From Nitrospirae bacterium JdFR-85 (lineage in GTDB: Bacteria; Nitrospirota; Thermodesulfovibrionia; Thermodesulfovibrionales; JdFR-85): a stretch of DNA of 64,000 nucleotides. This document shows, piece by piece, positions 1 to 64,000 of this stretch. How positions within the stretch are numbered: the stretch's first letter is position 1; every line of letters starts with the position of its first letter. The stretch covers positions 62,186 to 126,185 of the forward strand of contig MTOU01000013.1 in assembly GCA_002011745.1 (NCBI GenBank). The letters run 5' to 3'. A program made the position numbers and the translations under genes. The notes under the pieces were generated by a model. That model was given only the letters and a program-made list of their open reading frames with translations. It was not told the origin of the DNA and ran no database searches.

Positions 1-2
1 AC

Positions 3-233
3 TTTGACAGGACAGTGGCTGTTAAGGCTGGCAGACAGAGAATAATAGAGAGACTCAAAAGAAAGGGCTACAAAGAAGAAGAAATCCTCTTACGCCTCAA
101 GACACAACTGTCAGAGGAGGAGAAGGCCAGAAGGGCAGACTTTGTGATTGATACATCAGGAGACCTCATTGAAACAGAGAAACAGGTAAAGAGGGTCTTT
201 GAAGAGATAAAAAGCCAACTGAAGTCTCAGTAA
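3..233 (+). CDS. coaE: Dephospho-CoA kinase, C-terminal fragment (5' end outside window)
   Basis: Open frame from window start; C-terminal CoaE-like sequence RIIERLKRKGYKEEEILLRLKTQLSEEEKARRADFVIDTSG. Confidence 0.8.
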   Translation, partial: FDRTVAVKAGRQRIIERLKRKGYKEEEILLRLKTQLSEEEKARRADFVIDTSGDLIETEKQVKRVFEEIKSQLKSQ

Positions 234-292
234 GGATTTTTTACTCCACTATTAAATTTAAGTTTTTTAGGAACTTGGAATGGAAAATGGAG

Positions 293-321
293 TTGACTTT
301 TTGGTAATATACAAATAAAAT
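293..321 (+). promoter_or_regulatory. Putative sigma70 promoter for the response regulator gene
   Basis: TTGACT - 17 nt - TAAAAT upstream of ATG at 380. Confidence 0.6.
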
Positions 322-379
322 TGTTTAGAACATAAATTTATAATTTTAATTAATAACAACTAAATAAACGAGGTGTGTT

Positions 380-1444
380 ATGGCTAAAAAATTAATGTTA
401 GCAGATGATAGTGTAACCATTCAGAAGGTTGTAGAACTTATTCTTTCAGATGAGGATTTTGAGGTGAAAGTCTTTTCCAATGGGGAAGAGGCGTGGAACT
501 CCATTAAGGAGTACAAACCAGACATTGTCCTCGCAGATATAGAGATGCCAGGTATGAACGGGTATCAATTATGTGAAAAAATCAAGAATGATGAAGAACT
601 TAAGGATACCCCTGTACTGCTGCTTGCAGGTGCCTTTGAGCCGATTGATGAGGAACTGGCAAAAGATGTTAAAGCAGATGATTATATTGTGAAACCTTTC
701 GAGAGTAACGAACTCTTAAGTAAAATAAATGCCCTTTTAACAGAAAAAGAAGAGATTGCAGAGATAGAAGAGGTGGCTGAGATGGCAGAAACAGAAGAGA
801 TAGAAGCCGCAGAAGAAGCGGTTGAAGTGGCAGAGATGGCAGAAGAGATACTGAGCACCGAAGAGATAAAGGAAGAACCTACACAGGATATTTGGGATTT
901 CGAAGAAGAAATCCCTGTAGAGGAAACAGAGGCTACACCTGGAGAAGCCAAAGAAGAGGCTCCTTCTGAAGAAATCCCTTCATTTGAGGAATCTCCTGCA
1001 GAGCAGGTGACTGTACCAGAAGAGCCTGTTGCTGAAGAAGAAAAGAAAACAATAGAAGAAGAGGCGGTTTCAAAAGAGGAGATGACAAAGGCACTTATGG
1101 ATGCAATAAAAGAAAAGGCTGAAGAGGTGTTCTCAACTCTAACAGAAGACAGATTCGCAGAAACCCTGAATGATGTTGTCAGCAGCAAAGTAGACCAGAT
1201 GCTGAATGCTGTGGAGACAGAACGTCTTGTTTCAGAATCACTTGATAAGTCTATAAGTTCTCATTTAGAGAAGCTATTTGCTGAGAGGGTCTCTCCTGTA
1301 GTAGAGGAGTCTATCAAGAAAGCGGTCGAGGAGTTAACATCCAATTTCAGAAAAGAGATCGAGAAGATAATCTGGGAGACTGTACCAGATTTAGCAGAAA
1401 CAATAATAACAAAGGAGATAGAAAAGATAAAGTCTACATTTTAG
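380..1444 (+). CDS. Response regulator: N-terminal receiver domain, long Glu-rich linker, C-terminal helical domain
   Basis: MAKKLMLADDSVTIQKVVELIL...DIVLADIEMPGMNG...KPF receiver motifs; C-term IIWETVPDLAETIITKEIEKIKSTF. Confidence 0.85.
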   Translation: MAKKLMLADDSVTIQKVVELILSDEDFEVKVFSNGEEAWNSIKEYKPDIVLADIEMPGMNGYQLCEKIKNDEELKDTPVLLLAGAFEPIDEELAKDVKADDYIVKPFESNELLSKINALLTEKEEIAEIEEVAEMAETEEIEAAEEAVEVAEMAEEILSTEEIKEEPTQDIWDFEEEIPVEETEATPGEAKEEAPSEEIPSFEESPAEQVTVPEEPVAEEEKKTIEEEAVSKEEMTKALMDAIKEKAEEVFSTLTEDRFAETLNDVVSSKVDQMLNAVETERLVSESLDKSISSHLEKLFAERVSPVVEESIKKAVEELTSNFRKEIEKIIWETVPDLAETIITKEIEKIKSTF

Positions 1445-1488
1445 CAGCAATAAATTTATAAAGTGAAAACTGCTCTGGAGAATGAATT

Positions 1489-1511
1489 CAAGCAAGCCTA
1501 TGGCTTGCTTG
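1489..1511 (+). terminator. Hairpin, possible intrinsic terminator between response regulator and valS
   Basis: CAAGCAAGCC-TAT-GGCTTGCTTG perfect 10-bp stem followed by TTTGTT. Confidence 0.55.
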
Positions 1512-1569
1512 TTTGTTGAATAGAAGAGACAGAATACTCTAAAGATATCGATAAGGTGAGGTGTATACC

Positions 1570-4407
1570 ATGGCACGTCTTCCTAAGGTTTATAATCCTA
1601 CTGATGAGATGAAATGGTATGAGCTCTGGGAAAGGGAAGGCTATTTCAGGCCTGAGATTAATCCCGAAGGAAAACCCTACTGTATAGTTATTCCACCACC
1701 TAATGTTACAGGTTCTCTTCATATGGGGCACGCATTGAATGTTACTCTGCAGGATATACTCATCAGATGGAAGAGGATGCAGGGATACAGAACCCTATGG
1801 GTGCCTGGTACAGACCATGCAGGGATTGCAACACAGAATGTGGTTGAGAGAGAAATAGCCAAGGAGGGGCTTGACAGGTATACTCTCGGAAGAGAGGCCT
1901 TTATAGAAAGGGTGTGGAGGTGGAAGGATGAGTATGGAGAAAGGATAATCACACAACTCAAAAGAATTGGGGCCTCCTGTGACTGGCAACGGCAGAGATT
2001 CACCCTTGATGAGGGGCTATCAAGAGCAGTTAAAGAGGTGTTCGTTAGATTATTTGAAGAAGGTCTTATCTACAGAGACCTCAGGCTGATAAACTGGTGC
2101 CCCAGATGCCATACTGCTCTGTCTGATCTTGAGGTAGAACACGAAGAACTTGAGGGAAGGCTCACATATATAAGATACCCCTTTGTAGAGGGGGATGGAT
2201 ATATTGTTGTGGCAACCACAAGACCTGAGACGATGCTTGGCGATGTTGCAGTAGCAGTACATCCTGAAGATCCCAGATACAAGGGATTGGTAGGAAAGAT
2301 GCTGAAATTGCCTCTTACTAACAGAGAAATTCCTGTAATAGCCGATGAAGAGGTTGACCCTGAGTTTGGAACAGGTGCAGTAAAGGTTACTCCAGCACAT
2401 GATTTTAACGATGAGGCTATAGCCAAAAGACAGTCTCCTCCTCTGCCATTCATAACTGTAATAGATGAGAACGCGAAAATGACCGATGAAGCAGGGAAAC
2501 GGTATGCTGGACTGGATAGATATGAGTGCAGGAAGAAGGTGCTGGAAGACCTTAAAGAGCAGGGACTGATAGAGAAAGAACAGAAGTATACACACTCTGT
2601 AGGCCATTGTTATAGATGTAAGACCGTCATCGAACCCCAATCTACAATCCAATGGTATCTCAATGTTAAAGAGATTGCAGAAGAGGCTATAAAGGTTGTA
2701 AGACAATCAAAGGTGAGAATTATACCTGAGGGATGGATAAACAGCTATTTTGCATGGATGGAGAATATAAAGGACTGGTGTATCTCAAGACAGATATGGT
2801 GGGGTCATCAGATCCCTGTATGGTATTGTCCTTACTGTAAAACTGATGAAGGACAACACCAGGGAGACCTTATATCAATCACATTTTATAGACCCTTAGA
2901 GATAGGTGGTGAAAAGGTTTTGGGAGGCACTTATACAGAGCTTAGACTAAGAGGGGCCACATCTGAAGAGATAATGAAGTTTGCAAACAGGGTGAAAATT
3001 GATCAATCTGTAAGACCTATATGTATGAGAGAAACTCCTGAAAGATGTCCTGTCTGTAACAGTCCTGAATTGATCAGAGACCCTGATGTACTTGATACAT
3101 GGTTCTCCTCAGCCTTATGGCCTTTCTCTACACTCGGCTGGCCTAAGGAGACATCGGATCTGAAGACCTTCTATCCTACAGATGTGCTTGTTACAGGATT
3201 TGATATCCTCTTCTTCTGGGTCGCCAGGATGATAATGATGGGCCTAAAATTCATGAATGATGTACCCTTCAGGGATGTATACATCCATGCCCTTGTAAGA
3301 GATGCCAAAGGACAGAAGATGAGCAAATCAAAGGGGAATGTGATAGACCCCCTCGATATGATAGACCGCTATGGAGCCGACGCCTTTAGATTCACCCTGG
3401 CAGCCTTTGCTGCGCAGGGTAGAGACATAAAATTCTCAGAAGACAGGGTGGAAGGATATAAAAACTTTATCAATAAACTCTGGAATGCCTCAAAGTTTAT
3501 TCTAATGAATATTGAGGATGAGGAGAATGAGATACTTTCTGAGAAGAACTGGAAGAAGAAACTCGATATTCCTGGAAGGTGGATAATAAGCCGTCTTAGT
3601 AAAACAACAAAGGAGATTGACAGTGCACTGAAGGAATACAGATTCAATGAAGCTGCACATGCGATTTACCATTTTATATGGCATGAATTCTGTGATTGGT
3701 ATATAGAGTTTTCAAAACCTATTATATACGGTAAAGAGAATCAACTCTTACGAAGAGCAACCCAGAACTGTCTCCTCTTTGTTCTTGATGTCTCCTTAAG
3801 GTTACTTCATCCTTTTATGCCCTTTGTAACAGAAGAACTATGGCAGAACTTGCCAGGACAGAGGCAGAAGAGTATCATGATAGCAGAATATCCTTTGTAT
3901 GAAGAGATAGATGAAGAGGTGGAAAAAAGAATGGCCGAGATAATGGAGGTAATAACGGGTATAAGAAGTATAAGAGGAGAACTGAACATCTCTCCCTCGA
4001 CTCAACTGAAGGCAATTGTTAAACCCTTTAGTAAAGATACAGAAGCTGTTCTTCAGGACAACAGCCAGTACATAAAAAGACTTGCAAATGTCTCAGAACT
4101 GATTATCGATTCTAAGGTTGAGAGACAGAAAGGTTCTGCCTTAGAGGTAAGGTCATCCTCCGAGGTATATATACCTCTTGAGGGCCTCTTAGATATTGAT
4201 ACTGAGTTGAAAAGACTACAGAAGGACTTAAGAAAGATAGAAGACACTATCTCACTGCTTGACAGAAAACTTCTCAATGAGGACTTTATAAAGAAGGCTC
4301 CAAAGGAGGTTGTAGAAAAAGAGAAAATCAGATATAATGAATTTATGCAGAAACGGGAGAGACTCTTAGAGAGCATAAATAAACTTGAGGAAGTAAGAGG
4401 TGATTGA
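1570..4407 (+). CDS. valS: Valyl-tRNA synthetase
   Basis: PPPNVTGSLHMGHAL (HIGH-type) and KMSKSKGNVIDPLD (KMSKS) motifs; ATG at 1570 or upstream in-frame start at 1561. Confidence 0.95.
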   Translation: MARLPKVYNPTDEMKWYELWEREGYFRPEINPEGKPYCIVIPPPNVTGSLHMGHALNVTLQDILIRWKRMQGYRTLWVPGTDHAGIATQNVVEREIAKEGLDRYTLGREAFIERVWRWKDEYGERIITQLKRIGASCDWQRQRFTLDEGLSRAVKEVFVRLFEEGLIYRDLRLINWCPRCHTALSDLEVEHEELEGRLTYIRYPFVEGDGYIVVATTRPETMLGDVAVAVHPEDPRYKGLVGKMLKLPLTNREIPVIADEEVDPEFGTGAVKVTPAHDFNDEAIAKRQSPPLPFITVIDENAKMTDEAGKRYAGLDRYECRKKVLEDLKEQGLIEKEQKYTHSVGHCYRCKTVIEPQSTIQWYLNVKEIAEEAIKVVRQSKVRIIPEGWINSYFAWMENIKDWCISRQIWWGHQIPVWYCPYCKTDEGQHQGDLISITFYRPLEIGGEKVLGGTYTELRLRGATSEEIMKFANRVKIDQSVRPICMRETPERCPVCNSPELIRDPDVLDTWFSSALWPFSTLGWPKETSDLKTFYPTDVLVTGFDILFFWVARMIMMGLKFMNDVPFRDVYIHALVRDAKGQKMSKSKGNVIDPLDMIDRYGADAFRFTLAAFAAQGRDIKFSEDRVEGYKNFINKLWNASKFILMNIEDEENEILSEKNWKKKLDIPGRWIISRLSKTTKEIDSALKEYRFNEAAHAIYHFIWHEFCDWYIEFSKPIIYGKENQLLRRATQNCLLFVLDVSLRLLHPFMPFVTEELWQNLPGQRQKSIMIAEYPLYEEIDEEVEKRMAEIMEVITGIRSIRGELNISPSTQLKAIVKPFSKDTEAVLQDNSQYIKRLANVSELIIDSKVERQKGSALEVRSSSEVYIPLEGLLDIDTELKRLQKDLRKIEDTISLLDRKLLNEDFIKKAPKEVVEKEKIRYNEFMQKRERLLESINKLEEVRGD

Positions 4408-4895
4408 TGAGTAAAGAGGGCAAAAAGGAAGAAATAGAAAATAAGAACCTCGGGCTTGTTGATGCTGAATTTGTTAATGTATCACAGAGCACTGTCCGTT
4501 CTGTGGAAGGAGGACATATAGAATTACAACAGGTGGGGGCATTGAGTATTGATGGTGAAAGGATCGAGGTTACACAGGGAGCTTTCTGTATTGCAAAGGC
4601 AGACTCTATGGAGATTAATCAGAGCATATGTGGAGTTACTGTGTCAGAAAGCGCTACAGTTCAGTCCTCCTTAGCACCATTCATATTCTCCTCTGGTGAG
4701 ACCAAGGTAAGTGGAAGCCTCAGTTCTCTAATTGCAGCCAATAATCTCCAAACTTCAGACACAAAGACCCTTATACTGATTGCTAAAAAGGTGGAGGGAG
4801 ATGTCCAGACATTGTTTGACTGGAAGTCAGTGCTCTCCTTAGGGGCAGTTCTCAGTGGAGTGATCGGTTTCTTCTCTCTGCTAAAAAAGAGATAA
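4407..4895 (+). CDS. Hypothetical protein; probable beta-solenoid repeat region with C-terminal transmembrane anchor
   Basis: ATG overlaps valS stop (TGATG); periodic IELQQ../IEVTQ../MEINQ.. segments; C-term SLGAVLSGVIGFFSLLKKR. Confidence 0.65.
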   Translation: MSKEGKKEEIENKNLGLVDAEFVNVSQSTVRSVEGGHIELQQVGALSIDGERIEVTQGAFCIAKADSMEINQSICGVTVSESATVQSSLAPFIFSSGETKVSGSLSSLIAANNLQTSDTKTLILIAKKVEGDVQTLFDWKSVLSLGAVLSGVIGFFSLLKKR

Positions 4896-4926
4896 CTTTT
4901 TAAAACCTTTCATAATCTAACCGCCA

Positions 4927-5781
4927 ATGGAGAAGGAGAGTATCAAGGATTTCCTCAGAAGGGCTTTGCAGGAAGACATAGGCAGTGGTGATATAACCAC
5001 CAATGCCTGTATAACCAACTCTCATGTCTCAAGAGCTGATATTATTGCAAAGGAGGAATTTGTTCTTGCAGGCATGCCCCTTGTGGAGGAACTCTTTCAT
5101 CTTGTAGATCCTAATTTATATTTTATTAAAAAGTTAGATGATGGTAGTATTTTGAGAAGGGATGAAGTAATAGCCACCATTGAAGGCAAGACTGCTTCAA
5201 TTCTTAAAGCAGAAAGGACTGCGCTTAATATTCTGCAGAGACTCTCAGGAATTGCTACTCTTACAAGGAGATTCGTGGAAAAAGTAAAGGATACAGGGGT
5301 GAGAATCCTTGATACAAGAAAGACCACCCCTAACATGCGTATGTTTGAGAAATACGCAGTTAAGGTAGGAGGAGGACTGAACCATAGAATGGGACTTTAT
5401 GACGGGATACTGATAAAGGACAATCATATAAAAGCATCAGGAGGCATAAGAGAGGCTGTGAGAAGGGTCAGAGATTACGGGACAAGGATGCTCAAGATAG
5501 AGGTTGAAGCAGAAACAATAGAACAGGTGAAAGAGGCCCTCCAAGAAGGTGTAGATATAATAATGCTTGATAATATGTCATTAAGGGAGATAAAAGAAGC
5601 TGTGAGTTTAATTAGACAGCAAAACCCTTCCGTTATGGTCGAGGTCTCCGGAGGGGTAAGTCTCGATAATATTCGGGAGTTAGCAGAAACAGGTGTGGAT
5701 TTTATCTCTATTGGTGCATTAACCCATTCTGCAAAGGCTGTAGATATTAGCTTGGAGATAAAGGATTCCCAGAATTGTTGA
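4927..5781 (+). CDS. nadC: Nicotinate-nucleotide pyrophosphorylase (quinolinate phosphoribosyltransferase)
   Basis: EDIGSGDITT, ILDTRKTTPNMR, VEVSGGV, DFISIGALTHS motifs. Confidence 0.95.
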   Translation: MEKESIKDFLRRALQEDIGSGDITTNACITNSHVSRADIIAKEEFVLAGMPLVEELFHLVDPNLYFIKKLDDGSILRRDEVIATIEGKTASILKAERTALNILQRLSGIATLTRRFVEKVKDTGVRILDTRKTTPNMRMFEKYAVKVGGGLNHRMGLYDGILIKDNHIKASGGIREAVRRVRDYGTRMLKIEVEAETIEQVKEALQEGVDIIMLDNMSLREIKEAVSLIRQQNPSVMVEVSGGVSLDNIRELAETGVDFISIGALTHSAKAVDISLEIKDSQNC

Positions 5782-5788
5782 CTTATAG

Positions 5789-5823
5789 AAAGTGTTATTG
5801 ATAATCTAAACAATAACTTTTTT
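5789..5823 (+). terminator. Putative intrinsic terminator after nadC
   Basis: AAAG(TG)TTATTG / CAATAACTTT stem with 2-nt bulge followed by T-run. Confidence 0.5.
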
Positions 5824-5851
5824 CATATAAAAAATTTTAGAGAGTATCATA

Positions 5852-8266
5852 ATGAAAGACAAAACACATGTGTTCAGAGAGGTGCAGAAGGCCCTGTCTA
5901 AGGGACAGATTGACAGAGCTATACAGCTATGGGAAGAGTATGTAGCTGAAAATCCTGATGGAAATATTTTTAATACCATTGGAGATCTCTATCTAAGAAA
6001 AGGACAATCAGAGAAAGCGATTGAGTTTTTCCACAGGGCAGCTGAGAAATTTAAAGAAGATGGCTTCTTTACAAAGGCCCAAGCAATCTATAAAAAGATA
6101 TTAAATATAAATCCTGCTGAGGCAAAGGCCCTTATCTCCACAGGAGACCTCTACAAAGAAAGAGGACTGATAAATGAAGCAGTAAAGTTCTACCTTGGTG
6201 CAATAGACAGTTATGCAAAAGAGGGGAAAAACAAAGAGCTATCCGAAGTATGCGAAAAAATAATAGGTATTGTTCCTGAAAACTTGTCATTAAGAATAAA
6301 ACTTGCCAATTATCTCCACAAAGAAGGCTTCTTAGAAGAGGCTTCAAGAGAGTATTTAAACATTGGAAGACTCTATAAAGAAAAAGGTGAGATAAACTCT
6401 GCCAAGGAGTATTTTGAGAAATCTATTGAGATTTATCCACGTTTTGAGGAAACCTATAATGAACTCTATAGGTTTTATATGCAGCATGAGATGTACGAAG
6501 AGGCAGAGAGTCTTCTGGAGAAGGCACTGGAACTCTTTCCAGAAAATCCATCCTTTAAGGTCAGACTATCAGAGTTGTTGTTTAAACTGGGCAAGACAGA
6601 AGATGCAAAAGATCTGATCAATGAAGCACTCTCTTCTGAGGAATTCATAGAAGATACTGTTCATGACAGATTGCTCGAGCTACTCAGTGATATATATTTA
6701 CAGGAAAATTCTAAGGAACTTGCCCTACAGTCAGTAAATAAATTAGTAGACAGGAAGCTTCTACACAACAGAGTTGAAGAGGCTATAAGATTGCTGGAGA
6801 AATACAGAGACCTTTCTCCAGAAGAATTTACAGAGAGACTGATACAACTTTATACAGAGCAAGATAATTATAACAAACTGGCAGAAGAGCTGATAAAACT
6901 TGGTGATATAAAAAGAGACAAGGGTGATACTGAAGAGGCATTAAAACTCTATCAGAGCGCCCTTCAGTATAGACCTGATGATGAATCATTAATTACAAAA
7001 ATAGCAGAGTTGACACCAGAAGAAGAACTGGCTGAAGAACCAGAGACAGAAGAGCCTGAAACAAAATCCCTGGAAGAAAAGCTTATTGATGTAGACATAT
7101 TCCTTAGATATGGACTCACTGAGGAGGCAATTGATCTTCTTGAAAAATTAAAAGTTGAGTCACCAGAGAGTATCGAGGTGCACAAACGGCTCAAAGACCT
7201 CTATATTGAGATAAACGATAAAGAAAGGGCAATTGCAGAATGTCTGGCATTATCCAAGCTATATGAAAGGGCGGGAGACCTCCAGCAGAAAGAGCAGGCT
7301 TTAAGAGAGGCCTTCGAGATTGATCCTACGGATCCAAGACTTATAGAGTTGAGTAAGGCCACAGAGGAGTTTATCTCTAAGGACAAAGAAGAGGAGTTTA
7401 TTGGTACAGAATTGAAGGGATTTGAAACAGAAGAGGAAGTAAGTTCTCCAGAAGTAGAACCATCTCCTACTACAACTGAGTATTCTGAAGCACTCTCTGA
7501 GGCAGAATTCTATTACAGACAAGGGCTTCTGAAGAATGCCCTTGAAATATATGAGAGACTTTTTGAGAAAAAACCAGATGACATCTTCCTAAAAGAAAGA
7601 ATTGATGCAATCAGAAAAAGCCTTGGAGAAGAGCTATCTGTAGAGCAGCAGGAGACTCAAGAGACCATTAGTACAGAATCTACAGAGACACTCTTTGAAC
7701 CAGAAGAGATAAAGGCAGTGGTAGAGGATGATACTGCTTCTCCTGAACCGCTGCTTGACTCAGAAGTGATGGAGATATTTGAAGAGTTTAAGAAGGGGAT
7801 AGCGGATGAGATCGAAGAGGAAGACTATGAAACACATTATAATCTCGGCATTGCTTATAAGGAGATGGGACTAATAGATGATGCCATAAAGGAGTTTCAG
7901 ATTGCACGACATGACCCCAACAGGAAAGTACAGGTTTTAAGCATCTTGGGGCTCTGCTATATTGAGAAGGGATTGTATTCTCTTGCTATTGATACACTGA
8001 AGGAAGCACTGAATAGTTTAGAAAGTAAAGATGAGAGTTACTGGAGTATAAAGTATGACCTTGCTGAAGCTTATGAAAAGAGTGGTGACCTCAAAAGGGC
8101 CCTTGATATATACGTAGAAATATACGGCTGGAATTCAAAATTCAGAGGAGTTGATGAGAAAGTGAATACACTTAAGGCAATGCTTGAAGCGGAAATAGAG
8201 GAAGCAAAAGACAAAAATGATCAACAACCTCCTCCACCCAAGAAAAACAGGATATCTTATATTTAA
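5852..8266 (+). CDS. TPR-repeat protein with acidic linkers
   Basis: Many TPR-like units (e.g. NTIGDLYLRKGQSEKAIEFFHRAAEKF, YNLGIAYKEMGLIDDAIKEFQIA). Confidence 0.8.
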   Translation: MKDKTHVFREVQKALSKGQIDRAIQLWEEYVAENPDGNIFNTIGDLYLRKGQSEKAIEFFHRAAEKFKEDGFFTKAQAIYKKILNINPAEAKALISTGDLYKERGLINEAVKFYLGAIDSYAKEGKNKELSEVCEKIIGIVPENLSLRIKLANYLHKEGFLEEASREYLNIGRLYKEKGEINSAKEYFEKSIEIYPRFEETYNELYRFYMQHEMYEEAESLLEKALELFPENPSFKVRLSELLFKLGKTEDAKDLINEALSSEEFIEDTVHDRLLELLSDIYLQENSKELALQSVNKLVDRKLLHNRVEEAIRLLEKYRDLSPEEFTERLIQLYTEQDNYNKLAEELIKLGDIKRDKGDTEEALKLYQSALQYRPDDESLITKIAELTPEEELAEEPETEEPETKSLEEKLIDVDIFLRYGLTEEAIDLLEKLKVESPESIEVHKRLKDLYIEINDKERAIAECLALSKLYERAGDLQQKEQALREAFEIDPTDPRLIELSKATEEFISKDKEEEFIGTELKGFETEEEVSSPEVEPSPTTTEYSEALSEAEFYYRQGLLKNALEIYERLFEKKPDDIFLKERIDAIRKSLGEELSVEQQETQETISTESTETLFEPEEIKAVVEDDTASPEPLLDSEVMEIFEEFKKGIADEIEEEDYETHYNLGIAYKEMGLIDDAIKEFQIARHDPNRKVQVLSILGLCYIEKGLYSLAIDTLKEALNSLESKDESYWSIKYDLAEAYEKSGDLKRALDIYVEIYGWNSKFRGVDEKVNTLKAMLEAEIEEAKDKNDQQPPPPKKNRISYI

Positions 8267-8281
8267 CGAGAGGGGGGCATA

Positions 8282-9103
8282 GTGAATTATCTTGATTTCT
8301 ATGGCCTTAGAGAACATCCATTCTCAAATGTAGTAGATAACAGGTTTTACTACAATAGCACACAGCATTCAGAAGCCCTTACAAAGCTCAAGTATGCTAT
8401 AGACAGAAGGCTTGGACTTGCAGTTGTAATCGGGGATATAGGTACAGGGAAGACCACCCTTGCCCGCAGATTGCTTGATGAACTTGATGAAGAACACTAC
8501 GAGGCAACCCTTTTAGTGGTAATACACTCCTCTGTTAGTTCAGACTGGCTCCTGAAGAAGTTTGCCATGCAATTGGGTGTGAATAATGTGAAAGAGAGCA
8601 AAGTAGATATTCTGGGGCAGATATACCGTAGGCTTCATGAACTCTATGAGATGGGTAAAAAGGCTGTGATTCTTATCGATGAGGTACAGATGTTAAATTC
8701 CAGGGAACTGATGGAGGAATTTAGAGGTCTGCTTAATATGGAGACCCCTGATGGCAAATTGGCCAATTTTATCTTTTTTGGTCTGCCAGAGTTGGAGGAT
8801 GTACTTACTCTGGATGAACCCCTCAAACAGAGGGTTGCTATTAGGGTAAAACTGGAGCCCTTTTCAGAAGAGAATGCTATTGAGTATATACACCACAGGA
8901 TGCATGTGGCTGGTTCAAGCAGTGAGGTCTTCACCAATGAGGCATTAAAAATGATATATAGATATTCAAGGGGGATACCAAGGCTGATAAATACAATTTG
9001 TGATAATGCACTGCTTGAGGGATATCTGATGAAGCAGAAGGAGATCGGGGTAGAGATTATTGAAACAGTAGTAATTGATCTCGGTCTGAAAAAGGAATCC
9101 TGA
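8282..9103 (+). CDS. ExeA/GspA-like AAA ATPase
   Basis: YGLREHPF start, Walker A GDIGTGKTTL, Walker B VILIDEVQ; in series with the TPR gene. Confidence 0.85.
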   Translation: MNYLDFYGLREHPFSNVVDNRFYYNSTQHSEALTKLKYAIDRRLGLAVVIGDIGTGKTTLARRLLDELDEEHYEATLLVVIHSSVSSDWLLKKFAMQLGVNNVKESKVDILGQIYRRLHELYEMGKKAVILIDEVQMLNSRELMEEFRGLLNMETPDGKLANFIFFGLPELEDVLTLDEPLKQRVAIRVKLEPFSEENAIEYIHHRMHVAGSSSEVFTNEALKMIYRYSRGIPRLINTICDNALLEGYLMKQKEIGVEIIETVVIDLGLKKES

Positions 9104-9106
9104 TCC

Positions 9107-10453
9107 TCATCGGGTCATCTCAAGGACTTCTCTGATATTCTTTACACCAGAAAGCTGCATAGTTGTGGATATTCTGGAGCTTAAATTTGTTTGGGGGATA
9201 ACTGCCTTTTTCAGACCTATCTTTTCTGCCTCTTTCAGACGTGTCTCTATCTGACTCACTGCCCTTACCTCACCAGAAAGGCCTATCTCCCCGATAAGTA
9301 TTGTATCTCTATCAACAGTAGCGTTTCTGAATGATGTAGCAATTGCCATGGCTACAGCAAGGTCAACAGCAGGTTCAAATACCCTTAACCCGCCAACAAC
9401 ATTAACATAAATATCAGAAAGTCCCAGGTGTAACCCTCCTATTTTCTCAAGAACAGCAATAAGAAGGTTACTTCTCTGGACATCCACACCAATAGATGTT
9501 CTTCTGGGCATCCCAAAGGTGGTTGGAGTAACAAGTGCCTGAATCTCGATAATTATAGACCTTGTGCCTTCCAGTGTGGCAGTAAGTACTGTACCAGGGG
9601 ATGGGGTTTCCTGTCCTGAAAGAAAGAGTTCAGAAGGGTTCTTTACCTCCTTTAACCCAGAATCAGTCATCTCAAATACCCCTATTTCATTTGTAGAGCC
9701 AAACCTATTCTTGACAGCCCTGAGAATCCTGAATGCCTGGGATTTGTCACCCTCAAAATACAATACTGTATCCACAATATGTTCAAGTACCCTTGGACCA
9801 GCAATAGCCCCTTCCTTTGTTACATGTCCTATTATAAAAAGAGGGATATTATACCTTTTTGCAGATACTGTAAGCTTTGCTGAACATTCCCTTACCTGTG
9901 CGACAGTACCTGGAGCAGAGCTTAGTGTCTCAGTATAGATTGTCTGTATAGAGTCAACCACAACCAAGGCTGGCTTTATTCTTTCTATATAATCCAAGAC
10001 CTTCTCTATTCTTGTCTCGGGCAAGACAAGTATATTCTTTGTATCAATCCCTAACCTGTTGGAACGGAGTTTCACCTGTTGGGCTGACTCCTCTGCTGAT
10101 ACATAAAGCCCTCTTGCAGAGGAATCCCTCAGAAGACCTGCCATTGTCTGTAGGAGCAAAGTGGATTTTCCAACCCCAGGGTCCCCACCTATCAAAACCA
10201 CAGAACCTGAAACTATTCCCCCTCCAAGCACTCTATCAAGCTCTTTTATGCCAGTTGACACCCTCGTATCCTCACTAAAGGAGACATCAGACAGGGGGAT
10301 AGGTTCTATATCCTGGACACTCTTTGTATGTCCTTTTATTGAGGATTCTTCAATAATACTATTCCATGTACCACAGTCAGGACATCTACCCATCCATTTT
10401 GTTGTTACATAACCACAGGCCTGACACCTGAATTTTACAGTATCTCTTGACAT
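9107..10453 (-). CDS. radA: DNA repair protein RadA/Sms
   Basis: CQACGYVTTKWMGRCPDCGTW zinc finger, GGDPGVGKSTLLLQ, KNRFGSTNEIGVFEM. Confidence 0.96.
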   Translation of the reverse strand: MSRDTVKFRCQACGYVTTKWMGRCPDCGTWNSIIEESSIKGHTKSVQDIEPIPLSDVSFSEDTRVSTGIKELDRVLGGGIVSGSVVLIGGDPGVGKSTLLLQTMAGLLRDSSARGLYVSAEESAQQVKLRSNRLGIDTKNILVLPETRIEKVLDYIERIKPALVVVDSIQTIYTETLSSAPGTVAQVRECSAKLTVSAKRYNIPLFIIGHVTKEGAIAGPRVLEHIVDTVLYFEGDKSQAFRILRAVKNRFGSTNEIGVFEMTDSGLKEVKNPSELFLSGQETPSPGTVLTATLEGTRSIIIEIQALVTPTTFGMPRRTSIGVDVQRSNLLIAVLEKIGGLHLGLSDIYVNVVGGLRVFEPAVDLAVAMAIATSFRNATVDRDTILIGEIGLSGEVRAVSQIETRLKEAEKIGLKKAVIPQTNLSSRISTTMQLSGVKNIREVLEMTR

Positions 10454-11217
10454 TATACTCCAAGTATAGCCATTCCTCTGCCAGGACTGTATGCCCTTTT
10501 AATTGCTTCTAATACAAACCCTTTTGCAAGTGCAGTTGCCTTATCAGCCGGATTTCCCAGAGCAAGATAAGAGGCGAGAGCAGAGGAGAAAACACATCCT
10601 GTTCCATGATACCTGCCCTTTACTCTCTCAGAGGACAACCACTTAATATTAACACCATCAAAAAAAAGGTCTTCACTCTCTTCACCCTCCATATGACCTC
10701 CTTTGATTACCACATTCTTTACTCCAAAGGAATAGATCTTCTCTGCTGCCCTGATCATATCATCTCTGTTCAGGATCTCTATGCCTGATATCAGAGATGC
10801 CTCATTGATGTTTGGTGTAACAAACGCAGCCATAGGCAGAAGATATTCAACAATACTCTGGAGCACCCCCTCCTCCTGAAGCGGTGTGCCCGTGGAAGAA
10901 ACAGTTACTGGATCAATAACAAGAGTTATATCTCTTCTGTCCAGAGTCTCTGCTATTGTCTTGACCGCAGATTCTGTATATATCATTCCTGTCTTTACCA
11001 CCTCAATATCTGTATCCTTCAGAATAGCCTCAATCTGTTCTTTTATGTATATATCATCTACAGGTATAACTTTAAAAACCGAAAGGGTATTCTGGACGGT
11101 AATCGCTGTTATTACTGAAAAGGGATGAAGACCAAGACGGTAAAAGACTCTTATGTCTATCTGTACTCCAGCTCCTCCAGAGGGATCAGAACCTGCAAGT
11201 GTTAGGATTGATTTCAT
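10453..11217 (-). CDS. thiD: Hydroxymethylpyrimidine/phosphomethylpyrimidine kinase
   Basis: LTLAGSDPSGGAGVQIDI, VKGGHMEG, RYHGTGCVFSSALAS. Confidence 0.93.
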   Translation of the reverse strand: MKSILTLAGSDPSGGAGVQIDIRVFYRLGLHPFSVITAITVQNTLSVFKVIPVDDIYIKEQIEAILKDTDIEVVKTGMIYTESAVKTIAETLDRRDITLVIDPVTVSSTGTPLQEEGVLQSIVEYLLPMAAFVTPNINEASLISGIEILNRDDMIRAAEKIYSFGVKNVVIKGGHMEGEESEDLFFDGVNIKWLSSERVKGRYHGTGCVFSSALASYLALGNPADKATALAKGFVLEAIKRAYSPGRGMAILGV

Positions 11218-11223
11218 AAAGTC

Positions 11224-12150
11224 TTAAATCTTTATCTGTATAAAATATTTTTTCCTTAGTTCTTTTATCCATTGTTGATACCTCTGTTGCGCCTTCATCT
11301 CAATCAGCTTATTCCTTATCCTCTCCTTTATGGATATATTCGGCATTATTTTCCTCTCTAAATAAAGTATATGGAACCCTCTTTTACTCTTTAAGGGCTC
11401 TGTATACTCACCCTCTTTAATACTTTCTAAGGCCTCTACAAACCTCTTATCAAGATCCGTCTTTTTCACAAATCCCATCACCCCTCCTTCTTTGCTATTC
11501 GGGCCTTCTGAGTATTTCTGTGCCACGAGATCAAAGGGTACTCCTTCTTTGAGCAGTTGCAGCACCTCTTTAACCTTTTTCTCACCATCCTCTCCTGATC
11601 TTATGAAGATCTGCCTCAGGATATAACCTTCAGCACCTTCCAACTCTTCTGGATGTTCTTTTATATATCTATCGATCTCTTCTTCTGAAACAAGAATATT
11701 ACTCTTAAGCTTAAGAGTCAAAAACTTGTTGATAGTTAGCTGTTCTCTAATAATTTCTCTATATTCATCATATGTCAGCCCCTGTCTCATTATCACTTCC
11801 CTGAATTCTACCTCACCAAGTCCATATTTTTTTCTTATCTCTGCTATTGTCTTGTCAACATCTCTATCAGTAGCAGTAATATTCTCCTTTAAGGCCTCTT
11901 TAAGTTGCACCTTTATATCTATAATCCTTTCTAAGAACTCCCTCTCTTTCTGCTGAATAAACTCCCTCCTCTGCTCTGGTGTCAATCCTTGCAGCACATC
12001 TGAATACTCAAACTCTATCCTCTTGTAAACCTCACTCCATGTTATAGCATCACCATCAACCATAGCAACTATCCTGTCTATCAATACAGCCGCATCTGTT
12101 AATCCAGGCATAAAAAATATAATCGTCAATGTTATGATTGTTCTTTTCAT
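11224..12150 (-). CDS. SurA-like periplasmic peptidyl-prolyl isomerase
   Basis: Signal-like N-terminus, SurA-N helices, PpiC-like domain YILRQIFIRSGEDGEKK...FDLVAQKYSEGPNSKEGGVMGFV. Confidence 0.85.
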   Translation of the reverse strand: MKRTIITLTIIFFMPGLTDAAVLIDRIVAMVDGDAITWSEVYKRIEFEYSDVLQGLTPEQRREFIQQKEREFLERIIDIKVQLKEALKENITATDRDVDKTIAEIRKKYGLGEVEFREVIMRQGLTYDEYREIIREQLTINKFLTLKLKSNILVSEEEIDRYIKEHPEELEGAEGYILRQIFIRSGEDGEKKVKEVLQLLKEGVPFDLVAQKYSEGPNSKEGGVMGFVKKTDLDKRFVEALESIKEGEYTEPLKSKRGFHILYLERKIMPNISIKERIRNKLIEMKAQQRYQQWIKELRKKYFIQIKI

Positions 12151-12566
12151 AACAGCGCCACATCCTCCACTGAAGATATCACCACAAATATCTTTTTGTT
12201 ATTACTCTGTTTGTCTACCGGCACAATAAAGAATCCCTTTTTATGAGGATTCTGCACTGAAAGATGAAATCCCTTCTTCCAAGGGAACTCTCCCTGTAAA
12301 TACCCAAGGATACTTTCTCCATCATAGAATTTTATATATATCCTTTTGCCTTTAAACTCTATCTCTTCATACCGTTTAGTCTCTCTGTATTTTGGTTTAC
12401 CCTCGAAGGTTTTAACAAAAAAAATGGCTTTTAGATCATCAATATAAAATCTCTCAGTATATCCCTTACGTGTAAGAATCCTTAACTCATCTGCTTCTTC
12501 ATTAAACTGAACTAAAAACCCCTTCACAAGAGTACCATTCTTGAGATGTAAAACCACCTTCTCCAT
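12147..12566 (-). CDS. Conserved hypothetical protein
   Basis: ORF with 4-nt overlap into the SurA-like gene; MEKVVLHLKNGTLVKGFLVQF... Confidence 0.7.
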   Translation of the reverse strand: MEKVVLHLKNGTLVKGFLVQFNEEADELRILTRKGYTERFYIDDLKAIFFVKTFEGKPKYRETKRYEEIEFKGKRIYIKFYDGESILGYLQGEFPWKKGFHLSVQNPHKKGFFIVPVDKQSNNKKIFVVISSVEDVALL

Positions 12567-12579
12567 TTCTCTTTCTCTG

Positions 12580-13479
12580 TTATCTCACATATACTTGTAT
12601 TTTAGACTTCTTTTTTCTCTCTGTTATAAGGTGTACCTTTGTAGCCTCTCTCCTCTGCCTCAAGAGCAAGGCCTTAATCTGATCCTTAGCTTCCTCATAA
12701 GACATAACCCTTTCAGGCTCTCTCTTTTTCACTCTAAGTATATAATACCCGCCCTTGCCCCGATAAGGACCTCCTACTTCGCCTTCTTTTAACTCTTCCA
12801 AGGCATCTCTGATGGCATCACTGAAAAAGGTGGGTTGTATCCATCCATACTGAGTTACCACAGCCCTGCCTTCTCTGCTCACTTTCTCAGCAAACTCATC
12901 AAATTCCATATTGCTCCTTTTCCATTCATCATATAACTCTCTGGCTTCTTTCTCAGTGTCAACCTGAATAATCCTTACCTGAACTCTTGCTGGTTTGATA
13001 AAGGGTTTAGGGCTCTCGTTATAATATTTTTTCATCTCTTCTTCCTTTATAGAATCCTCAGGGACGAGTTGGCTTATATATTTCTCAATAATCAACTCCT
13101 CTTTGACCATCTGGCGGTACTGTTGTTCTGTAAGGTTCCATCTTCTCAAGGCTTCTTGTATTTTCTGTTCCCCGAGACGGGCCTTTATCTCTTCTAATGC
13201 ACTCTTAAGCTCTGTGTCTGATATAGTTATATTTTTCTCTCTTGCTGCCTGAAGAAGCAGTTTTTTACCAATCATCTCTTCTATCACTGCATTCTTCAAT
13301 GCCTCCTCATTAACTGGAATCCCTTGAGCCTTATGAGCCTCCATCCGCTGACCGAGCTGTCTTTGGAAGTCATCTATCGAAATCTCTTCATCATTTACCA
13401 CAGCAGCGGGCTTCTTGCTGCATGATATGAGAGAAAGAACCATAACCACAAGCAGGGCTATTATCAGGACTCTATACAC
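12580..13479 (-). CDS. PpiC-type peptidyl-prolyl isomerase (lipoprotein-like N-terminus)
   Basis: MYRVLIIALLVVMVLSLISCSKKP lipobox-like signal; PPIase region ARVQVRIIQVDTEKEA...GPYRGKGGYYILRV. Confidence 0.85.
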   Translation of the reverse strand: MYRVLIIALLVVMVLSLISCSKKPAAVVNDEEISIDDFQRQLGQRMEAHKAQGIPVNEEALKNAVIEEMIGKKLLLQAAREKNITISDTELKSALEEIKARLGEQKIQEALRRWNLTEQQYRQMVKEELIIEKYISQLVPEDSIKEEEMKKYYNESPKPFIKPARVQVRIIQVDTEKEARELYDEWKRSNMEFDEFAEKVSREGRAVVTQYGWIQPTFFSDAIRDALEELKEGEVGGPYRGKGGYYILRVKKREPERVMSYEEAKDQIKALLLRQRREATKVHLITERKKKSKIQVYVR

Positions 13480-13494
13480 TCTTCAGACTCCTCA

Positions 13495-14493
13495 CTAACA
13501 TATTCTTGGCAACTGTTCTCCACTTAACATTTCGATCATTCTCGTACCACCCATTTCTGTGTTAAGAAGTACCATGCCTTCAGGCGATGCTCTAACTATA
13601 CCTATCATCTCAGCCTCTTTACCTTTTGGGTGTGCTCTTATTGTCTCAAGTAAAGATTCTGCCATATCCTCCTCTACAAAAGCAACAATGATACCCTCAT
13701 TAGCCACAAACAGGGGATCAAGACCCAGGATCTCACAGGCCCCCCTCACCTGAGGCATTATGGGAATCCTTGTCTCCTCAATCTCAATACATACAGATGC
13801 CTCTTCTGCTATCTCCTTTAATGTTGTAGCGAGTCCTCCTCTGGTGGGGTCTCTCATTACATGTACTGCCTTACCAGCCTTCAGGATCTCTCTCACAAGG
13901 TCATTTAATGCCCTTGTATCGCTATAAAGAGGGGGATCAAATTTAAGACTGTTCCTTTCGGCCATTACAGCAACCCCGTGATTGCCGATCGGACCAGTAA
14001 CAATTACTCTATCACCAGGTCTAACATTCTTAGGTGTAAGCTCTACCTCCCCTTTTATGATGCCTATTCCAGAGGTGTTTATAAATATCCCATCTCCCTT
14101 CCCTTTATTCACCACCTTTGTGTCTCCAGTAACCACTTTAATTCCTGCAGCCTCTGCAGAAGACTTTATAGACATAAGAATTCTTTCAAGGTGTTTCAAT
14201 TCAAAACCTTCCTCGAGTATAAGTCCAAGAGACAGAAACAGGGGTTCTGCTCCCACTACAGAGAGGTCATTTACTGTACCATTAACTGCAAGTGTACCTA
14301 TATCACCACCAGGAAAGAAGAGGGGAGATACTACATAACTGTCTGTGGTGAAGGCTATCTTGCAGGTATTGATATCCAAGACCGCTGAGTCCAGAAGCTC
14401 TTCTATACCAGTCAATGGAGAGATGAGATTTCGCAGGAGCTGGTGCATTAACTTTCCACCACTGCCATGACCTATCAGAATTCTGTCAGCCAT
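13495..14493 (-). CDS. hypE: [NiFe] hydrogenase maturation factor HypE
   Basis: GHGSGGKLMHQL, DSAVLD, TDSYVVSPLFFPGGDIG, VTGDTKV, RDPTRGGLATTL, C-terminal PRIC. Confidence 0.96.
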   Translation of the reverse strand: MADRILIGHGSGGKLMHQLLRNLISPLTGIEELLDSAVLDINTCKIAFTTDSYVVSPLFFPGGDIGTLAVNGTVNDLSVVGAEPLFLSLGLILEEGFELKHLERILMSIKSSAEAAGIKVVTGDTKVVNKGKGDGIFINTSGIGIIKGEVELTPKNVRPGDRVIVTGPIGNHGVAVMAERNSLKFDPPLYSDTRALNDLVREILKAGKAVHVMRDPTRGGLATTLKEIAEEASVCIEIEETRIPIMPQVRGACEILGLDPLFVANEGIIVAFVEEDMAESLLETIRAHPKGKEAEMIGIVRASPEGMVLLNTEMGGTRMIEMLSGEQLPRIC

Positions 14494-14787
14494 TTAAAGG
14501 TTATTATACCCTCTACTAATAAGTACAATCCAGTTTCTGAATTCTTGAAAATCCCTTTTAGCATGAGCTATGGCATTTGCAAATAGAAGAATCATTTTTT
14601 GTAACTTTCCTGATCCTCACTCTGCTCACCCCCTTTCCCTCTTTCATTCACTCTACTATGCAAATGCGAAGAAAATTTGAAGAAAGATTATCAAAGATAT
14701 TTATAGGACATCTAAAGAATTCTTTTATCATTCCGAAAATTAATGCATAAGTTGAATAAAACCTTAGTATTAATTTAATATTAAATT

Positions 14788-17466
14788 ATGGTCAATCTTG
14801 TCCTTAAAAAACTCTTTGGCACAAAAAATGAGAGGGAACTGAAACGTCTCTGGCCTATAGTCCATAAAATTAATGCCTTAGAGCCAGATATACAGAAGCT
14901 CTCTGATACTGAACTGAGAAAAAAGACAGACGAGTTTAAAGAGAGGCTTCAGAAGGGAGAGACCCTTGATGACCTACTCATTGAGGCATTTGCTATTGTT
15001 AGAGAAACAGCAAAAAGAAAGATAGGAATGCGTCACTTTGATGTACAGTTGATTGGGGGGATTGTACTGCATGAAGGGAAAATAGCTGAGATGAAAACGG
15101 GTGAAGGTAAGACCCTTGTGGCAACCCTGGCTGTATATCTCAATGCCCTTGAAGGAAGAGGGGTCCATGTTGTAACTGTTAATGACTACCTTGCCAAAAG
15201 GGATACCCAGTGGATGGGGCCTGTTTATCACCATCTCGGATTGACCGTAGGGGTAATTCAGCATGATGCCTCATTCCTCTATGACCCTACATTCCGTTCT
15301 GAAGACAAGAGATATGACAGGTTGAGGCCCTGTTCGAGGAAGGAGGCCTATCTTGCCGATGTTACCTATGGTACAAACAATGAGTTTGGATTTGACTATC
15401 TTAGAGACAATATGAAATACGATATAAACGACTACTGCCAGAGAGAACTCAATTATGCTATTGTTGATGAAGTTGACAGCATCCTTATTGATGAAGCGAG
15501 AACACCTTTGATCATCTCTGGGCCTTCTGAGGAATCCACTGATAAGTACTACAAAATAAACAGAATAATTCCGAAACTCAAAAAGGATGTGGATTTCACC
15601 ATTGATGAGAAGGCAAGAACAGCCATCCTTACTGAAGAAGGTAGCATCAAGGTGGAAAAGCTTCTTGGTGTAGACAATCTCTTTGACCCTGTAAACATAG
15701 AATTGGTACATCATGTGCTTCAGGCCCTTAAGGCACATTATCTCTTCAAAAAGGATGTGGATTATGTGGTAAAAAATGGCCAAGTAATAATAGTAGACGA
15801 GTTCACAGGCAGGCTAATGCCTGGAAGAAGATGGTCTGATGGACTCCATCAGGCAATAGAAGCAAAAGAAGGGGTCAAAATTGAGAGCGAGAACCAGACC
15901 CTTGCTACTATTACTTTCCAGAACTACTTCCGCATGTATCGTAAGTTGGCTGGCATGACAGGCACAGCCGACACAGAAGCAGAAGAGTTTGCAAAGATAT
16001 ACAATCTCGATGTGGTGGTAATTCCTACAAACAAGCCAATGATAAGGAAGGACTACCCAGATGTGATATACAAAACCGAGAGGGCAAAGTTTAATGCTGT
16101 TATAAAGGAGATAGAAGAGTGTTACAGGAGGGGACAGCCTGTACTTGTAGGAACTATCTCCATCGAGAAGTCAGAAATGCTAAGTAAGATGCTAAAAAAG
16201 AAGGGTATTCCACACTCGGTTCTTAATGCTAAGTATCATGAGAAAGAGGCAGAAATAATCGCTCAGGCTGGCAGACCAGGTGCTGTAACAATAGCTACAA
16301 ACATGGCAGGAAGAGGAACAGATATTGTACTCGGCGGTAATCCTGAAGGACTGGCAAAGGAATTCATTAAAGATATAAAGAATCCTACAGACGAAGACTT
16401 CCAGAAGGCCTTAGAGAAGGCTAAGGAGATATGTGAAAGGGACAAACAGAAGGTAATTGAGGCTGGTGGACTCCATATTATTGGTACAGAAAGACATGAG
16501 GCAAGAAGGATTGATAACCAGTTGAGAGGTCGTTCTGGTAGACAGGGTGATCCAGGCTCCTCAAGATTTTATCTTTCCCTTGAGGATGACCTGATGAGGA
16601 TATTCGGTTCAGATAGGATCTCCACACTGATGAACAAACTGGGCATGGAGGAGGATGTCCCTATTGAGAACAGGATGGTAACAAAGGCTATTGAGAATGC
16701 CCAGAAGAGGGTAGAAGCCCACAATTTCGAGATAAGAAAACATCTTCTTGAGTATGATGATGTAATGAACAAACAGAGGACAGAAATATATGCATTCCGC
16801 AAAGAGATACTTGCCTCTGATAGCCTAAAAGACAGGATAGAGGAGATGCTTGAAGATGTGATTGATGAACTCCTCTATAGATACTGCCCCGAGGATAGAT
16901 ATCCTGAACAGTGGGATATAAAAGAATTGAACAATTCAATATACGGGATCTTTGGCGTAAAACTTGAGGGGCTTGAAGACTTCAAAGGTATAGAGGCATT
17001 GAGAGAAAAGATTATCTCAGACCTGAAAGAATATTATACAAACAAGGAAAGCGAGATTGGGGAAGAGTTGATGAGATACCTGGAAAAGGTCATAACCCTC
17101 CAGGTTGTAGACAACCAATGGAAGGACCACCTGCTTGCTATGGACCATTTGAAGGAGGGGATAGGCCTTAGAGGTTATGGTCAGAGAGACCCACTGGTTG
17201 AATACAAAAGAGAAGCGTTTGAGATGTTTGCTGATATGACTGAAAGGATAAAGAGAGAGGTCCTTACCAGGGTCTACAGGATTCAGATCCGCTCAGAGGA
17301 GGAGGCAGAAAGGGTATCCCGTCATAGACAGACAAGACTCTCATACAACCGTGGAGATGGTGGAAATAGGACCCCTGTCAGGAAAACGGGTAAGATAGGC
17401 CGTAATGCTCCCTGCCCCTGTGGAAGTGGTAAGAAATATAAGAAATGTTGTGGTGTGAATGCCTGA
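14788..17466 (+). CDS. secA: Preprotein translocase ATPase SecA
   Basis: [44 protein letters not shown]-term SEC-C motif [16 protein letters not shown]. Confidence 0.98.
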
Positions 17467-18853
17467 AATAACTGTTATAACATCCCAAAAGAGTGAGTTA
17501 AGAACACTTCTGAAGAGATGCAGATTCAAAAGACTCTCCTTTGTAAGCATTGATGAGATAAAAAAGAAAGTCTGTCCCACTGAAGTGCTCTTAATTGACC
17601 ATGATGGAATAAGTGAGACAGATATGAAGAATCTTCTGGATATATTTGAAGACCATCCAAAGGTTATCCTCACAAACAGTAAAACTATAAAAACAAAGGG
17701 ACTGTTCACTGAAGTTATAAGTTCTCCTGAATGTAGCTCGATCAGGTTAGCCGTAAAGGGACTTACCAACCTGAAAAGGCTATATGAAGAGAGCAGGCTC
17801 CTCAGTAAGAGACTGGCATACTCAGAGAAGTACAGAAGGGTCTATAAGTCTCTTACAACCATAATGAATGAGTCTACAGATCTGGATGTACTACTCAGAG
17901 GGGTAATGCAGGAGATCAAACGTGAGACAGGCTCAAAGGATTGGATAGTCTTTCTGAAAGATACTGAGTCTGATTATTTAACTGTAGCAGCAGCCTCAAA
18001 AAAGAAAGGACTTCAGGAGGGATTCAGAATACTCCCAGGGAAAGGAATTGCTGGCTGGGTTGCAGAGAAGAAGAGATATGTGATAGTGGACAACTGTAGC
18101 ACTGACAGAAGATTTAAGGAAGAGGAACCAATTCATCGAGGTTTTAAGACAAACTCTCTCCTCTGTTTTCCCCTGATAGGAAAAGAGGGGCTGATTGGGG
18201 TATTCGAGTTGATTAATAAGAAAAAAGGGACCTTTAATGAAGAAGACATAAGGTTTATAACCGAAGTCTCCCAACAGGTAAGCCTTGCCTTTGAGATGGC
18301 TCTTCTACGGCAGAAACTGGAGGAGATGGCAATAACAGATGACTTAACAAAGTTATTCAACACCCGTTATCTGAACAGAACATTGGAGGTGGAGTTAGAA
18401 AGGGCAGGACGATACAATACCTCGGTCTCTCTGATATTTATGGATATAGATTATTTCAAGGACATTAATGACAAGTATGGTCATCTCGTGGGTAGCAAAG
18501 TGCTTGCAGAAGTAGCACAACTGCTTCTGAAAAAACTACGTTCAGTAGATATCGTAGCAAGATATGGGGGAGATGAGTTTGTTATTGTACTACCAATGAC
18601 CTCACCAAAGTATGCAATACAGGTAGCAGAGAGGTTAAGGAATGCGATTGCAGAGGCTGTTTTCTTGAAAGACAGTGGTTACAATATAAAGGTTACAGCA
18701 AGTTTTGGTGTAGCCTCTTATCCTGAAAGTGCCAAATCCAAGGAGGAGCTTCTTAGGCTTGCTGATGAGGCAATGTATAAAGTAAAATATCGTACAAGAA
18801 ATGGTGTATATGCGATTTTGGGCGAAGATAGCATTATAGAACACTGTAAATAA
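17459..18853 (+). CDS. GAF-GGDEF diguanylate cyclase
   Basis: GAF region ([17 protein letters not shown]), [13 protein letters not shown] catalytic motif; overlaps secA end by 8 nt. Confidence 0.93.
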
Positions 18854-18870
18854 AAGATAAGGATTCTCTA

Positions 18871-19818
18871 ATGGCCCTATTTAATTATGCCACAAAAGAG
18901 GTAACACTAAAGATAGTCTATTATGGACCCGGCCTGAGTGGTAAGACTACCAATCTTCAGTATCTCCATTCCGTAATCGAGCCTGATAAAAAAGGAAAAC
19001 TCATCTCTCTTGCTACAGAAGCTGACAGAACCCTTTTCTTCGATTTCATGCCTGTTGAACTTGGCAAGATTAAGGACTTCTCCATAAGGTTTCAATTATA
19101 TACTGTACCTGGACAGGTAAGGTACAATGCTACAAGAAAGCTTGTTCTGAAAGGCGCAGATGCAGTAGTATTCGTGGCTGACTCACAGAGAAGCCTTTTG
19201 GAGGAGAACATCCAGAGTTTTGAGAATATGCGTGAGAATCTCAGGGAGAATAATATAGACCCCGATGATATCCCGATAGTTATACAGTATAACAAGCGTG
19301 ATCTGCCTGATATAATGTTGGTGGAGGAACTAAACTCTCACTTGAATAAAAAAGGGTACCCTTATTTTGAGGCAGTTGCTATAGAGGGCAGGGGTGTAAA
19401 AGAAACCTTTCAGGAGATAACAAAACTTCTGTTAAAACATATTTCTAAAAAACATAAAATAGATATTGCTCCTGAAGAGGAAAGAGTTCCTGAAGATATA
19501 GTAATGGAGGAAAAACCAACTACAGTAAAAAAAGAGGAGACCGAATTTGTCCCTTCTATTGACAGAAGCATTGCAGATGAGAAGATCCTGGACTTGTTGA
19601 ATGAGATAAAAGGCCTTTTACAAAAGGTTGAAAATACAATCAATGTCGGCACAGACATAGATTCTACCCTTGAATATTTAAGGCTATCTATCGAAAGTAT
19701 GAGAGAGTCCCTTCATGAGAATACAAGAAAACAGGATGACCTACTGAAACTACTGAAGGATATTAAAAACTCTATTGACAACGCAAAGAAAAAGAAGAGA
19801 TGGATCTTCTTCGGTTAG
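18871..19818 (+). CDS. MglA-like small GTPase with C-terminal coiled-coil extension
   Basis: GPGLSGKTTNLQYL P-loop, QLYTVPGQVRY, IQYNKRDLPD. Confidence 0.92.
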   Translation: MALFNYATKEVTLKIVYYGPGLSGKTTNLQYLHSVIEPDKKGKLISLATEADRTLFFDFMPVELGKIKDFSIRFQLYTVPGQVRYNATRKLVLKGADAVVFVADSQRSLLEENIQSFENMRENLRENNIDPDDIPIVIQYNKRDLPDIMLVEELNSHLNKKGYPYFEAVAIEGRGVKETFQEITKLLLKHISKKHKIDIAPEEERVPEDIVMEEKPTTVKKEETEFVPSIDRSIADEKILDLLNEIKGLLQKVENTINVGTDIDSTLEYLRLSIESMRESLHENTRKQDDLLKLLKDIKNSIDNAKKKKRWIFFG

Positions 19819-21257
19819 ACCTTTTCAATACTTAACAGCAGGGCCTCTGCCTTCTTCAGAGTTTCATAATACTCCCTTTCAGGATCTGAGTCAGCTACTA
19901 TTCCTGCACCTGCTTGTACAAATGCCCTTCCTTCTTTTATGACAAATGTCCTGATAATTATGTTAAGGTCCATATTCCCATTGAATCCTATGTAACCGAA
20001 AGAGCCTGTATATGGACCCCTTGCTACAGGTTCAAGTTCATCGATTATTTCCATACACCTGACCTTTGGTACACCCGTGATGGTGCCTCCTGGGAAGGCT
20101 GCCCTTATGAGACTAAAGGCATCGTAGGGTTGGGCTAAGATGCCTCTTATATTTGAGACTATATGTATAACATGTGAGTAGTCTTCTGTTATCATAAGTT
20201 CATCCACATGGACAGTACCGTATTCACATACCTTCCCGAGGTCATTTCTCTCCAAATCGATAAGCATAATATGTTCAGCCCTCTCTTTTTCATTAAGAAG
20301 CAGCTCAGCTCTCATTATCTCATCTTCAGTTCTGTCTGCTCCTCTCGGTCTGGTACCTGCAATGGGCCTTGTCTCAGCCAACCTCCCTTGTAATCTCAGA
20401 AGTCTCTCAGGAGAAGAACTCACAAGGATGTATTCTCCCATGTCTGCATAAAAACAGAATGGCGAAGGATTTATACTTCTAAGTCTTAAGTATAGACTCC
20501 AGGAAAGGTTCTCATCAAAAGGGCTCCAGATCCTCTGTGATAGGTTTGCCTGAAAGATATCTCCTGCCTTTATATATGCCTTTGCAGCTTTAACCATATC
20601 CATATATTGGTCTTTTGTTAGCTCTTTCACGATCTCTATATTCTTCCTTTTCGGTGAATGAACCAAAGGACTGTTATCGTCCTTTATATTGAGATATTCT
20701 TTGACCATATTCTGAAGCACCTCTTCTGTTTTAGACAATGAGTCTTTCCCATCTGAGTCTCTCGTGCCAGGACAGACTATAGCAAATGCCTTCGCCTGTG
20801 TATTGTCAAATGCAAAGAGTCTATCATAGAAAAAGAAATGGGCATCGGGGATCATAAGATCATCAACAACAGTTCTTGGTAGTCTTTCTAAATAATGGAC
20901 AAAGTCATAACTAAGCAATCCTACCACTCCTCCCTGAAAGGGTGGGAGTCCTGAAACAGGAATCTGCCTATAGGAGTTAAGCAAATCTCTCAAGACACTC
21001 AAAGGTCTGCCTGTAAGGGATCTCTTTCCTCTGTTGTCTCTGATCTCAATACGGCCCTCTTTTACTTTAAATTCCCTGTAGGGCTCAAATAGCACAAAGG
21101 AGTATCTTGCGGTCTTATCAGGTCCTTTTGGGCTGTCCAGGAGGATGACGCCCTTACCTGAGAATGCTTCAAAAACCTTAAGAGGAGATTTATAGGACAG
21201 TTCTACATACAGGGGTCTGATGGCTTCAGTGGTGCTGAATACTAAGCCTTTCATCAA
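19815..21257 (-). CDS. pabB: Chorismate-binding enzyme, aminodeoxychorismate synthase component I family
   Basis: PIAGTRPRG, EHIMLIDLERNDLG, FPGGTITGVPKVRCMEIIDELEPVARGPYTGS. Confidence 0.82.
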   Translation of the reverse strand: MMKGLVFSTTEAIRPLYVELSYKSPLKVFEAFSGKGVILLDSPKGPDKTARYSFVLFEPYREFKVKEGRIEIRDNRGKRSLTGRPLSVLRDLLNSYRQIPVSGLPPFQGGVVGLLSYDFVHYLERLPRTVVDDLMIPDAHFFFYDRLFAFDNTQAKAFAIVCPGTRDSDGKDSLSKTEEVLQNMVKEYLNIKDDNSPLVHSPKRKNIEIVKELTKDQYMDMVKAAKAYIKAGDIFQANLSQRIWSPFDENLSWSLYLRLRSINPSPFCFYADMGEYILVSSSPERLLRLQGRLAETRPIAGTRPRGADRTEDEIMRAELLLNEKERAEHIMLIDLERNDLGKVCEYGTVHVDELMITEDYSHVIHIVSNIRGILAQPYDAFSLIRAAFPGGTITGVPKVRCMEIIDELEPVARGPYTGSFGYIGFNGNMDLNIIIRTFVIKEGRAFVQAGAGIVADSDPEREYYETLKKAEALLLSIEKV

Positions 21258-21982
21258 GCTGACAGTATCTCCAACCTGATCAGTTCAAGTGCCTTTTCAG
21301 GGTCTTTCTGACCCAGAACAGCCCTTCCCAAGACCAGATAATCGGCCCCTAATCTTATTGCCTCCTTTGGGGTAACCTTTCTCTTCTGGTCATCAGGGGG
21401 CATCCAGGTAGGACGGATGCCAGGAGTAACTATAATAAAGGCCTCTCCCATCTTTTTCCTGATAAGAGAGACCTCATATCCCGAAGCTACTACACCATCC
21501 AGTCCTGCCTCTGCTGCCATATTTGCAAGATGTTTCACATGGGTTCTAATACTGTGTTGATATCCCATCTCTTTTCTGAACTCTTCATCAGATATGCTTG
21601 TAAGAACTGTAACAGCAAGGATCTTGGGTCTTGAAAGATTTTCTTTAAGACAGGTTTCTACTACTGCCTCTGTTGCCCTCTTCATCATCTCCATACCTCC
21701 AGAGGCGTGGAGATTGAACATATGTACCCCTAACCTTGTAGCCTGTACAGCAGCCCTTGCCACTGTATTGGGTATATCATGAAACTTAAGGTCAAGAAAG
21801 ACCTTCTTACTCCTCTGATGAATCTTCTCTATAATCCCAGGACCCTCAGCAGTAAAAAGCTCTAATCCCACCTTAAAAGTGTTCACCATTGAGGAGAATC
21901 TATCCACAATACTCAAGGCCTGCTCTGAGCTACTGACATCAAGGGCGAGTATAACCCTATCCTCCACAGATATACTACTCAT
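21254..21982 (-). CDS. pyrF: Orotidine 5'-phosphate decarboxylase
   Basis: [41 protein letters not shown]. Confidence 0.96.
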
Positions 21983-22527
21983 ATCTTAGGTAAGGTTATA
22001 CCTTTCTGGGCTTGGTATTTTCCGGTTTTGTCTTTATATGAGGTCTCACATGGTTCTTCTGCTGCAAGGAATATTAATTGGGCTATGCCTTCATTTGCAT
22101 ATATCTTAGCAGGCAGTGGTGTAGTATTTGAGATTTCAATAGTAACATGTCCCTCCCATTCAGGTTCAAGAGGCGTGACATTGACCACTATTCCACATCT
22201 TGCATAGGTGGACTTACCAAGACATATAACTATTACATCCCGTGGAATCCTAAAATACTCCACTGAGCGGCCGAGAACAAAAGAGTTGGGGGGTATTATA
22301 CACTCTTTGCCTTTAAAGTCTATAAAACTCTGTGGATCAAATGCCTTTGGATCAACAACCGTTGTATTGATATTGGTGAAGATCTTGAACTCATCAGCTA
22401 TCCTCATATCATATCCATAGGAGCTTACACCAAAGGACACCACCCCTCCCTTCAGCTGACTGTCACTGAAGGGCTCTATCATCCCATTCAGGGCCATCCT
22501 CCTAATCCATTTATCATTTTTCACCAT
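21979..22527 (-). CDS. dcd: dCTP deaminase
   Basis: [61 protein letters not shown]. Confidence 0.96.
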
Positions 22528-22554
22528 ATCTTGGTTAGAAGAAGTATTAACCGT

Positions 22555-22986
22555 TTAAGCTACAATCTCTATCAGTTTAATCTCAAATATGAGCTCCTTG
22601 CCCGCAAGGGGATGGTTGGCATCCAGTTCTATAGTTTCAGGTGTTACACTCTTCACAAATACATTAAACACCTTCCCATCAGGAGATTGTAACTTTAGAG
22701 GCATATTAACAATAGGCTCAAATCCAAGAGATACCTCAGCCCTGTCAAGAACAATTACGAGGTCTTCCCTGTAAGGTCCATATGCATCCTCTGGTGGGAT
22801 TGAAACGGTTTTAGACTCTCCTTCACTCATACCTACTATAGCATCTTCAAAACCCTTTATAACCATTCCTTCACCGAGGGTGAGTTCAAAGGGTTCTCCA
22901 TCCAGTGAAGAATCAAAGATGCTTCCATCTTCCAGAAAGCCCGTATAATGGACTTTCACTCTGTCTCCTACTTTTGCCTGTGCCAT
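22555..22986 (-). CDS. SlyD-like FKBP peptidyl-prolyl isomerase
   Basis: VKVHYTGFLEDGSIFDSS, FEDAIVGMSEGESKTVSIPPEDAYG, DANHPLAGKELIFEI. Confidence 0.94.
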   Translation of the reverse strand: MAQAKVGDRVKVHYTGFLEDGSIFDSSLDGEPFELTLGEGMVIKGFEDAIVGMSEGESKTVSIPPEDAYGPYREDLVIVLDRAEVSLGFEPIVNMPLKLQSPDGKVFNVFVKSVTPETIELDANHPLAGKELIFEIKLIEIVA

Positions 22987-23008
22987 GATTGTCTCCTTCT
23001 TTTTTCAT

Positions 23009-23039
23009 GGATGAACAAAAAGGGATTCTCTGTTCATCC
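23009..23039 (-). repeat. Inverted repeat just upstream of the FKBP gene ribosome-binding site
   Basis: GGATGAACA ... TGTTCATCC 9-bp perfect arms, 13-nt loop. Confidence 0.5.
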
Positions 23040-23077
23040 GTTCTTTACATAGGGACAAAGCCCCTATATTAAGTCTC

Positions 23078-23452
23078 CTATAAAAGACCAAGATGTTTTT
23101 TTACTGTATTCAACAGCTCCTGTGTCTGAATAGGTTTTGCAAGAAAGGCATTTGCTCCTATCTCCATCGCCCTTCTTCTGTCTTCTTCTGCACCTTCAGT
23201 GGTTATAATAATTATTGGAATATCTTTGTACTCAGGGTTGCCTCTCACAAGGCTTACAAGCTTCAGACCATCCATCACAGGCATATTGATATCTGCAAGG
23301 ATAATGTCTATCTTCCTGCCCTCTGACAGCTTCTTCAAGGCATCCACACCATCAGTAGCTTCAATCACATTTGCATTGGGTAACCTTCTCATAGCAAAAC
23401 TAATTAACTGTCTCATTGTTGGAGAATCTTCAACAACAAGTATGTTAGGCAT
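23078..23452 (-). CDS. CheY-like response regulator
   Basis: ILVVEDSPTMRQLI, DIILADINMPVMDG, ITTEGAEEDRRRAMEIGANAFLAKPIQ. Confidence 0.93.
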   Translation of the reverse strand: MPNILVVEDSPTMRQLISFAMRRLPNANVIEATDGVDALKKLSEGRKIDIILADINMPVMDGLKLVSLVRGNPEYKDIPIIIITTEGAEEDRRRAMEIGANAFLAKPIQTQELLNTVKKHLGLL

Positions 23453-23461
23453 AATCCCTCC

Positions 23462-24283
23462 TCATCTCTTGGGCTTCTCCTTGAGTAGGTCTAAAAAGCT
23501 CTGTATGGTTGTCAGCTTTCTCTCAGACTGTGTGTAAAGCCGAGAGGAGAATATAGCAGTAGCAGCATGACCTGCGAGGAGGTTGAAGAGTTCATAATCC
23601 ACATTCGAGAATGCCCTCTTCTGTATCAAAAAGGAATATATAACAATCACTCCAATAACATGCTCTTTTATCTTCAAGGGAATACAGACTAAAGGATTAT
23701 AAGGGTCAATCTCCTCAGGATGTAGTAGTGAATCAGCAAAATAACTCTCACCCTCTTTTGCCACCCTGCCGATTATGCCTTCACCCAGGTGTATCCTTGG
23801 TATCTCATCTATATTTATCCCTTCTGCTGCTTCGGGTACAAGCTCATTTGTCTTTTCATCTATTATCATCACGGCAAATTTTTCTGCACCAATAAGATTA
23901 ATAATAATCTCTATCACAATCTTTATAACTTCAGAGTAGTCAAGTGTGGAATGGAGTTGATAACTTGCCACATAGAGATTTGCAAGATTATTATTCTCCT
24001 CTTCTACCTCAATGTATCTCTGGGCGAAGTTCTTATTCTCTTCCTCGACCTCTCTAAATCTCTCCTTTAGGGATCTCAACTCTTCCTCAAGGATCTGTAT
24101 CTTTTCTTCATAGAGTTTAATTCTTGCTTCATTGGTACTCTGTCTCAATGCTTCTTCAAGCTGTGCTATCCTGTATCTGAGGCGCTCATTTTCTTTAAGA
24201 AGTGATTTCGTAAATTCTTCTCCCTTCTTGAAGATGCTCAGAAACTCCTCTGCCTTTTTCATCAAAATAGAATCCTTCTCCAT
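23462..24283 (-). CDS. Coiled-coil plus GAF domain protein
   Basis: N-terminal heptad-like Glu/Leu-rich region; GAF-like HLGEGIIGRVAKEGESYFADSLL...VCIPLKIKEHVIGVIVIY. Confidence 0.8.
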   Translation of the reverse strand: MEKDSILMKKAEEFLSIFKKGEEFTKSLLKENERLRYRIAQLEEALRQSTNEARIKLYEEKIQILEEELRSLKERFREVEEENKNFAQRYIEVEEENNNLANLYVASYQLHSTLDYSEVIKIVIEIIINLIGAEKFAVMIIDEKTNELVPEAAEGINIDEIPRIHLGEGIIGRVAKEGESYFADSLLHPEEIDPYNPLVCIPLKIKEHVIGVIVIYSFLIQKRAFSNVDYELFNLLAGHAATAIFSSRLYTQSERKLTTIQSFLDLLKEKPKR

Positions 24284-24286
24284 AAA

Positions 24287-25336
24287 TCAGCTACCCTGAA
24301 GAACCTTTAAAAGTTCCTCTGGTATCTTCTGTAAGGGAAGCACCTTCTTGATGGTGCCTGCATTGATTGCTTCCTTGGGCATCCCAAACACCACTGCTGT
24401 CTCATCTGACTCTGCTATAGTATAACCTCCCTGAGAAAAAATTTTCATTATCCCCTCTCTGCCATCAACTCCCATACCAGTTAGTATAACACCAATTGAC
24501 CTATTTTTGAAATGTTTTGCAACGGATGACATTAGTCTGTCAACAGAGGGCACATATTTGTCATTCTTAGAAGGTTTAATTAGAGCGATTCTGAAGCTAC
24601 CTCCCCGGTTTATAACCTCCATATGATGACCACCGGGGCATATATATGTAGTATAAGGTCTTATTATCTCATTATCTTCAGCTTCTTTTACTTTCAGTGG
24701 AGCCACTGAATTAAGTCTTTCAGCAAATGTTTTGGTATAACCTGCGGGCATATGCTGACTTATTAGGATAGAGACAGGTATTTTGCCGATATTTCTCAAA
24801 ATATACTCAATAGCCTGTGGTCCACCAGTAGAGGCCCCTATAGCAATAACAGAGGGGCTTATCTGCTTAATGCCCCTGTAATCTACACCAGCCTCATCAC
24901 TCAGGTAGATAGTGTCTTTCAGTTTCTGGAGACTTTTACTGTCTATATTTCTGATCTTCATTATAAGCTCATCTTCTATTTTCCTTAGTTTAGTTGAAGC
25001 CCTTTTTGTGGGTTTAGATACAAAATCAATAGCCCCCATATTCAAAGCCTTAAAGAGGGTTTTATTGTCTGTTATTGAACTTACTATAATTACAGGAGTG
25101 GGTCTTTCCATCATTAACCACCTCAAAAAAGCAAAGCCATCCATTACAGGCATCTCTATGTCAAGAACTATAATATCAGGTTTGTAACGGAGGGTCTTGT
25201 CAATGGCATCTACTCCATTAACTGCAACACCTACAACCTCAATATCAGGCTCCTTTGAAAGCATGTCTTTTATCGTCTGCCTACTGTAAGCAGAATCATC
25301 TACCACAAGTGTCCTCTTTTTACCTTTCATTTCCAC
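24287..25336 (-). CDS. cheB: CheB-type protein-glutamate methylesterase
   Basis: Receiver (VVDDSAYSRQTI, VLDIEMPVMDG) plus CheB domain GASTGGPQA, SQHMPAGYT, ILTGMGVDG. Confidence 0.95.
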   Translation of the reverse strand: MEMKGKKRTLVVDDSAYSRQTIKDMLSKEPDIEVVGVAVNGVDAIDKTLRYKPDIIVLDIEMPVMDGFAFLRWLMMERPTPVIIVSSITDNKTLFKALNMGAIDFVSKPTKRASTKLRKIEDELIMKIRNIDSKSLQKLKDTIYLSDEAGVDYRGIKQISPSVIAIGASTGGPQAIEYILRNIGKIPVSILISQHMPAGYTKTFAERLNSVAPLKVKEAEDNEIIRPYTTYICPGGHHMEVINRGGSFRIALIKPSKNDKYVPSVDRLMSSVAKHFKNRSIGVILTGMGVDGREGIMKIFSQGGYTIAESDETAVVFGMPKEAINAGTIKKVLPLQKIPEELLKVLQGS

Positions 25337-26214
25337 TATCCTCTTTCTGGTTTCTGATATACAAGATCATGTTTTAGGTGTTTCAGAACAAACTCTGTAG
25401 AGACATTGATTAGGGATTCTGCATGTCCTAATAGGAGATATCCCCCAGGTCGAATAATATTGTAGAGATTATTAGCAGCCTTCTTTTTCGATTCACTGTC
25501 AAAATATATAAAAACATTCCTACAGAAAACAACATCCATCATCCCAAGAAACCTTAGCTTAAAAGGATCGAGTATATTAATATAACTAAATTTTACCATC
25601 TTTTTTATTTCTTCAGATATTTTATACTTATCATTATCTATCGGCTCAAAGTATTTATAAATATAGTAGGGATCTGTTGCCCTGAAAGAGTTCTGTCTAT
25701 AAACACCATTTCTTGCAATCTGTAAAACCCTCCTGTTAATATCTCCTCCAATGATTTCTACTTGCCAGTCTTTGAAATAGTTTTTTTCTTTTATAAGAAT
25801 TGCAAGGGTATAGGGTTCTTCCCCTGTGGAACAGCCTGCAGAAAATATTCGGAGTCTTCTTGAATTCTTCTTTCTCTCTTTTATTTCAGAAAGAATCTCC
25901 TCACTGAAGGCAAGTAGCTGTTTCTTCTCCCTAAAGAAGTAAGTCTCATTAACAGTAAGGATATCCATAAGAGCAGCCAGTTCCTCGTCTCTCTGTTTAT
26001 CAAACAGGAGAAACCTGTAATAATCACTGAAAGAGGAAAGATTATGGAGCTTCAGTCTTCCTAATAGCCTTCTCTGCAGAAGCCCTCTTGAGCTATCATC
26101 AAAAAAGATACCACAGTATTCCTTCAGCAGCTCCCTAATAAGTCTAAATATCTCTACTGAGAGTTCAGGAACCTCAGAGTCTTTACTCACCCAATCCCTC
26201 CATAATTGCTTCAA
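25336..26214 (-). CDS. cheR: CheR-type MCP methyltransferase
   Basis: NETYFFRE, RIFSAGCSTGEEPYTLAIL, DVVFCRNVFIYFD, LLLGHAESL. Confidence 0.95.
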   Translation of the reverse strand: MKQLWRDWVSKDSEVPELSVEIFRLIRELLKEYCGIFFDDSSRGLLQRRLLGRLKLHNLSSFSDYYRFLLFDKQRDEELAALMDILTVNETYFFREKKQLLAFSEEILSEIKERKKNSRRLRIFSAGCSTGEEPYTLAILIKEKNYFKDWQVEIIGGDINRRVLQIARNGVYRQNSFRATDPYYIYKYFEPIDNDKYKISEEIKKMVKFSYINILDPFKLRFLGMMDVVFCRNVFIYFDSESKKKAANNLYNIIRPGGYLLLGHAESLINVSTEFVLKHLKHDLVYQKPERG

Positions 26215-28135
26215 GCACAGTTATATCAGTCTCTATTTCCTTTAATTGTCTTATGGCAGCCTTGGCACTCTCTGTCCCAATCTTCTGTAGGGCCTTAACA
26301 GCAGAAAACCTCAACACCCAGTCATCGCTTAAGAGAAATGGTTTTATAAGATCTTCAGAACTTTCAAATGTAGAGAGTGCAAGAAGTGTGGTTCTTTTTA
26401 TTTCTCTGTCTTTGGTATTCTGTAGAAGCTCTATTAATGCTTCCTTCGCCTCTGCATGTCCAGTCTTGGCAAGTGATTCCACTGCCTGGGTAACTACATA
26501 TCCATTTTCATCAGAAAGGAGATCAATCAGTGCCTGCACCGATGCATCATCAGTGAAATGAGACAGTGCCCTTGCAGCAGCCGCCCTTACATAAGGATCA
26601 TGGTCTCTGGTCATCAATACCACAGATTCGGCAAAGACACTACCCCCTATCTCTGCTAACCTCTCTGTAGCCAGTGCCCTTATCTCCCTTGATTCATCAG
26701 TCAGGGCACTTTTTAGATAATCTGTAGCCTTAGGAGTATCAATCATCCCAAGGGCCAACACTACCACTTTCCTTACTTCCACCAAGGGGTCATTAAGAAG
26801 CTCTCCTATAGGTTCTATGAATTCTGTTTTCTTGCACTTCCCAAATAACAGCACTGTATTCTTACGAATATTGCCATCCTCATCCTTTAACATCTCTCGC
26901 ATCCTTTCCATATCAAGATACTCCCTCAGATTATATAAGGCATCAACCACAGATTCCTGCACATCAGGATAGGGATGCCGTAGCAAAGGAAGAAGTTTCT
27001 CTACAGTCTCCTTGTTGCCAATGTAGCCAAGACCTCTTGCTGCAATAGAGATCACATGACCATCTGTATCCTCCAGCACTTCCATAAGAGGTTTATAAAA
27101 GACCGGTGCCCTTAGCTGGGCAATAACCTCAGCAACTACTCTTCTGGTTTCAGGGAATCCCTTTCTCAGATACTCACTCACAACTTCAGGATAATGCCTT
27201 GCTAAATAACTCAAAGACTCTTTTACTACATCTCTAAATCTCTCATCTTCAGAAATCTCTACAAGATATCTAATAGCCCTTCTGTCTTGGAGGATCCCCA
27301 AGAGCACTATAGCCGATGTCTTCACCTCGTTAACTTTGCTCTCAGAATGTTTTAGTATAATATCAACTGCCTCATCTTGGAGGTGTTTCTCAAGAGTATC
27401 TTTAATATACTCTCCAGCAACTCCCTTTTTATAGAATCTCTCAATAGCCTTTATTACTTCTTCTTGAATAGAGCGTCTCTTGTCCTTCAGAAAAGGTACT
27501 ATATGCTCAAGTGTCTCTGGCTCTGCTATCATTGATAGTGCTCTAACAGCAGGCTCTGTAAGACTTCGGTTCTGAAGAGCCTCAATCAGTACAGGAACCG
27601 CCCTTGGGTCACCCAGTTTCCCAAGGGCATCAATTGCTGGATAAGCCACCCATGTATCAGCAGAGGCTACTTTATCAATAAGTGCTTCTACTACCGAGTC
27701 TTCTTTCATCTTTCCAAGATACTCTACTGCTGAGGCTCTAACATTGTCGTCTTCATCATTAATAGCCCTAAGTAACAGAGGAATAGTCTCTTTACCTCCG
27801 ATATTCCCGAGAATATCCACAATAAACTTTCTTACATCATGATTTTCAGTCTCAAAGGCCTTTATTAAATATGGAATCGCCTTTTTACCTGTTCTGATCA
27901 ATGCCTCAATTGCCGTGTTTCTTGCCCCTGCGTTGTCCTCCAGATACAGCAGTTCTATAAGTTTATCAATAAATGTCTCTGGAGGATATGATTGAAGTAG
28001 GCTCTCAAGTGCGGTCTTTCTAACACGCCAGCTTTTATCTTTGAATGACTCTATTATAAGGTTAAGTCCCTTTTCAGTACCTTTCAATGATAGTATTTTC
28101 CTTCTTGTCTCTTCTGCACCTTCATGCTCTATCAC
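26183..28135 (-). CDS. HEAT-repeat protein
   Basis: ~30-aa repeats such as IPLLLRAINDEDDNVRASAVEYLGKM and VPVLIEALQNRSLTEPAVRALSMI. Confidence 0.88.
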   Translation of the reverse strand: MIEHEGAEETRRKILSLKGTEKGLNLIIESFKDKSWRVRKTALESLLQSYPPETFIDKLIELLYLEDNAGARNTAIEALIRTGKKAIPYLIKAFETENHDVRKFIVDILGNIGGKETIPLLLRAINDEDDNVRASAVEYLGKMKEDSVVEALIDKVASADTWVAYPAIDALGKLGDPRAVPVLIEALQNRSLTEPAVRALSMIAEPETLEHIVPFLKDKRRSIQEEVIKAIERFYKKGVAGEYIKDTLEKHLQDEAVDIILKHSESKVNEVKTSAIVLLGILQDRRAIRYLVEISEDERFRDVVKESLSYLARHYPEVVSEYLRKGFPETRRVVAEVIAQLRAPVFYKPLMEVLEDTDGHVISIAARGLGYIGNKETVEKLLPLLRHPYPDVQESVVDALYNLREYLDMERMREMLKDEDGNIRKNTVLLFGKCKKTEFIEPIGELLNDPLVEVRKVVVLALGMIDTPKATDYLKSALTDESREIRALATERLAEIGGSVFAESVVLMTRDHDPYVRAAAARALSHFTDDASVQALIDLLSDENGYVVTQAVESLAKTGHAEAKEALIELLQNTKDREIKRTTLLALSTFESSEDLIKPFLLSDDWVLRFSAVKALQKIGTESAKAAIRQLKEIETDITVLEAIMEGLGE

Positions 28136-28307
28136 TTCTGGCCTCCTCTAAGGGTTAAGGTCTTAAATATTAAAATTTTTTACGAACATTATACCATAAC
28201 TAATAAAGAGTCTCTTACACCAGAGTTGGATTATAAATTTAGCTTGAAAGACAGAGCCCTCTTTGAGTTAAAATACTTAAACAAAACTGCAAAAAAGGAG
28301 AAAAAAA

Positions 28308-28544
28308 ATGGGAAACAAGGCGCAAAATATTCAGGATGTTTTTTTAAACCACTTAAGAAAGGAAAAAACCCCTGTAATAGTTTATCTTACAAATGGTGTA
28401 AGGTTGAAGGGAGTTATCAAGGGGTTCGATAACTTTGTCATTCTTCTTAAAGAATCTGCCCTTCAGATGATTTACAAACATGCCATATCTACAATTGTAC
28501 CAGAAGGAGCTGTCTCTCTGCAGCCTCAGAAAGAGGGAGATTAG
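28308..28544 (+). CDS. hfq: RNA chaperone Hfq
   Basis: [59 protein letters not shown]. Confidence 0.97.
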
Positions 28545-28550
28545 ACAGAG

Positions 28551-28958
28551 GTGGAACCAGAGAAGAAATATAAGAATCCTCTTCCGACAGTTGATATAAT
28601 AATAGAGATCGGAGATGGAATAATACTTATTGAAAGGAAGAATCCTCCCTATGGGTGGGCACTTCCGGGTGGATTTGTGGAATATGGAGAATCCATCGAA
28701 GAGGCTGCACTTAGAGAGGCTAGGGAGGAGACAGGACTTGATATTGAACTGGTGAGACAGTTTCATACATACTCTGAACCAGGTAGAGACCCACGCTTTC
28801 ATACCATCACAACGGTATATATTGCTAAGGCAAAAGGTTCCCCTGTTGCAGGAGATGATGCAAAGGGTGTAGGTGTATTCACAAAGGATACACTTCCAGA
28901 GAAAATTGCCTTTGACCATAGAAAGATCCTTATGGATTACTTTGAGGGAAGATATTGA
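28551..28958 (+). CDS. NUDIX hydrolase (GTG start)
   Basis: NUDIX box [27 protein letters not shown]. Confidence 0.93.
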
Positions 28959-28978
28959 TTTTATTAAGGAGGTCCTGA

Positions 28979-29644
28979 ATGCTCCAATTTATGAGAAAAC
29001 ATGCCAAATTCTTTTATGTCTTCTTCTTCCTTGTAATTATATCTTTTATATTTTTCTATATAGGTCCTATTGATGAGAACACCAATCCTGTGCTTGTAGA
29101 GATTGGTGAAGAGAAGATATATCTGGATGAATACTGGAGAACCTATGACAGGCTAAGAGACTACTACAGACAGTTGTACGGGGATAAGTTTGACGAGAAG
29201 ATGGAAGAGAAGCTTGATCTAAAAAATATGACCCTTGATACATTAATTCAGGAGAGGCTGCTGCTACTGAAGGCCAGAGAGATGGGCATTACAGTAACTG
29301 ACAAAGAACTACAAGAGGCTATCATGAATGAACCTGCTTTCAAAAGAGACGGTGTCTTCAGAAGAGATATCTATCTCAGGATATTGGAACTGAATAGAAT
29401 GAGCCCCAGATACTACGAGGCAATAAAGAGAAGAGAGCTGACCTTGAGAAAAATAAATTTTCTTGTGCAGGACACAGTGGATATCTCAGATATTGATCTG
29501 GTTGGATTTAATGATAACAAGGAGTTTATCAACACCATAAAGAATGCAGTTTTATCAGAGAAGAGGCAAAAGGTCTTAGAGGCATTTGTAGGCGCAATAA
29601 AGAACGAGATCAGGGTCAAGGTCCATAGAGAATTGATAGAATAA
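28979..29644 (+). CDS. Membrane-anchored SurA-N/PpiD-like chaperone without a recognisable PPIase domain
   Basis: N-terminal TM then SurA-N-like LDTLIQERLLLLKAREMGITVTDKELQEAI...; no PpiC motif visible. Confidence 0.75.
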   Translation: MLQFMRKHAKFFYVFFFLVIISFIFFYIGPIDENTNPVLVEIGEEKIYLDEYWRTYDRLRDYYRQLYGDKFDEKMEEKLDLKNMTLDTLIQERLLLLKAREMGITVTDKELQEAIMNEPAFKRDGVFRRDIYLRILELNRMSPRYYEAIKRRELTLRKINFLVQDTVDISDIDLVGFNDNKEFINTIKNAVLSEKRQKVLEAFVGAIKNEIRVKVHRELIE

Positions 29645-30270
29645 TGCGGCGTGTGAGGGTAAAGATCTGTGGTATCACCAGGACTGAAGATGCATTGAAG
29701 GCGGTTGAGTTTGGGGCAGATGCCCTTGGTTTTATCTTTTATAAAAATAGTCCAAGATATGTGTCTCCTGAAACTGTAAGGAATATAATCCACTGCCTGC
29801 CTCCTTTTGTTACAACAGTAGGCGTGTTTGTTAATGAACAGCCTTCAGTGATTGAGGAGACAATAGAGACAACAGGTATAGATGTAGTCCAGTTGCATGG
29901 AGAAGAGCCTCCAGAGTTTTGTGCTCGCTGGCAGAAGGTAATAAAGGCATTAAGAATAAAGAAGATGGCAGACCTTGAGTTGCTTCATAGATATAGGGTT
30001 TCGGCCTATCTTCTTGATACATACAGCCCTGACAAACCAGGTGGTACAGGCGAGAGATTTGATTGGGATATTGCTGTTAAGGCAAACAGGCTGGGAATAA
30101 TAATCCTTGCTGGTGGCCTTACACCCGATAATGTGATAGAGGCTGTGGAGAAGGTAAAGCCTTATGCAGTAGATGTAAGCAGTGGTGTAGAGGCAGAAAA
30201 GGGGATAAAGGACTATGATAAATTGAAGAGATTCATAGAGAATGCTAAGTCAGTTATGATTGACAGTTAA
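29644..30270 (+). CDS. trpF: Phosphoribosylanthranilate isomerase
   Basis: VKICGITRTEDA, GFIFYKNSPRYV, VQLHGEEPPEFC, LAGGLTPDNV, VDVSSGVE. Confidence 0.96.
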   Translation: MRRVRVKICGITRTEDALKAVEFGADALGFIFYKNSPRYVSPETVRNIIHCLPPFVTTVGVFVNEQPSVIEETIETTGIDVVQLHGEEPPEFCARWQKVIKALRIKKMADLELLHRYRVSAYLLDTYSPDKPGGTGERFDWDIAVKANRLGIIILAGGLTPDNVIEAVEKVKPYAVDVSSGVEAEKGIKDYDKLKRFIENAKSVMIDS

Positions 30271-31048
30271 AATGGTTTCACAAATGAAGGCTGTTGTGAT
30301 AATACCTGCAAGATATGGAGCAACCAGATTCCCTGGGAAGGTGATAGCACCGCTTCTGGGTAAACCCCTAATACAGCATGTGTATAATGCCTGCAGAAGA
30401 GCTACTCTGGTGGATGAGGTAACAGTGGCTACCGATTCAGAGGAAGTCCTCCGTGTTGTCCAGTCTTTTGGGGGGAAAGGGGTACTCACCTCAGCAGAGC
30501 ATCCTTCAGGGACAGATAGGATTGCTGAGGTAGCCAGAGGGCTTGAGTGTGATGTGGTGGTAAATGTTCAAGGTGATGAACCCCTCATAAATGGTGAGAT
30601 GGTTGATGAAGTTGTAAGGCTTCTTGAGGACCAAAGGGCAGATATGGGCACACTGGTGAAGAAAACCAGTAGCTTAGAGGAGATATTTGACCCGAATGTG
30701 GTAAAGGCGGTATTTGACAGAGAAGGATTTGCCCTTTATTTCTCAAGGGCTCCAATACCTTTTTACAGGGGAAAGATCAGACCCACAGGTGGCTTCAGTT
30801 TCGAACCAGAAGATACCATCTATGCTTACAAACATATTGGTATCTATAGCTACAGAAAGGGGGTTTTACTCAGACTCACTGAACTACCTCAATCTGAGCT
30901 CGAGAAGGCAGAAAAACTGGAGCAACTCAGGGCCTTAGAGGCTGGATTCAGGATAAAGGTGGCAGAGACCCCCTATGAAACTGTGGGGGTGGATGTGCCA
31001 GAGGATCTAAAAAAGGCAGAAAGCTATCTAAAAAAACTCTGGGTATAA
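30271..31048 (+). CDS. kdsB: 3-deoxy-manno-octulosonate cytidylyltransferase
   Basis: VVIIPARYGATRFPGKVIAPLLGKPLIQHVY, NVQGDEPLI, YFSRAPIPF. Confidence 0.95.
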
Positions 31049-31072
31049 ATCAAATGTAATCTGGTATAATAA

Positions 31073-32767
<1,695 letters not shown>

Positions 32768-32769
32768 CA

Positions 32770-33171
32770 ATGGCAGGTAAACTGGGCAGAGACAGAGAGG
32801 TGATGAGCGAGATAAATGTGATTCCCTTGGTGGATGTGATGCTTGTACTACTCATTATATTTATGGTTACTGCCCCAATGCTCAAAGTGGGCCTTGATGT
32901 AGATCTACCTCAGGCCAAGGGCAAACAACTACCCACAGAAGAAAGACTGACTGTGGTAATAAATAAAAAGGGAGATATATTTCTAAATGAGAAGAGGGTG
33001 AGTCTGGAGGAACTGCATAGGAGGCTGAAGGCTATAAGCAAGCGTAACCCTAATCTATTTCTGAAGGCAGACAGAAGGGTACCTTATGGGAAGGTGGCAA
33101 AGGTGATGGCAGAGATAAAGGATGCAGGTATAGAAAAGGTTGGGCTTGTAACCGAACCTCTTAGGAGATGA
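32770..33171 (+). CDS. tolR: ExbD/TolR family protein
   Basis: INVIPLVDVMLVLLIIFMVTAPML. Confidence 0.9.
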   Translation: MAGKLGRDREVMSEINVIPLVDVMLVLLIIFMVTAPMLKVGLDVDLPQAKGKQLPTEERLTVVINKKGDIFLNEKRVSLEELHRRLKAISKRNPNLFLKADRRVPYGKVAKVMAEIKDAGIEKVGLVTEPLRR

Positions 33172-33872
33172 GTGAATTCAGTTTAAAAACTGCTGCAGTG
33201 TTATCTCTTATACTTCATGCGTTTTTTTTTATAACAGCAATTGCGGTGATAAGAAAGCCCTCTCGTCTAACACTGCCAGAGCCCTATACAGTAAAACTCG
33301 TCTCACCATCAGAACTCAGAAAGACAGGCATCAAGAAAGGCAGAAGTATTACTGCAATAAAAGAGATAAAAAAGAAGAGACAGGCTATACTGAGAAAGAA
33401 GAAGTCTATAGTGATTGAAGAGAAAAAACCTCCCAAGAAGGCTGTGCCGAAAAAGAAGACTCTTTCAGAGAAGATAAGTGTTGAAGACAGAATTGCTGCA
33501 TTAAGGGCCAAGAAGAGGATAGAAAAGATTGTTCAACTGAGAAGAGAGGTGCTGGTTAACAGGACTGCTAAAGGAAAGACTTCTGAGCCTGCAGGAAAGG
33601 GTGGCAGAAGCACCACTGCGGGGGGTTACGAGGCGCTTATAAAAGAGAGGATATGGGGGGAGTGGGTTCTGCCAGAGTTCCTGAATGTAGAGGGGCTTGA
33701 AGCACTCATCAGGATCAGGATTCATAAGGATGGAAGGATTGAGATTGTGAAGGTTGAGGAGTCATCAAACAACAGCCTTTTTGACCGTTCAGCCCTCAGG
33801 GCGATACAGAAGGCATCACCCCTTCCTCCACCACCGAGATCATTAGAGGTCTATCTGAGGTTCAGACCATGA
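33168..33872 (+). CDS. TonB/TolA-like energy-transducing protein
   Basis: N-terminal TM, Lys-rich linker, TonB C-terminal-like LIRIRIHKDGRIEIVKVEESSNNSLFDRSALRAIQKASPLPPPP. Confidence 0.87.
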   Translation: MSEFSLKTAAVLSLILHAFFFITAIAVIRKPSRLTLPEPYTVKLVSPSELRKTGIKKGRSITAIKEIKKKRQAILRKKKSIVIEEKKPPKKAVPKKKTLSEKISVEDRIAALRAKKRIEKIVQLRREVLVNRTAKGKTSEPAGKGGRSTTAGGYEALIKERIWGEWVLPEFLNVEGLEALIRIRIHKDGRIEIVKVEESSNNSLFDRSALRAIQKASPLPPPPRSLEVYLRFRP

Positions 33873-35128
33873 GAATACTGCTAATCAGCCTGATACTATT
33901 GGTACTGCTGCCACTTGATGCTCTATCAAGAATAATCATTGATATCACCTCTCCAGGGTTCAGACAGTTGCCTGTGGCGATATATGATTTTGTTGGCTCA
34001 AAAGCAGGCAGTAAAATCTCAGAGATCATTAGGGATGACCTTGAGTACTCAGGAGTCTTTGATATAGTAAATAAAGATGCCTACATTGAGACAGCACTTC
34101 CTGTATTTAACCCATCGAATTGGACACCTCTTGGTGTGGAGGTGGTTGTGAAGGGCTCTACAGTTGAGGAGGCAGATGAACTGAAGGCGACTGTTTATAT
34201 ATACGATGTGGTTGAGGCGAGGAAGATACTTCAGAAGAAATATGCAAGTAAAAAGAAGTATATAAGGTTACTTGCCCATACAATTGCAAATGATATCTAT
34301 AAAGAGGTTACAGGACATGACAGTGTCTTCACAACCAAGATAGCCTTTATTGCCAAGAAGGGAAATAAACACGGGATATTCATAATGGACTGGGATGGTA
34401 AGAGGATACGGGATACAGGAATAAGAGCTGGCCTTATTGTTTCTCTTCACTGGGCAGAAGACCCTTGGAGGATTGTATACTCTTCAGAACGTGGAAAGAG
34501 ATGGGGTATATATCTTGTTGATTTCAAGAAAAAGAGAGAACGTCTCCTTTACAGCCCCCCAGGTGTTAATATAGCAGGAGATTTTATCCCTGGTGAGAGG
34601 GCCTTTTTACTGTCTTCATCAAAGGCAGGCTCTCCTGATCTCTATATCTATTATCTCGACAAAAGAAAGACAAAGCGTCTCACCAGACGTCGTGGCATTG
34701 AGATATCACCTTCAGTATCTCCTGATGGAAAGGAGATAGCCTTTGTCTCTGATCATGCAGGCTCTCCCCAAATATATATAATGAATATAGAAGGTTCAGG
34801 ACTAAGAAGACTTACTTATCAGGGCAGCTATAATACCTCTCCCACATGGTCTCCCAAGGGAGACAGAATCGCCTATGTAGGAATGAGAGGGGGTAAGAAC
34901 CAGATATTTATCATAAAACCTGATGGAACAGACCCAATACAACTAACAGAAGTAGGAAACAATGAAGATCCTTCTTTCTCACCTGATGGGAGATTCATAG
35001 CCTTCACTTCTGACAGGGATGGCTACAAGAGGGTCTATATAATGAGGGCAAATGGGGAGGCTCAGAAACCCCTCTCACCCTCTAAGCTCACTGCCTTTGG
35101 ACCTAAGTGGAGACCTGAGAAGAGATGA
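33869..35128 (+). CDS. tolB: Tol-Pal system protein TolB
   Basis: Signal peptide; repeated beta-propeller SPDGKEIAFVSDHAGSPQIYIM / SPKGDRIAYVG / SPDGRFIAFTSDRDG. Confidence 0.94.
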   Translation: MRILLISLILLVLLPLDALSRIIIDITSPGFRQLPVAIYDFVGSKAGSKISEIIRDDLEYSGVFDIVNKDAYIETALPVFNPSNWTPLGVEVVVKGSTVEEADELKATVYIYDVVEARKILQKKYASKKKYIRLLAHTIANDIYKEVTGHDSVFTTKIAFIAKKGNKHGIFIMDWDGKRIRDTGIRAGLIVSLHWAEDPWRIVYSSERGKRWGIYLVDFKKKRERLLYSPPGVNIAGDFIPGERAFLLSSSKAGSPDLYIYYLDKRKTKRLTRRRGIEISPSVSPDGKEIAFVSDHAGSPQIYIMNIEGSGLRRLTYQGSYNTSPTWSPKGDRIAYVGMRGGKNQIFIIKPDGTDPIQLTEVGNNEDPSFSPDGRFIAFTSDRDGYKRVYIMRANGEAQKPLSPSKLTAFGPKWRPEKR

Positions 35129-35140
35129 GAAGGAGGTTTT

Positions 35141-35713
35141 ATGATTGAAGAGCTGGTAAGGAAAAATAGAAGTGTAAGAAGATTCTATGAAGAACGGTTT
35201 ATATCTCGTGAGACCCTTGAAGGGCTTGTTGATCTTGCAAGACTTTCACCATCCGCAGGCAATCTCCAGCCCCTAAAGTATATACTATCCAATACTGCTG
35301 AGAAGAATGAGAAGATATTTCCATGTCTGGCATGGGCAGCCTATCTTAAAGACTGGCCTGGTCCTCCGAAGGGAGAAAGACCCTCCGCTTATATAGTGAT
35401 CCTTGGTGACAGGGAGATAACCAATAACTTCTTCTGTGACCATGGAATTGCTGCTCAGAGCATTCTGCTTGGTGCAAGGCAGCAGGGCCTTGGTGGTTGT
35501 ATAATTGGTTCAATAAACAGAGAGCGTTTAAGAGAGGCCTTGAATATCCCTGAGAGGTTTGAGATACTACTTGTGATTGCCCTTGGTATTCCAAAAGAAG
35601 AAGTGGTTATAGAAGAGATAGGCCCTGGGGAGAGTATCAAGTACTGGAGAGATGAAAAGGGGGTCCACCATGTGCCTAAGAGAAGACTGAAGGACATAAT
35701 ACTTGAGCTTTAA
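35141..35713 (+). CDS. Nitroreductase family protein
   Basis: RKNRSVRRFYEE, LARLSPSAGNLQPLKYI, GARQQGLGGCIIG, LGIPKEE. Confidence 0.9.
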   Translation: MIEELVRKNRSVRRFYEERFISRETLEGLVDLARLSPSAGNLQPLKYILSNTAEKNEKIFPCLAWAAYLKDWPGPPKGERPSAYIVILGDREITNNFFCDHGIAAQSILLGARQQGLGGCIIGSINRERLREALNIPERFEILLVIALGIPKEEVVIEEIGPGESIKYWRDEKGVHHVPKRRLKDIILEL

Positions 35714-35721
35714 AAAAGAAG

Positions 35722-35740
35722 GGGGAGGCAAAGCCTCCCC
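35722..35740 (-). terminator. Intrinsic terminator for the porin gene (minus strand)
   Basis: GGGGAGGC-AAA-GCCTCCCC hairpin; on minus strand followed by CTTCTTTTTTA. Confidence 0.8.
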
Positions 35741-35746
35741 AGGTAT

Positions 35747-37483
35747 TTAGAATCTCACATCAAAGGTGAAGTATATATCATGGGCATTTTTCAGAGGAGG
35801 CATAAATTGTGGACTCTCTGCAGTAAGATCATCAATCCGCTGGGGTGAACCTATCCATGAGTTACTGCCTGTGTAGTCAAAGTCATAGTATTGGTAACCC
35901 AACCTCAGATATGCTTTACCCAGTTTTGCCACAGGGATTTCTGGAAGTTCCTGAATGATATACACCTCATATACATCTCCTCGGGTGCCGAGTTTATTTG
36001 TCCATAAGTCATCAGAGGCAGGCCCAAAGGTCACCCAATATTTTGAACCATGATTAAACTCGAGGCCTATCTTTGTACCTGTCTTGGTGAGGTCATATCT
36101 TGCTCCTATGTAGAACATCTGTCCAGTATGGGAGTCTTTATCCACTGGCAGACCTGTGTTTGGATCAATATTGTAGAGCAGTCCTGCGAGGGGTGCATCG
36201 GGAATCATTGCAACAGTATCAGGTATCATGTCACCATTGGTATCGATCGGCTGAAGGATATCCATCCTAAGCACCTCATCAGAGGGATGTACCACAGACA
36301 GGGCAGCTGCCCCAAAGAGATTCAGGTCACCAGGGCCGATCCTCTCAAACCTTGCCATGACCATGCCTCCATACTGATCAATGTCTCCAAGGTTCGCACT
36401 TACACCAGAATCAGGGAATGTATCAAATATGCTGAAGGCCCTGTTCCATTGTAGTTCCACACGAAAACTGTCTGTATTAAGAGGAACTACGTTTATACCT
36501 ATAAAGTTGACATCACTGGGACTGCTGTCACCAGGAAGATCGGTCCTGAAACCACTGTCAAAACCCTTACCATAACAGAGCTTTGCATAGAATCCTGGTA
36601 GTGCCTCAATATAAGGGGCCACACCAATTGTAAGACCATCAAAGGCATAATCAATCAGAAAGGATGGTACTCCTGCTGTGCCAAGCTTATCCTCATTCTG
36701 TCTCAGATTTCCTGGAACACCACCAGTGGATGGTCTCCTTCCCACAGAAAACCATACTGGAAGATCAAAGATGTTACTCCAGGTTGCATAGGCATAGTCA
36801 ACCCTGAGTATATTGTCCTGGGGAATATGACCTGTTGTACCATCAAAGGGTGCTCCCTCTGGGATCATTCTGTCAGCAAAGAATCCTTCAGCAGCAACAG
36901 GGCCTGAGGTCTGATGCCCCCATACCTTGTACATATTCAGTCTTGCCTTAACAGAGATATTCTCTGTCACCTGTGCCCTCAGTTTAAGCCTGAACCGGTT
37001 AAGAAACACTGTATCATTCTTCACATCATAATCCCTCATGAAGGCTGCATTTGACTGGATACCCTGTAATGTAGCCATATCAATGGGAACCCCAATTGTG
37101 TTTGCTCCATTAGGCAGAGTGACAGGAATGACATTTCCGAACATAACCTGCTGCTGAAAGTGTCCATAGAGGCCCTCCCCGAATAGAGGAAAATTGAAAT
37201 GGCTATTTACCGTCCCCTTCAGTGAATCGATCCTGAATCTGTAATCACCACCTATGGTTAGCCATGAAAACTTCTCCACCACCTCCTTAGCCTCCTCCTC
37301 AGCAGCCTCGAGCCTTGACTCACTGGCCTTCTGCTGCATCTGTAATTCATTCATCTGTTTTTTGAGCTCTTCAAGCTGTTGTGTAAGCTTCTGGATTTTC
37401 TGCATCAACTCCTCTGAAGTGGTTCCGAAGGAAGTGGCAGGCAAGACCAACAAGGCCAGCAATACTACAAACAATTGTTTCAT
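35747..37483 (-). CDS. Outer-membrane porin-like protein (DUF3373-type) with N-terminal coiled coil
   Basis: Signal peptide MKQLFVVLLALLVLPATSFG, coiled coil, WLTIGGDYRFRIDSLKG, C-terminal aromatic ...DIYFTFDVRF. Confidence 0.85.
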   Translation of the reverse strand: MKQLFVVLLALLVLPATSFGTTSEELMQKIQKLTQQLEELKKQMNELQMQQKASESRLEAAEEEAKEVVEKFSWLTIGGDYRFRIDSLKGTVNSHFNFPLFGEGLYGHFQQQVMFGNVIPVTLPNGANTIGVPIDMATLQGIQSNAAFMRDYDVKNDTVFLNRFRLKLRAQVTENISVKARLNMYKVWGHQTSGPVAAEGFFADRMIPEGAPFDGTTGHIPQDNILRVDYAYATWSNIFDLPVWFSVGRRPSTGGVPGNLRQNEDKLGTAGVPSFLIDYAFDGLTIGVAPYIEALPGFYAKLCYGKGFDSGFRTDLPGDSSPSDVNFIGINVVPLNTDSFRVELQWNRAFSIFDTFPDSGVSANLGDIDQYGGMVMARFERIGPGDLNLFGAAALSVVHPSDEVLRMDILQPIDTNGDMIPDTVAMIPDAPLAGLLYNIDPNTGLPVDKDSHTGQMFYIGARYDLTKTGTKIGLEFNHGSKYWVTFGPASDDLWTNKLGTRGDVYEVYIIQELPEIPVAKLGKAYLRLGYQYYDFDYTGSNSWIGSPQRIDDLTAESPQFMPPLKNAHDIYFTFDVRF

Positions 37484-37561
37484 AAAGCACCTCCCCTCCC
37501 CTTTTCAGGGTCTTTTAACCAGTAAAACTGGCAATTAGTTTCAAAGTTTAGAATATATTAA

Positions 37562-37590
37562 ATTTTATTACAATATTCTGAAAATGTCAA
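37562..37590 (-). promoter_or_regulatory. Putative sigma70 promoter of the porin gene
   Basis: Minus strand TTGACA - 17 nt - TAAAAT. Confidence 0.65.
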
Positions 37591-37647
37591 CAAAAAAATT
37601 TGTTATATAAAAGAGGCGGAATTGATAGGGTGTATAAAGGAAAGAAG

Positions 37648-38841
37648 CTATTTTATCGGAGAAAGGGATTCATAATATATCTGCCGAAGCAGTTCATCAT
37701 CCACAGGCACGGGCGACAGTGAAAGGGAACCTCCTCCTTCCTGTGCCTTCTTGAGATATTTTACCAGTTCAGGTATATCTTCTTCCGAGAAGCCTACATC
37801 ATGTAGCTTCTCCTTCACACCAAGACTGAATATCCATTCCTCAACCGCCTTGGCAGCATCCTTTGCCTCCTTAGGAGTACCCTTTAGCTTAGGGACAATG
37901 GGCTTCAGTATCTGAGACAGCACATCCCCTTTTGCAGGATATATAGTCTTAATCACAGAAGGCAGCAGTATACTTAAGCCAAGGCCATGGGCAAGTTCAG
38001 GTCTTACTGCGCTCAGGGTATGCTCCATAGGGTGGGTGAGATGTACTACTGCACAATCGATTGCTATACCACCAAGTACAGAGGCATAAAGAAGCCAGTA
38101 TCGGGCTTCCAGGTTAGAGAGATCATCAACTGCAACGGGCAACCACCTTGCGACCAACTCTACCACCTCACGAGCGAGCATTACCGTATAGGCAGAGGCA
38201 AGAGTAGTTGTTGCTGCCTCTATTGCATGATTCAGGGTGTCAAGAGAGGTATAAAGGACTTTCCTTAGAGAAAGGGTAAGGGTAAATGTAGGGTCATCTA
38301 TTGCATACTGGGGGTATATACAATCAAAGCCTATCCCTGATTTATCCTTATCCTCTGGAATGGTTGCAACTGCATAACGGTCAACCTCCGAGCCTGTACC
38401 ATGGGTGAGGTTTACAGCCACAACAGGAAGGGCCTCAAGGGGTGTGAATCTCTTCCTATAGAGATCTCTCGCTGTTCTGTCAGGATGTCTCAGAAGCACC
38501 GCTACTGCCTTTGAAGAATCCAGTGGACTGCCGCCTCCTATCCCGACCACTGCCTGAGGCTGTATCTCCTTTACCATCTTAACTGCATCATCAAGCTGCT
38601 CCACAGTGGGATTTGCTTTTATTCCATCGTAATGAGCATATTCTATATTTAATGCCTCAAGCAGGGGTTTAATCTTCTCCCAAACACCGCTTTTTCTGTA
38701 AGATGATCTGCCTGTTATAATGGCCACCCGGCTTATACCCATCTTTTTGTATCTCTCCATTATCTCAGGAAGGTGCTCTATCGCGCCAATACCAAAGTAG
38801 TTAACAGAGCCACACCTCAACTCTACAACTTTGCTCTCCAC
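37648..38841 (-). CDS. Iron-containing alcohol dehydrogenase
   Basis: VVGIGGGSPLDSSKAVAV, NLTHGTGSEVDRYAV, LDTLNHAIEA, HPMEHTLSAVRPELAHGLGLSILLP. Confidence 0.92.
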   Translation of the reverse strand: MESKVVELRCGSVNYFGIGAIEHLPEIMERYKKMGISRVAIITGRSSYRKSGVWEKIKPLLEALNIEYAHYDGIKANPTVEQLDDAVKMVKEIQPQAVVGIGGGSPLDSSKAVAVLLRHPDRTARDLYRKRFTPLEALPVVAVNLTHGTGSEVDRYAVATIPEDKDKSGIGFDCIYPQYAIDDPTFTLTLSLRKVLYTSLDTLNHAIEAATTTLASAYTVMLAREVVELVARWLPVAVDDLSNLEARYWLLYASVLGGIAIDCAVVHLTHPMEHTLSAVRPELAHGLGLSILLPSVIKTIYPAKGDVLSQILKPIVPKLKGTPKEAKDAAKAVEEWIFSLGVKEKLHDVGFSEEDIPELVKYLKKAQEGGGSLSLSPVPVDDELLRQIYYESLSPIK

Positions 38842-38922
38842 GATACCCTCCTCTTGTATATGTAGACACTGTTAATAATATTTTTATATTTTACCATACC
38901 CTCTGTTATATAATAAGATACT

Positions 38923-39096
38923 ATGGCAGAGAAAAAAGAAAATGTGAAGAGCATCAAATCTGAGCTGATTAGAAAGAGATATCTCTACAGAGAGATGATT
39001 CTGAAAAGAAAGGCATCTCTATCCCACAGGGCTGCTATAAAACTCATAGGCCCTGACACAGCCTATCATCTCTATAGATACAGGGACAACGGATGA
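38923..39096 (+). CDS. Small basic protein (57 aa) of unknown function, coupled to mutL
   Basis: MAEKKENVKSIKSELIRKRYLYREMILKRKASLSHRAAIKLIGPDTAYHLYRYRDNG*; ends in ATGA overlap with mutL start; absent from supplied ORF track. Confidence 0.6.
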   Translation: MAEKKENVKSIKSELIRKRYLYREMILKRKASLSHRAAIKLIGPDTAYHLYRYRDNG

Positions 39097-40754
39097 GAAG
39101 GATCAGAATCCTGCCAGAGTCCTTACAGGATAAAATAGCAGCAGGAGAGGTAATAGAAAGGCCCGCCTCTGTGGTAAAGGAACTTCTTGAGAACTCTCTT
39201 GATGCAGGTGCCACAGAGATACATATAGAGGTTCTTGGCTCAGGTAAGAGGTTGATAAAGGTAGCAGACAATGGAAGCGGCATTCTCCGGGATGATCTTG
39301 AACTCTGTTTCCTTAGGTATGCCACAAGTAAGATACTCTCAGAGGAAGACCTTTATAAGATAAAAACTTTGGGATTCAGAGGTGAGGCACTCTCATCCAT
39401 AGCCTCGGTCTCAAAGATGAGGATCACATCACAGGCAGAAGCTGAAGAGGTGGGGGGTTTTATTGAACTCTCAGCCGGCAAACTCCTCAACAAGGGCCCT
39501 GCCACATGCAGAGGTACTGTTGTGGAAGTGAGAGACCTCTTCTTTAATACCCCTGCAAGAAAAAAATTCCTAAAATCAGACAAGACAGAACTCTATCATA
39601 TTATCTCTACCATAACAGAAATATCTCTTGCACATCCAGGAGTCTCTTTTCTGCTTCTGGTTGACAGACAAGAGACCTTGAATCTTCCAAAGGCAAAAGA
39701 CCTGAAAGAGAGACTTCAGCAGGTCTATGGTAATGAGACCATAGAAGGTCTCATCGAGGTCTTCAAAGGCACTCTACACATGTTTATCTCTAAGGAAGGG
39801 CACTTTCATTCCACAAGGGTGAACCAGCATGTATTCATTAATAGGAGACCTGTACGGGACCCTATCATAAAGAATGCCATATACAGAGGATATGGCATTC
39901 TTCTGCCAGCAGATAAACATCCCGAGTTTTTTGTATATTTGTACCTTTCTCCTGAAGATGTGGACTTCAATGTACATCCTACAAAAAGAGAGGTGAGATT
40001 CAGGGATAGAGAAAGCATCTACAGGAGGATCTACTTTACAGTGAAAGACCTTTTGCAAAAAGAAGAACCCACAGGAGTCAGGGAATCCCGAAGAGAGAAA
40101 ACCACTCCTGTTGAAGTAAAATCTACATACAAGGAGTCTCCTGAGACCCCTTATGAGCAGATCGCGATAAGAGAGACCGAAGAATCTTTCGATACAAAGA
40201 AGAAGTTTCTCCTCATAGGCGAGGTCTTTTTTGCCTACTCAGAGGGTAAAGGAATTACCATTGTTGACTATCATGCAGCACATGAAAGAATCCTCTATGA
40301 AAGACTGAAGAAGACAGACAATACAGCCTCAGTACAGCTACTCTTCCCAAAACAGATCCGCCTGCCAGAGAAGGAGTTCCGTATTCTTTCAGATCACTTA
40401 AGCACTCTGAAAGAGTTAGGGATTGAGGCAGAGGTTTTTGGAGAAAAGACACTGCTTATAAGGGCTTTGCCTCAGTTTCTACAAGATGTAAGGATTGAGA
40501 ATATCCTCACTGACCTTGCCCATGTCCTTATGGAAGTGGCTGCCTCCTGTCCTGTTGAAGAACTCAGAGATAGGCTTGCAAAGACAATAGCCTGTCATAA
40601 GGCTGTCAGAGGAAAGACACAACTGGATGAACTTGAGATGAGAAGGCTACTCGATGAGTTGAAGGAGATGGAAGACCCAAACCATTGTCCCCATGGCAGA
40701 CCCACAAGGATACACTTTGATATACCACATCTGAGGAAACTATTCCGGCGTTGA
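39093..40754 (+). CDS. mutL: DNA mismatch repair protein MutL
   Basis: RILPESLQDKIAAGEVIERPASVVKELLENSLDAGAT, TLGFRGEALSSIASVS, CPHGRPTRI. Confidence 0.97.
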   Translation: MRRIRILPESLQDKIAAGEVIERPASVVKELLENSLDAGATEIHIEVLGSGKRLIKVADNGSGILRDDLELCFLRYATSKILSEEDLYKIKTLGFRGEALSSIASVSKMRITSQAEAEEVGGFIELSAGKLLNKGPATCRGTVVEVRDLFFNTPARKKFLKSDKTELYHIISTITEISLAHPGVSFLLLVDRQETLNLPKAKDLKERLQQVYGNETIEGLIEVFKGTLHMFISKEGHFHSTRVNQHVFINRRPVRDPIIKNAIYRGYGILLPADKHPEFFVYLYLSPEDVDFNVHPTKREVRFRDRESIYRRIYFTVKDLLQKEEPTGVRESRREKTTPVEVKSTYKESPETPYEQIAIRETEESFDTKKKFLLIGEVFFAYSEGKGITIVDYHAAHERILYERLKKTDNTASVQLLFPKQIRLPEKEFRILSDHLSTLKELGIEAEVFGEKTLLIRALPQFLQDVRIENILTDLAHVLMEVAASCPVEELRDRLAKTIACHKAVRGKTQLDELEMRRLLDELKEMEDPNHCPHGRPTRIHFDIPHLRKLFRR

Positions 40755-40779
40755 CTTAATTCTTAAGAGATTGTATAAT
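40751..40779 (+). promoter_or_regulatory. Putative strong sigma70 promoter of the PilZ-MT/FabG/KS/ACP operon
   Basis: TTGACT - 17 nt - TATAAT; the -35 overlaps the mutL stop codon. Confidence 0.7.
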
Positions 40780-40787
40780 TATTATTA

Positions 40788-40816
40788 AGAAGGAGGGAAA
40801 CATAGAGAAGGAGGGA
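40788..40816 (+). repeat. Tandem direct repeat AGAAGGAGGGA containing two Shine-Dalgarno-like sequences
   Basis: Identical 11-mers at 40788-40798 and 40806-40816 upstream of ATG 40821. Confidence 0.7.
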
Positions 40817-40820
40817 TAAA

Positions 40821-42230
40821 ATGGATAGATTTGATCCAAGAATTAATAGTGGTATTCCTGTAACTATTCTTTCTAATCAAGATTCTAATTTAATCTCTAA
40901 AAGAGCTACAATTTCTAATCTAAGTCTGGATGGAGCATTTATAAAGACCTCATCATCCTTACCAGAAAATATGATTGTTAAACTGAAAATATTATTAAAT
41001 GGATTGGAGGAAGCAACAATTGAAGGGAAGGTTTTAAGAAGTGACAAAAAAGGGATTGCTGTGAGATTTATAAACCATACAAATATCAAACCACTACTTT
41101 GGCAGCATATTAGAGAGAAAGTCTCTATTAAGGATGTCTGCCCCCATTGTGGTTCCCCTTTAATAGAAAGAAAGAAGAGATGCAACAGTTGTGGCTTTTA
41201 TGTAGATTTTAAAAACAACAGATACCTTGAACTACATGAAAAGGATATTAAAGATAGGTGGATTTACTTTTTAGACAAAGCAATTGGAGAGCACTTGGAA
41301 GGGTTAAATGATGTAGAATTAGAGATTATAAGTAAAGAAAAAAGACAGTCAGAAATCTATGAACATCTGGAGGAGGTAATTAATAATTTTATCTTAAAAG
41401 CAGAAGAATTTGAAGAGGCAGTAGCAGAGAAGACTCTGATCAAAAAGGCCCAAATCGATTTTAGATTAAAAACTCGAGAGATATACTCAAAGAGCTATTG
41501 CATAAATCGGGCAAGAACATGGCCTCTTGGATATCAAGGAGATTACATGACACTTGAATGTATATACAGAAACATGCCTCTCTCCCATGGAATAGGATAT
41601 TATCTGGACCTTATTGCCTTAAATTCACCTCTTGCAAAAGCAGTAAGAAATAGAATTAAAAAACTGGAGGAGATATTAAGAATACAAATTTCTGAAAGAA
41701 AATCACCTTCTGTTCTTAATATTGGATGTGGTTCTTGTAGAGAGCTGATGGGATTAAGCCCCGAAATCAAGAATTCAAATGCGATAGTGACCTGTATAGA
41801 CAATGATGGCGAAGCCCTCTCCTTTGCTCAAAACCGCATTCAGTATGTAGGGCTCATGGGGAATGTAGAATTTTATAAATACAATGCTCTTAGAATGTTT
41901 GATGAGGAAACAAATATAAAGGAATTTGGCAAGAAAGATATTATCTACAGTGTTGGTCTTTTCGATTATCTCCCCTCAGATTTTCTGGTCAAGATGTTCA
42001 GAGGTCTATATAATCTCCTAAAATCAGATGGAATACTAATAGCTGCTTTCAAAGATGCAGATATGTACAAGCCCCATTTCTATCACTGGATAATTAACTG
42101 GGATGGTTTCTTACAGCGTACTGATAGTGAGTTTAGGAATATCTTTAAAGAAGCAGGAATACCAGAAACCTCAATTCTTGAGATGCGAGAGGAGATGGGA
42201 ATAATAGTATTTTACCTGATTACAAAATGA
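40821..42230 (+). CDS. PilZ domain - zinc ribbon - SAM-dependent methyltransferase fusion
   Basis: RFDPR (RxxxR) and NLSLDG (NxSxxG); CPHCG...CNSCG; VLNIGCGSCRELMG SAM motif. Confidence 0.8.
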   Translation: MDRFDPRINSGIPVTILSNQDSNLISKRATISNLSLDGAFIKTSSSLPENMIVKLKILLNGLEEATIEGKVLRSDKKGIAVRFINHTNIKPLLWQHIREKVSIKDVCPHCGSPLIERKKRCNSCGFYVDFKNNRYLELHEKDIKDRWIYFLDKAIGEHLEGLNDVELEIISKEKRQSEIYEHLEEVINNFILKAEEFEEAVAEKTLIKKAQIDFRLKTREIYSKSYCINRARTWPLGYQGDYMTLECIYRNMPLSHGIGYYLDLIALNSPLAKAVRNRIKKLEEILRIQISERKSPSVLNIGCGSCRELMGLSPEIKNSNAIVTCIDNDGEALSFAQNRIQYVGLMGNVEFYKYNALRMFDEETNIKEFGKKDIIYSVGLFDYLPSDFLVKMFRGLYNLLKSDGILIAAFKDADMYKPHFYHWIINWDGFLQRTDSEFRNIFKEAGIPETSILEMREEMGIIVFYLITK

Positions 42231-42991
42231 CAGGTGGACTGCTTAAGGGACTTGTTGCACTTGTCACAGGAGGAACAAGAGGAATAGGCCGATCGATAGT
42301 ACTTGCTATTGCAAAAGAAGGAGCAGATTGTGTCTTTACTTATAACAGCAGTCAATCTTTGGCAGAATCGCTTGTAGAAGAGGTTCAAACTATGGGTAGA
42401 CATGCATTGTCAGTAAGAGTTGATGTAAGAGACTCGGAAGGCACTAAGGCACTTATTGAGAAAGTTAAGTCAGAATTTGGAAGAATAGACCTACTTGTTA
42501 ACAATGCAGGCATAACAAGAGATAAATCACTTTTGATGATGGAAAAACAAGACTGGCTGGATGTGATAGATACAGATCTTACAGGAGTCTATAACACGAC
42601 CCGCTCATGTATTAGTCTATTCTTAAGACAACAAAGCGGTGTGATTGTAAACATATCTTCCGTGAGTGGTATACATCCTCTTGCAGGACAGACTAACTAT
42701 GCTGCTGCTAAGGCAGGAGTAATAGGCTTTACAAAGTCTCTTGCCAGAGAAGTAGGACCCTACAATATAAGAGTAAATGTAGTAGCACCAGGCTTTGTAG
42801 AAACAGATATGACAGCAAAACTTAGAGACAGCTATAAACAGAGACTCCTCCAAGTAATTCCATCCAAAAGATTTGGTAGACCTGAAGAGATAGCAAAGGT
42901 AGTTGTCTTTCTTTTAAGCAACAAAGCCCAGTATATCACCGGGCAGGTAATAGTTGTTGACGGCGGGCTATCACTTTTATCAGAGATATAG
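42227..42991 (+). CDS. 3-oxoacyl-ACP reductase (FabG-like SDR)
   Basis: LVTGGTRGIGRSIV, NNAGITRD, ISSVSG...NYAAAKAGVIGF, VETDMT. Confidence 0.93.
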   Translation: MTGGLLKGLVALVTGGTRGIGRSIVLAIAKEGADCVFTYNSSQSLAESLVEEVQTMGRHALSVRVDVRDSEGTKALIEKVKSEFGRIDLLVNNAGITRDKSLLMMEKQDWLDVIDTDLTGVYNTTRSCISLFLRQQSGVIVNISSVSGIHPLAGQTNYAAAKAGVIGFTKSLAREVGPYNIRVNVVAPGFVETDMTAKLRDSYKQRLLQVIPSKRFGRPEEIAKVVVFLLSNKAQYITGQVIVVDGGLSLLSEI

Positions 42992-42999
42992 TTAACCTT

Positions 43000-44208
43000 A
43001 TGACTACAGAAGTTGTAATAACAGGCATTGGTGTAGTATCTCCTATTGGTATAGGCAGAAGAGTCTTTTTTGATAGTTTAGAAAAAGGAGAAACAGGTTT
43101 TAGAGAAATCACCCTTTTTGATACTTCAGCCCTAAATGTTCATATTGCTGGAGAGATCAGTGATTTTGATCCTGTAGTATTTCTCGGCAAGAAAGGCCTC
43201 AGAACCCTTGACAGAAGCACCAAACTTGTCTGTTCTGCTGCAATGCTTGCAATAGAAGATGCAGACCTCACTATAACAGAAACAAATACACACTCTATAG
43301 GGGTCTGCATAGGTACCACCTTTGGAAGTCTCCATAGTATCTCTCAGTTTGACAGGGAAGGTCTGATTGAAGGACCAAGATTTGTAAACCCATCTTTTTT
43401 CCCCAATACAGTAATAAACTCACCTGCCAGCCAGATATCCATAAGGTTCAATATAAAAGGGTTCAATACTACTATTTCCACCGGAGTCTGCTCAGGACTC
43501 GATGCCATCTCTTATGCCTCTGACTTTATAAAACTCGGAAGGGCAGATGTAGTAATCGCAGGGGCTGTGGAAGAACTGTGTGAAGAAACCTTTATAGGAT
43601 TTCACAACATGGGACTACTATCTGGTGTGGATGGTTCAGAATCTTTATGTTGTCCTTTTGATAAGAGGAGAAATGGTTTTATCTTATCCGAAGGAGCCAT
43701 AGTTTTTGTGCTCGAAAATAGAAAACATGCCGAGACCAGAGGTGCAAAAATTTTTGCAAGAGTGCAGGGATATACAAGTTGTATTACATCTGAGGCAGAA
43801 GATGCCCTCTCAGAGGCGATATCTTCTGCCCTGAAAGATGCGTCTATGAATCCTGAGGAGGTGGAATACATATCTGCTGGTGCAAATTCAACAGTAGAGC
43901 TTGACCGATTAGAGACAAAAGCACTAAAAAAGGTATTGGGGGATCATATTTACAAGATTCCTGTAAGTTCCATAAAATCAATGATAGGAGAAACCTTCTC
44001 TGCGGCAGGTGCCTTCTCTCTGGGGGCAGCAGTCTGTGCCCTAAACAGAGGATTTCTACCTCCTACAGTTAACTATAGAGTAAAAGACCCCGAGTGTGAT
44101 CTTGATTATGTACCAAATGAAGCAAGGCCAATGGATGTAAATAGTGCCCTTGTTATTGCCTCAGACCTTTACGGAAATTCTTCCGTAGTTGTGATTAACA
44201 AGATATGA
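43000..44208 (+). CDS. Ketosynthase-like protein lacking catalytic residues (KS-beta/chain-length-factor-like)
   Basis: Thiolase-fold KS ORF; STGVCSG, ISAGANSTVELD and SSIKSMIGETF replace STACASG, HGTGT and GHxxG. Confidence 0.82.
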   Translation: MTTEVVITGIGVVSPIGIGRRVFFDSLEKGETGFREITLFDTSALNVHIAGEISDFDPVVFLGKKGLRTLDRSTKLVCSAAMLAIEDADLTITETNTHSIGVCIGTTFGSLHSISQFDREGLIEGPRFVNPSFFPNTVINSPASQISIRFNIKGFNTTISTGVCSGLDAISYASDFIKLGRADVVIAGAVEELCEETFIGFHNMGLLSGVDGSESLCCPFDKRRNGFILSEGAIVFVLENRKHAETRGAKIFARVQGYTSCITSEAEDALSEAISSALKDASMNPEEVEYISAGANSTVELDRLETKALKKVLGDHIYKIPVSSIKSMIGETFSAAGAFSLGAAVCALNRGFLPPTVNYRVKDPECDLDYVPNEARPMDVNSALVIASDLYGNSSVVVINKI

Positions 44209-45413
44209 GCACTCGGGTAGTAGTAACAGGTCTGGGAGTAGTCTCCTCCATCGGTACAGGATGGCAGGAGTTTTGGAGTAATCTGCTTAATGGAAAATCA
44301 GGTATAAGTGATATCACCTCTATCGATACTTCAGCACACTTCACCCATAAAGGTGGGGAAATAAAAGACTTCAATCCCCAAAAGTTTATCCCAGAAGCCC
44401 TTATGAAGAGCTATAGTCGAGCAACCATACTTGCTGTTGTAGCAGCAAAACAGGCATTCTTAGATGCTGCTATTGAGATTCCTTTTGCTCAGGATATCCC
44501 TGTAGGCATCTGTTATGGAACCACCACCGGACCTATTCAGGTTATAGAAGATATTAATAATATCTATTTACAAGAGCAGACTTTCCCCTCTCATCTATTC
44601 TTTCAACTGCCACCACATACCACTGTCTCAGCAATAAGTAAGGAGTTAGGGTTGAAAGGTCCGAGCCTTGTGCTTTCAACAGCCTGTGCTGCTGGTAATT
44701 ATGCAATAGGCTCTGGATATGATCTTATTCGTATGCAGAAGGTAAAGATGGTTGTCTGCTGTGCCAGTGATGCCTTCTCCAGGATTTCCTTTACTGGTTT
44801 TAATCAGTTTAAAGCAGTGGCACCTGAGAAGTGCCAGCCTTTTGATAAAAATCGTAAAGGTATGATGGTAGCTGAGGGTGCAGGTGCCCTTATATTAGAA
44901 GACTTAGAATATGCAATGAAACGTGGAGCGAAAATATATGCAGAGATTATCGGTTATGGTCTCAGTTGTGATGCAAGACACATGACATCTCCTTCTGTTG
45001 ATGGAATTGTGGCTTGTATGAAGAAGGCACTTAAAGAGGCCGGGATCTCACCAGAGGATGTGGACTATATTTCTGCCCATGGTACAGGTACATTAGCAAA
45101 TGACAGAACAGAGTGTGCTGCTATAAAGGAGGTTTTTGGAAAACGTTATAAGGAGATTCCGATAAGTTCGATAAAATCCATGTTGGGGCATACAATGGGA
45201 GCAGCATCAGCCTTAGAGGCGATTGCGTGTACACTTGCCATAAAGCATAGTATTATACCTCCTACGATAAACTTTGAAACACCCGATCCAGAGTGTGATA
45301 TTAATTGTGTTCCTAACAAGGCACGGAAGCACGAAGTAAACTATGTCCTTAATAACTCTTATGCCTTTGGGGGAAATAATGCCTCAGTGGTACTGAAGAG
45401 ATTTGTTGAATAA
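44205..45413 (+). CDS. Beta-ketoacyl-ACP synthase (KAS II-like, intact)
   Basis: LSTACAAGNYAIG, ISAHGTGTLANDRTE, SSIKSMLGHTMGAASALEA, NSYAFGGNNASVVL. Confidence 0.93.
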   Translation: MSTRVVVTGLGVVSSIGTGWQEFWSNLLNGKSGISDITSIDTSAHFTHKGGEIKDFNPQKFIPEALMKSYSRATILAVVAAKQAFLDAAIEIPFAQDIPVGICYGTTTGPIQVIEDINNIYLQEQTFPSHLFFQLPPHTTVSAISKELGLKGPSLVLSTACAAGNYAIGSGYDLIRMQKVKMVVCCASDAFSRISFTGFNQFKAVAPEKCQPFDKNRKGMMVAEGAGALILEDLEYAMKRGAKIYAEIIGYGLSCDARHMTSPSVDGIVACMKKALKEAGISPEDVDYISAHGTGTLANDRTECAAIKEVFGKRYKEIPISSIKSMLGHTMGAASALEAIACTLAIKHSIIPPTINFETPDPECDINCVPNKARKHEVNYVLNNSYAFGGNNASVVLKRFVE

Positions 45414-45449
45414 TATTGTAAAATAAATAATTATAAGAAGGAGGACACT

Positions 45450-45713
45450 ATGGTTAATAATATTCAGAAAGAAATTATCTCTATTATTTCTGATGTAACA
45501 GGCTTTGAACCAGAAGAGATTACATTGGAGTCAAATTTCTACAATGACTTAGAAGTGGATTCTGTTAAGGCTATTGAGATAGTTGTTGCCATAGAAAAAA
45601 GATTTAAAGTAAGTATAAGAGATGAAGAGATACCAAACATTACAACAGTAATGCAGGCTGTAGATATTGTAAAGAAACTGCTTAAGGAAAAAGAGGAGAA
45701 TGTCCAGGTATAG
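45450..45713 (+). CDS. Acyl carrier protein
   Basis: FYNDLEVDSVKAIEIVVAIEKRF phosphopantetheine site. Confidence 0.92.
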   Translation: MVNNIQKEIISIISDVTGFEPEEITLESNFYNDLEVDSVKAIEIVVAIEKRFKVSIRDEEIPNITTVMQAVDIVKKLLKEKEENVQV

Positions 45714-47124
45714 CAGTGAAGAATATGATGTAATAATTATTGGTGCAGGTATTGGAGGCCTGGTATGTGGCTGTTACCTTGCAAAGGCAGGCATGAAGGT
45801 ACTTATCTGTGAACAGCACAATAAGCCTGGCGGATACTGCACTTCTTTTAAACGGAAAGGTTTTACTTTTGACGCAGCCCCTCACTGCTTTGGATCATAT
45901 AGAGAAGGCGGGGTTATGAGGAAGATATTAAAAGAGCTTGAAGTAGATAAAAAATTAACTATCATAAGACCTGACCCTTCTGATATCATTATAACACCTG
46001 ATTATAAAATTCCTTTCTGGAACGATTTAGAAAGGACAATAAATGAGTTTCAAAAAATTTTTCCAAAAGAACGTAATATAAGAAAATTTTTTTATTTATT
46101 GTTAGATACTAATCCTAAATCCTTTTCTAAGATGAGAAATCTGACTTTCGGAGAACTATTGGATGAATATTTCACTGATGAAAAATTAAAAGCAATTTTA
46201 TCCTTACCTTTTTTCGGAATCGGTGGATTACCCTCCTTTTTAATGTCTGCCTTTGTAGGAGCCAAACTCTTTTCAGAGTTTCTCCTTGATGGAGGATACT
46301 ATCCGAAAGGTGGAATGCAGACACTATCTGATGCATTAGCAGAAAGGTTTAAAGAATTTGGAGGCGAATTATTATTATCATCTCGTGTTAAAAAAATAAA
46401 AGTAAAAGATAATATAGTCAAAGGTGTAATATTGGAAAATAATACTTTTTTACCTTCAAAGTATGTTATTTCAAATTGTGATGCCAGACAGACTTTTTTA
46501 AAACTTATAGGTAAAGAAAAACTTACAACCGAATTTTACAATAAACTGAACAATATGATACCTTCAAACTCGAATTTTATTATATATTTAGGAGTAGATG
46601 CTTCTTTTAAGCCTCTTTACAATCCTGGTTCTTTTATATATTATTTTTCTTCTTATTCTATACAAAAAATCTACCAATCTATCCAAACGGGAGATATTGA
46701 AAAATATAATGTATTTTTGTTACGTGTCGCTCATGATAAATCAACTATATATGCAGGCATTCCTGTCACATACAAAAACAAAAATTATTGGAAAAAAAAT
46801 AAATATAAATTTTTAGAGACATGCATAGAAAAAATAAAGTGGTGTACTTCTCAGGATTTATTAAAACATATAGTTTATAAAGATGCAGCTACACCAATTA
46901 CTTTGCACAAATATACTTATAATTATAAAGGTGCATCTTTTGGATGGGCTGGCATTACTTCACAATTTTCAGTACCAGACTTTAGAAAACCATCTTTTAT
47001 TCAAAATCTATTTTTAACAGGTCATTGGACTACTTTAGGAGTGGGTATATCTGGCACAGCATATGTAGGATATGATACTGCAAAGATACTTCTAAGAAAA
47101 GAAAAACCTAAAGAAACTAAATAA
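45700..47124 (+). CDS. Phytoene-desaturase-like FAD/NAD(P) oxidoreductase (CrtI/COG1233-like)
   Basis: DVIIIGAGIGGLVCGCYLAKAGMKVLICEQHNKPGGYCTSFKRKGFTFDAAPHCFG; overlaps the ACP end by 14 nt. Confidence 0.87.
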   Translation: MSRYSSEEYDVIIIGAGIGGLVCGCYLAKAGMKVLICEQHNKPGGYCTSFKRKGFTFDAAPHCFGSYREGGVMRKILKELEVDKKLTIIRPDPSDIIITPDYKIPFWNDLERTINEFQKIFPKERNIRKFFYLLLDTNPKSFSKMRNLTFGELLDEYFTDEKLKAILSLPFFGIGGLPSFLMSAFVGAKLFSEFLLDGGYYPKGGMQTLSDALAERFKEFGGELLLSSRVKKIKVKDNIVKGVILENNTFLPSKYVISNCDARQTFLKLIGKEKLTTEFYNKLNNMIPSNSNFIIYLGVDASFKPLYNPGSFIYYFSSYSIQKIYQSIQTGDIEKYNVFLLRVAHDKSTIYAGIPVTYKNKNYWKKNKYKFLETCIEKIKWCTSQDLLKHIVYKDAATPITLHKYTYNYKGASFGWAGITSQFSVPDFRKPSFIQNLFLTGHWTTLGVGISGTAYVGYDTAKILLRKEKPKETK

Positions 47125-47126
47125 TC

Positions 47127-48854
47127 ATGAGCAAAAAGGAATACATACAAGAAGAGCTATTAAAAACAACACATTCTTTTACTCAATTACTATTATCAAT
47201 TGCTGCTATTGTGATCCTTTTATTAAGTATATTAGACTATTTTGTCACACCAGAATATTTTAAAACTTTTTTCATATATAGAATAATAGCTGCTTCATTA
47301 TATGGAATATTATTTTTAATTTTCCGAAAAGTCAAAAAATTTGCTTCTCTTTTTATTATTATAGCCGCCTTAATAGTATCTATAATGATTGAGTTAATGA
47401 TTTTTCCACTAGGAGGACACCAATCTCCTTACTATGTAGGTTTTATTGTAGTTTTTGTCTTTTTATTCGGACTTCTTCCAATTTCTTTTGAAATGTCTAT
47501 AATTTTATCTTCAATAATATATGGAACTTACTTGTTTCCTATTTTAATATTTGATAATATTACCAATCCTCGCATCTTTATCAATAACAACATTTTCTTA
47601 ACGGCAACACTTATGGGGGGTCTTATATGGAGGTATATAAACCACAGAATTCATGTCAACAAACTATCCCTTGAATACGATCTTGCACAGGAACGGCAGC
47701 GTCTTAAGCTTTACTCTGAACAGCTTGAGTATCTTGTTGCGGAACGGACCAAGGAGCTTAAAAAGTCCGAAACCATGTTAAGGTCATTGTTTGAACAGGC
47801 TACAGATGGGATACTGATTATGAATGACAATGGAATCATTACTGATGCAAACGAAAAGGCATGTGAAATCTATGGATTTGATAAGGAATCATTAATTGGA
47901 ACAAATATAGAATTCTTTGAGACAGAAAAGAATAAACACTTATGGGCAGAAAGAAAAAAGAGACTTCTTAATGGAGAATCGCTCTTTTTTGAAACTCAAC
48001 ATCAGAGAAAGGATGGAAGTATAGTCTCTATCGAGATAAGTGCAAAGGCTATAGAACTTGAGAGCGGAAGGGTGATTCAGGCATTCTGCAGAGATGTTAC
48101 AGAAAAGAAGAGACTGCAACAACAACTGCTACAGTCTCAAAAACTGGAAAGTATAGGCCAGCTTGCTGGTGGCATAGCACACGATTTTAATAATTTCCTT
48201 ACAGTTATTATGGGATATTCAGAACTCCTTTCACAGAATCCAAAATTAGACGAAAGAAGTCTCCATATGATTAAACAGATTACACGTTCTGCCAGTCAGG
48301 CATCCCAGATTGTAGAAAAGCTTCTGAAATTCTCCAGAAGGGGTGATATTGAACGCACCAAGGTTAACTTGAACAATATAATCAATGAAACTCATGAGAT
48401 GCTGGAAAGATTTTTACCAAGAGAGGTAAAAATCAGAAAAGAATTACATGAGCCTCTTCCACTTGTAGAGGCCGATCCTAATCAGATGGAACAGGTCTTG
48501 ATGAATCTGGTAATAAATGCAAAAGATGCGATGCCAAATGGAGGAACTATAACAATTAATACAGCTCTCACATTCTTAGACAAAGATGAAGCCGGTGTAG
48601 CTAATATAAGACCAGGAGAGTATGTAAAAGTATCGATATCTGATACAGGCAAAGGCATTCCTGAGGAAAATCTGCCCCATATATTTGAACCCTTTTTCAC
48701 CACTAAAGGGAAAGACAAGGGAACAGGACTTGGTCTTGCCATGGTATATGGAATAGTTAAAGAACATGGCGGTCATATTACAGTCAAAAGCAAATTAAAT
48801 AAAGGGACTACATTTGAGGTCTATTTACCAGTAAACACAATTTCATCTTTTTAA
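47127..48854 (+). CDS. Membrane PAS sensor histidine kinase
   Basis: Several N-terminal TM segments, PAS (LFEQATDGILIMNDNGIITDANEKACEIYG), H-box GGIAHDFNNFLTVIMGYSELL, N/G boxes. Confidence 0.93.
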   Translation: MSKKEYIQEELLKTTHSFTQLLLSIAAIVILLLSILDYFVTPEYFKTFFIYRIIAASLYGILFLIFRKVKKFASLFIIIAALIVSIMIELMIFPLGGHQSPYYVGFIVVFVFLFGLLPISFEMSIILSSIIYGTYLFPILIFDNITNPRIFINNNIFLTATLMGGLIWRYINHRIHVNKLSLEYDLAQERQRLKLYSEQLEYLVAERTKELKKSETMLRSLFEQATDGILIMNDNGIITDANEKACEIYGFDKESLIGTNIEFFETEKNKHLWAERKKRLLNGESLFFETQHQRKDGSIVSIEISAKAIELESGRVIQAFCRDVTEKKRLQQQLLQSQKLESIGQLAGGIAHDFNNFLTVIMGYSELLSQNPKLDERSLHMIKQITRSASQASQIVEKLLKFSRRGDIERTKVNLNNIINETHEMLERFLPREVKIRKELHEPLPLVEADPNQMEQVLMNLVINAKDAMPNGGTITINTALTFLDKDEAGVANIRPGEYVKVSISDTGKGIPEENLPHIFEPFFTTKGKDKGTGLGLAMVYGIVKEHGGHITVKSKLNKGTTFEVYLPVNTISSF

Positions 48855-48978
48855 AATCTTCAGAATATACCTCAAAGCTCTTTTTAGCAACATCCTGTAT
48901 TGCTAATGGAGAAATAAATTGATCTATGCGATAAAAAACAATTTTTGAGTATACTCAATAGACAGAAAAAAGTTTTAT

Positions 48979-49007
48979 TTGACAGATACCCTTTTGAGAC
49001 CTTAAAA
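48979..49007 (+). promoter_or_regulatory. Putative sigma70 promoter for hemE
   Basis: TTGACA - 17 nt - TTAAAA. Confidence 0.45.
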
Positions 49008-49045
49008 TTTAATATTTTATGGTTCAGCAGTAAGAAGGAGGCTTT

Positions 49046-50074
49046 ATGAATGACATCTTCTTAAGGGCATGTCGTGGAGAGGCAGTAGAATATACCCCTG
49101 TCTGGATAATGCGTCAGGCAGGAAGATACCTGCCCCAGTATCAGAAGATCAGAGAAAAAGTGGATTTTCTTACTCTGTGTAAGACTCCCGAGCTTGCAGC
49201 AGAGGTGACAGTTCAACCGGTTGATATCCTTGGTGTTGATGCAGCAATTCTATTTTCTGATATTCTTATCCCTGTTGAAGCAATGGGAATGAGGCTCAGG
49301 TTTTATGAGAAGAGAGGCCCTGTACTTAGTAGACCTATTCGGAGTCTGAAGAGTGTAAAAAAACTTAAACCAATAAAACCTGAAGAAGATGTTCCCTTTG
49401 TCTTAAAAACTATTAAAATACTAAGAAGAAGACTTCGCAGGAAAGTGCCTTTGATAGGGTTTGCAGGAGCTCCTTTTACTCTTGCCACTTACATGATTGA
49501 GGGAGGCACCTCAAAACACTTTGTCTATACAAAGACAATGATGTTCAAGACTCCAGATGTCTTCCATTCTCTCATGGAAACCGTAACAGACAGTACTATC
49601 AGATATCTCTCTGCCCAGATAAAGGCAGGAGTACAGGCGATTCAGATATTCGATTCATGGGCAGGAGTGCTTTCCCCAGATGACTACAGGCTCTTTAGTC
49701 TTCCCTATGTAATAAGGATTGTAGAAGAACTAAGTAGCTCTGGCATACCTATTATATATTTTGTGAATAACTGTGCAGGACTTTTGGAAGAGATAAAAAA
49801 GGTGCCATCAGAGGTGATAGGAATCGACTGGAGGGTAGATATAGCAGATGCTATAAAAAGACTTGGCAAAGATCGGGTGATTCAGGGCAATCTTGACCCT
49901 ACAGCTCTCTTCTCAGATCCAGCAACCCTTAGAGAAAAAGTAATAGGAATCCTGCGCAAGGCCAAGAAGGCTAAAGGACATATTTTCAATCTCGGTCATG
50001 GTATACTTCCTCAAAGCTCTCCTGAAATGGCAAAGAGACTGGTTGAGATGGTCCATGAATTCAGCAGTAAATAG
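49046..50074 (+). CDS. hemE: Uroporphyrinogen decarboxylase
   Basis: TPVWIMRQAGRYLPQYQKIR, FSDILIPVEAMGM, GFAGAPFTLATYMIEGG, GNLDP, NLGHGI. Confidence 0.97.
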   Translation: MNDIFLRACRGEAVEYTPVWIMRQAGRYLPQYQKIREKVDFLTLCKTPELAAEVTVQPVDILGVDAAILFSDILIPVEAMGMRLRFYEKRGPVLSRPIRSLKSVKKLKPIKPEEDVPFVLKTIKILRRRLRRKVPLIGFAGAPFTLATYMIEGGTSKHFVYTKTMMFKTPDVFHSLMETVTDSTIRYLSAQIKAGVQAIQIFDSWAGVLSPDDYRLFSLPYVIRIVEELSSSGIPIIYFVNNCAGLLEEIKKVPSEVIGIDWRVDIADAIKRLGKDRVIQGNLDPTALFSDPATLREKVIGILRKAKKAKGHIFNLGHGILPQSSPEMAKRLVEMVHEFSSK

Positions 50075-51283
50075 ATGAGATTGAAATATATCCTTGGCTG
50101 GTGTCTCTATGATTTTGCAAATTCCTCCTATTCTGCGGTTATTGCTGCTGTTGTATTCCCCGTGTACTTTGTAAACACGATTGCACCTTCTCAGCAGGTA
50201 GGTGACCTATGGTGGGGAAGGGCCATCTCCCTGAGCATGGCTATTGTTGCCATCAGTTCGCCCTTTATGGGAGGTATAGCTGACCACTCTGGCAGAAGAA
50301 AACTCATGCTTTTTCTCTACACCCTTACTTGTGCCCTTGCTGTAGGTCTGCTTATCTTCTCAGAGAGCCTCCCCTTGCATTTTATAGTCGCCCTTATCAT
50401 AATTGCAAATACCTCAATGGAGGGGGGACTTGTATTTTATAACGCCTATCTGCCGGACATAGCTCCAAAAGAGTACTACGGTAGAGTCTCTGGATGGGGC
50501 TTTGGTCTTGGATATCTTGGTTCTGCACTCTCGCTCTTTATAAGTATTTCTCTGTTAAAGAAAGGAGCTATCGAGATTGTCTGGCCTATGGTTTCAGTAT
50601 TCTTTATCATATTTTCTCTTCCTCTTTTTATCTTTCTACCACCAGACAGACCTAAGTCAGGAATCCTCATAGCTTCTATTAAAGGTCTAAGAGAAATAAC
50701 AGGGACCTTTAAAAAGATCTTGAAAGATAAGGACTTACGAGGATTCCTCCTTTCTTATTTCTTCTACAAGGATGCTATTAATACAATTATCGTCTTCTCC
50801 AGCATCTTTGCCTCAGTCACCTTAGGATTCACTCCTGAAGAGCTTGTGGTACTTTATCTTGTGGTCCAAGTGATGGCTATGATAGGTGCATTTGTCCTTG
50901 CATCTCCCTCTGACAGGTGGGGACCTAAAAAGGTGGTGATACTTATGGTCCTTTACTGGACTTTACTCACTACCTCTGCACTTTTTATAAATAAAAAAGT
51001 TTTCTGGGCAGTTGCAATCTTAGGAGGTTTAGGGCTTGGAAGTATCCAGTCCGCTTCACGAGCCCTGTTTTCTAAATTCATTCCATCTGGATCTGAGGCA
51101 GAGTATTTTGGTTTTTACTCCCTCGTGGGTAAAAGCTCAGCCATTGTTGGGCCTCTGATTTTTGGAAGTATCTCCTTTCTTGCAGGAAATCAGAGGTTTG
51201 CGGTCTTGTCAATAATAATCCTTTTTATCTTAGGACTTATATGTATACTGCCTGTTAAAGAGCCTTCTCAGACAAGTCCATAG
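50075..51283 (+). CDS. MFS transporter, UMF1/Atg22-like
   Basis: GWCLYDFANSSYSAVIAAVVFPVYF; polytopic; GLGLGSIQSASRALFSKFIP. Confidence 0.85.
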   Translation: MRLKYILGWCLYDFANSSYSAVIAAVVFPVYFVNTIAPSQQVGDLWWGRAISLSMAIVAISSPFMGGIADHSGRRKLMLFLYTLTCALAVGLLIFSESLPLHFIVALIIIANTSMEGGLVFYNAYLPDIAPKEYYGRVSGWGFGLGYLGSALSLFISISLLKKGAIEIVWPMVSVFFIIFSLPLFIFLPPDRPKSGILIASIKGLREITGTFKKILKDKDLRGFLLSYFFYKDAINTIIVFSSIFASVTLGFTPEELVVLYLVVQVMAMIGAFVLASPSDRWGPKKVVILMVLYWTLLTTSALFINKKVFWAVAILGGLGLGSIQSASRALFSKFIPSGSEAEYFGFYSLVGKSSAIVGPLIFGSISFLAGNQRFAVLSIIILFILGLICILPVKEPSQTSP

Positions 51284-52140
51284 TCTTTCATAACTGAATG
51301 GAGCTTCTCTTTATTCTTCTCTGACATCTCACACAGAGGCAGTCTCATCTCCTCTTTTATCTTACCCATCATAGCAAGGGCAGTTTTAACCGGTATCGGG
51401 TTAGTTTCAAGAAACATAGCGGCATTCAGAGGTTCAAGATAGTAATGTATATCTCTGGCTTCATCAATTCTGCCTTCTTCGCAGAGTCTACACATTTCAG
51501 ACACCTTCTTTGGCATCACATTTGCTGTAACAGATATCACGCCCTTGCCCCCAAGCATAAGTAGGGGAAATGTAGTGAAATCATCACCAGACAAGACAGT
51601 GATCTTATCACCACAGAGCCTTATAATATCGCTTACCTGTCTCATATTACCACTTGCCTCTTTGATGGCAACTATATTTTCTATCTCAGCAAGTCGTGCC
51701 ACCGTCTCTGGAGTAATATTGATAGCAGTTCTGCTCGGTACGTTGTACAGAACCAGTGGAAGACTTACGGAATCAGCCACTGTTCTGTAGTGACGGTATA
51801 TTCCCTCCTGTGTAGGTTTGTTATAGTAAGGTGCAACAAGCAGTGCCCCATCAGCGCCCAGCTTCTCTGCTTCCTTTGTCATCATTATGGTCTCTTCAGT
51901 GGAGTTAGCACCAGTGCCTGCAATAACAGGAATTCTCTTATTAACCTTATTAACCACAATCTCGATTACACGGTAATGTTCTTCATAGTTTAATGTGGCT
52001 GACTCGCCGGTGGTACCTACAGGTACGATAGCATTGGTTCCTTCAGATATATGCCATTCTACGAGCTCTTCCAAGGCCCTTTCATCAACCTTCCCATCTC
52101 TAAAAGGTGTAACAATTGCTACTATTGAACCTTTAAACAT
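51268..52140 (-). CDS. dapA: 4-hydroxy-tetrahydrodipicolinate synthase
   Basis: VPVGTTGESATLNYEEH, GALLVAPYYNKPTQEGIYRHY, LYNVPSRTAINI, IKEASGN. Confidence 0.97.
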   Translation of the reverse strand: MFKGSIVAIVTPFRDGKVDERALEELVEWHISEGTNAIVPVGTTGESATLNYEEHYRVIEIVVNKVNKRIPVIAGTGANSTEETIMMTKEAEKLGADGALLVAPYYNKPTQEGIYRHYRTVADSVSLPLVLYNVPSRTAINITPETVARLAEIENIVAIKEASGNMRQVSDIIRLCGDKITVLSGDDFTTFPLLMLGGKGVISVTANVMPKKVSEMCRLCEEGRIDEARDIHYYLEPLNAAMFLETNPIPVKTALAMMGKIKEEMRLPLCEMSEKNKEKLHSVMKDYGLV

Positions 52141-52157
52141 ACCTACCTCCCTTTATA

Positions 52158-52475
52158 TTAATCCTTGTATCTGAAACCAAGCCCTACCTGGTAATGGTCA
52201 TCCATTTTCTTGATCCATTTTACAAGACCATATTGGGGTATATTCTGGCCTCCATCATGTTTAATAGTAATAACATGTCCTCTCTGGAGGGGATAGGTGG
52301 TTATCATCCCAAACCCTTTCTCAGAGATATCGATAATCTTACCCTCTGCCTCTACCCTCACTGGCATACCAAATTCAATATTTGTAACAGAGAATTTGAT
52401 ATCATAATCAACTGCCTTTCTCGGAGCTTCTCTTCTGTCTTGCTGTTCTGAGGGTGCCTGTTTTAATTGTTCCAT
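52158..52475 (-). CDS. PilZ domain protein
   Basis: RREAPR (RxxxR) and DISEKGFGM (DxSxxG). Confidence 0.82.
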   Translation of the reverse strand: MEQLKQAPSEQQDRREAPRKAVDYDIKFSVTNIEFGMPVRVEAEGKIIDISEKGFGMITTYPLQRGHVITIKHDGGQNIPQYGLVKWIKKMDDHYQVGLGFRYKD

Positions 52476-53316
52476 AATACACCTCCTCTGCAGGCCCTGA
52501 GATATTTACCTCTCCATTCTCCGCCCACTCAACCCATAAATCCCCTCCAAGTAGATGGACTTTCACTTTTTTATTGGTAATTCCTTTATATGTAGTTATT
52601 ACAGCTGCTGCGGAGGCGCCTGTACCACAGGCAAGTGTCTCCCCCGCGCCTCTTTCCCATACCCTCATTTTTATCTCTCTTTTATTTAATACCTCTACGA
52701 ACTCTACATTTGTCCTTTCAGGAAATACAGTATGATTCTCTATTAATGGTCCATAATGGGCTACAGGAAAGGTATCGGTACTGTCCACAAAGATCACAGC
52801 ATGAGGATTTCCCATACTTACACAGGATATAGAAAACTCTCTGCCACCCACATTGAGTGGATAGTCGATGATCTCCTTTAGCCTTTTCTCTACATCTATA
52901 GGTATCTCATTAGGCTTAAATCTTGGACATCCCATATTTACCTTTATATTTCTACCGTCCTTTTCTGGCCTTATTATACCAGCAGGAGTTTCTATCTTGA
53001 GAGGATTTTTATTGCTGATTCTTCTACTCCATATATATTTTGCTAAGCATCTGATTCCATTACCACACATCTGAACCTCTGAACCATCGGCATTAAATAT
53101 CCTCATCCTGAAGTCTGCCTTCTCAGAAGGACATAGCAGAAGCATCTGATCGGCTCCTATACCAAATCTTCTCTGACAGAGTTTCTGACTTAAGGCTGAG
53201 AGTTCACTATTATTAAGGCTGCCCACTTCTGGTTGGGCTATGGTATCAATCAGAATAAAATCATTACCAAGCCCATGCATTTTAGTAAATTCTATTTCTA
53301 AACCCTTTTTCCTCAT
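52408..53316 (-). CDS. dapF: Diaminopimelate epimerase
   Basis: FTKMHGLGNDFILID, RIFNADGSEVQMCGNGIRCLAKY, VSMGNPHAV, ERGAGETLACGTGASAAAV. Confidence 0.97.
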   Translation of the reverse strand: MRKKGLEIEFTKMHGLGNDFILIDTIAQPEVGSLNNSELSALSQKLCQRRFGIGADQMLLLCPSEKADFRMRIFNADGSEVQMCGNGIRCLAKYIWSRRISNKNPLKIETPAGIIRPEKDGRNIKVNMGCPRFKPNEIPIDVEKRLKEIIDYPLNVGGREFSISCVSMGNPHAVIFVDSTDTFPVAHYGPLIENHTVFPERTNVEFVEVLNKREIKMRVWERGAGETLACGTGASAAAVITTYKGITNKKVKVHLLGGDLWVEWAENGEVNISGPAEEVYYGTIKTGTLRTARQKRSSEKGS

Positions 53317-54581
53317 ACCTCTACCAACCGCTCCCCTCTTATAAGGTCTTTATAAGTCTCTCTCTCTCTAATAAGATAGTGTTCTTTACCTTTAACCATC
53401 ACCTCAGCCACCCTTGGACGACTATTGTAATTGGAGCTCATTGAGAATCCATAGGCCCCTGCACTCATGACAGCAATCAGTTCCCCTGGCTTCAGTTGTG
53501 GAATCTCCCTCTCACGTGCAAGAAAGTCTCCCGACTCACAGATGGGACCTACTATATCAGCAATTATACCCTTTCTCCTAACCTTTTTAACAGGTACAAT
53601 TCTGTGATAGGCTCCATATAAAGTAGGCCTCATCAGATCATTCATGGCAGCATCAACAATCACAAATTCCTTACCAAGTCCAGGCTTTGTATAAAGCACC
53701 CTTGTTACCAATATACCGGCATTACCAACTATTGATCTACCAGGCTCCAGAATAAGGGTCATTCTACTATCCCTTAAGATAGGCAACAGCCTCTTTGCAA
53801 GCTCTTTTGGATGGGGAGGTTTTTCGCTTTCATACTGGATACCAAGGCCGCCTCCAATATCGAGATATCTAATATTTATATCCTCCTTCTTTAACTCTTC
53901 AACCAATATTAATACCCTTTTTAAGGCATCCACAAAGGGCTGAGCAGAGGTTATTTGCGAGCCTATATGTTTATGAACACCTACTACATCAATATTTTTT
54001 AGGCTCTTTGCAAGTCTATAGTGCTCAAGGGCTTCTTCTATAGGAATACCAAACTTATGCTCCTTCAGACCTGTTGAGATATAGGGATGAGTCTCAGGGT
54101 CTATATCAGGGTTTATTCTAAGAGCAATCCTTGCCCTCTTAGACAATCTGCCTGCTACCTCATCTATCTTTTTCAACTCTTGCTCAGATTCTACATTAAA
54201 CATTAAAATTCCTTTTTTAAGGGCAAAATCAATCTCTTCCTCTGTCTTGCCCACCCCTGCATAAACAATCCTACTTGGTCTTATACCTGCTTTTGTAGCC
54301 CTGTAGAGTTCACCACCTGAGACTATATCAGCACCTGAGCCGAGACTGCCAAGAAGACGTAGTATCGAGAGGTTTGAATTCGCCTTTACTGCATAACATA
54401 TCAGATGGGGGATTGAGTCAAAGGAGTCATCATAGGCCTTAAAATGTCTTACAAGGGTTTTGTAACTGTATATATAAAGTGGAGAGCCATACTCATTAAT
54501 GAGTTCACGCACAGGTATATCTTCTGCATATAGCTCATTCTGTATGTACCGAAAAAAATGCATGCTTAAATATTTTTGCAT
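53313..54581 (-). CDS. lysA: Diaminopimelate decarboxylase (start may be internal, e.g. MHFFRY)
   Basis: YGSPLYIYSY, CYAVKANSNLSIL, VGVHKHIGSQI, LDIGGGLGI, EPGRSIVGNAG, GAYGFSMSSNYNSRPR. Confidence 0.96.
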   Translation of the reverse strand: MQKYLSMHFFRYIQNELYAEDIPVRELINEYGSPLYIYSYKTLVRHFKAYDDSFDSIPHLICYAVKANSNLSILRLLGSLGSGADIVSGGELYRATKAGIRPSRIVYAGVGKTEEEIDFALKKGILMFNVESEQELKKIDEVAGRLSKRARIALRINPDIDPETHPYISTGLKEHKFGIPIEEALEHYRLAKSLKNIDVVGVHKHIGSQITSAQPFVDALKRVLILVEELKKEDINIRYLDIGGGLGIQYESEKPPHPKELAKRLLPILRDSRMTLILEPGRSIVGNAGILVTRVLYTKPGLGKEFVIVDAAMNDLMRPTLYGAYHRIVPVKKVRRKGIIADIVGPICESGDFLAREREIPQLKPGELIAVMSAGAYGFSMSSNYNSRPRVAEVMVKGKEHYLIRERETYKDLIRGERLVEV

Positions 54582-54727
54582 ACATACAAAAATTATGTCA
54601 AAAAACTAATTTACTTATTCCAAAAATCCGAATTTAATAAATTAAGGAACCTGCACAACTGTAGGGCTGTGTATCTTTGTTAGTTAAAACTATAAGCTTT
54701 TTTTATTATTATATTAAAAATAAATAA

Positions 54728-54757
54728 TTGACAATAATCATTCTAATATGATATAAA
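54728..54757 (+). promoter_or_regulatory. Putative PerR/Fur-gene promoter with overlapping Fur-like operator
   Basis: TTGACA then ATATAAA at 17-18 nt spacing; overlapping AATAATCATTCTA resembles the half of the Fur box GATAATCATTATC. Confidence 0.5.
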
Positions 54758-54763
54758 TTATTT

Positions 54764-55225
54764 ATGAGAAATAATTCTGAAATAAAAAAGAGTATAGATT
54801 TGGGGAAGTACAGAGAGATAGGGTTGAAGTTAACACCTCAGAGGCTTGCTATTCTCGAGTACTTAGATGGCAACACCTCTCATCCTTCTGCAGAGGATAT
54901 ATACAGGGTGGTGAAGAGGAGGTTTCCTACCATGTCTTTTGCAACGGTTTATAACACTCTTGAGATCCTCAGAAAGAGAGGATTAATCCTGGAGTTAATA
55001 ATAGATCCTGAGAGAAAGAGGTATGATCCTAATATAGAGCCTCATCATCATATAATATGCATAAAATGCAAAAGGATAGTAGATGTATATATGGACTTCG
55101 AAGTAAAGATACCTGATGCGCATAGCCATGGCTTTAAGGTTTTAGGGAATCATATAGAGTTTTATGGGCTCTGTAATGAGTGCAGAACAGAAAGGCCTCC
55201 ATTGAGAGGCAAAAAAGATAATTAA
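54764..55225 (+). CDS. Fur-family regulator (PerR-like)
   Basis: KLTPQRLAILEYL, HPSAEDIYRVVKRRFPTMSFATVYNTLEIL, DPNIEPHHHIICIKCKRIVD, YGLCNEC. Confidence 0.92.
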   Translation: MRNNSEIKKSIDLGKYREIGLKLTPQRLAILEYLDGNTSHPSAEDIYRVVKRRFPTMSFATVYNTLEILRKRGLILELIIDPERKRYDPNIEPHHHIICIKCKRIVDVYMDFEVKIPDAHSHGFKVLGNHIEFYGLCNECRTERPPLRGKKDN

Positions 55226-55246
55226 TGATTTTTCAGGAGGTATAAA

Positions 55247-55354
55247 ATGGCGGTATTTAAATGTGAAAAGTGTGGAGCAACAAAGGAAGGCAGATGCAAA
55301 CCCAAAAAGTGTCCAAAATGCGGGGCAACAGGAACAATGAAGAAGGAGCCTTAA
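55247..55354 (+). CDS. 35-aa rubredoxin/zinc-ribbon-like microprotein
   Basis: MAVFKCEKCGATKEGRCKPKKCPKCGATGTMKKEP*; CxxC..CxxxxCxxC; RBS CAGGAGG; absent from ORF track. Confidence 0.75.
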   Translation: MAVFKCEKCGATKEGRCKPKKCPKCGATGTMKKEP

Positions 55355-55408
55355 CTAAATAGTTGACATTGAACTAAAGATTTCAGATAATGGAAAAAGG
55401 AGGGAGTT

Positions 55409-55633
55409 GTGCATTTAAAAAAGAAACAGCTTGCCACAAATGGGAGGAAGACAATGCAGGACAAAAAAGTTGAACAAGACTCTACTTGCTTACAGGTTCA
55501 TCAGATGTCTTTTCCCATGGAATTAACATGTCCCCGTTGTGGGGGAGAGATCGAACTCTGGAGTGATGAGGGAGAGACTATCTGTGGACTATGCGGGTAT
55601 CTTGTTTTCGGTCATGAGAGATTTATTAATTAA
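55409..55633 (+). CDS. Small zinc-ribbon protein (alternative ATG start at 55454)
   Basis: ELTCPRCGGEIELWSDEGETICGLCGYLVFGHE with CxxC/CxxC. Confidence 0.65.
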   Translation: MHLKKKQLATNGRKTMQDKKVEQDSTCLQVHQMSFPMELTCPRCGGEIELWSDEGETICGLCGYLVFGHERFIN

Positions 55634-55655
55634 AGATTAAGAAAGAGAGGTTTAG

Positions 55656-56150
55656 ATGGGACTTACAGAAACTGTGGAAAGAGCTATAAAAATGGAGACA
55701 GATGCAGTGAAGTTCTATAAAGAGGCTTCACAAAAGACATCGCATCCCTTTGGCAGAAAGATGTTTGAGGGCTTTGTGAAGGATGAGGCGAGGCACTTGA
55801 GAATGCTTGAGGATATTCTGAAGGGACTGGATATCGATCCTCATGTCCAGTGCTTAGGTGATGTAAGAACAGTCTTTTCTGACCTAAGGGATCAGATGTT
55901 AGAAAGAATTACAGCAACCACAGATGAGAAAGAGGCTATAAGGGTTGCAATGGAGATGGAACAGGAAGGATACAGATACTACAAGGAAGCAATGCAAAAG
56001 GCTACTGACCCTACAGAAAAGAGACTCTTTGAAGTGCTCATGAAAGAAGAAGAGAGGCACTATCAACTACTCAACAATACCTATAGTTTCCTTGAGGACA
56101 CTGGCAATTGGTTTATGTGGAAAGAGCTTAGTATTGTTGAAGGTGGATAG
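55656..56150 (+). CDS. Rubrerythrin/ferritin-like diiron protein without rubredoxin domain
   Basis: AIKMETDAVKFYKEA..FVKDEARHLRML; AMEMEQEGYRYYKEA..LMKEEERHYQLL. Confidence 0.9.
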   Translation: MGLTETVERAIKMETDAVKFYKEASQKTSHPFGRKMFEGFVKDEARHLRMLEDILKGLDIDPHVQCLGDVRTVFSDLRDQMLERITATTDEKEAIRVAMEMEQEGYRYYKEAMQKATDPTEKRLFEVLMKEEERHYQLLNNTYSFLEDTGNWFMWKELSIVEGG

Positions 56151-56189
56151 GACAATGCCTATTATTAAAATTTTTCAGGAGGTAACATA

Positions 56190-57407
56190 ATGAAGGCTAT
56201 TGAGATTAAGCCACAGATCTACTGGATTGGAGCTATTGACTGGGCTGTAAGAGACTTTCATGGCTATATTACCCCAAATGGGACAACCTATAATAACTAT
56301 CTCATTGTAGACGAAGAGATTACACTTGTGGATACTGTCAAGTATGAATTCGCAGAAATAGGACTTTCAAATCTACGCAATATTATTGAACCCTCAAAGG
56401 TCAAAAATCTAATAGTCAACCATATTGAGAATGACCATATGGGAGCACTTGCTCTGTTTATGGAGCAGATGCCGAATGCCACTGTTTATATTACAAAGAG
56501 AGGCAGGCAAGGGCTGGAGAGATTCTTTGATGTATCAAGATGGAGGATTAAAGAAGTCAAAACAGGAGATGAATTAAAAATAGGAAAGTATACCCTGCAG
56601 TTTATTGAGACTCCAATGCTCCATTGGCCTGATTCAATGATGACCTATGTTAAGGAGGCAAAACTTCTGATCTCACAGGATGCATTTGGACAGCACATGG
56701 CTTCAACTGCAAGATTTGATGATGATTTTGTAGAGAATGCCTCTTATGCAGAACTGGAGGATGCGGTTATTGACTATTATGCAAATATCCTGATGCCCTT
56801 CGGAAAGTTAATAAGGTCAAAAATAAAACAGATTCAGGATCTCGGCATTGAGATCGATATGATAGCTCCTGATCATGGAATTATATGGAGACGAGAGCCA
56901 GAGAAAGTAATCCAGATGTATCTTGATATGGCAGAGGGCAAAACCAACCTAAGGGTAACAGTTGTCTATGATACCATGTGGCATAGTACTGAGATAATGA
57001 CACAACCAATAATGCAGGGTATTAAAGATGAAGGGGTAGACTGTAAGGTAATAAAACTGAGAGCCACTCCTATGAGTGTAGCAATAAAGGAGTTCTGGAA
57101 GTCCAGAGGAATTCTGGTGGGTTCTCCCACACTGAATAATGAGGTCTTCCCCTCTGTAGCAGAATTCATTATACATCTGAGAGGATTAAGACCCTCAAGC
57201 AGGATTGCAGGCGCATTTGGTAGTTATGGATGGGGAGGAGGTGCAGTAAAATGGCTCTATCAAGAGTTTAAGAATATGAAACTCGAGATATTCGAGCCAG
57301 GCATTCAGACCCAATACAGACCAACAACAGATGAGATGAGAAAGTGTTATGAGTTTGGTAGGGAATTTGCTAAAAAAGTGAAGGAGTACCATCAACAATT
57401 CCAATAG
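56190..57407 (+). CDS. Flavodiiron protein (FprA/Roo-like)
   Basis: VNHIENDHMGAL metal ligands, MLHWPDSM, SQDAFGQH; flavodoxin domain VYDTMWHSTE, GSPTLNN, FGSYGWGGGA. Confidence 0.94.
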   Translation: MKAIEIKPQIYWIGAIDWAVRDFHGYITPNGTTYNNYLIVDEEITLVDTVKYEFAEIGLSNLRNIIEPSKVKNLIVNHIENDHMGALALFMEQMPNATVYITKRGRQGLERFFDVSRWRIKEVKTGDELKIGKYTLQFIETPMLHWPDSMMTYVKEAKLLISQDAFGQHMASTARFDDDFVENASYAELEDAVIDYYANILMPFGKLIRSKIKQIQDLGIEIDMIAPDHGIIWRREPEKVIQMYLDMAEGKTNLRVTVVYDTMWHSTEIMTQPIMQGIKDEGVDCKVIKLRATPMSVAIKEFWKSRGILVGSPTLNNEVFPSVAEFIIHLRGLRPSSRIAGAFGSYGWGGGAVKWLYQEFKNMKLEIFEPGIQTQYRPTTDEMRKCYEFGREFAKKVKEYHQQFQ

Positions 57408-57422
57408 AGGGAGGTCTGAAGC

Positions 57423-57554
57423 ATGCAGTACAAATGTATAGTCTGTGGATACATCTATGATGAAACAAAGGAGGGAACTCCCTTTACAGAGTTGCCTGAT
57501 GACTGGAATTGTCCAGTCTGCAATGCCCCAAAAGAGGCTTTCGAGCCTGTATAG
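57423..57554 (+). CDS. Rubredoxin (43 aa)
   Basis: [43 protein letters not shown]; absent from ORF track. Confidence 0.93.
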
Positions 57555-57589
57555 AGCAGAATTCTTAAAAGTTTAAAAGGAGGTTAAAG

Positions 57590-57964
57590 ATGGCAGAGAA
57601 AGGTTTATTCTGTGGAATAAACAGACCACAGGACCCTACAAATCTTACAGAATTAGAGAAAAAACATATACCTGTGGTAAGCTGCCCTGACACTGTCAAG
57701 GCAGGAGAACCCTTTCAGGTGACTATTAAGGTAGGTGAGATTCCCCATGTAATGGATGAAGGGCACCATATCCAGTGGATAGAGGTCTACTTTGGCCAGA
57801 ACTTTTATGTTAGAGTTGACCTTACTCCTGTTTTTACAAGACCAGATGTAACCATTACACTTGTTAAAGGAGGCAAACACAGGACTTCAACTCTCAGGGT
57901 TGTGGAGAGATGCAATCTTCACGGTCTTTGGGAAGCTACAAAAGAAATAACAATAATAGAATAA
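57590..57964 (+). CDS. Superoxide reductase (neelaredoxin/desulfoferrodoxin family)
   Basis: EKKHIPVV, GEIPHVMDEGHHIQWIEVYFG, VVERCNLHGLWE active-site ligands. Confidence 0.93.
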   Translation: MAEKGLFCGINRPQDPTNLTELEKKHIPVVSCPDTVKAGEPFQVTIKVGEIPHVMDEGHHIQWIEVYFGQNFYVRVDLTPVFTRPDVTITLVKGGKHRTSTLRVVERCNLHGLWEATKEITIIE

Positions 57965-57979
57965 GAAGGAGGTATTAGT

Positions 57980-58597
57980 ATGACAAACTTAGAGGATATC
58001 TGCTGTGGCCTTAGAGTAGGTCAGAAGGTACCTGACTTAGAGATGGATACATATGAGCCATCAAAGGGCAGATTTGGGAAGTTTAGACTCTCAAGAATCC
58101 TGAAAAATAAAAAGTGGGTGGTGCTATTCTTCTATCCTGCTGATTTTACCTTTGTCTGTCCTACAGAGCTTGCAGATGTAGCAGAGAAATACAAAGAGAT
58201 TAAGAAGCTGGGGGCGGAGGTTGTCTCTGTCAGCACTGATACCCACTTTGTCCATATGGCATGGCATAAAGATGAGAAGCTTCTTGAGAATGTAAAATAT
58301 CCAATGGGAGCAGATCCTACAGGAAATATATCACGGCTGTTCGGTGTCTATGATGAGCAGACAGGCCTTGCTCTGCGGGGAACTTTTATTATTAATCCCA
58401 ATGGTATACTTGTAAGCTCCGAAGTGAACTACTATAATGTGGGACGGAATGCCGATGAACTGTTGAGAAAACTCAAAGGGTTCATCCATGTCTACAACCA
58501 TCCAGATGAGGCCTGTCCTGCAAAATGGGATGAAGGAGAGAAGACGCTGAAGCCCGGCGAAGAACTTGTTGGAAGGGTTTATGAAGCTCTGCAGTAA
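57980..58597 (+). CDS. Peroxiredoxin (AhpC/Prx family)
   Basis: VVLFFYPADFTFVCPTELADVA, DTHFVHMAWHK, DEACPAKWDEGEKTLKPG. Confidence 0.95.
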   Translation: MTNLEDICCGLRVGQKVPDLEMDTYEPSKGRFGKFRLSRILKNKKWVVLFFYPADFTFVCPTELADVAEKYKEIKKLGAEVVSVSTDTHFVHMAWHKDEKLLENVKYPMGADPTGNISRLFGVYDEQTGLALRGTFIINPNGILVSSEVNYYNVGRNADELLRKLKGFIHVYNHPDEACPAKWDEGEKTLKPGEELVGRVYEALQ

Positions 58598-58617
58598 ACA
58601 TTAATAAGGAGGATATT

Positions 58618-58746
58618 ATGGGTGTAAGAAAAGTGGGTGAAAAATACAGATGCAATGTATGTGGCAATGAGGTTGTGGTTACTAAGGTCGGCGGAGGAGA
58701 CCTCGTCTGTTGTGGCCAGCCTATGGAATTAATAGGTGAGGAATAA
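58618..58746 (+). CDS. Desulforedoxin-like microprotein (42 aa)
   Basis: MGVRKVGEKYRCNVCGNEVVVTKVGGGDLVCCGQPMELIGEE*; CxxC/CC site; absent from ORF track. Confidence 0.92.
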   Translation: MGVRKVGEKYRCNVCGNEVVVTKVGGGDLVCCGQPMELIGEE

Positions 58747-58785
58747 ACAAATTAATATAGAAATATAGATAAAGAAGGAGGTTAT

Positions 58786-59280
58786 ATGTCAAAGACAGAA
58801 AAAAACCTGCAGGAGGCATTTGCAGGTGAGTCACAGGCAAATAGGAAGTATCTTGCCTTTGCCAAAAAGGCAGAACAGGAAGGTTATCCTCAAGTAGCAA
58901 GACTCTTCAGGGCTGTAGCAGAGGCAGAGACTGTGCATGCTCTTAATCATCTAAAGGAGCTTGGTGAGATTAGAAGCACAAAGGAGAATCTTGAGGCTGC
59001 CATCAATGGTGAGACTTATGAATTTCAGAGCATGTATCCTCCAATGATTGCAGATGCAGAAACAGAGGGCAATGAAGGAGCAAAAAGGAGCTTCCATTTC
59101 GCCAATGAAGTGGAGAAGATACATGCAGAGCTTTACAGGAAGACACTTGAAACCCTTGATAACAAAACCATGGTGGATTATTATGTCTGTCAGATCTGTG
59201 GAAACACTGTAGAAGCCGAGGCTCCTGAAACCTGTCCAATATGTGGTGCAAAAAGAGGTATGTTTAAAAAAATAGAGTAA
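58786..59280 (+). CDS. Rubrerythrin with C-terminal rubredoxin domain
   Basis: NLQEAFAGESQANRKYLAFAKKAEQEG; C-term YVCQICGNTVEAEAPETCPICGAKRGMFKKI. Confidence 0.95.
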   Translation: MSKTEKNLQEAFAGESQANRKYLAFAKKAEQEGYPQVARLFRAVAEAETVHALNHLKELGEIRSTKENLEAAINGETYEFQSMYPPMIADAETEGNEGAKRSFHFANEVEKIHAELYRKTLETLDNKTMVDYYVCQICGNTVEAEAPETCPICGAKRGMFKKIE

Positions 59281-59290
59281 AAATAAAAAC

Positions 59291-59321
59291 TTGGAAAGGG
59301 GCAAAACTTGCCCCTTTCCAA
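59291..59321. terminator. Perfect 14-bp hairpin after rubrerythrin
   Basis: TTGGAAAGGGGCAA-AAC-TTGCCCCTTTCCAA; T-rich side is on the minus strand. Confidence 0.65.
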
Positions 59322-59352
59322 AAATATTGAAAGGATGAGCAAGAAAGCGTAA

Positions 59353-59925
59353 ATGAAGGTTGTTGCCTTTTTGGGCAGTCCAAGACAAGAAGGGAATACT
59401 GAACTTTTACTAAATGAAACCCTGAAGGGGATTGAAGAAGAAGGACATGAGGTGACTCTTTTTAGACCATCCCAGATGAATATTTCCCCCTGTCTCAATT
59501 GTGGCGAATGTGAGGAGACAGGTGAATGTATAATTGATGATGATATGGCAGAGGTGTACAGAGCTATTAAAGAAGGGGAGCGATTTATTCTTGCATCTCC
59601 CATATTTTTCTTTGGACTTTCTGCTCAGATAAAAACACTCATTGACAGATGTCAGGCACTCTGGTGTGAGAAGTATCTACTGAAGAGACCAATCCCTGAA
59701 GGAGCATATGGTAGAAGAGGACTTTTACTGATGGTCGGTGGCATGAAGAGAGAGATAGGCTTTGAATGTGGCAATGCCACAGCAACTGCATTCTTCAGAA
59801 CAATAAATGTACCTGAACATGAAACTCTTTATTACAAAGAGGTAGATTCAAAGGGTGCTATAAGAGAGCATCCCACGGCCTTAAAGGATGCCTATGAAGC
59901 TGGAAAGAGATTAGTAAAATACTAA
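59353..59925 (+). CDS. Flavodoxin-fold iron-sulfur flavoprotein/FMN reductase family
   Basis: VVAFLGSPRQEGNTELLLNE, CLNCGECEETGECIIDDDM, SPIFFFGLSAQIKTLIDRCQALW. Confidence 0.9.
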   Translation: MKVVAFLGSPRQEGNTELLLNETLKGIEEEGHEVTLFRPSQMNISPCLNCGECEETGECIIDDDMAEVYRAIKEGERFILASPIFFFGLSAQIKTLIDRCQALWCEKYLLKRPIPEGAYGRRGLLLMVGGMKREIGFECGNATATAFFRTINVPEHETLYYKEVDSKGAIREHPTALKDAYEAGKRLVKY

Positions 59926-59937
59926 AAGAGGGTCTGA

Positions 59938-60204
59938 ATGGATAAAAAGAAAAGAATTGTGCTTTTTGCTTTGAGTACCTGTCCTGCGTGTAGAAAAACA
60001 AAGGAACTTCTTGGAAAACACGGCCTAGATTATCTACTTGTTGAAATTGATACAGTAGACAGATCCTCAAGGGAGAAGCTTCTTCAAACACTTAGAAAAT
60101 ACAATCCTCAGGAAACATTTCCCACTTTGGTAATTGATGGTGGTAAGAAGGTGGTAATTGGATACTCCGAGGAAGAAATTCTTGATCTTATTAAAGAAGT
60201 GTAA
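59938..60204 (+). CDS. Glutaredoxin-like protein
   Basis: VLFALSTCPACRKTKELL, ETFPTLVIDGGKKVVIGYSEEEI. Confidence 0.88.
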   Translation: MDKKKRIVLFALSTCPACRKTKELLGKHGLDYLLVEIDTVDRSSREKLLQTLRKYNPQETFPTLVIDGGKKVVIGYSEEEILDLIKEV

Positions 60205-60227
60205 TTTAAATCTGGATTGATAGGAAG

Positions 60228-61559
60228 CTATCCTTCTTCAACATAGTCCTCGTCAATATTGTTCACAAAGACCTCTACCAGCTTGGGGTCAAACTGTGTA
60301 CCCGCATTCCTTTTAAGCTCTTCAATTGCTTCATGGAATCCACATATGGTAGGTTTTATATCTTTACTAATTATTCTTCCTGTACATTTATAAGAAGCTC
60401 TGCTGACCATTGCATCAAAAGCCTCTGCAATTGCGAGTATTCTTGACTCTAATGGAATATCTTCTCCTGCCAGTCCTGAAGGATATCCTTTACCATCATA
60501 TCTCTCATGATGGTGAAGCACAATTGGAGCAATGGGTGCATAAAAATTGATTGGCCGTAATATCTCGTAACCGATCTCTGGATGTGCCTTGTAGTCTTCC
60601 TTAGAAAGAATCCTATGTTGACCCATCTTTAAAAATCCTATATCATGCAGCAGAGCAGCCTGATAAAGTCTTCTCTTTTGATCTTCAGACATATTTATAG
60701 CCTTCGCTATCAGAAGTGCATACTTTGCTACTCTCTTTGAGTGTCCTTTTTTTTCAGCTAAACTATCCATAATATCGGTTAGAATACTTGTAAGATGAAT
60801 TTCATAGTTCTTCTCATCCTCATAGAACTTTGCCCTTTCGATGAATATAGCTACCTGATCAGCAAAATAGGAGATAATCTCTTCATCCTCTTGTGTGAAA
60901 GCATTCTTGTTTTTATTTACAAGCTCTACAGCACCTATTATCTTGTCTCTCAATCTTAAGGGAGCACAGAGAACCGATCTTATTTCTTCTTTTTCTATAT
61001 TATCCACCTCAGGGACAAATCTGCTGTCATTTTTCACATCATCAACTCTAACCGTGGTCCCATTCTCCACCACCCATCCCACTATGCCCTGAAACCCAGG
61101 AACTGAAAATCCGCTCGATTTATTAATATCCTCCCCTCTCACAACCTTAAACACAAGTCTACTATCTTCAACAAGCACCACTGAACCTGCATCTGCGTTT
61201 GTCATCTTTAAGGAGTGATCTATAATATTGTTGAACAGTACATCACTATGAACTATCTCTCCCATATTCTTTGTGGTGGTTAAAAGAGTATTCAGTTTAT
61301 CACTATACTCTTCTATCTTCTTAATCGCAATTTTTGAAGCACTATTGGCCAAATACATGCCTATAACCATCAGTAATGATGCTACTGTAAGTATAACTAT
61401 TATAGAGGTGAGGGGTAAGTAATCAAGAATTAAATAGAGGAATTTAACAATTACAAACAGTAGAATATAAACAACGAGAACTATAATCCCATTAAGTATC
61501 TTAAGTTGACGTTTAATAGCTTCTATAGCAGCTTTTTTGTAACCATATTGACCTGACAT
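60228..61559 (-). CDS. GAF - HD-GYP domain protein (putative c-di-GMP phosphodiesterase), membrane-anchored
   Basis: N-terminal TM; GIVGWVVENGTTVRVDD GAF; LLHDIGFLKMG, HHHERYDGKGYPSGLAGEDIPLESRILAIAEAFDAM. Confidence 0.92.
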   Translation of the reverse strand: MSGQYGYKKAAIEAIKRQLKILNGIIVLVVYILLFVIVKFLYLILDYLPLTSIIVILTVASLLMVIGMYLANSASKIAIKKIEEYSDKLNTLLTTTKNMGEIVHSDVLFNNIIDHSLKMTNADAGSVVLVEDSRLVFKVVRGEDINKSSGFSVPGFQGIVGWVVENGTTVRVDDVKNDSRFVPEVDNIEKEEIRSVLCAPLRLRDKIIGAVELVNKNKNAFTQEDEEIISYFADQVAIFIERAKFYEDEKNYEIHLTSILTDIMDSLAEKKGHSKRVAKYALLIAKAINMSEDQKRRLYQAALLHDIGFLKMGQHRILSKEDYKAHPEIGYEILRPINFYAPIAPIVLHHHERYDGKGYPSGLAGEDIPLESRILAIAEAFDAMVSRASYKCTGRIISKDIKPTICGFHEAIEELKRNAGTQFDPKLVEVFVNNIDEDYVEEG

Positions 61560-61631
61560 AAATAAGACTCCCTAATTTTCTCCCCCCTACAATATCCACC
61601 CATTAAGTCTTTAGAGGATTCAGTTCTTTCC

Positions 61632-61660
61632 ATTTTATCATACAACCTGCTCGTTGTCAA
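61632..61660 (-). promoter_or_regulatory. Putative sigma70 promoter of the HD-GYP gene
   Basis: Minus strand TTGACA - 17 nt - TAAAAT. Confidence 0.65.
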
Positions 61661-61675
61661 GAAAATCCCTATGTT

Positions 61676-62179
61676 TCAATCCTGTTTATAAAGAAAAACC
61701 TTTTCTATCTCTACTTTTGCTTTATATTGAATAGTATTAAGCAGTATAAGCACTCTCTCCTTAGGTTTTAATTCTTTCAGAAAAATACCTTCAAAACCAG
61801 ACAGAGGGCCTTCTCTAATAACCACTCTGTCTCCAGGCCTCAGTTCTGAAGGCCCTATTTCAACAAAACCCTCTACCATCCTCTCCTTTATACTTTCAAT
61901 AATAGACAGGTCAACCACATAGGGAATACCTGAAGAATCACCAACAAACCTCCTTACCCCTCTTGTATACTTCACTGTACGGTAGTATCTATTTATATCT
62001 AATCTAAGAAAAATATAACAGGGGAAAAAGTCTTCCACTGTCTCTATCCAGCGTCCTCTTATAAACCTCCTTCTTTTGAGTTTCGGATTTAAAACCTCAA
62101 TATCAGGCAGTTGTTCTAACCTTCTACAAACCAGATCAGACTGTCTTGGTTTAGTATAAACACAATACCATTGTCTCAC
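61676..62179 (-). CDS. NusG-family (RfaH/UpxY/LoaP-like) transcription antiterminator
   Basis: WYCVYTKPRQSDLVCRRLEQ, FFPCYIFLRLDINRYYRTVKYTRGVRRFVG, LRPGDRVVIREGPLSGFEGIF KOW. Confidence 0.9.
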   Translation of the reverse strand: MRQWYCVYTKPRQSDLVCRRLEQLPDIEVLNPKLKRRRFIRGRWIETVEDFFPCYIFLRLDINRYYRTVKYTRGVRRFVGDSSGIPYVVDLSIIESIKERMVEGFVEIGPSELRPGDRVVIREGPLSGFEGIFLKELKPKERVLILLNTIQYKAKVEIEKVFLYKQD

Positions 62180-62191
62180 TACTCTCCTCCA

Positions 62192-62917
62192 TTAGAGTGG
62201 TATCACCTCTTCGCCCTTAATAATCCTCCATGGGTTCTCGAGAAATAACCTTTTAGCTTCCTTTTCACTAAAAACTCTCTTAATCCTTATATATGCCTCA
62301 GACAGAAGAGGAGGTCTATGCACTGGATCATGCGCATCTGAGGCTATCACATGGATATATCCATTTTTTATCATTCTTAATGTGGTCTTCTGTATCCTGT
62401 ATGAACCATTTATTATACTTGATGCTGTGGCCTGAAAAAGGACCCCCCTCTTTGTCAGTCTTTTAAGTATCCTTAGATTGTTTAGAATCATGATATTCTT
62501 CTCTGGATGTGCTACTATAGGTATTATACCATTAAGAATAAAGTTTTTAATTATCCTTTCAATCTCTTCTAATGGAGGGAGGGAATAAAAAGGAAATTCA
62601 ATAAGGGCATATTTTCCATCATTAAGAGTGGGATAATCTCCATCTAAAAGTCTCTGGAGAGTGTCTCTGCCTATCCTGATTTCAGCCCCAATACCAATAG
62701 GTAAGATATCTGCTCTTTCTCTTAAACTGACAAGACTCTTCTGAATATCGTATCTTTTATTAATATATACACCTTCCATTATATGGGGAGTAGCAATGAT
62801 CTCCTTTATCCCATCCCTTTTAGCAAGCTGAAGCATCCTGAGAGCAGTATCAACAGTGTCAGGACCATCATCAATTCCTGGAAGTATATGACAATGTATA
62901 TCAATAAACTCTGTCAT
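62192..62917 (-). CDS. CpsB/CapC-type PHP-domain tyrosine-protein phosphatase
   Basis: FIDIHCHILPGIDDGPDTVDTALRML, IATPHIMEGVY, PIVAHPEKN, ASDAHD. Confidence 0.9.
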   Translation of the reverse strand: MTEFIDIHCHILPGIDDGPDTVDTALRMLQLAKRDGIKEIIATPHIMEGVYINKRYDIQKSLVSLRERADILPIGIGAEIRIGRDTLQRLLDGDYPTLNDGKYALIEFPFYSLPPLEEIERIIKNFILNGIIPIVAHPEKNIMILNNLRILKRLTKRGVLFQATASSIINGSYRIQKTTLRMIKNGYIHVIASDAHDPVHRPPLLSEAYIRIKRVFSEKEAKRLFLENPWRIIKGEEVIPL

Positions 62918-63998
62918 GGAGATAATTACTCCGTCTTCTCTTGAGTATATTTATTGTCATACCATAAAGTATTCCTACCACTAAAGATAAGAGAATCGCA
63001 TTTGAAGGCATATGTAGATTAAAGTCGAATATACTGTGTACTGCTATATATACAAGGGAAGAAATTAGACCTATATAAATGTAGTCTGGGATTCTTTGTA
63101 CTAATAAAGATCTTATTATCATAATAGCCAGTGCAGAGATGGTAATAAATATAAGAAAGCCACCTATAATTCCTGTCTCAAGTAATACCTGTAGATAATC
63201 ATTATGTGCATAGTGGATATTCTTCTGAAGAGGATCAGGATAATACATAGGGATAATATAGTTAAATACTCCAAGTCCTACACCAAATACAGGAAAATCA
63301 GAAATCGCCTTCATTGTTGCAAGCCATATCTTCAATCTTTCCTCATCAGTAAGCCCTCCTCTGGCAAATCGCTCTATTATGGGAGTCATCCCTAAGTAGA
63401 GCAGATAAAAAATAAGAAGGGTAAAAAATATGATAATATAAACAGTAGACCTCTTTTTTATTCCTTTTATAGCAGATAAACTAATAAAAGCTCCCATCGC
63501 AGTAAAGAAGCTCATTATACCGCCCCTTGACAGAGAATAAAATAGCCCCAGGGCAGCAACCATAGTAAGAAAAATAACAAGGAATCTCTTTTCTATTCTC
63601 CTCGTCTCTATTGCAAGTCCAAGCCCCACTGGGATAACCATCCCTACAAAGCCTGCAAAATGATTTCTATTAACAAAAGGACCAAAGGGATTACCTCCCT
63701 GTGACAGTTCTCTAAACCAGTATATCTTACCGTTCCATGTAGCCTTCTGGATTATGGCAAATAAAGACAGCAGACAGGTAAAAACTACAATAACTATCAG
63801 TATCCTACGCACATCCTCTCTTCTTCTTGCTACATACACAGAGATAAAAAACATCATAGTATATACAGCCAGTTTTAATATCTCATTCATGCTTACGAAA
63901 GGATAAAAACTGATACTACCATAAACCTTCTCCAGTGAAAGTGTGCTCAACAATGCATATGTTGGGGGTGAAAGTCTTTTAAGCACTCCAAATGGCAT
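62901..63998 (-). CDS. O-antigen ligase/polymerase-like membrane protein (5' end probably outside window)
   Basis: Polytopic; FGPFVNRNHFAGFVGMVIPVGLG, FGVGLGVFNYIIPMYYPDPLQKNIHYAHNDYLQVLLETGIIGG. Confidence 0.87.
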   Translation of the reverse strand: MPFGVLKRLSPPTYALLSTLSLEKVYGSISFYPFVSMNEILKLAVYTMMFFISVYVARRREDVRRILIVIVVFTCLLSLFAIIQKATWNGKIYWFRELSQGGNPFGPFVNRNHFAGFVGMVIPVGLGLAIETRRIEKRFLVIFLTMVAALGLFYSLSRGGIMSFFTAMGAFISLSAIKGIKKRSTVYIIIFFTLLIFYLLYLGMTPIIERFARGGLTDEERLKIWLATMKAISDFPVFGVGLGVFNYIIPMYYPDPLQKNIHYAHNDYLQVLLETGIIGGFLIFITISALAIMIIRSLLVQRIPDYIYIGLISSLVYIAVHSIFDFNLHMPSNAILLSLVVGILYGMTINILKRRRSNYLHDRVY

Positions 63999-64000
63999 AG

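Follow-up and report, generated by a model that had tools for sequence, protein, structure and literature searches.

A ketosynthase (KS) pair made of one dead member (the non-canonical FabF Kuste3606) and one intact member (Kuste3605) is encoded in the anammox bacterium Kuenenia stuttgartiensis by the cluster kuste3603-3608, together with an ACP, FabZ, a CrtI-like protein and a radical SAM enzyme; E. coli expressing this set produced no new fatty acids (PMC4790861). For Kuste3606 an unusual substrate was proposed, and its active-site residues were listed as Val163, Asn298, Tyr300, Gly302, Lys328, Glu333, Gln342 and Arg392 (Rattray 2009, PMC2649909). Coupled pairs of one active and one dead subunit also typify the aromatic type II PKSs (KSa and chain-length factor, CLF; e.g. 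actinorhodin, 1tqy), and the highly reducing (HR) type II PKSs (KS-CLF, KR, DH and ACP) make polyenes (PMC10698177). Furthermore, a 2023 survey reported KS-CLF pairs in Nitrospirae, Omnitrophica, Planctomycetes and Acidobacteria, as well as an unexplored, mainly non-actinobacterial type II KS-CLF clade (PMC10132072). Dead FabF paralogues in anammox clusters have been known since 2009, KS/CLF pairs are already catalogued in the phyla Nitrospirota, Omnitrophota and Acidobacteria (PMC10132072), and the nearest pair has a solved structure; what we add here is a family-wide signature of the dead subunit, its near-obligate pairing with an intact KS, the operon that harbors both, and a likely link to the highly reducing kind.

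Within the window (a 64,000 nt stretch of contig MTOU01000013.1 from Nitrospirae bacterium JdFR-85), two consecutive forward-strand ORFs of 402 aa each, both KAS-type by Pfam, encode such a pair. The first (43000-44208), designated KSb, is a KAS-II-fold subunit without a catalytic triad (Pfam, alignment, best PDB match 9s5h_C), and the second (44205-45413), designated KSa, is an intact ketosynthase (Cys161/His292/Lys324/His329 by alignment; best PDB match 9s5h_B). A sequence-only reading of this DNA had described the first ketosynthase as full length and altered in three motifs, with His replaced by Gly and by Glu, next to an intact and translationally coupled neighbor; the ORF and the alignments bear this out in coordinates, length and residues. 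In KSb, Val163 occupies the column of the catalytic Cys (motif STGVCSG, with Cys164 at +1), Gly294 that of the first His (ISAGANST) and Glu331 that of the second (KSMIGE), and the alignment places the triad at no other KSb position; the glycine-rich GFGG loop is missing as well, and the KS lysine is retained as Lys326. The neighboring KSa keeps all three motifs (STACAAG, HGTGT and MLGHTMG), and among its orthologues the Cys is invariant in 17/17 and both His residues in the 16 that reach those columns. The coupling of the two ORFs is visible in the sequence as an ATGA overlap (...AAGATATGAGCACT...). A monomer model of KSb adopts the KAS fold (pLDDT 84, pTM 0.88; segments 109-137 and 210-223 at pLDDT <50), and a Foldseek comparison of the model with the PDB yielded KAS-type folds only, FabF first, among the best 50 matches listed, of which 9s5h was not one.

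The named sequence collection gave 67 KSb loci, 66 of them in Nitrospirota, Omnitrophota, Acidobacteria and one record labelled Rhodocyclaceae, and the last a distant Paraburkholderia match to a large multidomain protein. The Rhodocyclaceae-labelled MAG (L097, assigned by its record to a betaproteobacterium) has the gene order of Omnitrophota, which may reflect a transfer or a misbinned contig. Loss of the triad is common to about 65 relatives from the three phyla and to one PDB chain, and so is a signature composed of STG[F]xxxxD, AN[ST], KSMxG[ED], VNPxxFPNTVINSPAS and GVEELCE, of which Acidobacteria are the most diverged carriers. None of 65 relatives has a His at 294 or 331, and position 331 is Glu or Asp in all those of the 65 sequences that extend over this column. 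Position 163 is hydrophobic in most cases: Phe in 29/33 Nitrospirota (with Cys in 2 and Leu in 1) and 22/24 Omnitrophota, and Leu in most Acidobacteria, the Val of the window being peculiar to it among the 33 Nitrospirota sequences. Since the loss is shared by about 65 relatives it is not damage and, as judged from these alignments, it is neither chance nor decay. The earlier description of a Cys displaced by one position is correct for the window copy, with one correction: the +1 Cys is found in 33/33 Nitrospirota, 13/24 Omnitrophota and 0/6 Acidobacteria, and is absent from the 9s5h chain, and this patchiness outside Nitrospirota means that the family has no common displaced catalytic residue. 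A displaced Cys acting as the nucleophile was rejected on the same grounds. Two Nitrospirota sequences (L062 and L063; STGCCSG and STGCCAG) carry a Cys at the catalytic position itself, without either His. Across the phylum the distribution of KSb is patchy, as it was carried by 24 of 245 sampled genomes.

Where KSb occurs, KSa nearly always accompanies it. Of the 53 loci with enough flanking sequence for adjacency to be counted, 51 carry KSa on the strand of KSb, downstream of it in 45 cases and upstream in 6 (the Acidobacteria-type order), and among 61 related genomes KSb is present in 22 and KSa in 19, with no genome containing KSa without KSb; in the three genomes with KSb only, contigs end in or near the place of KSa. 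Two genomes (G022 and G034) have the two genes on different contigs and retain both. The two subunits are thus co-inherited, and their pairing is near-obligate. The position of KSb upstream of KSa, which had been singled out as the reverse of the usual actinomycete order, is genuine (FabG-KSb-KSa) and typical of Nitrospirota and Omnitrophota. In the split operon of G022, KSb resides on C84 (L031) with the PilZ-methyltransferase gene and FabG, beside tRNA-methyltransferase-like and poly(A)-polymerase-like genes, and KSa on C66 (L044) with the ACP, CrtI-like and histidine kinase genes; the operon of G034 (L032) is likewise split. In some relatives PD-(D/E)XK (PDDEXK_3) ORFs stand between KSb and KSa (L028:8627-9052 and L029:5812-6147).

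The best PDB match of KSb is 9s5h_C (373 bits, 46% identity over 407 columns), the next-best being far lower (271 bits), and that of KSa is 9s5h_B (462 bits, 52% identity). Chains of the 9s5h_C and 9s5h_B types occur in 8 copies each over 9s5h and 9s5i, and 9s5i also contains an ACP that is found among the best PDB matches of the window ACP. By alignment, 9s5h_C agrees with 8/8 of the published Kuste3606 active-site residues and should therefore be Kuste3606 or a very close relative, so that 9s5h probably represents Kuste3605/3606 or near kin, an identification that stems from the residue match and not from the organism of the entry. KSb shares with Kuste3606 (and 9s5h_C) a hydrophobic residue at 163, here Val in both, the loss of the first His, an acidic residue (Glu in both) at the second and the retained Lys; it differs in having Gly at the first His, where Kuste3606 has Asn, and in its +1 Cys, which occurs in KSb only. 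At the level of the cluster, the window operon resembles kuste3603-3608 in its ACP and CrtI-like genes, and differs from it in lacking the radical SAM gene and FabZ and in possessing FabG, a PilZ-methyltransferase and a histidine kinase.

The phylogenetic position of both subunits was assessed in a 56-sequence KS tree, which did not include a KS-domain gene from contig 24. The HR-type CLF references were Iga12 and two Streptomyces plasmid loci, which are labelled HR-type by their kinship to Iga11/Iga12, their products not being known; the second KSs of L116 and L117 were dropped as CLF references because their motifs are intact. In the best tree, KSb (with 9s5h_C) and the HR CLFs, which form long branches, fall on one side of a branch with an SH-aLRT of 100, and KSa groups with the HR-type KSs (SH-aLRT 99.8), so that both subunits sit with the Iga pair. 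Tree tests rejected a grouping of KSa with actinomycete aromatic KSs (p 4e-62) and of KSb with KSa (p 2e-9); a clade of KSb with aromatic CLFs (p 0.147) and one of HR with aromatic CLFs (p 0.162) were not rejected. HR CLFs matched KSb at 137 and 84 bits versus 38 and 26 bits for KSa, and they too bear an acidic residue at the second His (Asp in Iga12, Glu in L118, Asp in L120), whereas in the three aromatic CLFs sampled (Streptomyces/Pseudonocardia) the Cys is replaced by Gln or His and the second His by Arg. Ranking the PDB matches to the KSb profile by raw score puts the Act CLF in the top 60 and Iga12 outside it. Based on the tree positions, the match scores and the acidic residue at the second His, we group the pair with type II PKSs of the highly reducing kind, for which the sequences lend good support in the case of KSa and moderate support in that of KSb. 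The suggestion of a CLF-like subunit is supported as regards a KS-beta, with the refinement that, in the best tree, the pair joins highly reducing rather than classical aromatic systems. A classical aromatic CLF was rejected as the identity of KSb, given its Val and Glu versus Gln/His and Arg and the disagreement of the KSa tree, and so was a KSQ-type malonyl decarboxylase (Cys replaced by Gln, both His kept), KSb having Val163, Gly294 and Glu331.

The likeness to the ishigamide system (6kxd) extends to the surrounding genes, with KR and ACP in the window cluster and DH in those of relatives. It is incomplete: Iga12, at 378 aa, is shorter and strongly diverged, the gene order is reversed in the window, and the CrtI-like and histidine kinase genes have no counterpart in the Iga system as described. 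In Iga11, Asp113 reportedly matters for release between rounds, and the window KSa has Thr at this position (GTTTG); since an equivalent of Asp113 is reportedly absent also from ApeO of the aryl polyene system, a polyene maker (PMC8358021), the residue is not strictly defining. As compared to aromatic type II PKSs, the window operon lacks cyclases and shows the reversed order.

KSb and KSa are the third and fourth genes of a seven-gene forward-strand operon (40821-48854), in which genes overlap or are separated by short gaps. A candidate promoter (TTGACT-17 nt-TATAAT, 40751-40779, forward strand), a pattern match only, scores 11/12 and is joint best of 43 sigma-70-like matches in 40600-49100 (the one at 48979 also scores 11), a region with more such matches than its shuffles. 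The first gene (40821-42230) encodes a PilZ domain and a SAM-dependent methyltransferase (Pfam PilZ, Methyltransf_25/31) and is conserved ahead of KSb in almost every Nitrospirota locus; its end overlaps by ATGA the start of fabG (42227-42991; FabG-type 3-ketoacyl-ACP reductase, KR; TIGR01830 308 bits, above cut-off). KSa is followed by an acyl carrier protein (ACP) with the DSV phosphopantetheine motif (45450-45713; PF00550, 52 bits), a CrtI/phytoene-desaturase-like FAD oxidoreductase (45700-47124), whose TIGR02734 score (150 bits) is below cut-off, making the CrtI-like superfamily clear and the substrate not, and a PAS-containing sensor histidine kinase (47127-48854; HATPase_c, HisKA, PAS), which is the conserved last gene of this lipid operon in Nitrospirota. 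Nitrospirota relatives have the same gene order, and often a FabA/FabZ-like dehydratase gene separates KSb from KSa; a dehydratase gene is present in the operon of many relatives and absent from that of the window, whose genome encodes its one FabZ on a different contig. As the operon has none of its own, this only FabZ is taken to be the probable dehydratase of the pathway.

The pairing, together with the kinship to the two chain types of one solved complex (9s5h/9s5i) and the loss of the triad, supports the KS-beta reading, and we consider it very probable that KSb is the non-catalytic beta subunit (in the CLF position) of a KSa/KSb heterodimer making (poly)unsaturated acyl chains. That KSb is instead a heterodimer partner with chemistry of its own (a cyclisation factor, or a ligand-activating site formed by Cys164, Asn296 and Glu331) appears improbable to us: a KS partner with another role does exist in AmcG, a proposed cyclisation factor (PMC10698177), the unusual Kuste3606 substrate of Rattray 2009 (PMC2649909) would fit, and Asn296 matches Cys164 in being present in 33/33 Nitrospirota, in addition to the conserved acidic residue at 331; yet Acidobacteria, the 9s5h chain and half of the Omnitrophota lack Cys164, Asn296 is replaced in Acidobacteria, and no catalytic His is left. 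Moreover, invariant columns make up roughly a quarter of an 18-row alignment, so that single invariances mean little.

There is very little to be said for an independently inactivated paralogue that serves the FAS KSs as scaffold or regulator, without KSa as its obligate partner: the raw identity of KSb to the FabF of its genome (42%) exceeds that to KSa (37%), but a single clade of KSb and FabF is rejected (p 0.006), KSb and KSa are present together or both absent (apart from the three contig ends), the pair is kept even in the split operon of G022, and orthologues of both are found in one solved complex. A decaying pseudogene, for which the disappearance of all three catalytic residues might be invoked, has a practically negligible chance of being correct, as orthologues with 52-67% identity in 22 of the 61 related genomes, from the same order, are full length and free of internal stops, the mean column identity of KSb (68%) equals for practical purposes that of the intact KSa (70%) in orthologue alignments, and the gene retains its ATGA coupling; the pseudogene reading was rejected on account of this conservation.

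Under the favored reading of KSb as a non-catalytic beta subunit, the window pair would form a heterodimer in which KSa carries out decarboxylative condensation on the dedicated ACP, and KSb may contribute half of the dimer interface and half of the acyl tunnel, offer a docking face to the ACP, stabilise KSa, and shape the tunnel or the chain length. In each round FabG would reduce and FabZ dehydrate, as in highly reducing type II PKSs, and the cycles would lead to a (poly)unsaturated acyl-ACP, presumably a polyene-like chain, to be modified thereafter by the CrtI-like flavoprotein. The dead KS subunit, unexplained in anammox bacteria since 2009, thereby acquires a multi-phylum family, a near-obligate partner and a testable role, and the data suggest that Nitrospirota and Omnitrophota have a conserved, uncharacterised lipid operon of a polyene-like kind, whose expression could avoid the radical SAM steps that make ladderane work difficult.

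More tentatively, and with doubts outweighing our confidence, the core shared by Nitrospirota, Omnitrophota and Acidobacteria (KSa/KSb, ACP, ketoreductase/dehydratase and CrtI-like protein) could represent one ancient polyene-forming type II synthase, to which kuste3603-3608 of anammox bacteria, included by residue match, would belong. In that case, Kuste3606 would be a chain-length factor instead of acting on an unusual substrate, a polyene made by the KS/CLF would be the starting material of the anammox cluster (a ladderane candidate), and the product of non-anammox relatives that lack the radical SAM gene would be the chain in its uncyclised form.

The composition of the cluster varies among relatives. 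Omnitrophota clusters begin with KSb, FabG and ACP and, often after a small dehydratase-sized ORF, continue with KSa and the CrtI-like gene, and some clusters add an acyl-reductase-like gene and a nitroreductase; the acyl-reductase-like genes (Male sterility, NAD_binding_4; ~370 aa) within the clusters L074 (7235-8344) and L076 (9930-11024) suggest reductive chain release. Acidobacteria (L102, L105, L108 and L110) have the same core in the order ACP-KSa-KSb; the L102 cluster includes HMG-CoA reductase, TetR-like and acyltransferase genes, and ORFs of similar size occupy the places of these extra genes in L105 and L110. In Nitrospirae GWC2_57_9, a radical SAM gene (L096:9257-10561) lies between the ACP and CrtI-like genes, giving a gene set that nearly equals that of the anammox kuste3603-3608 in a non-anammox bacterium.
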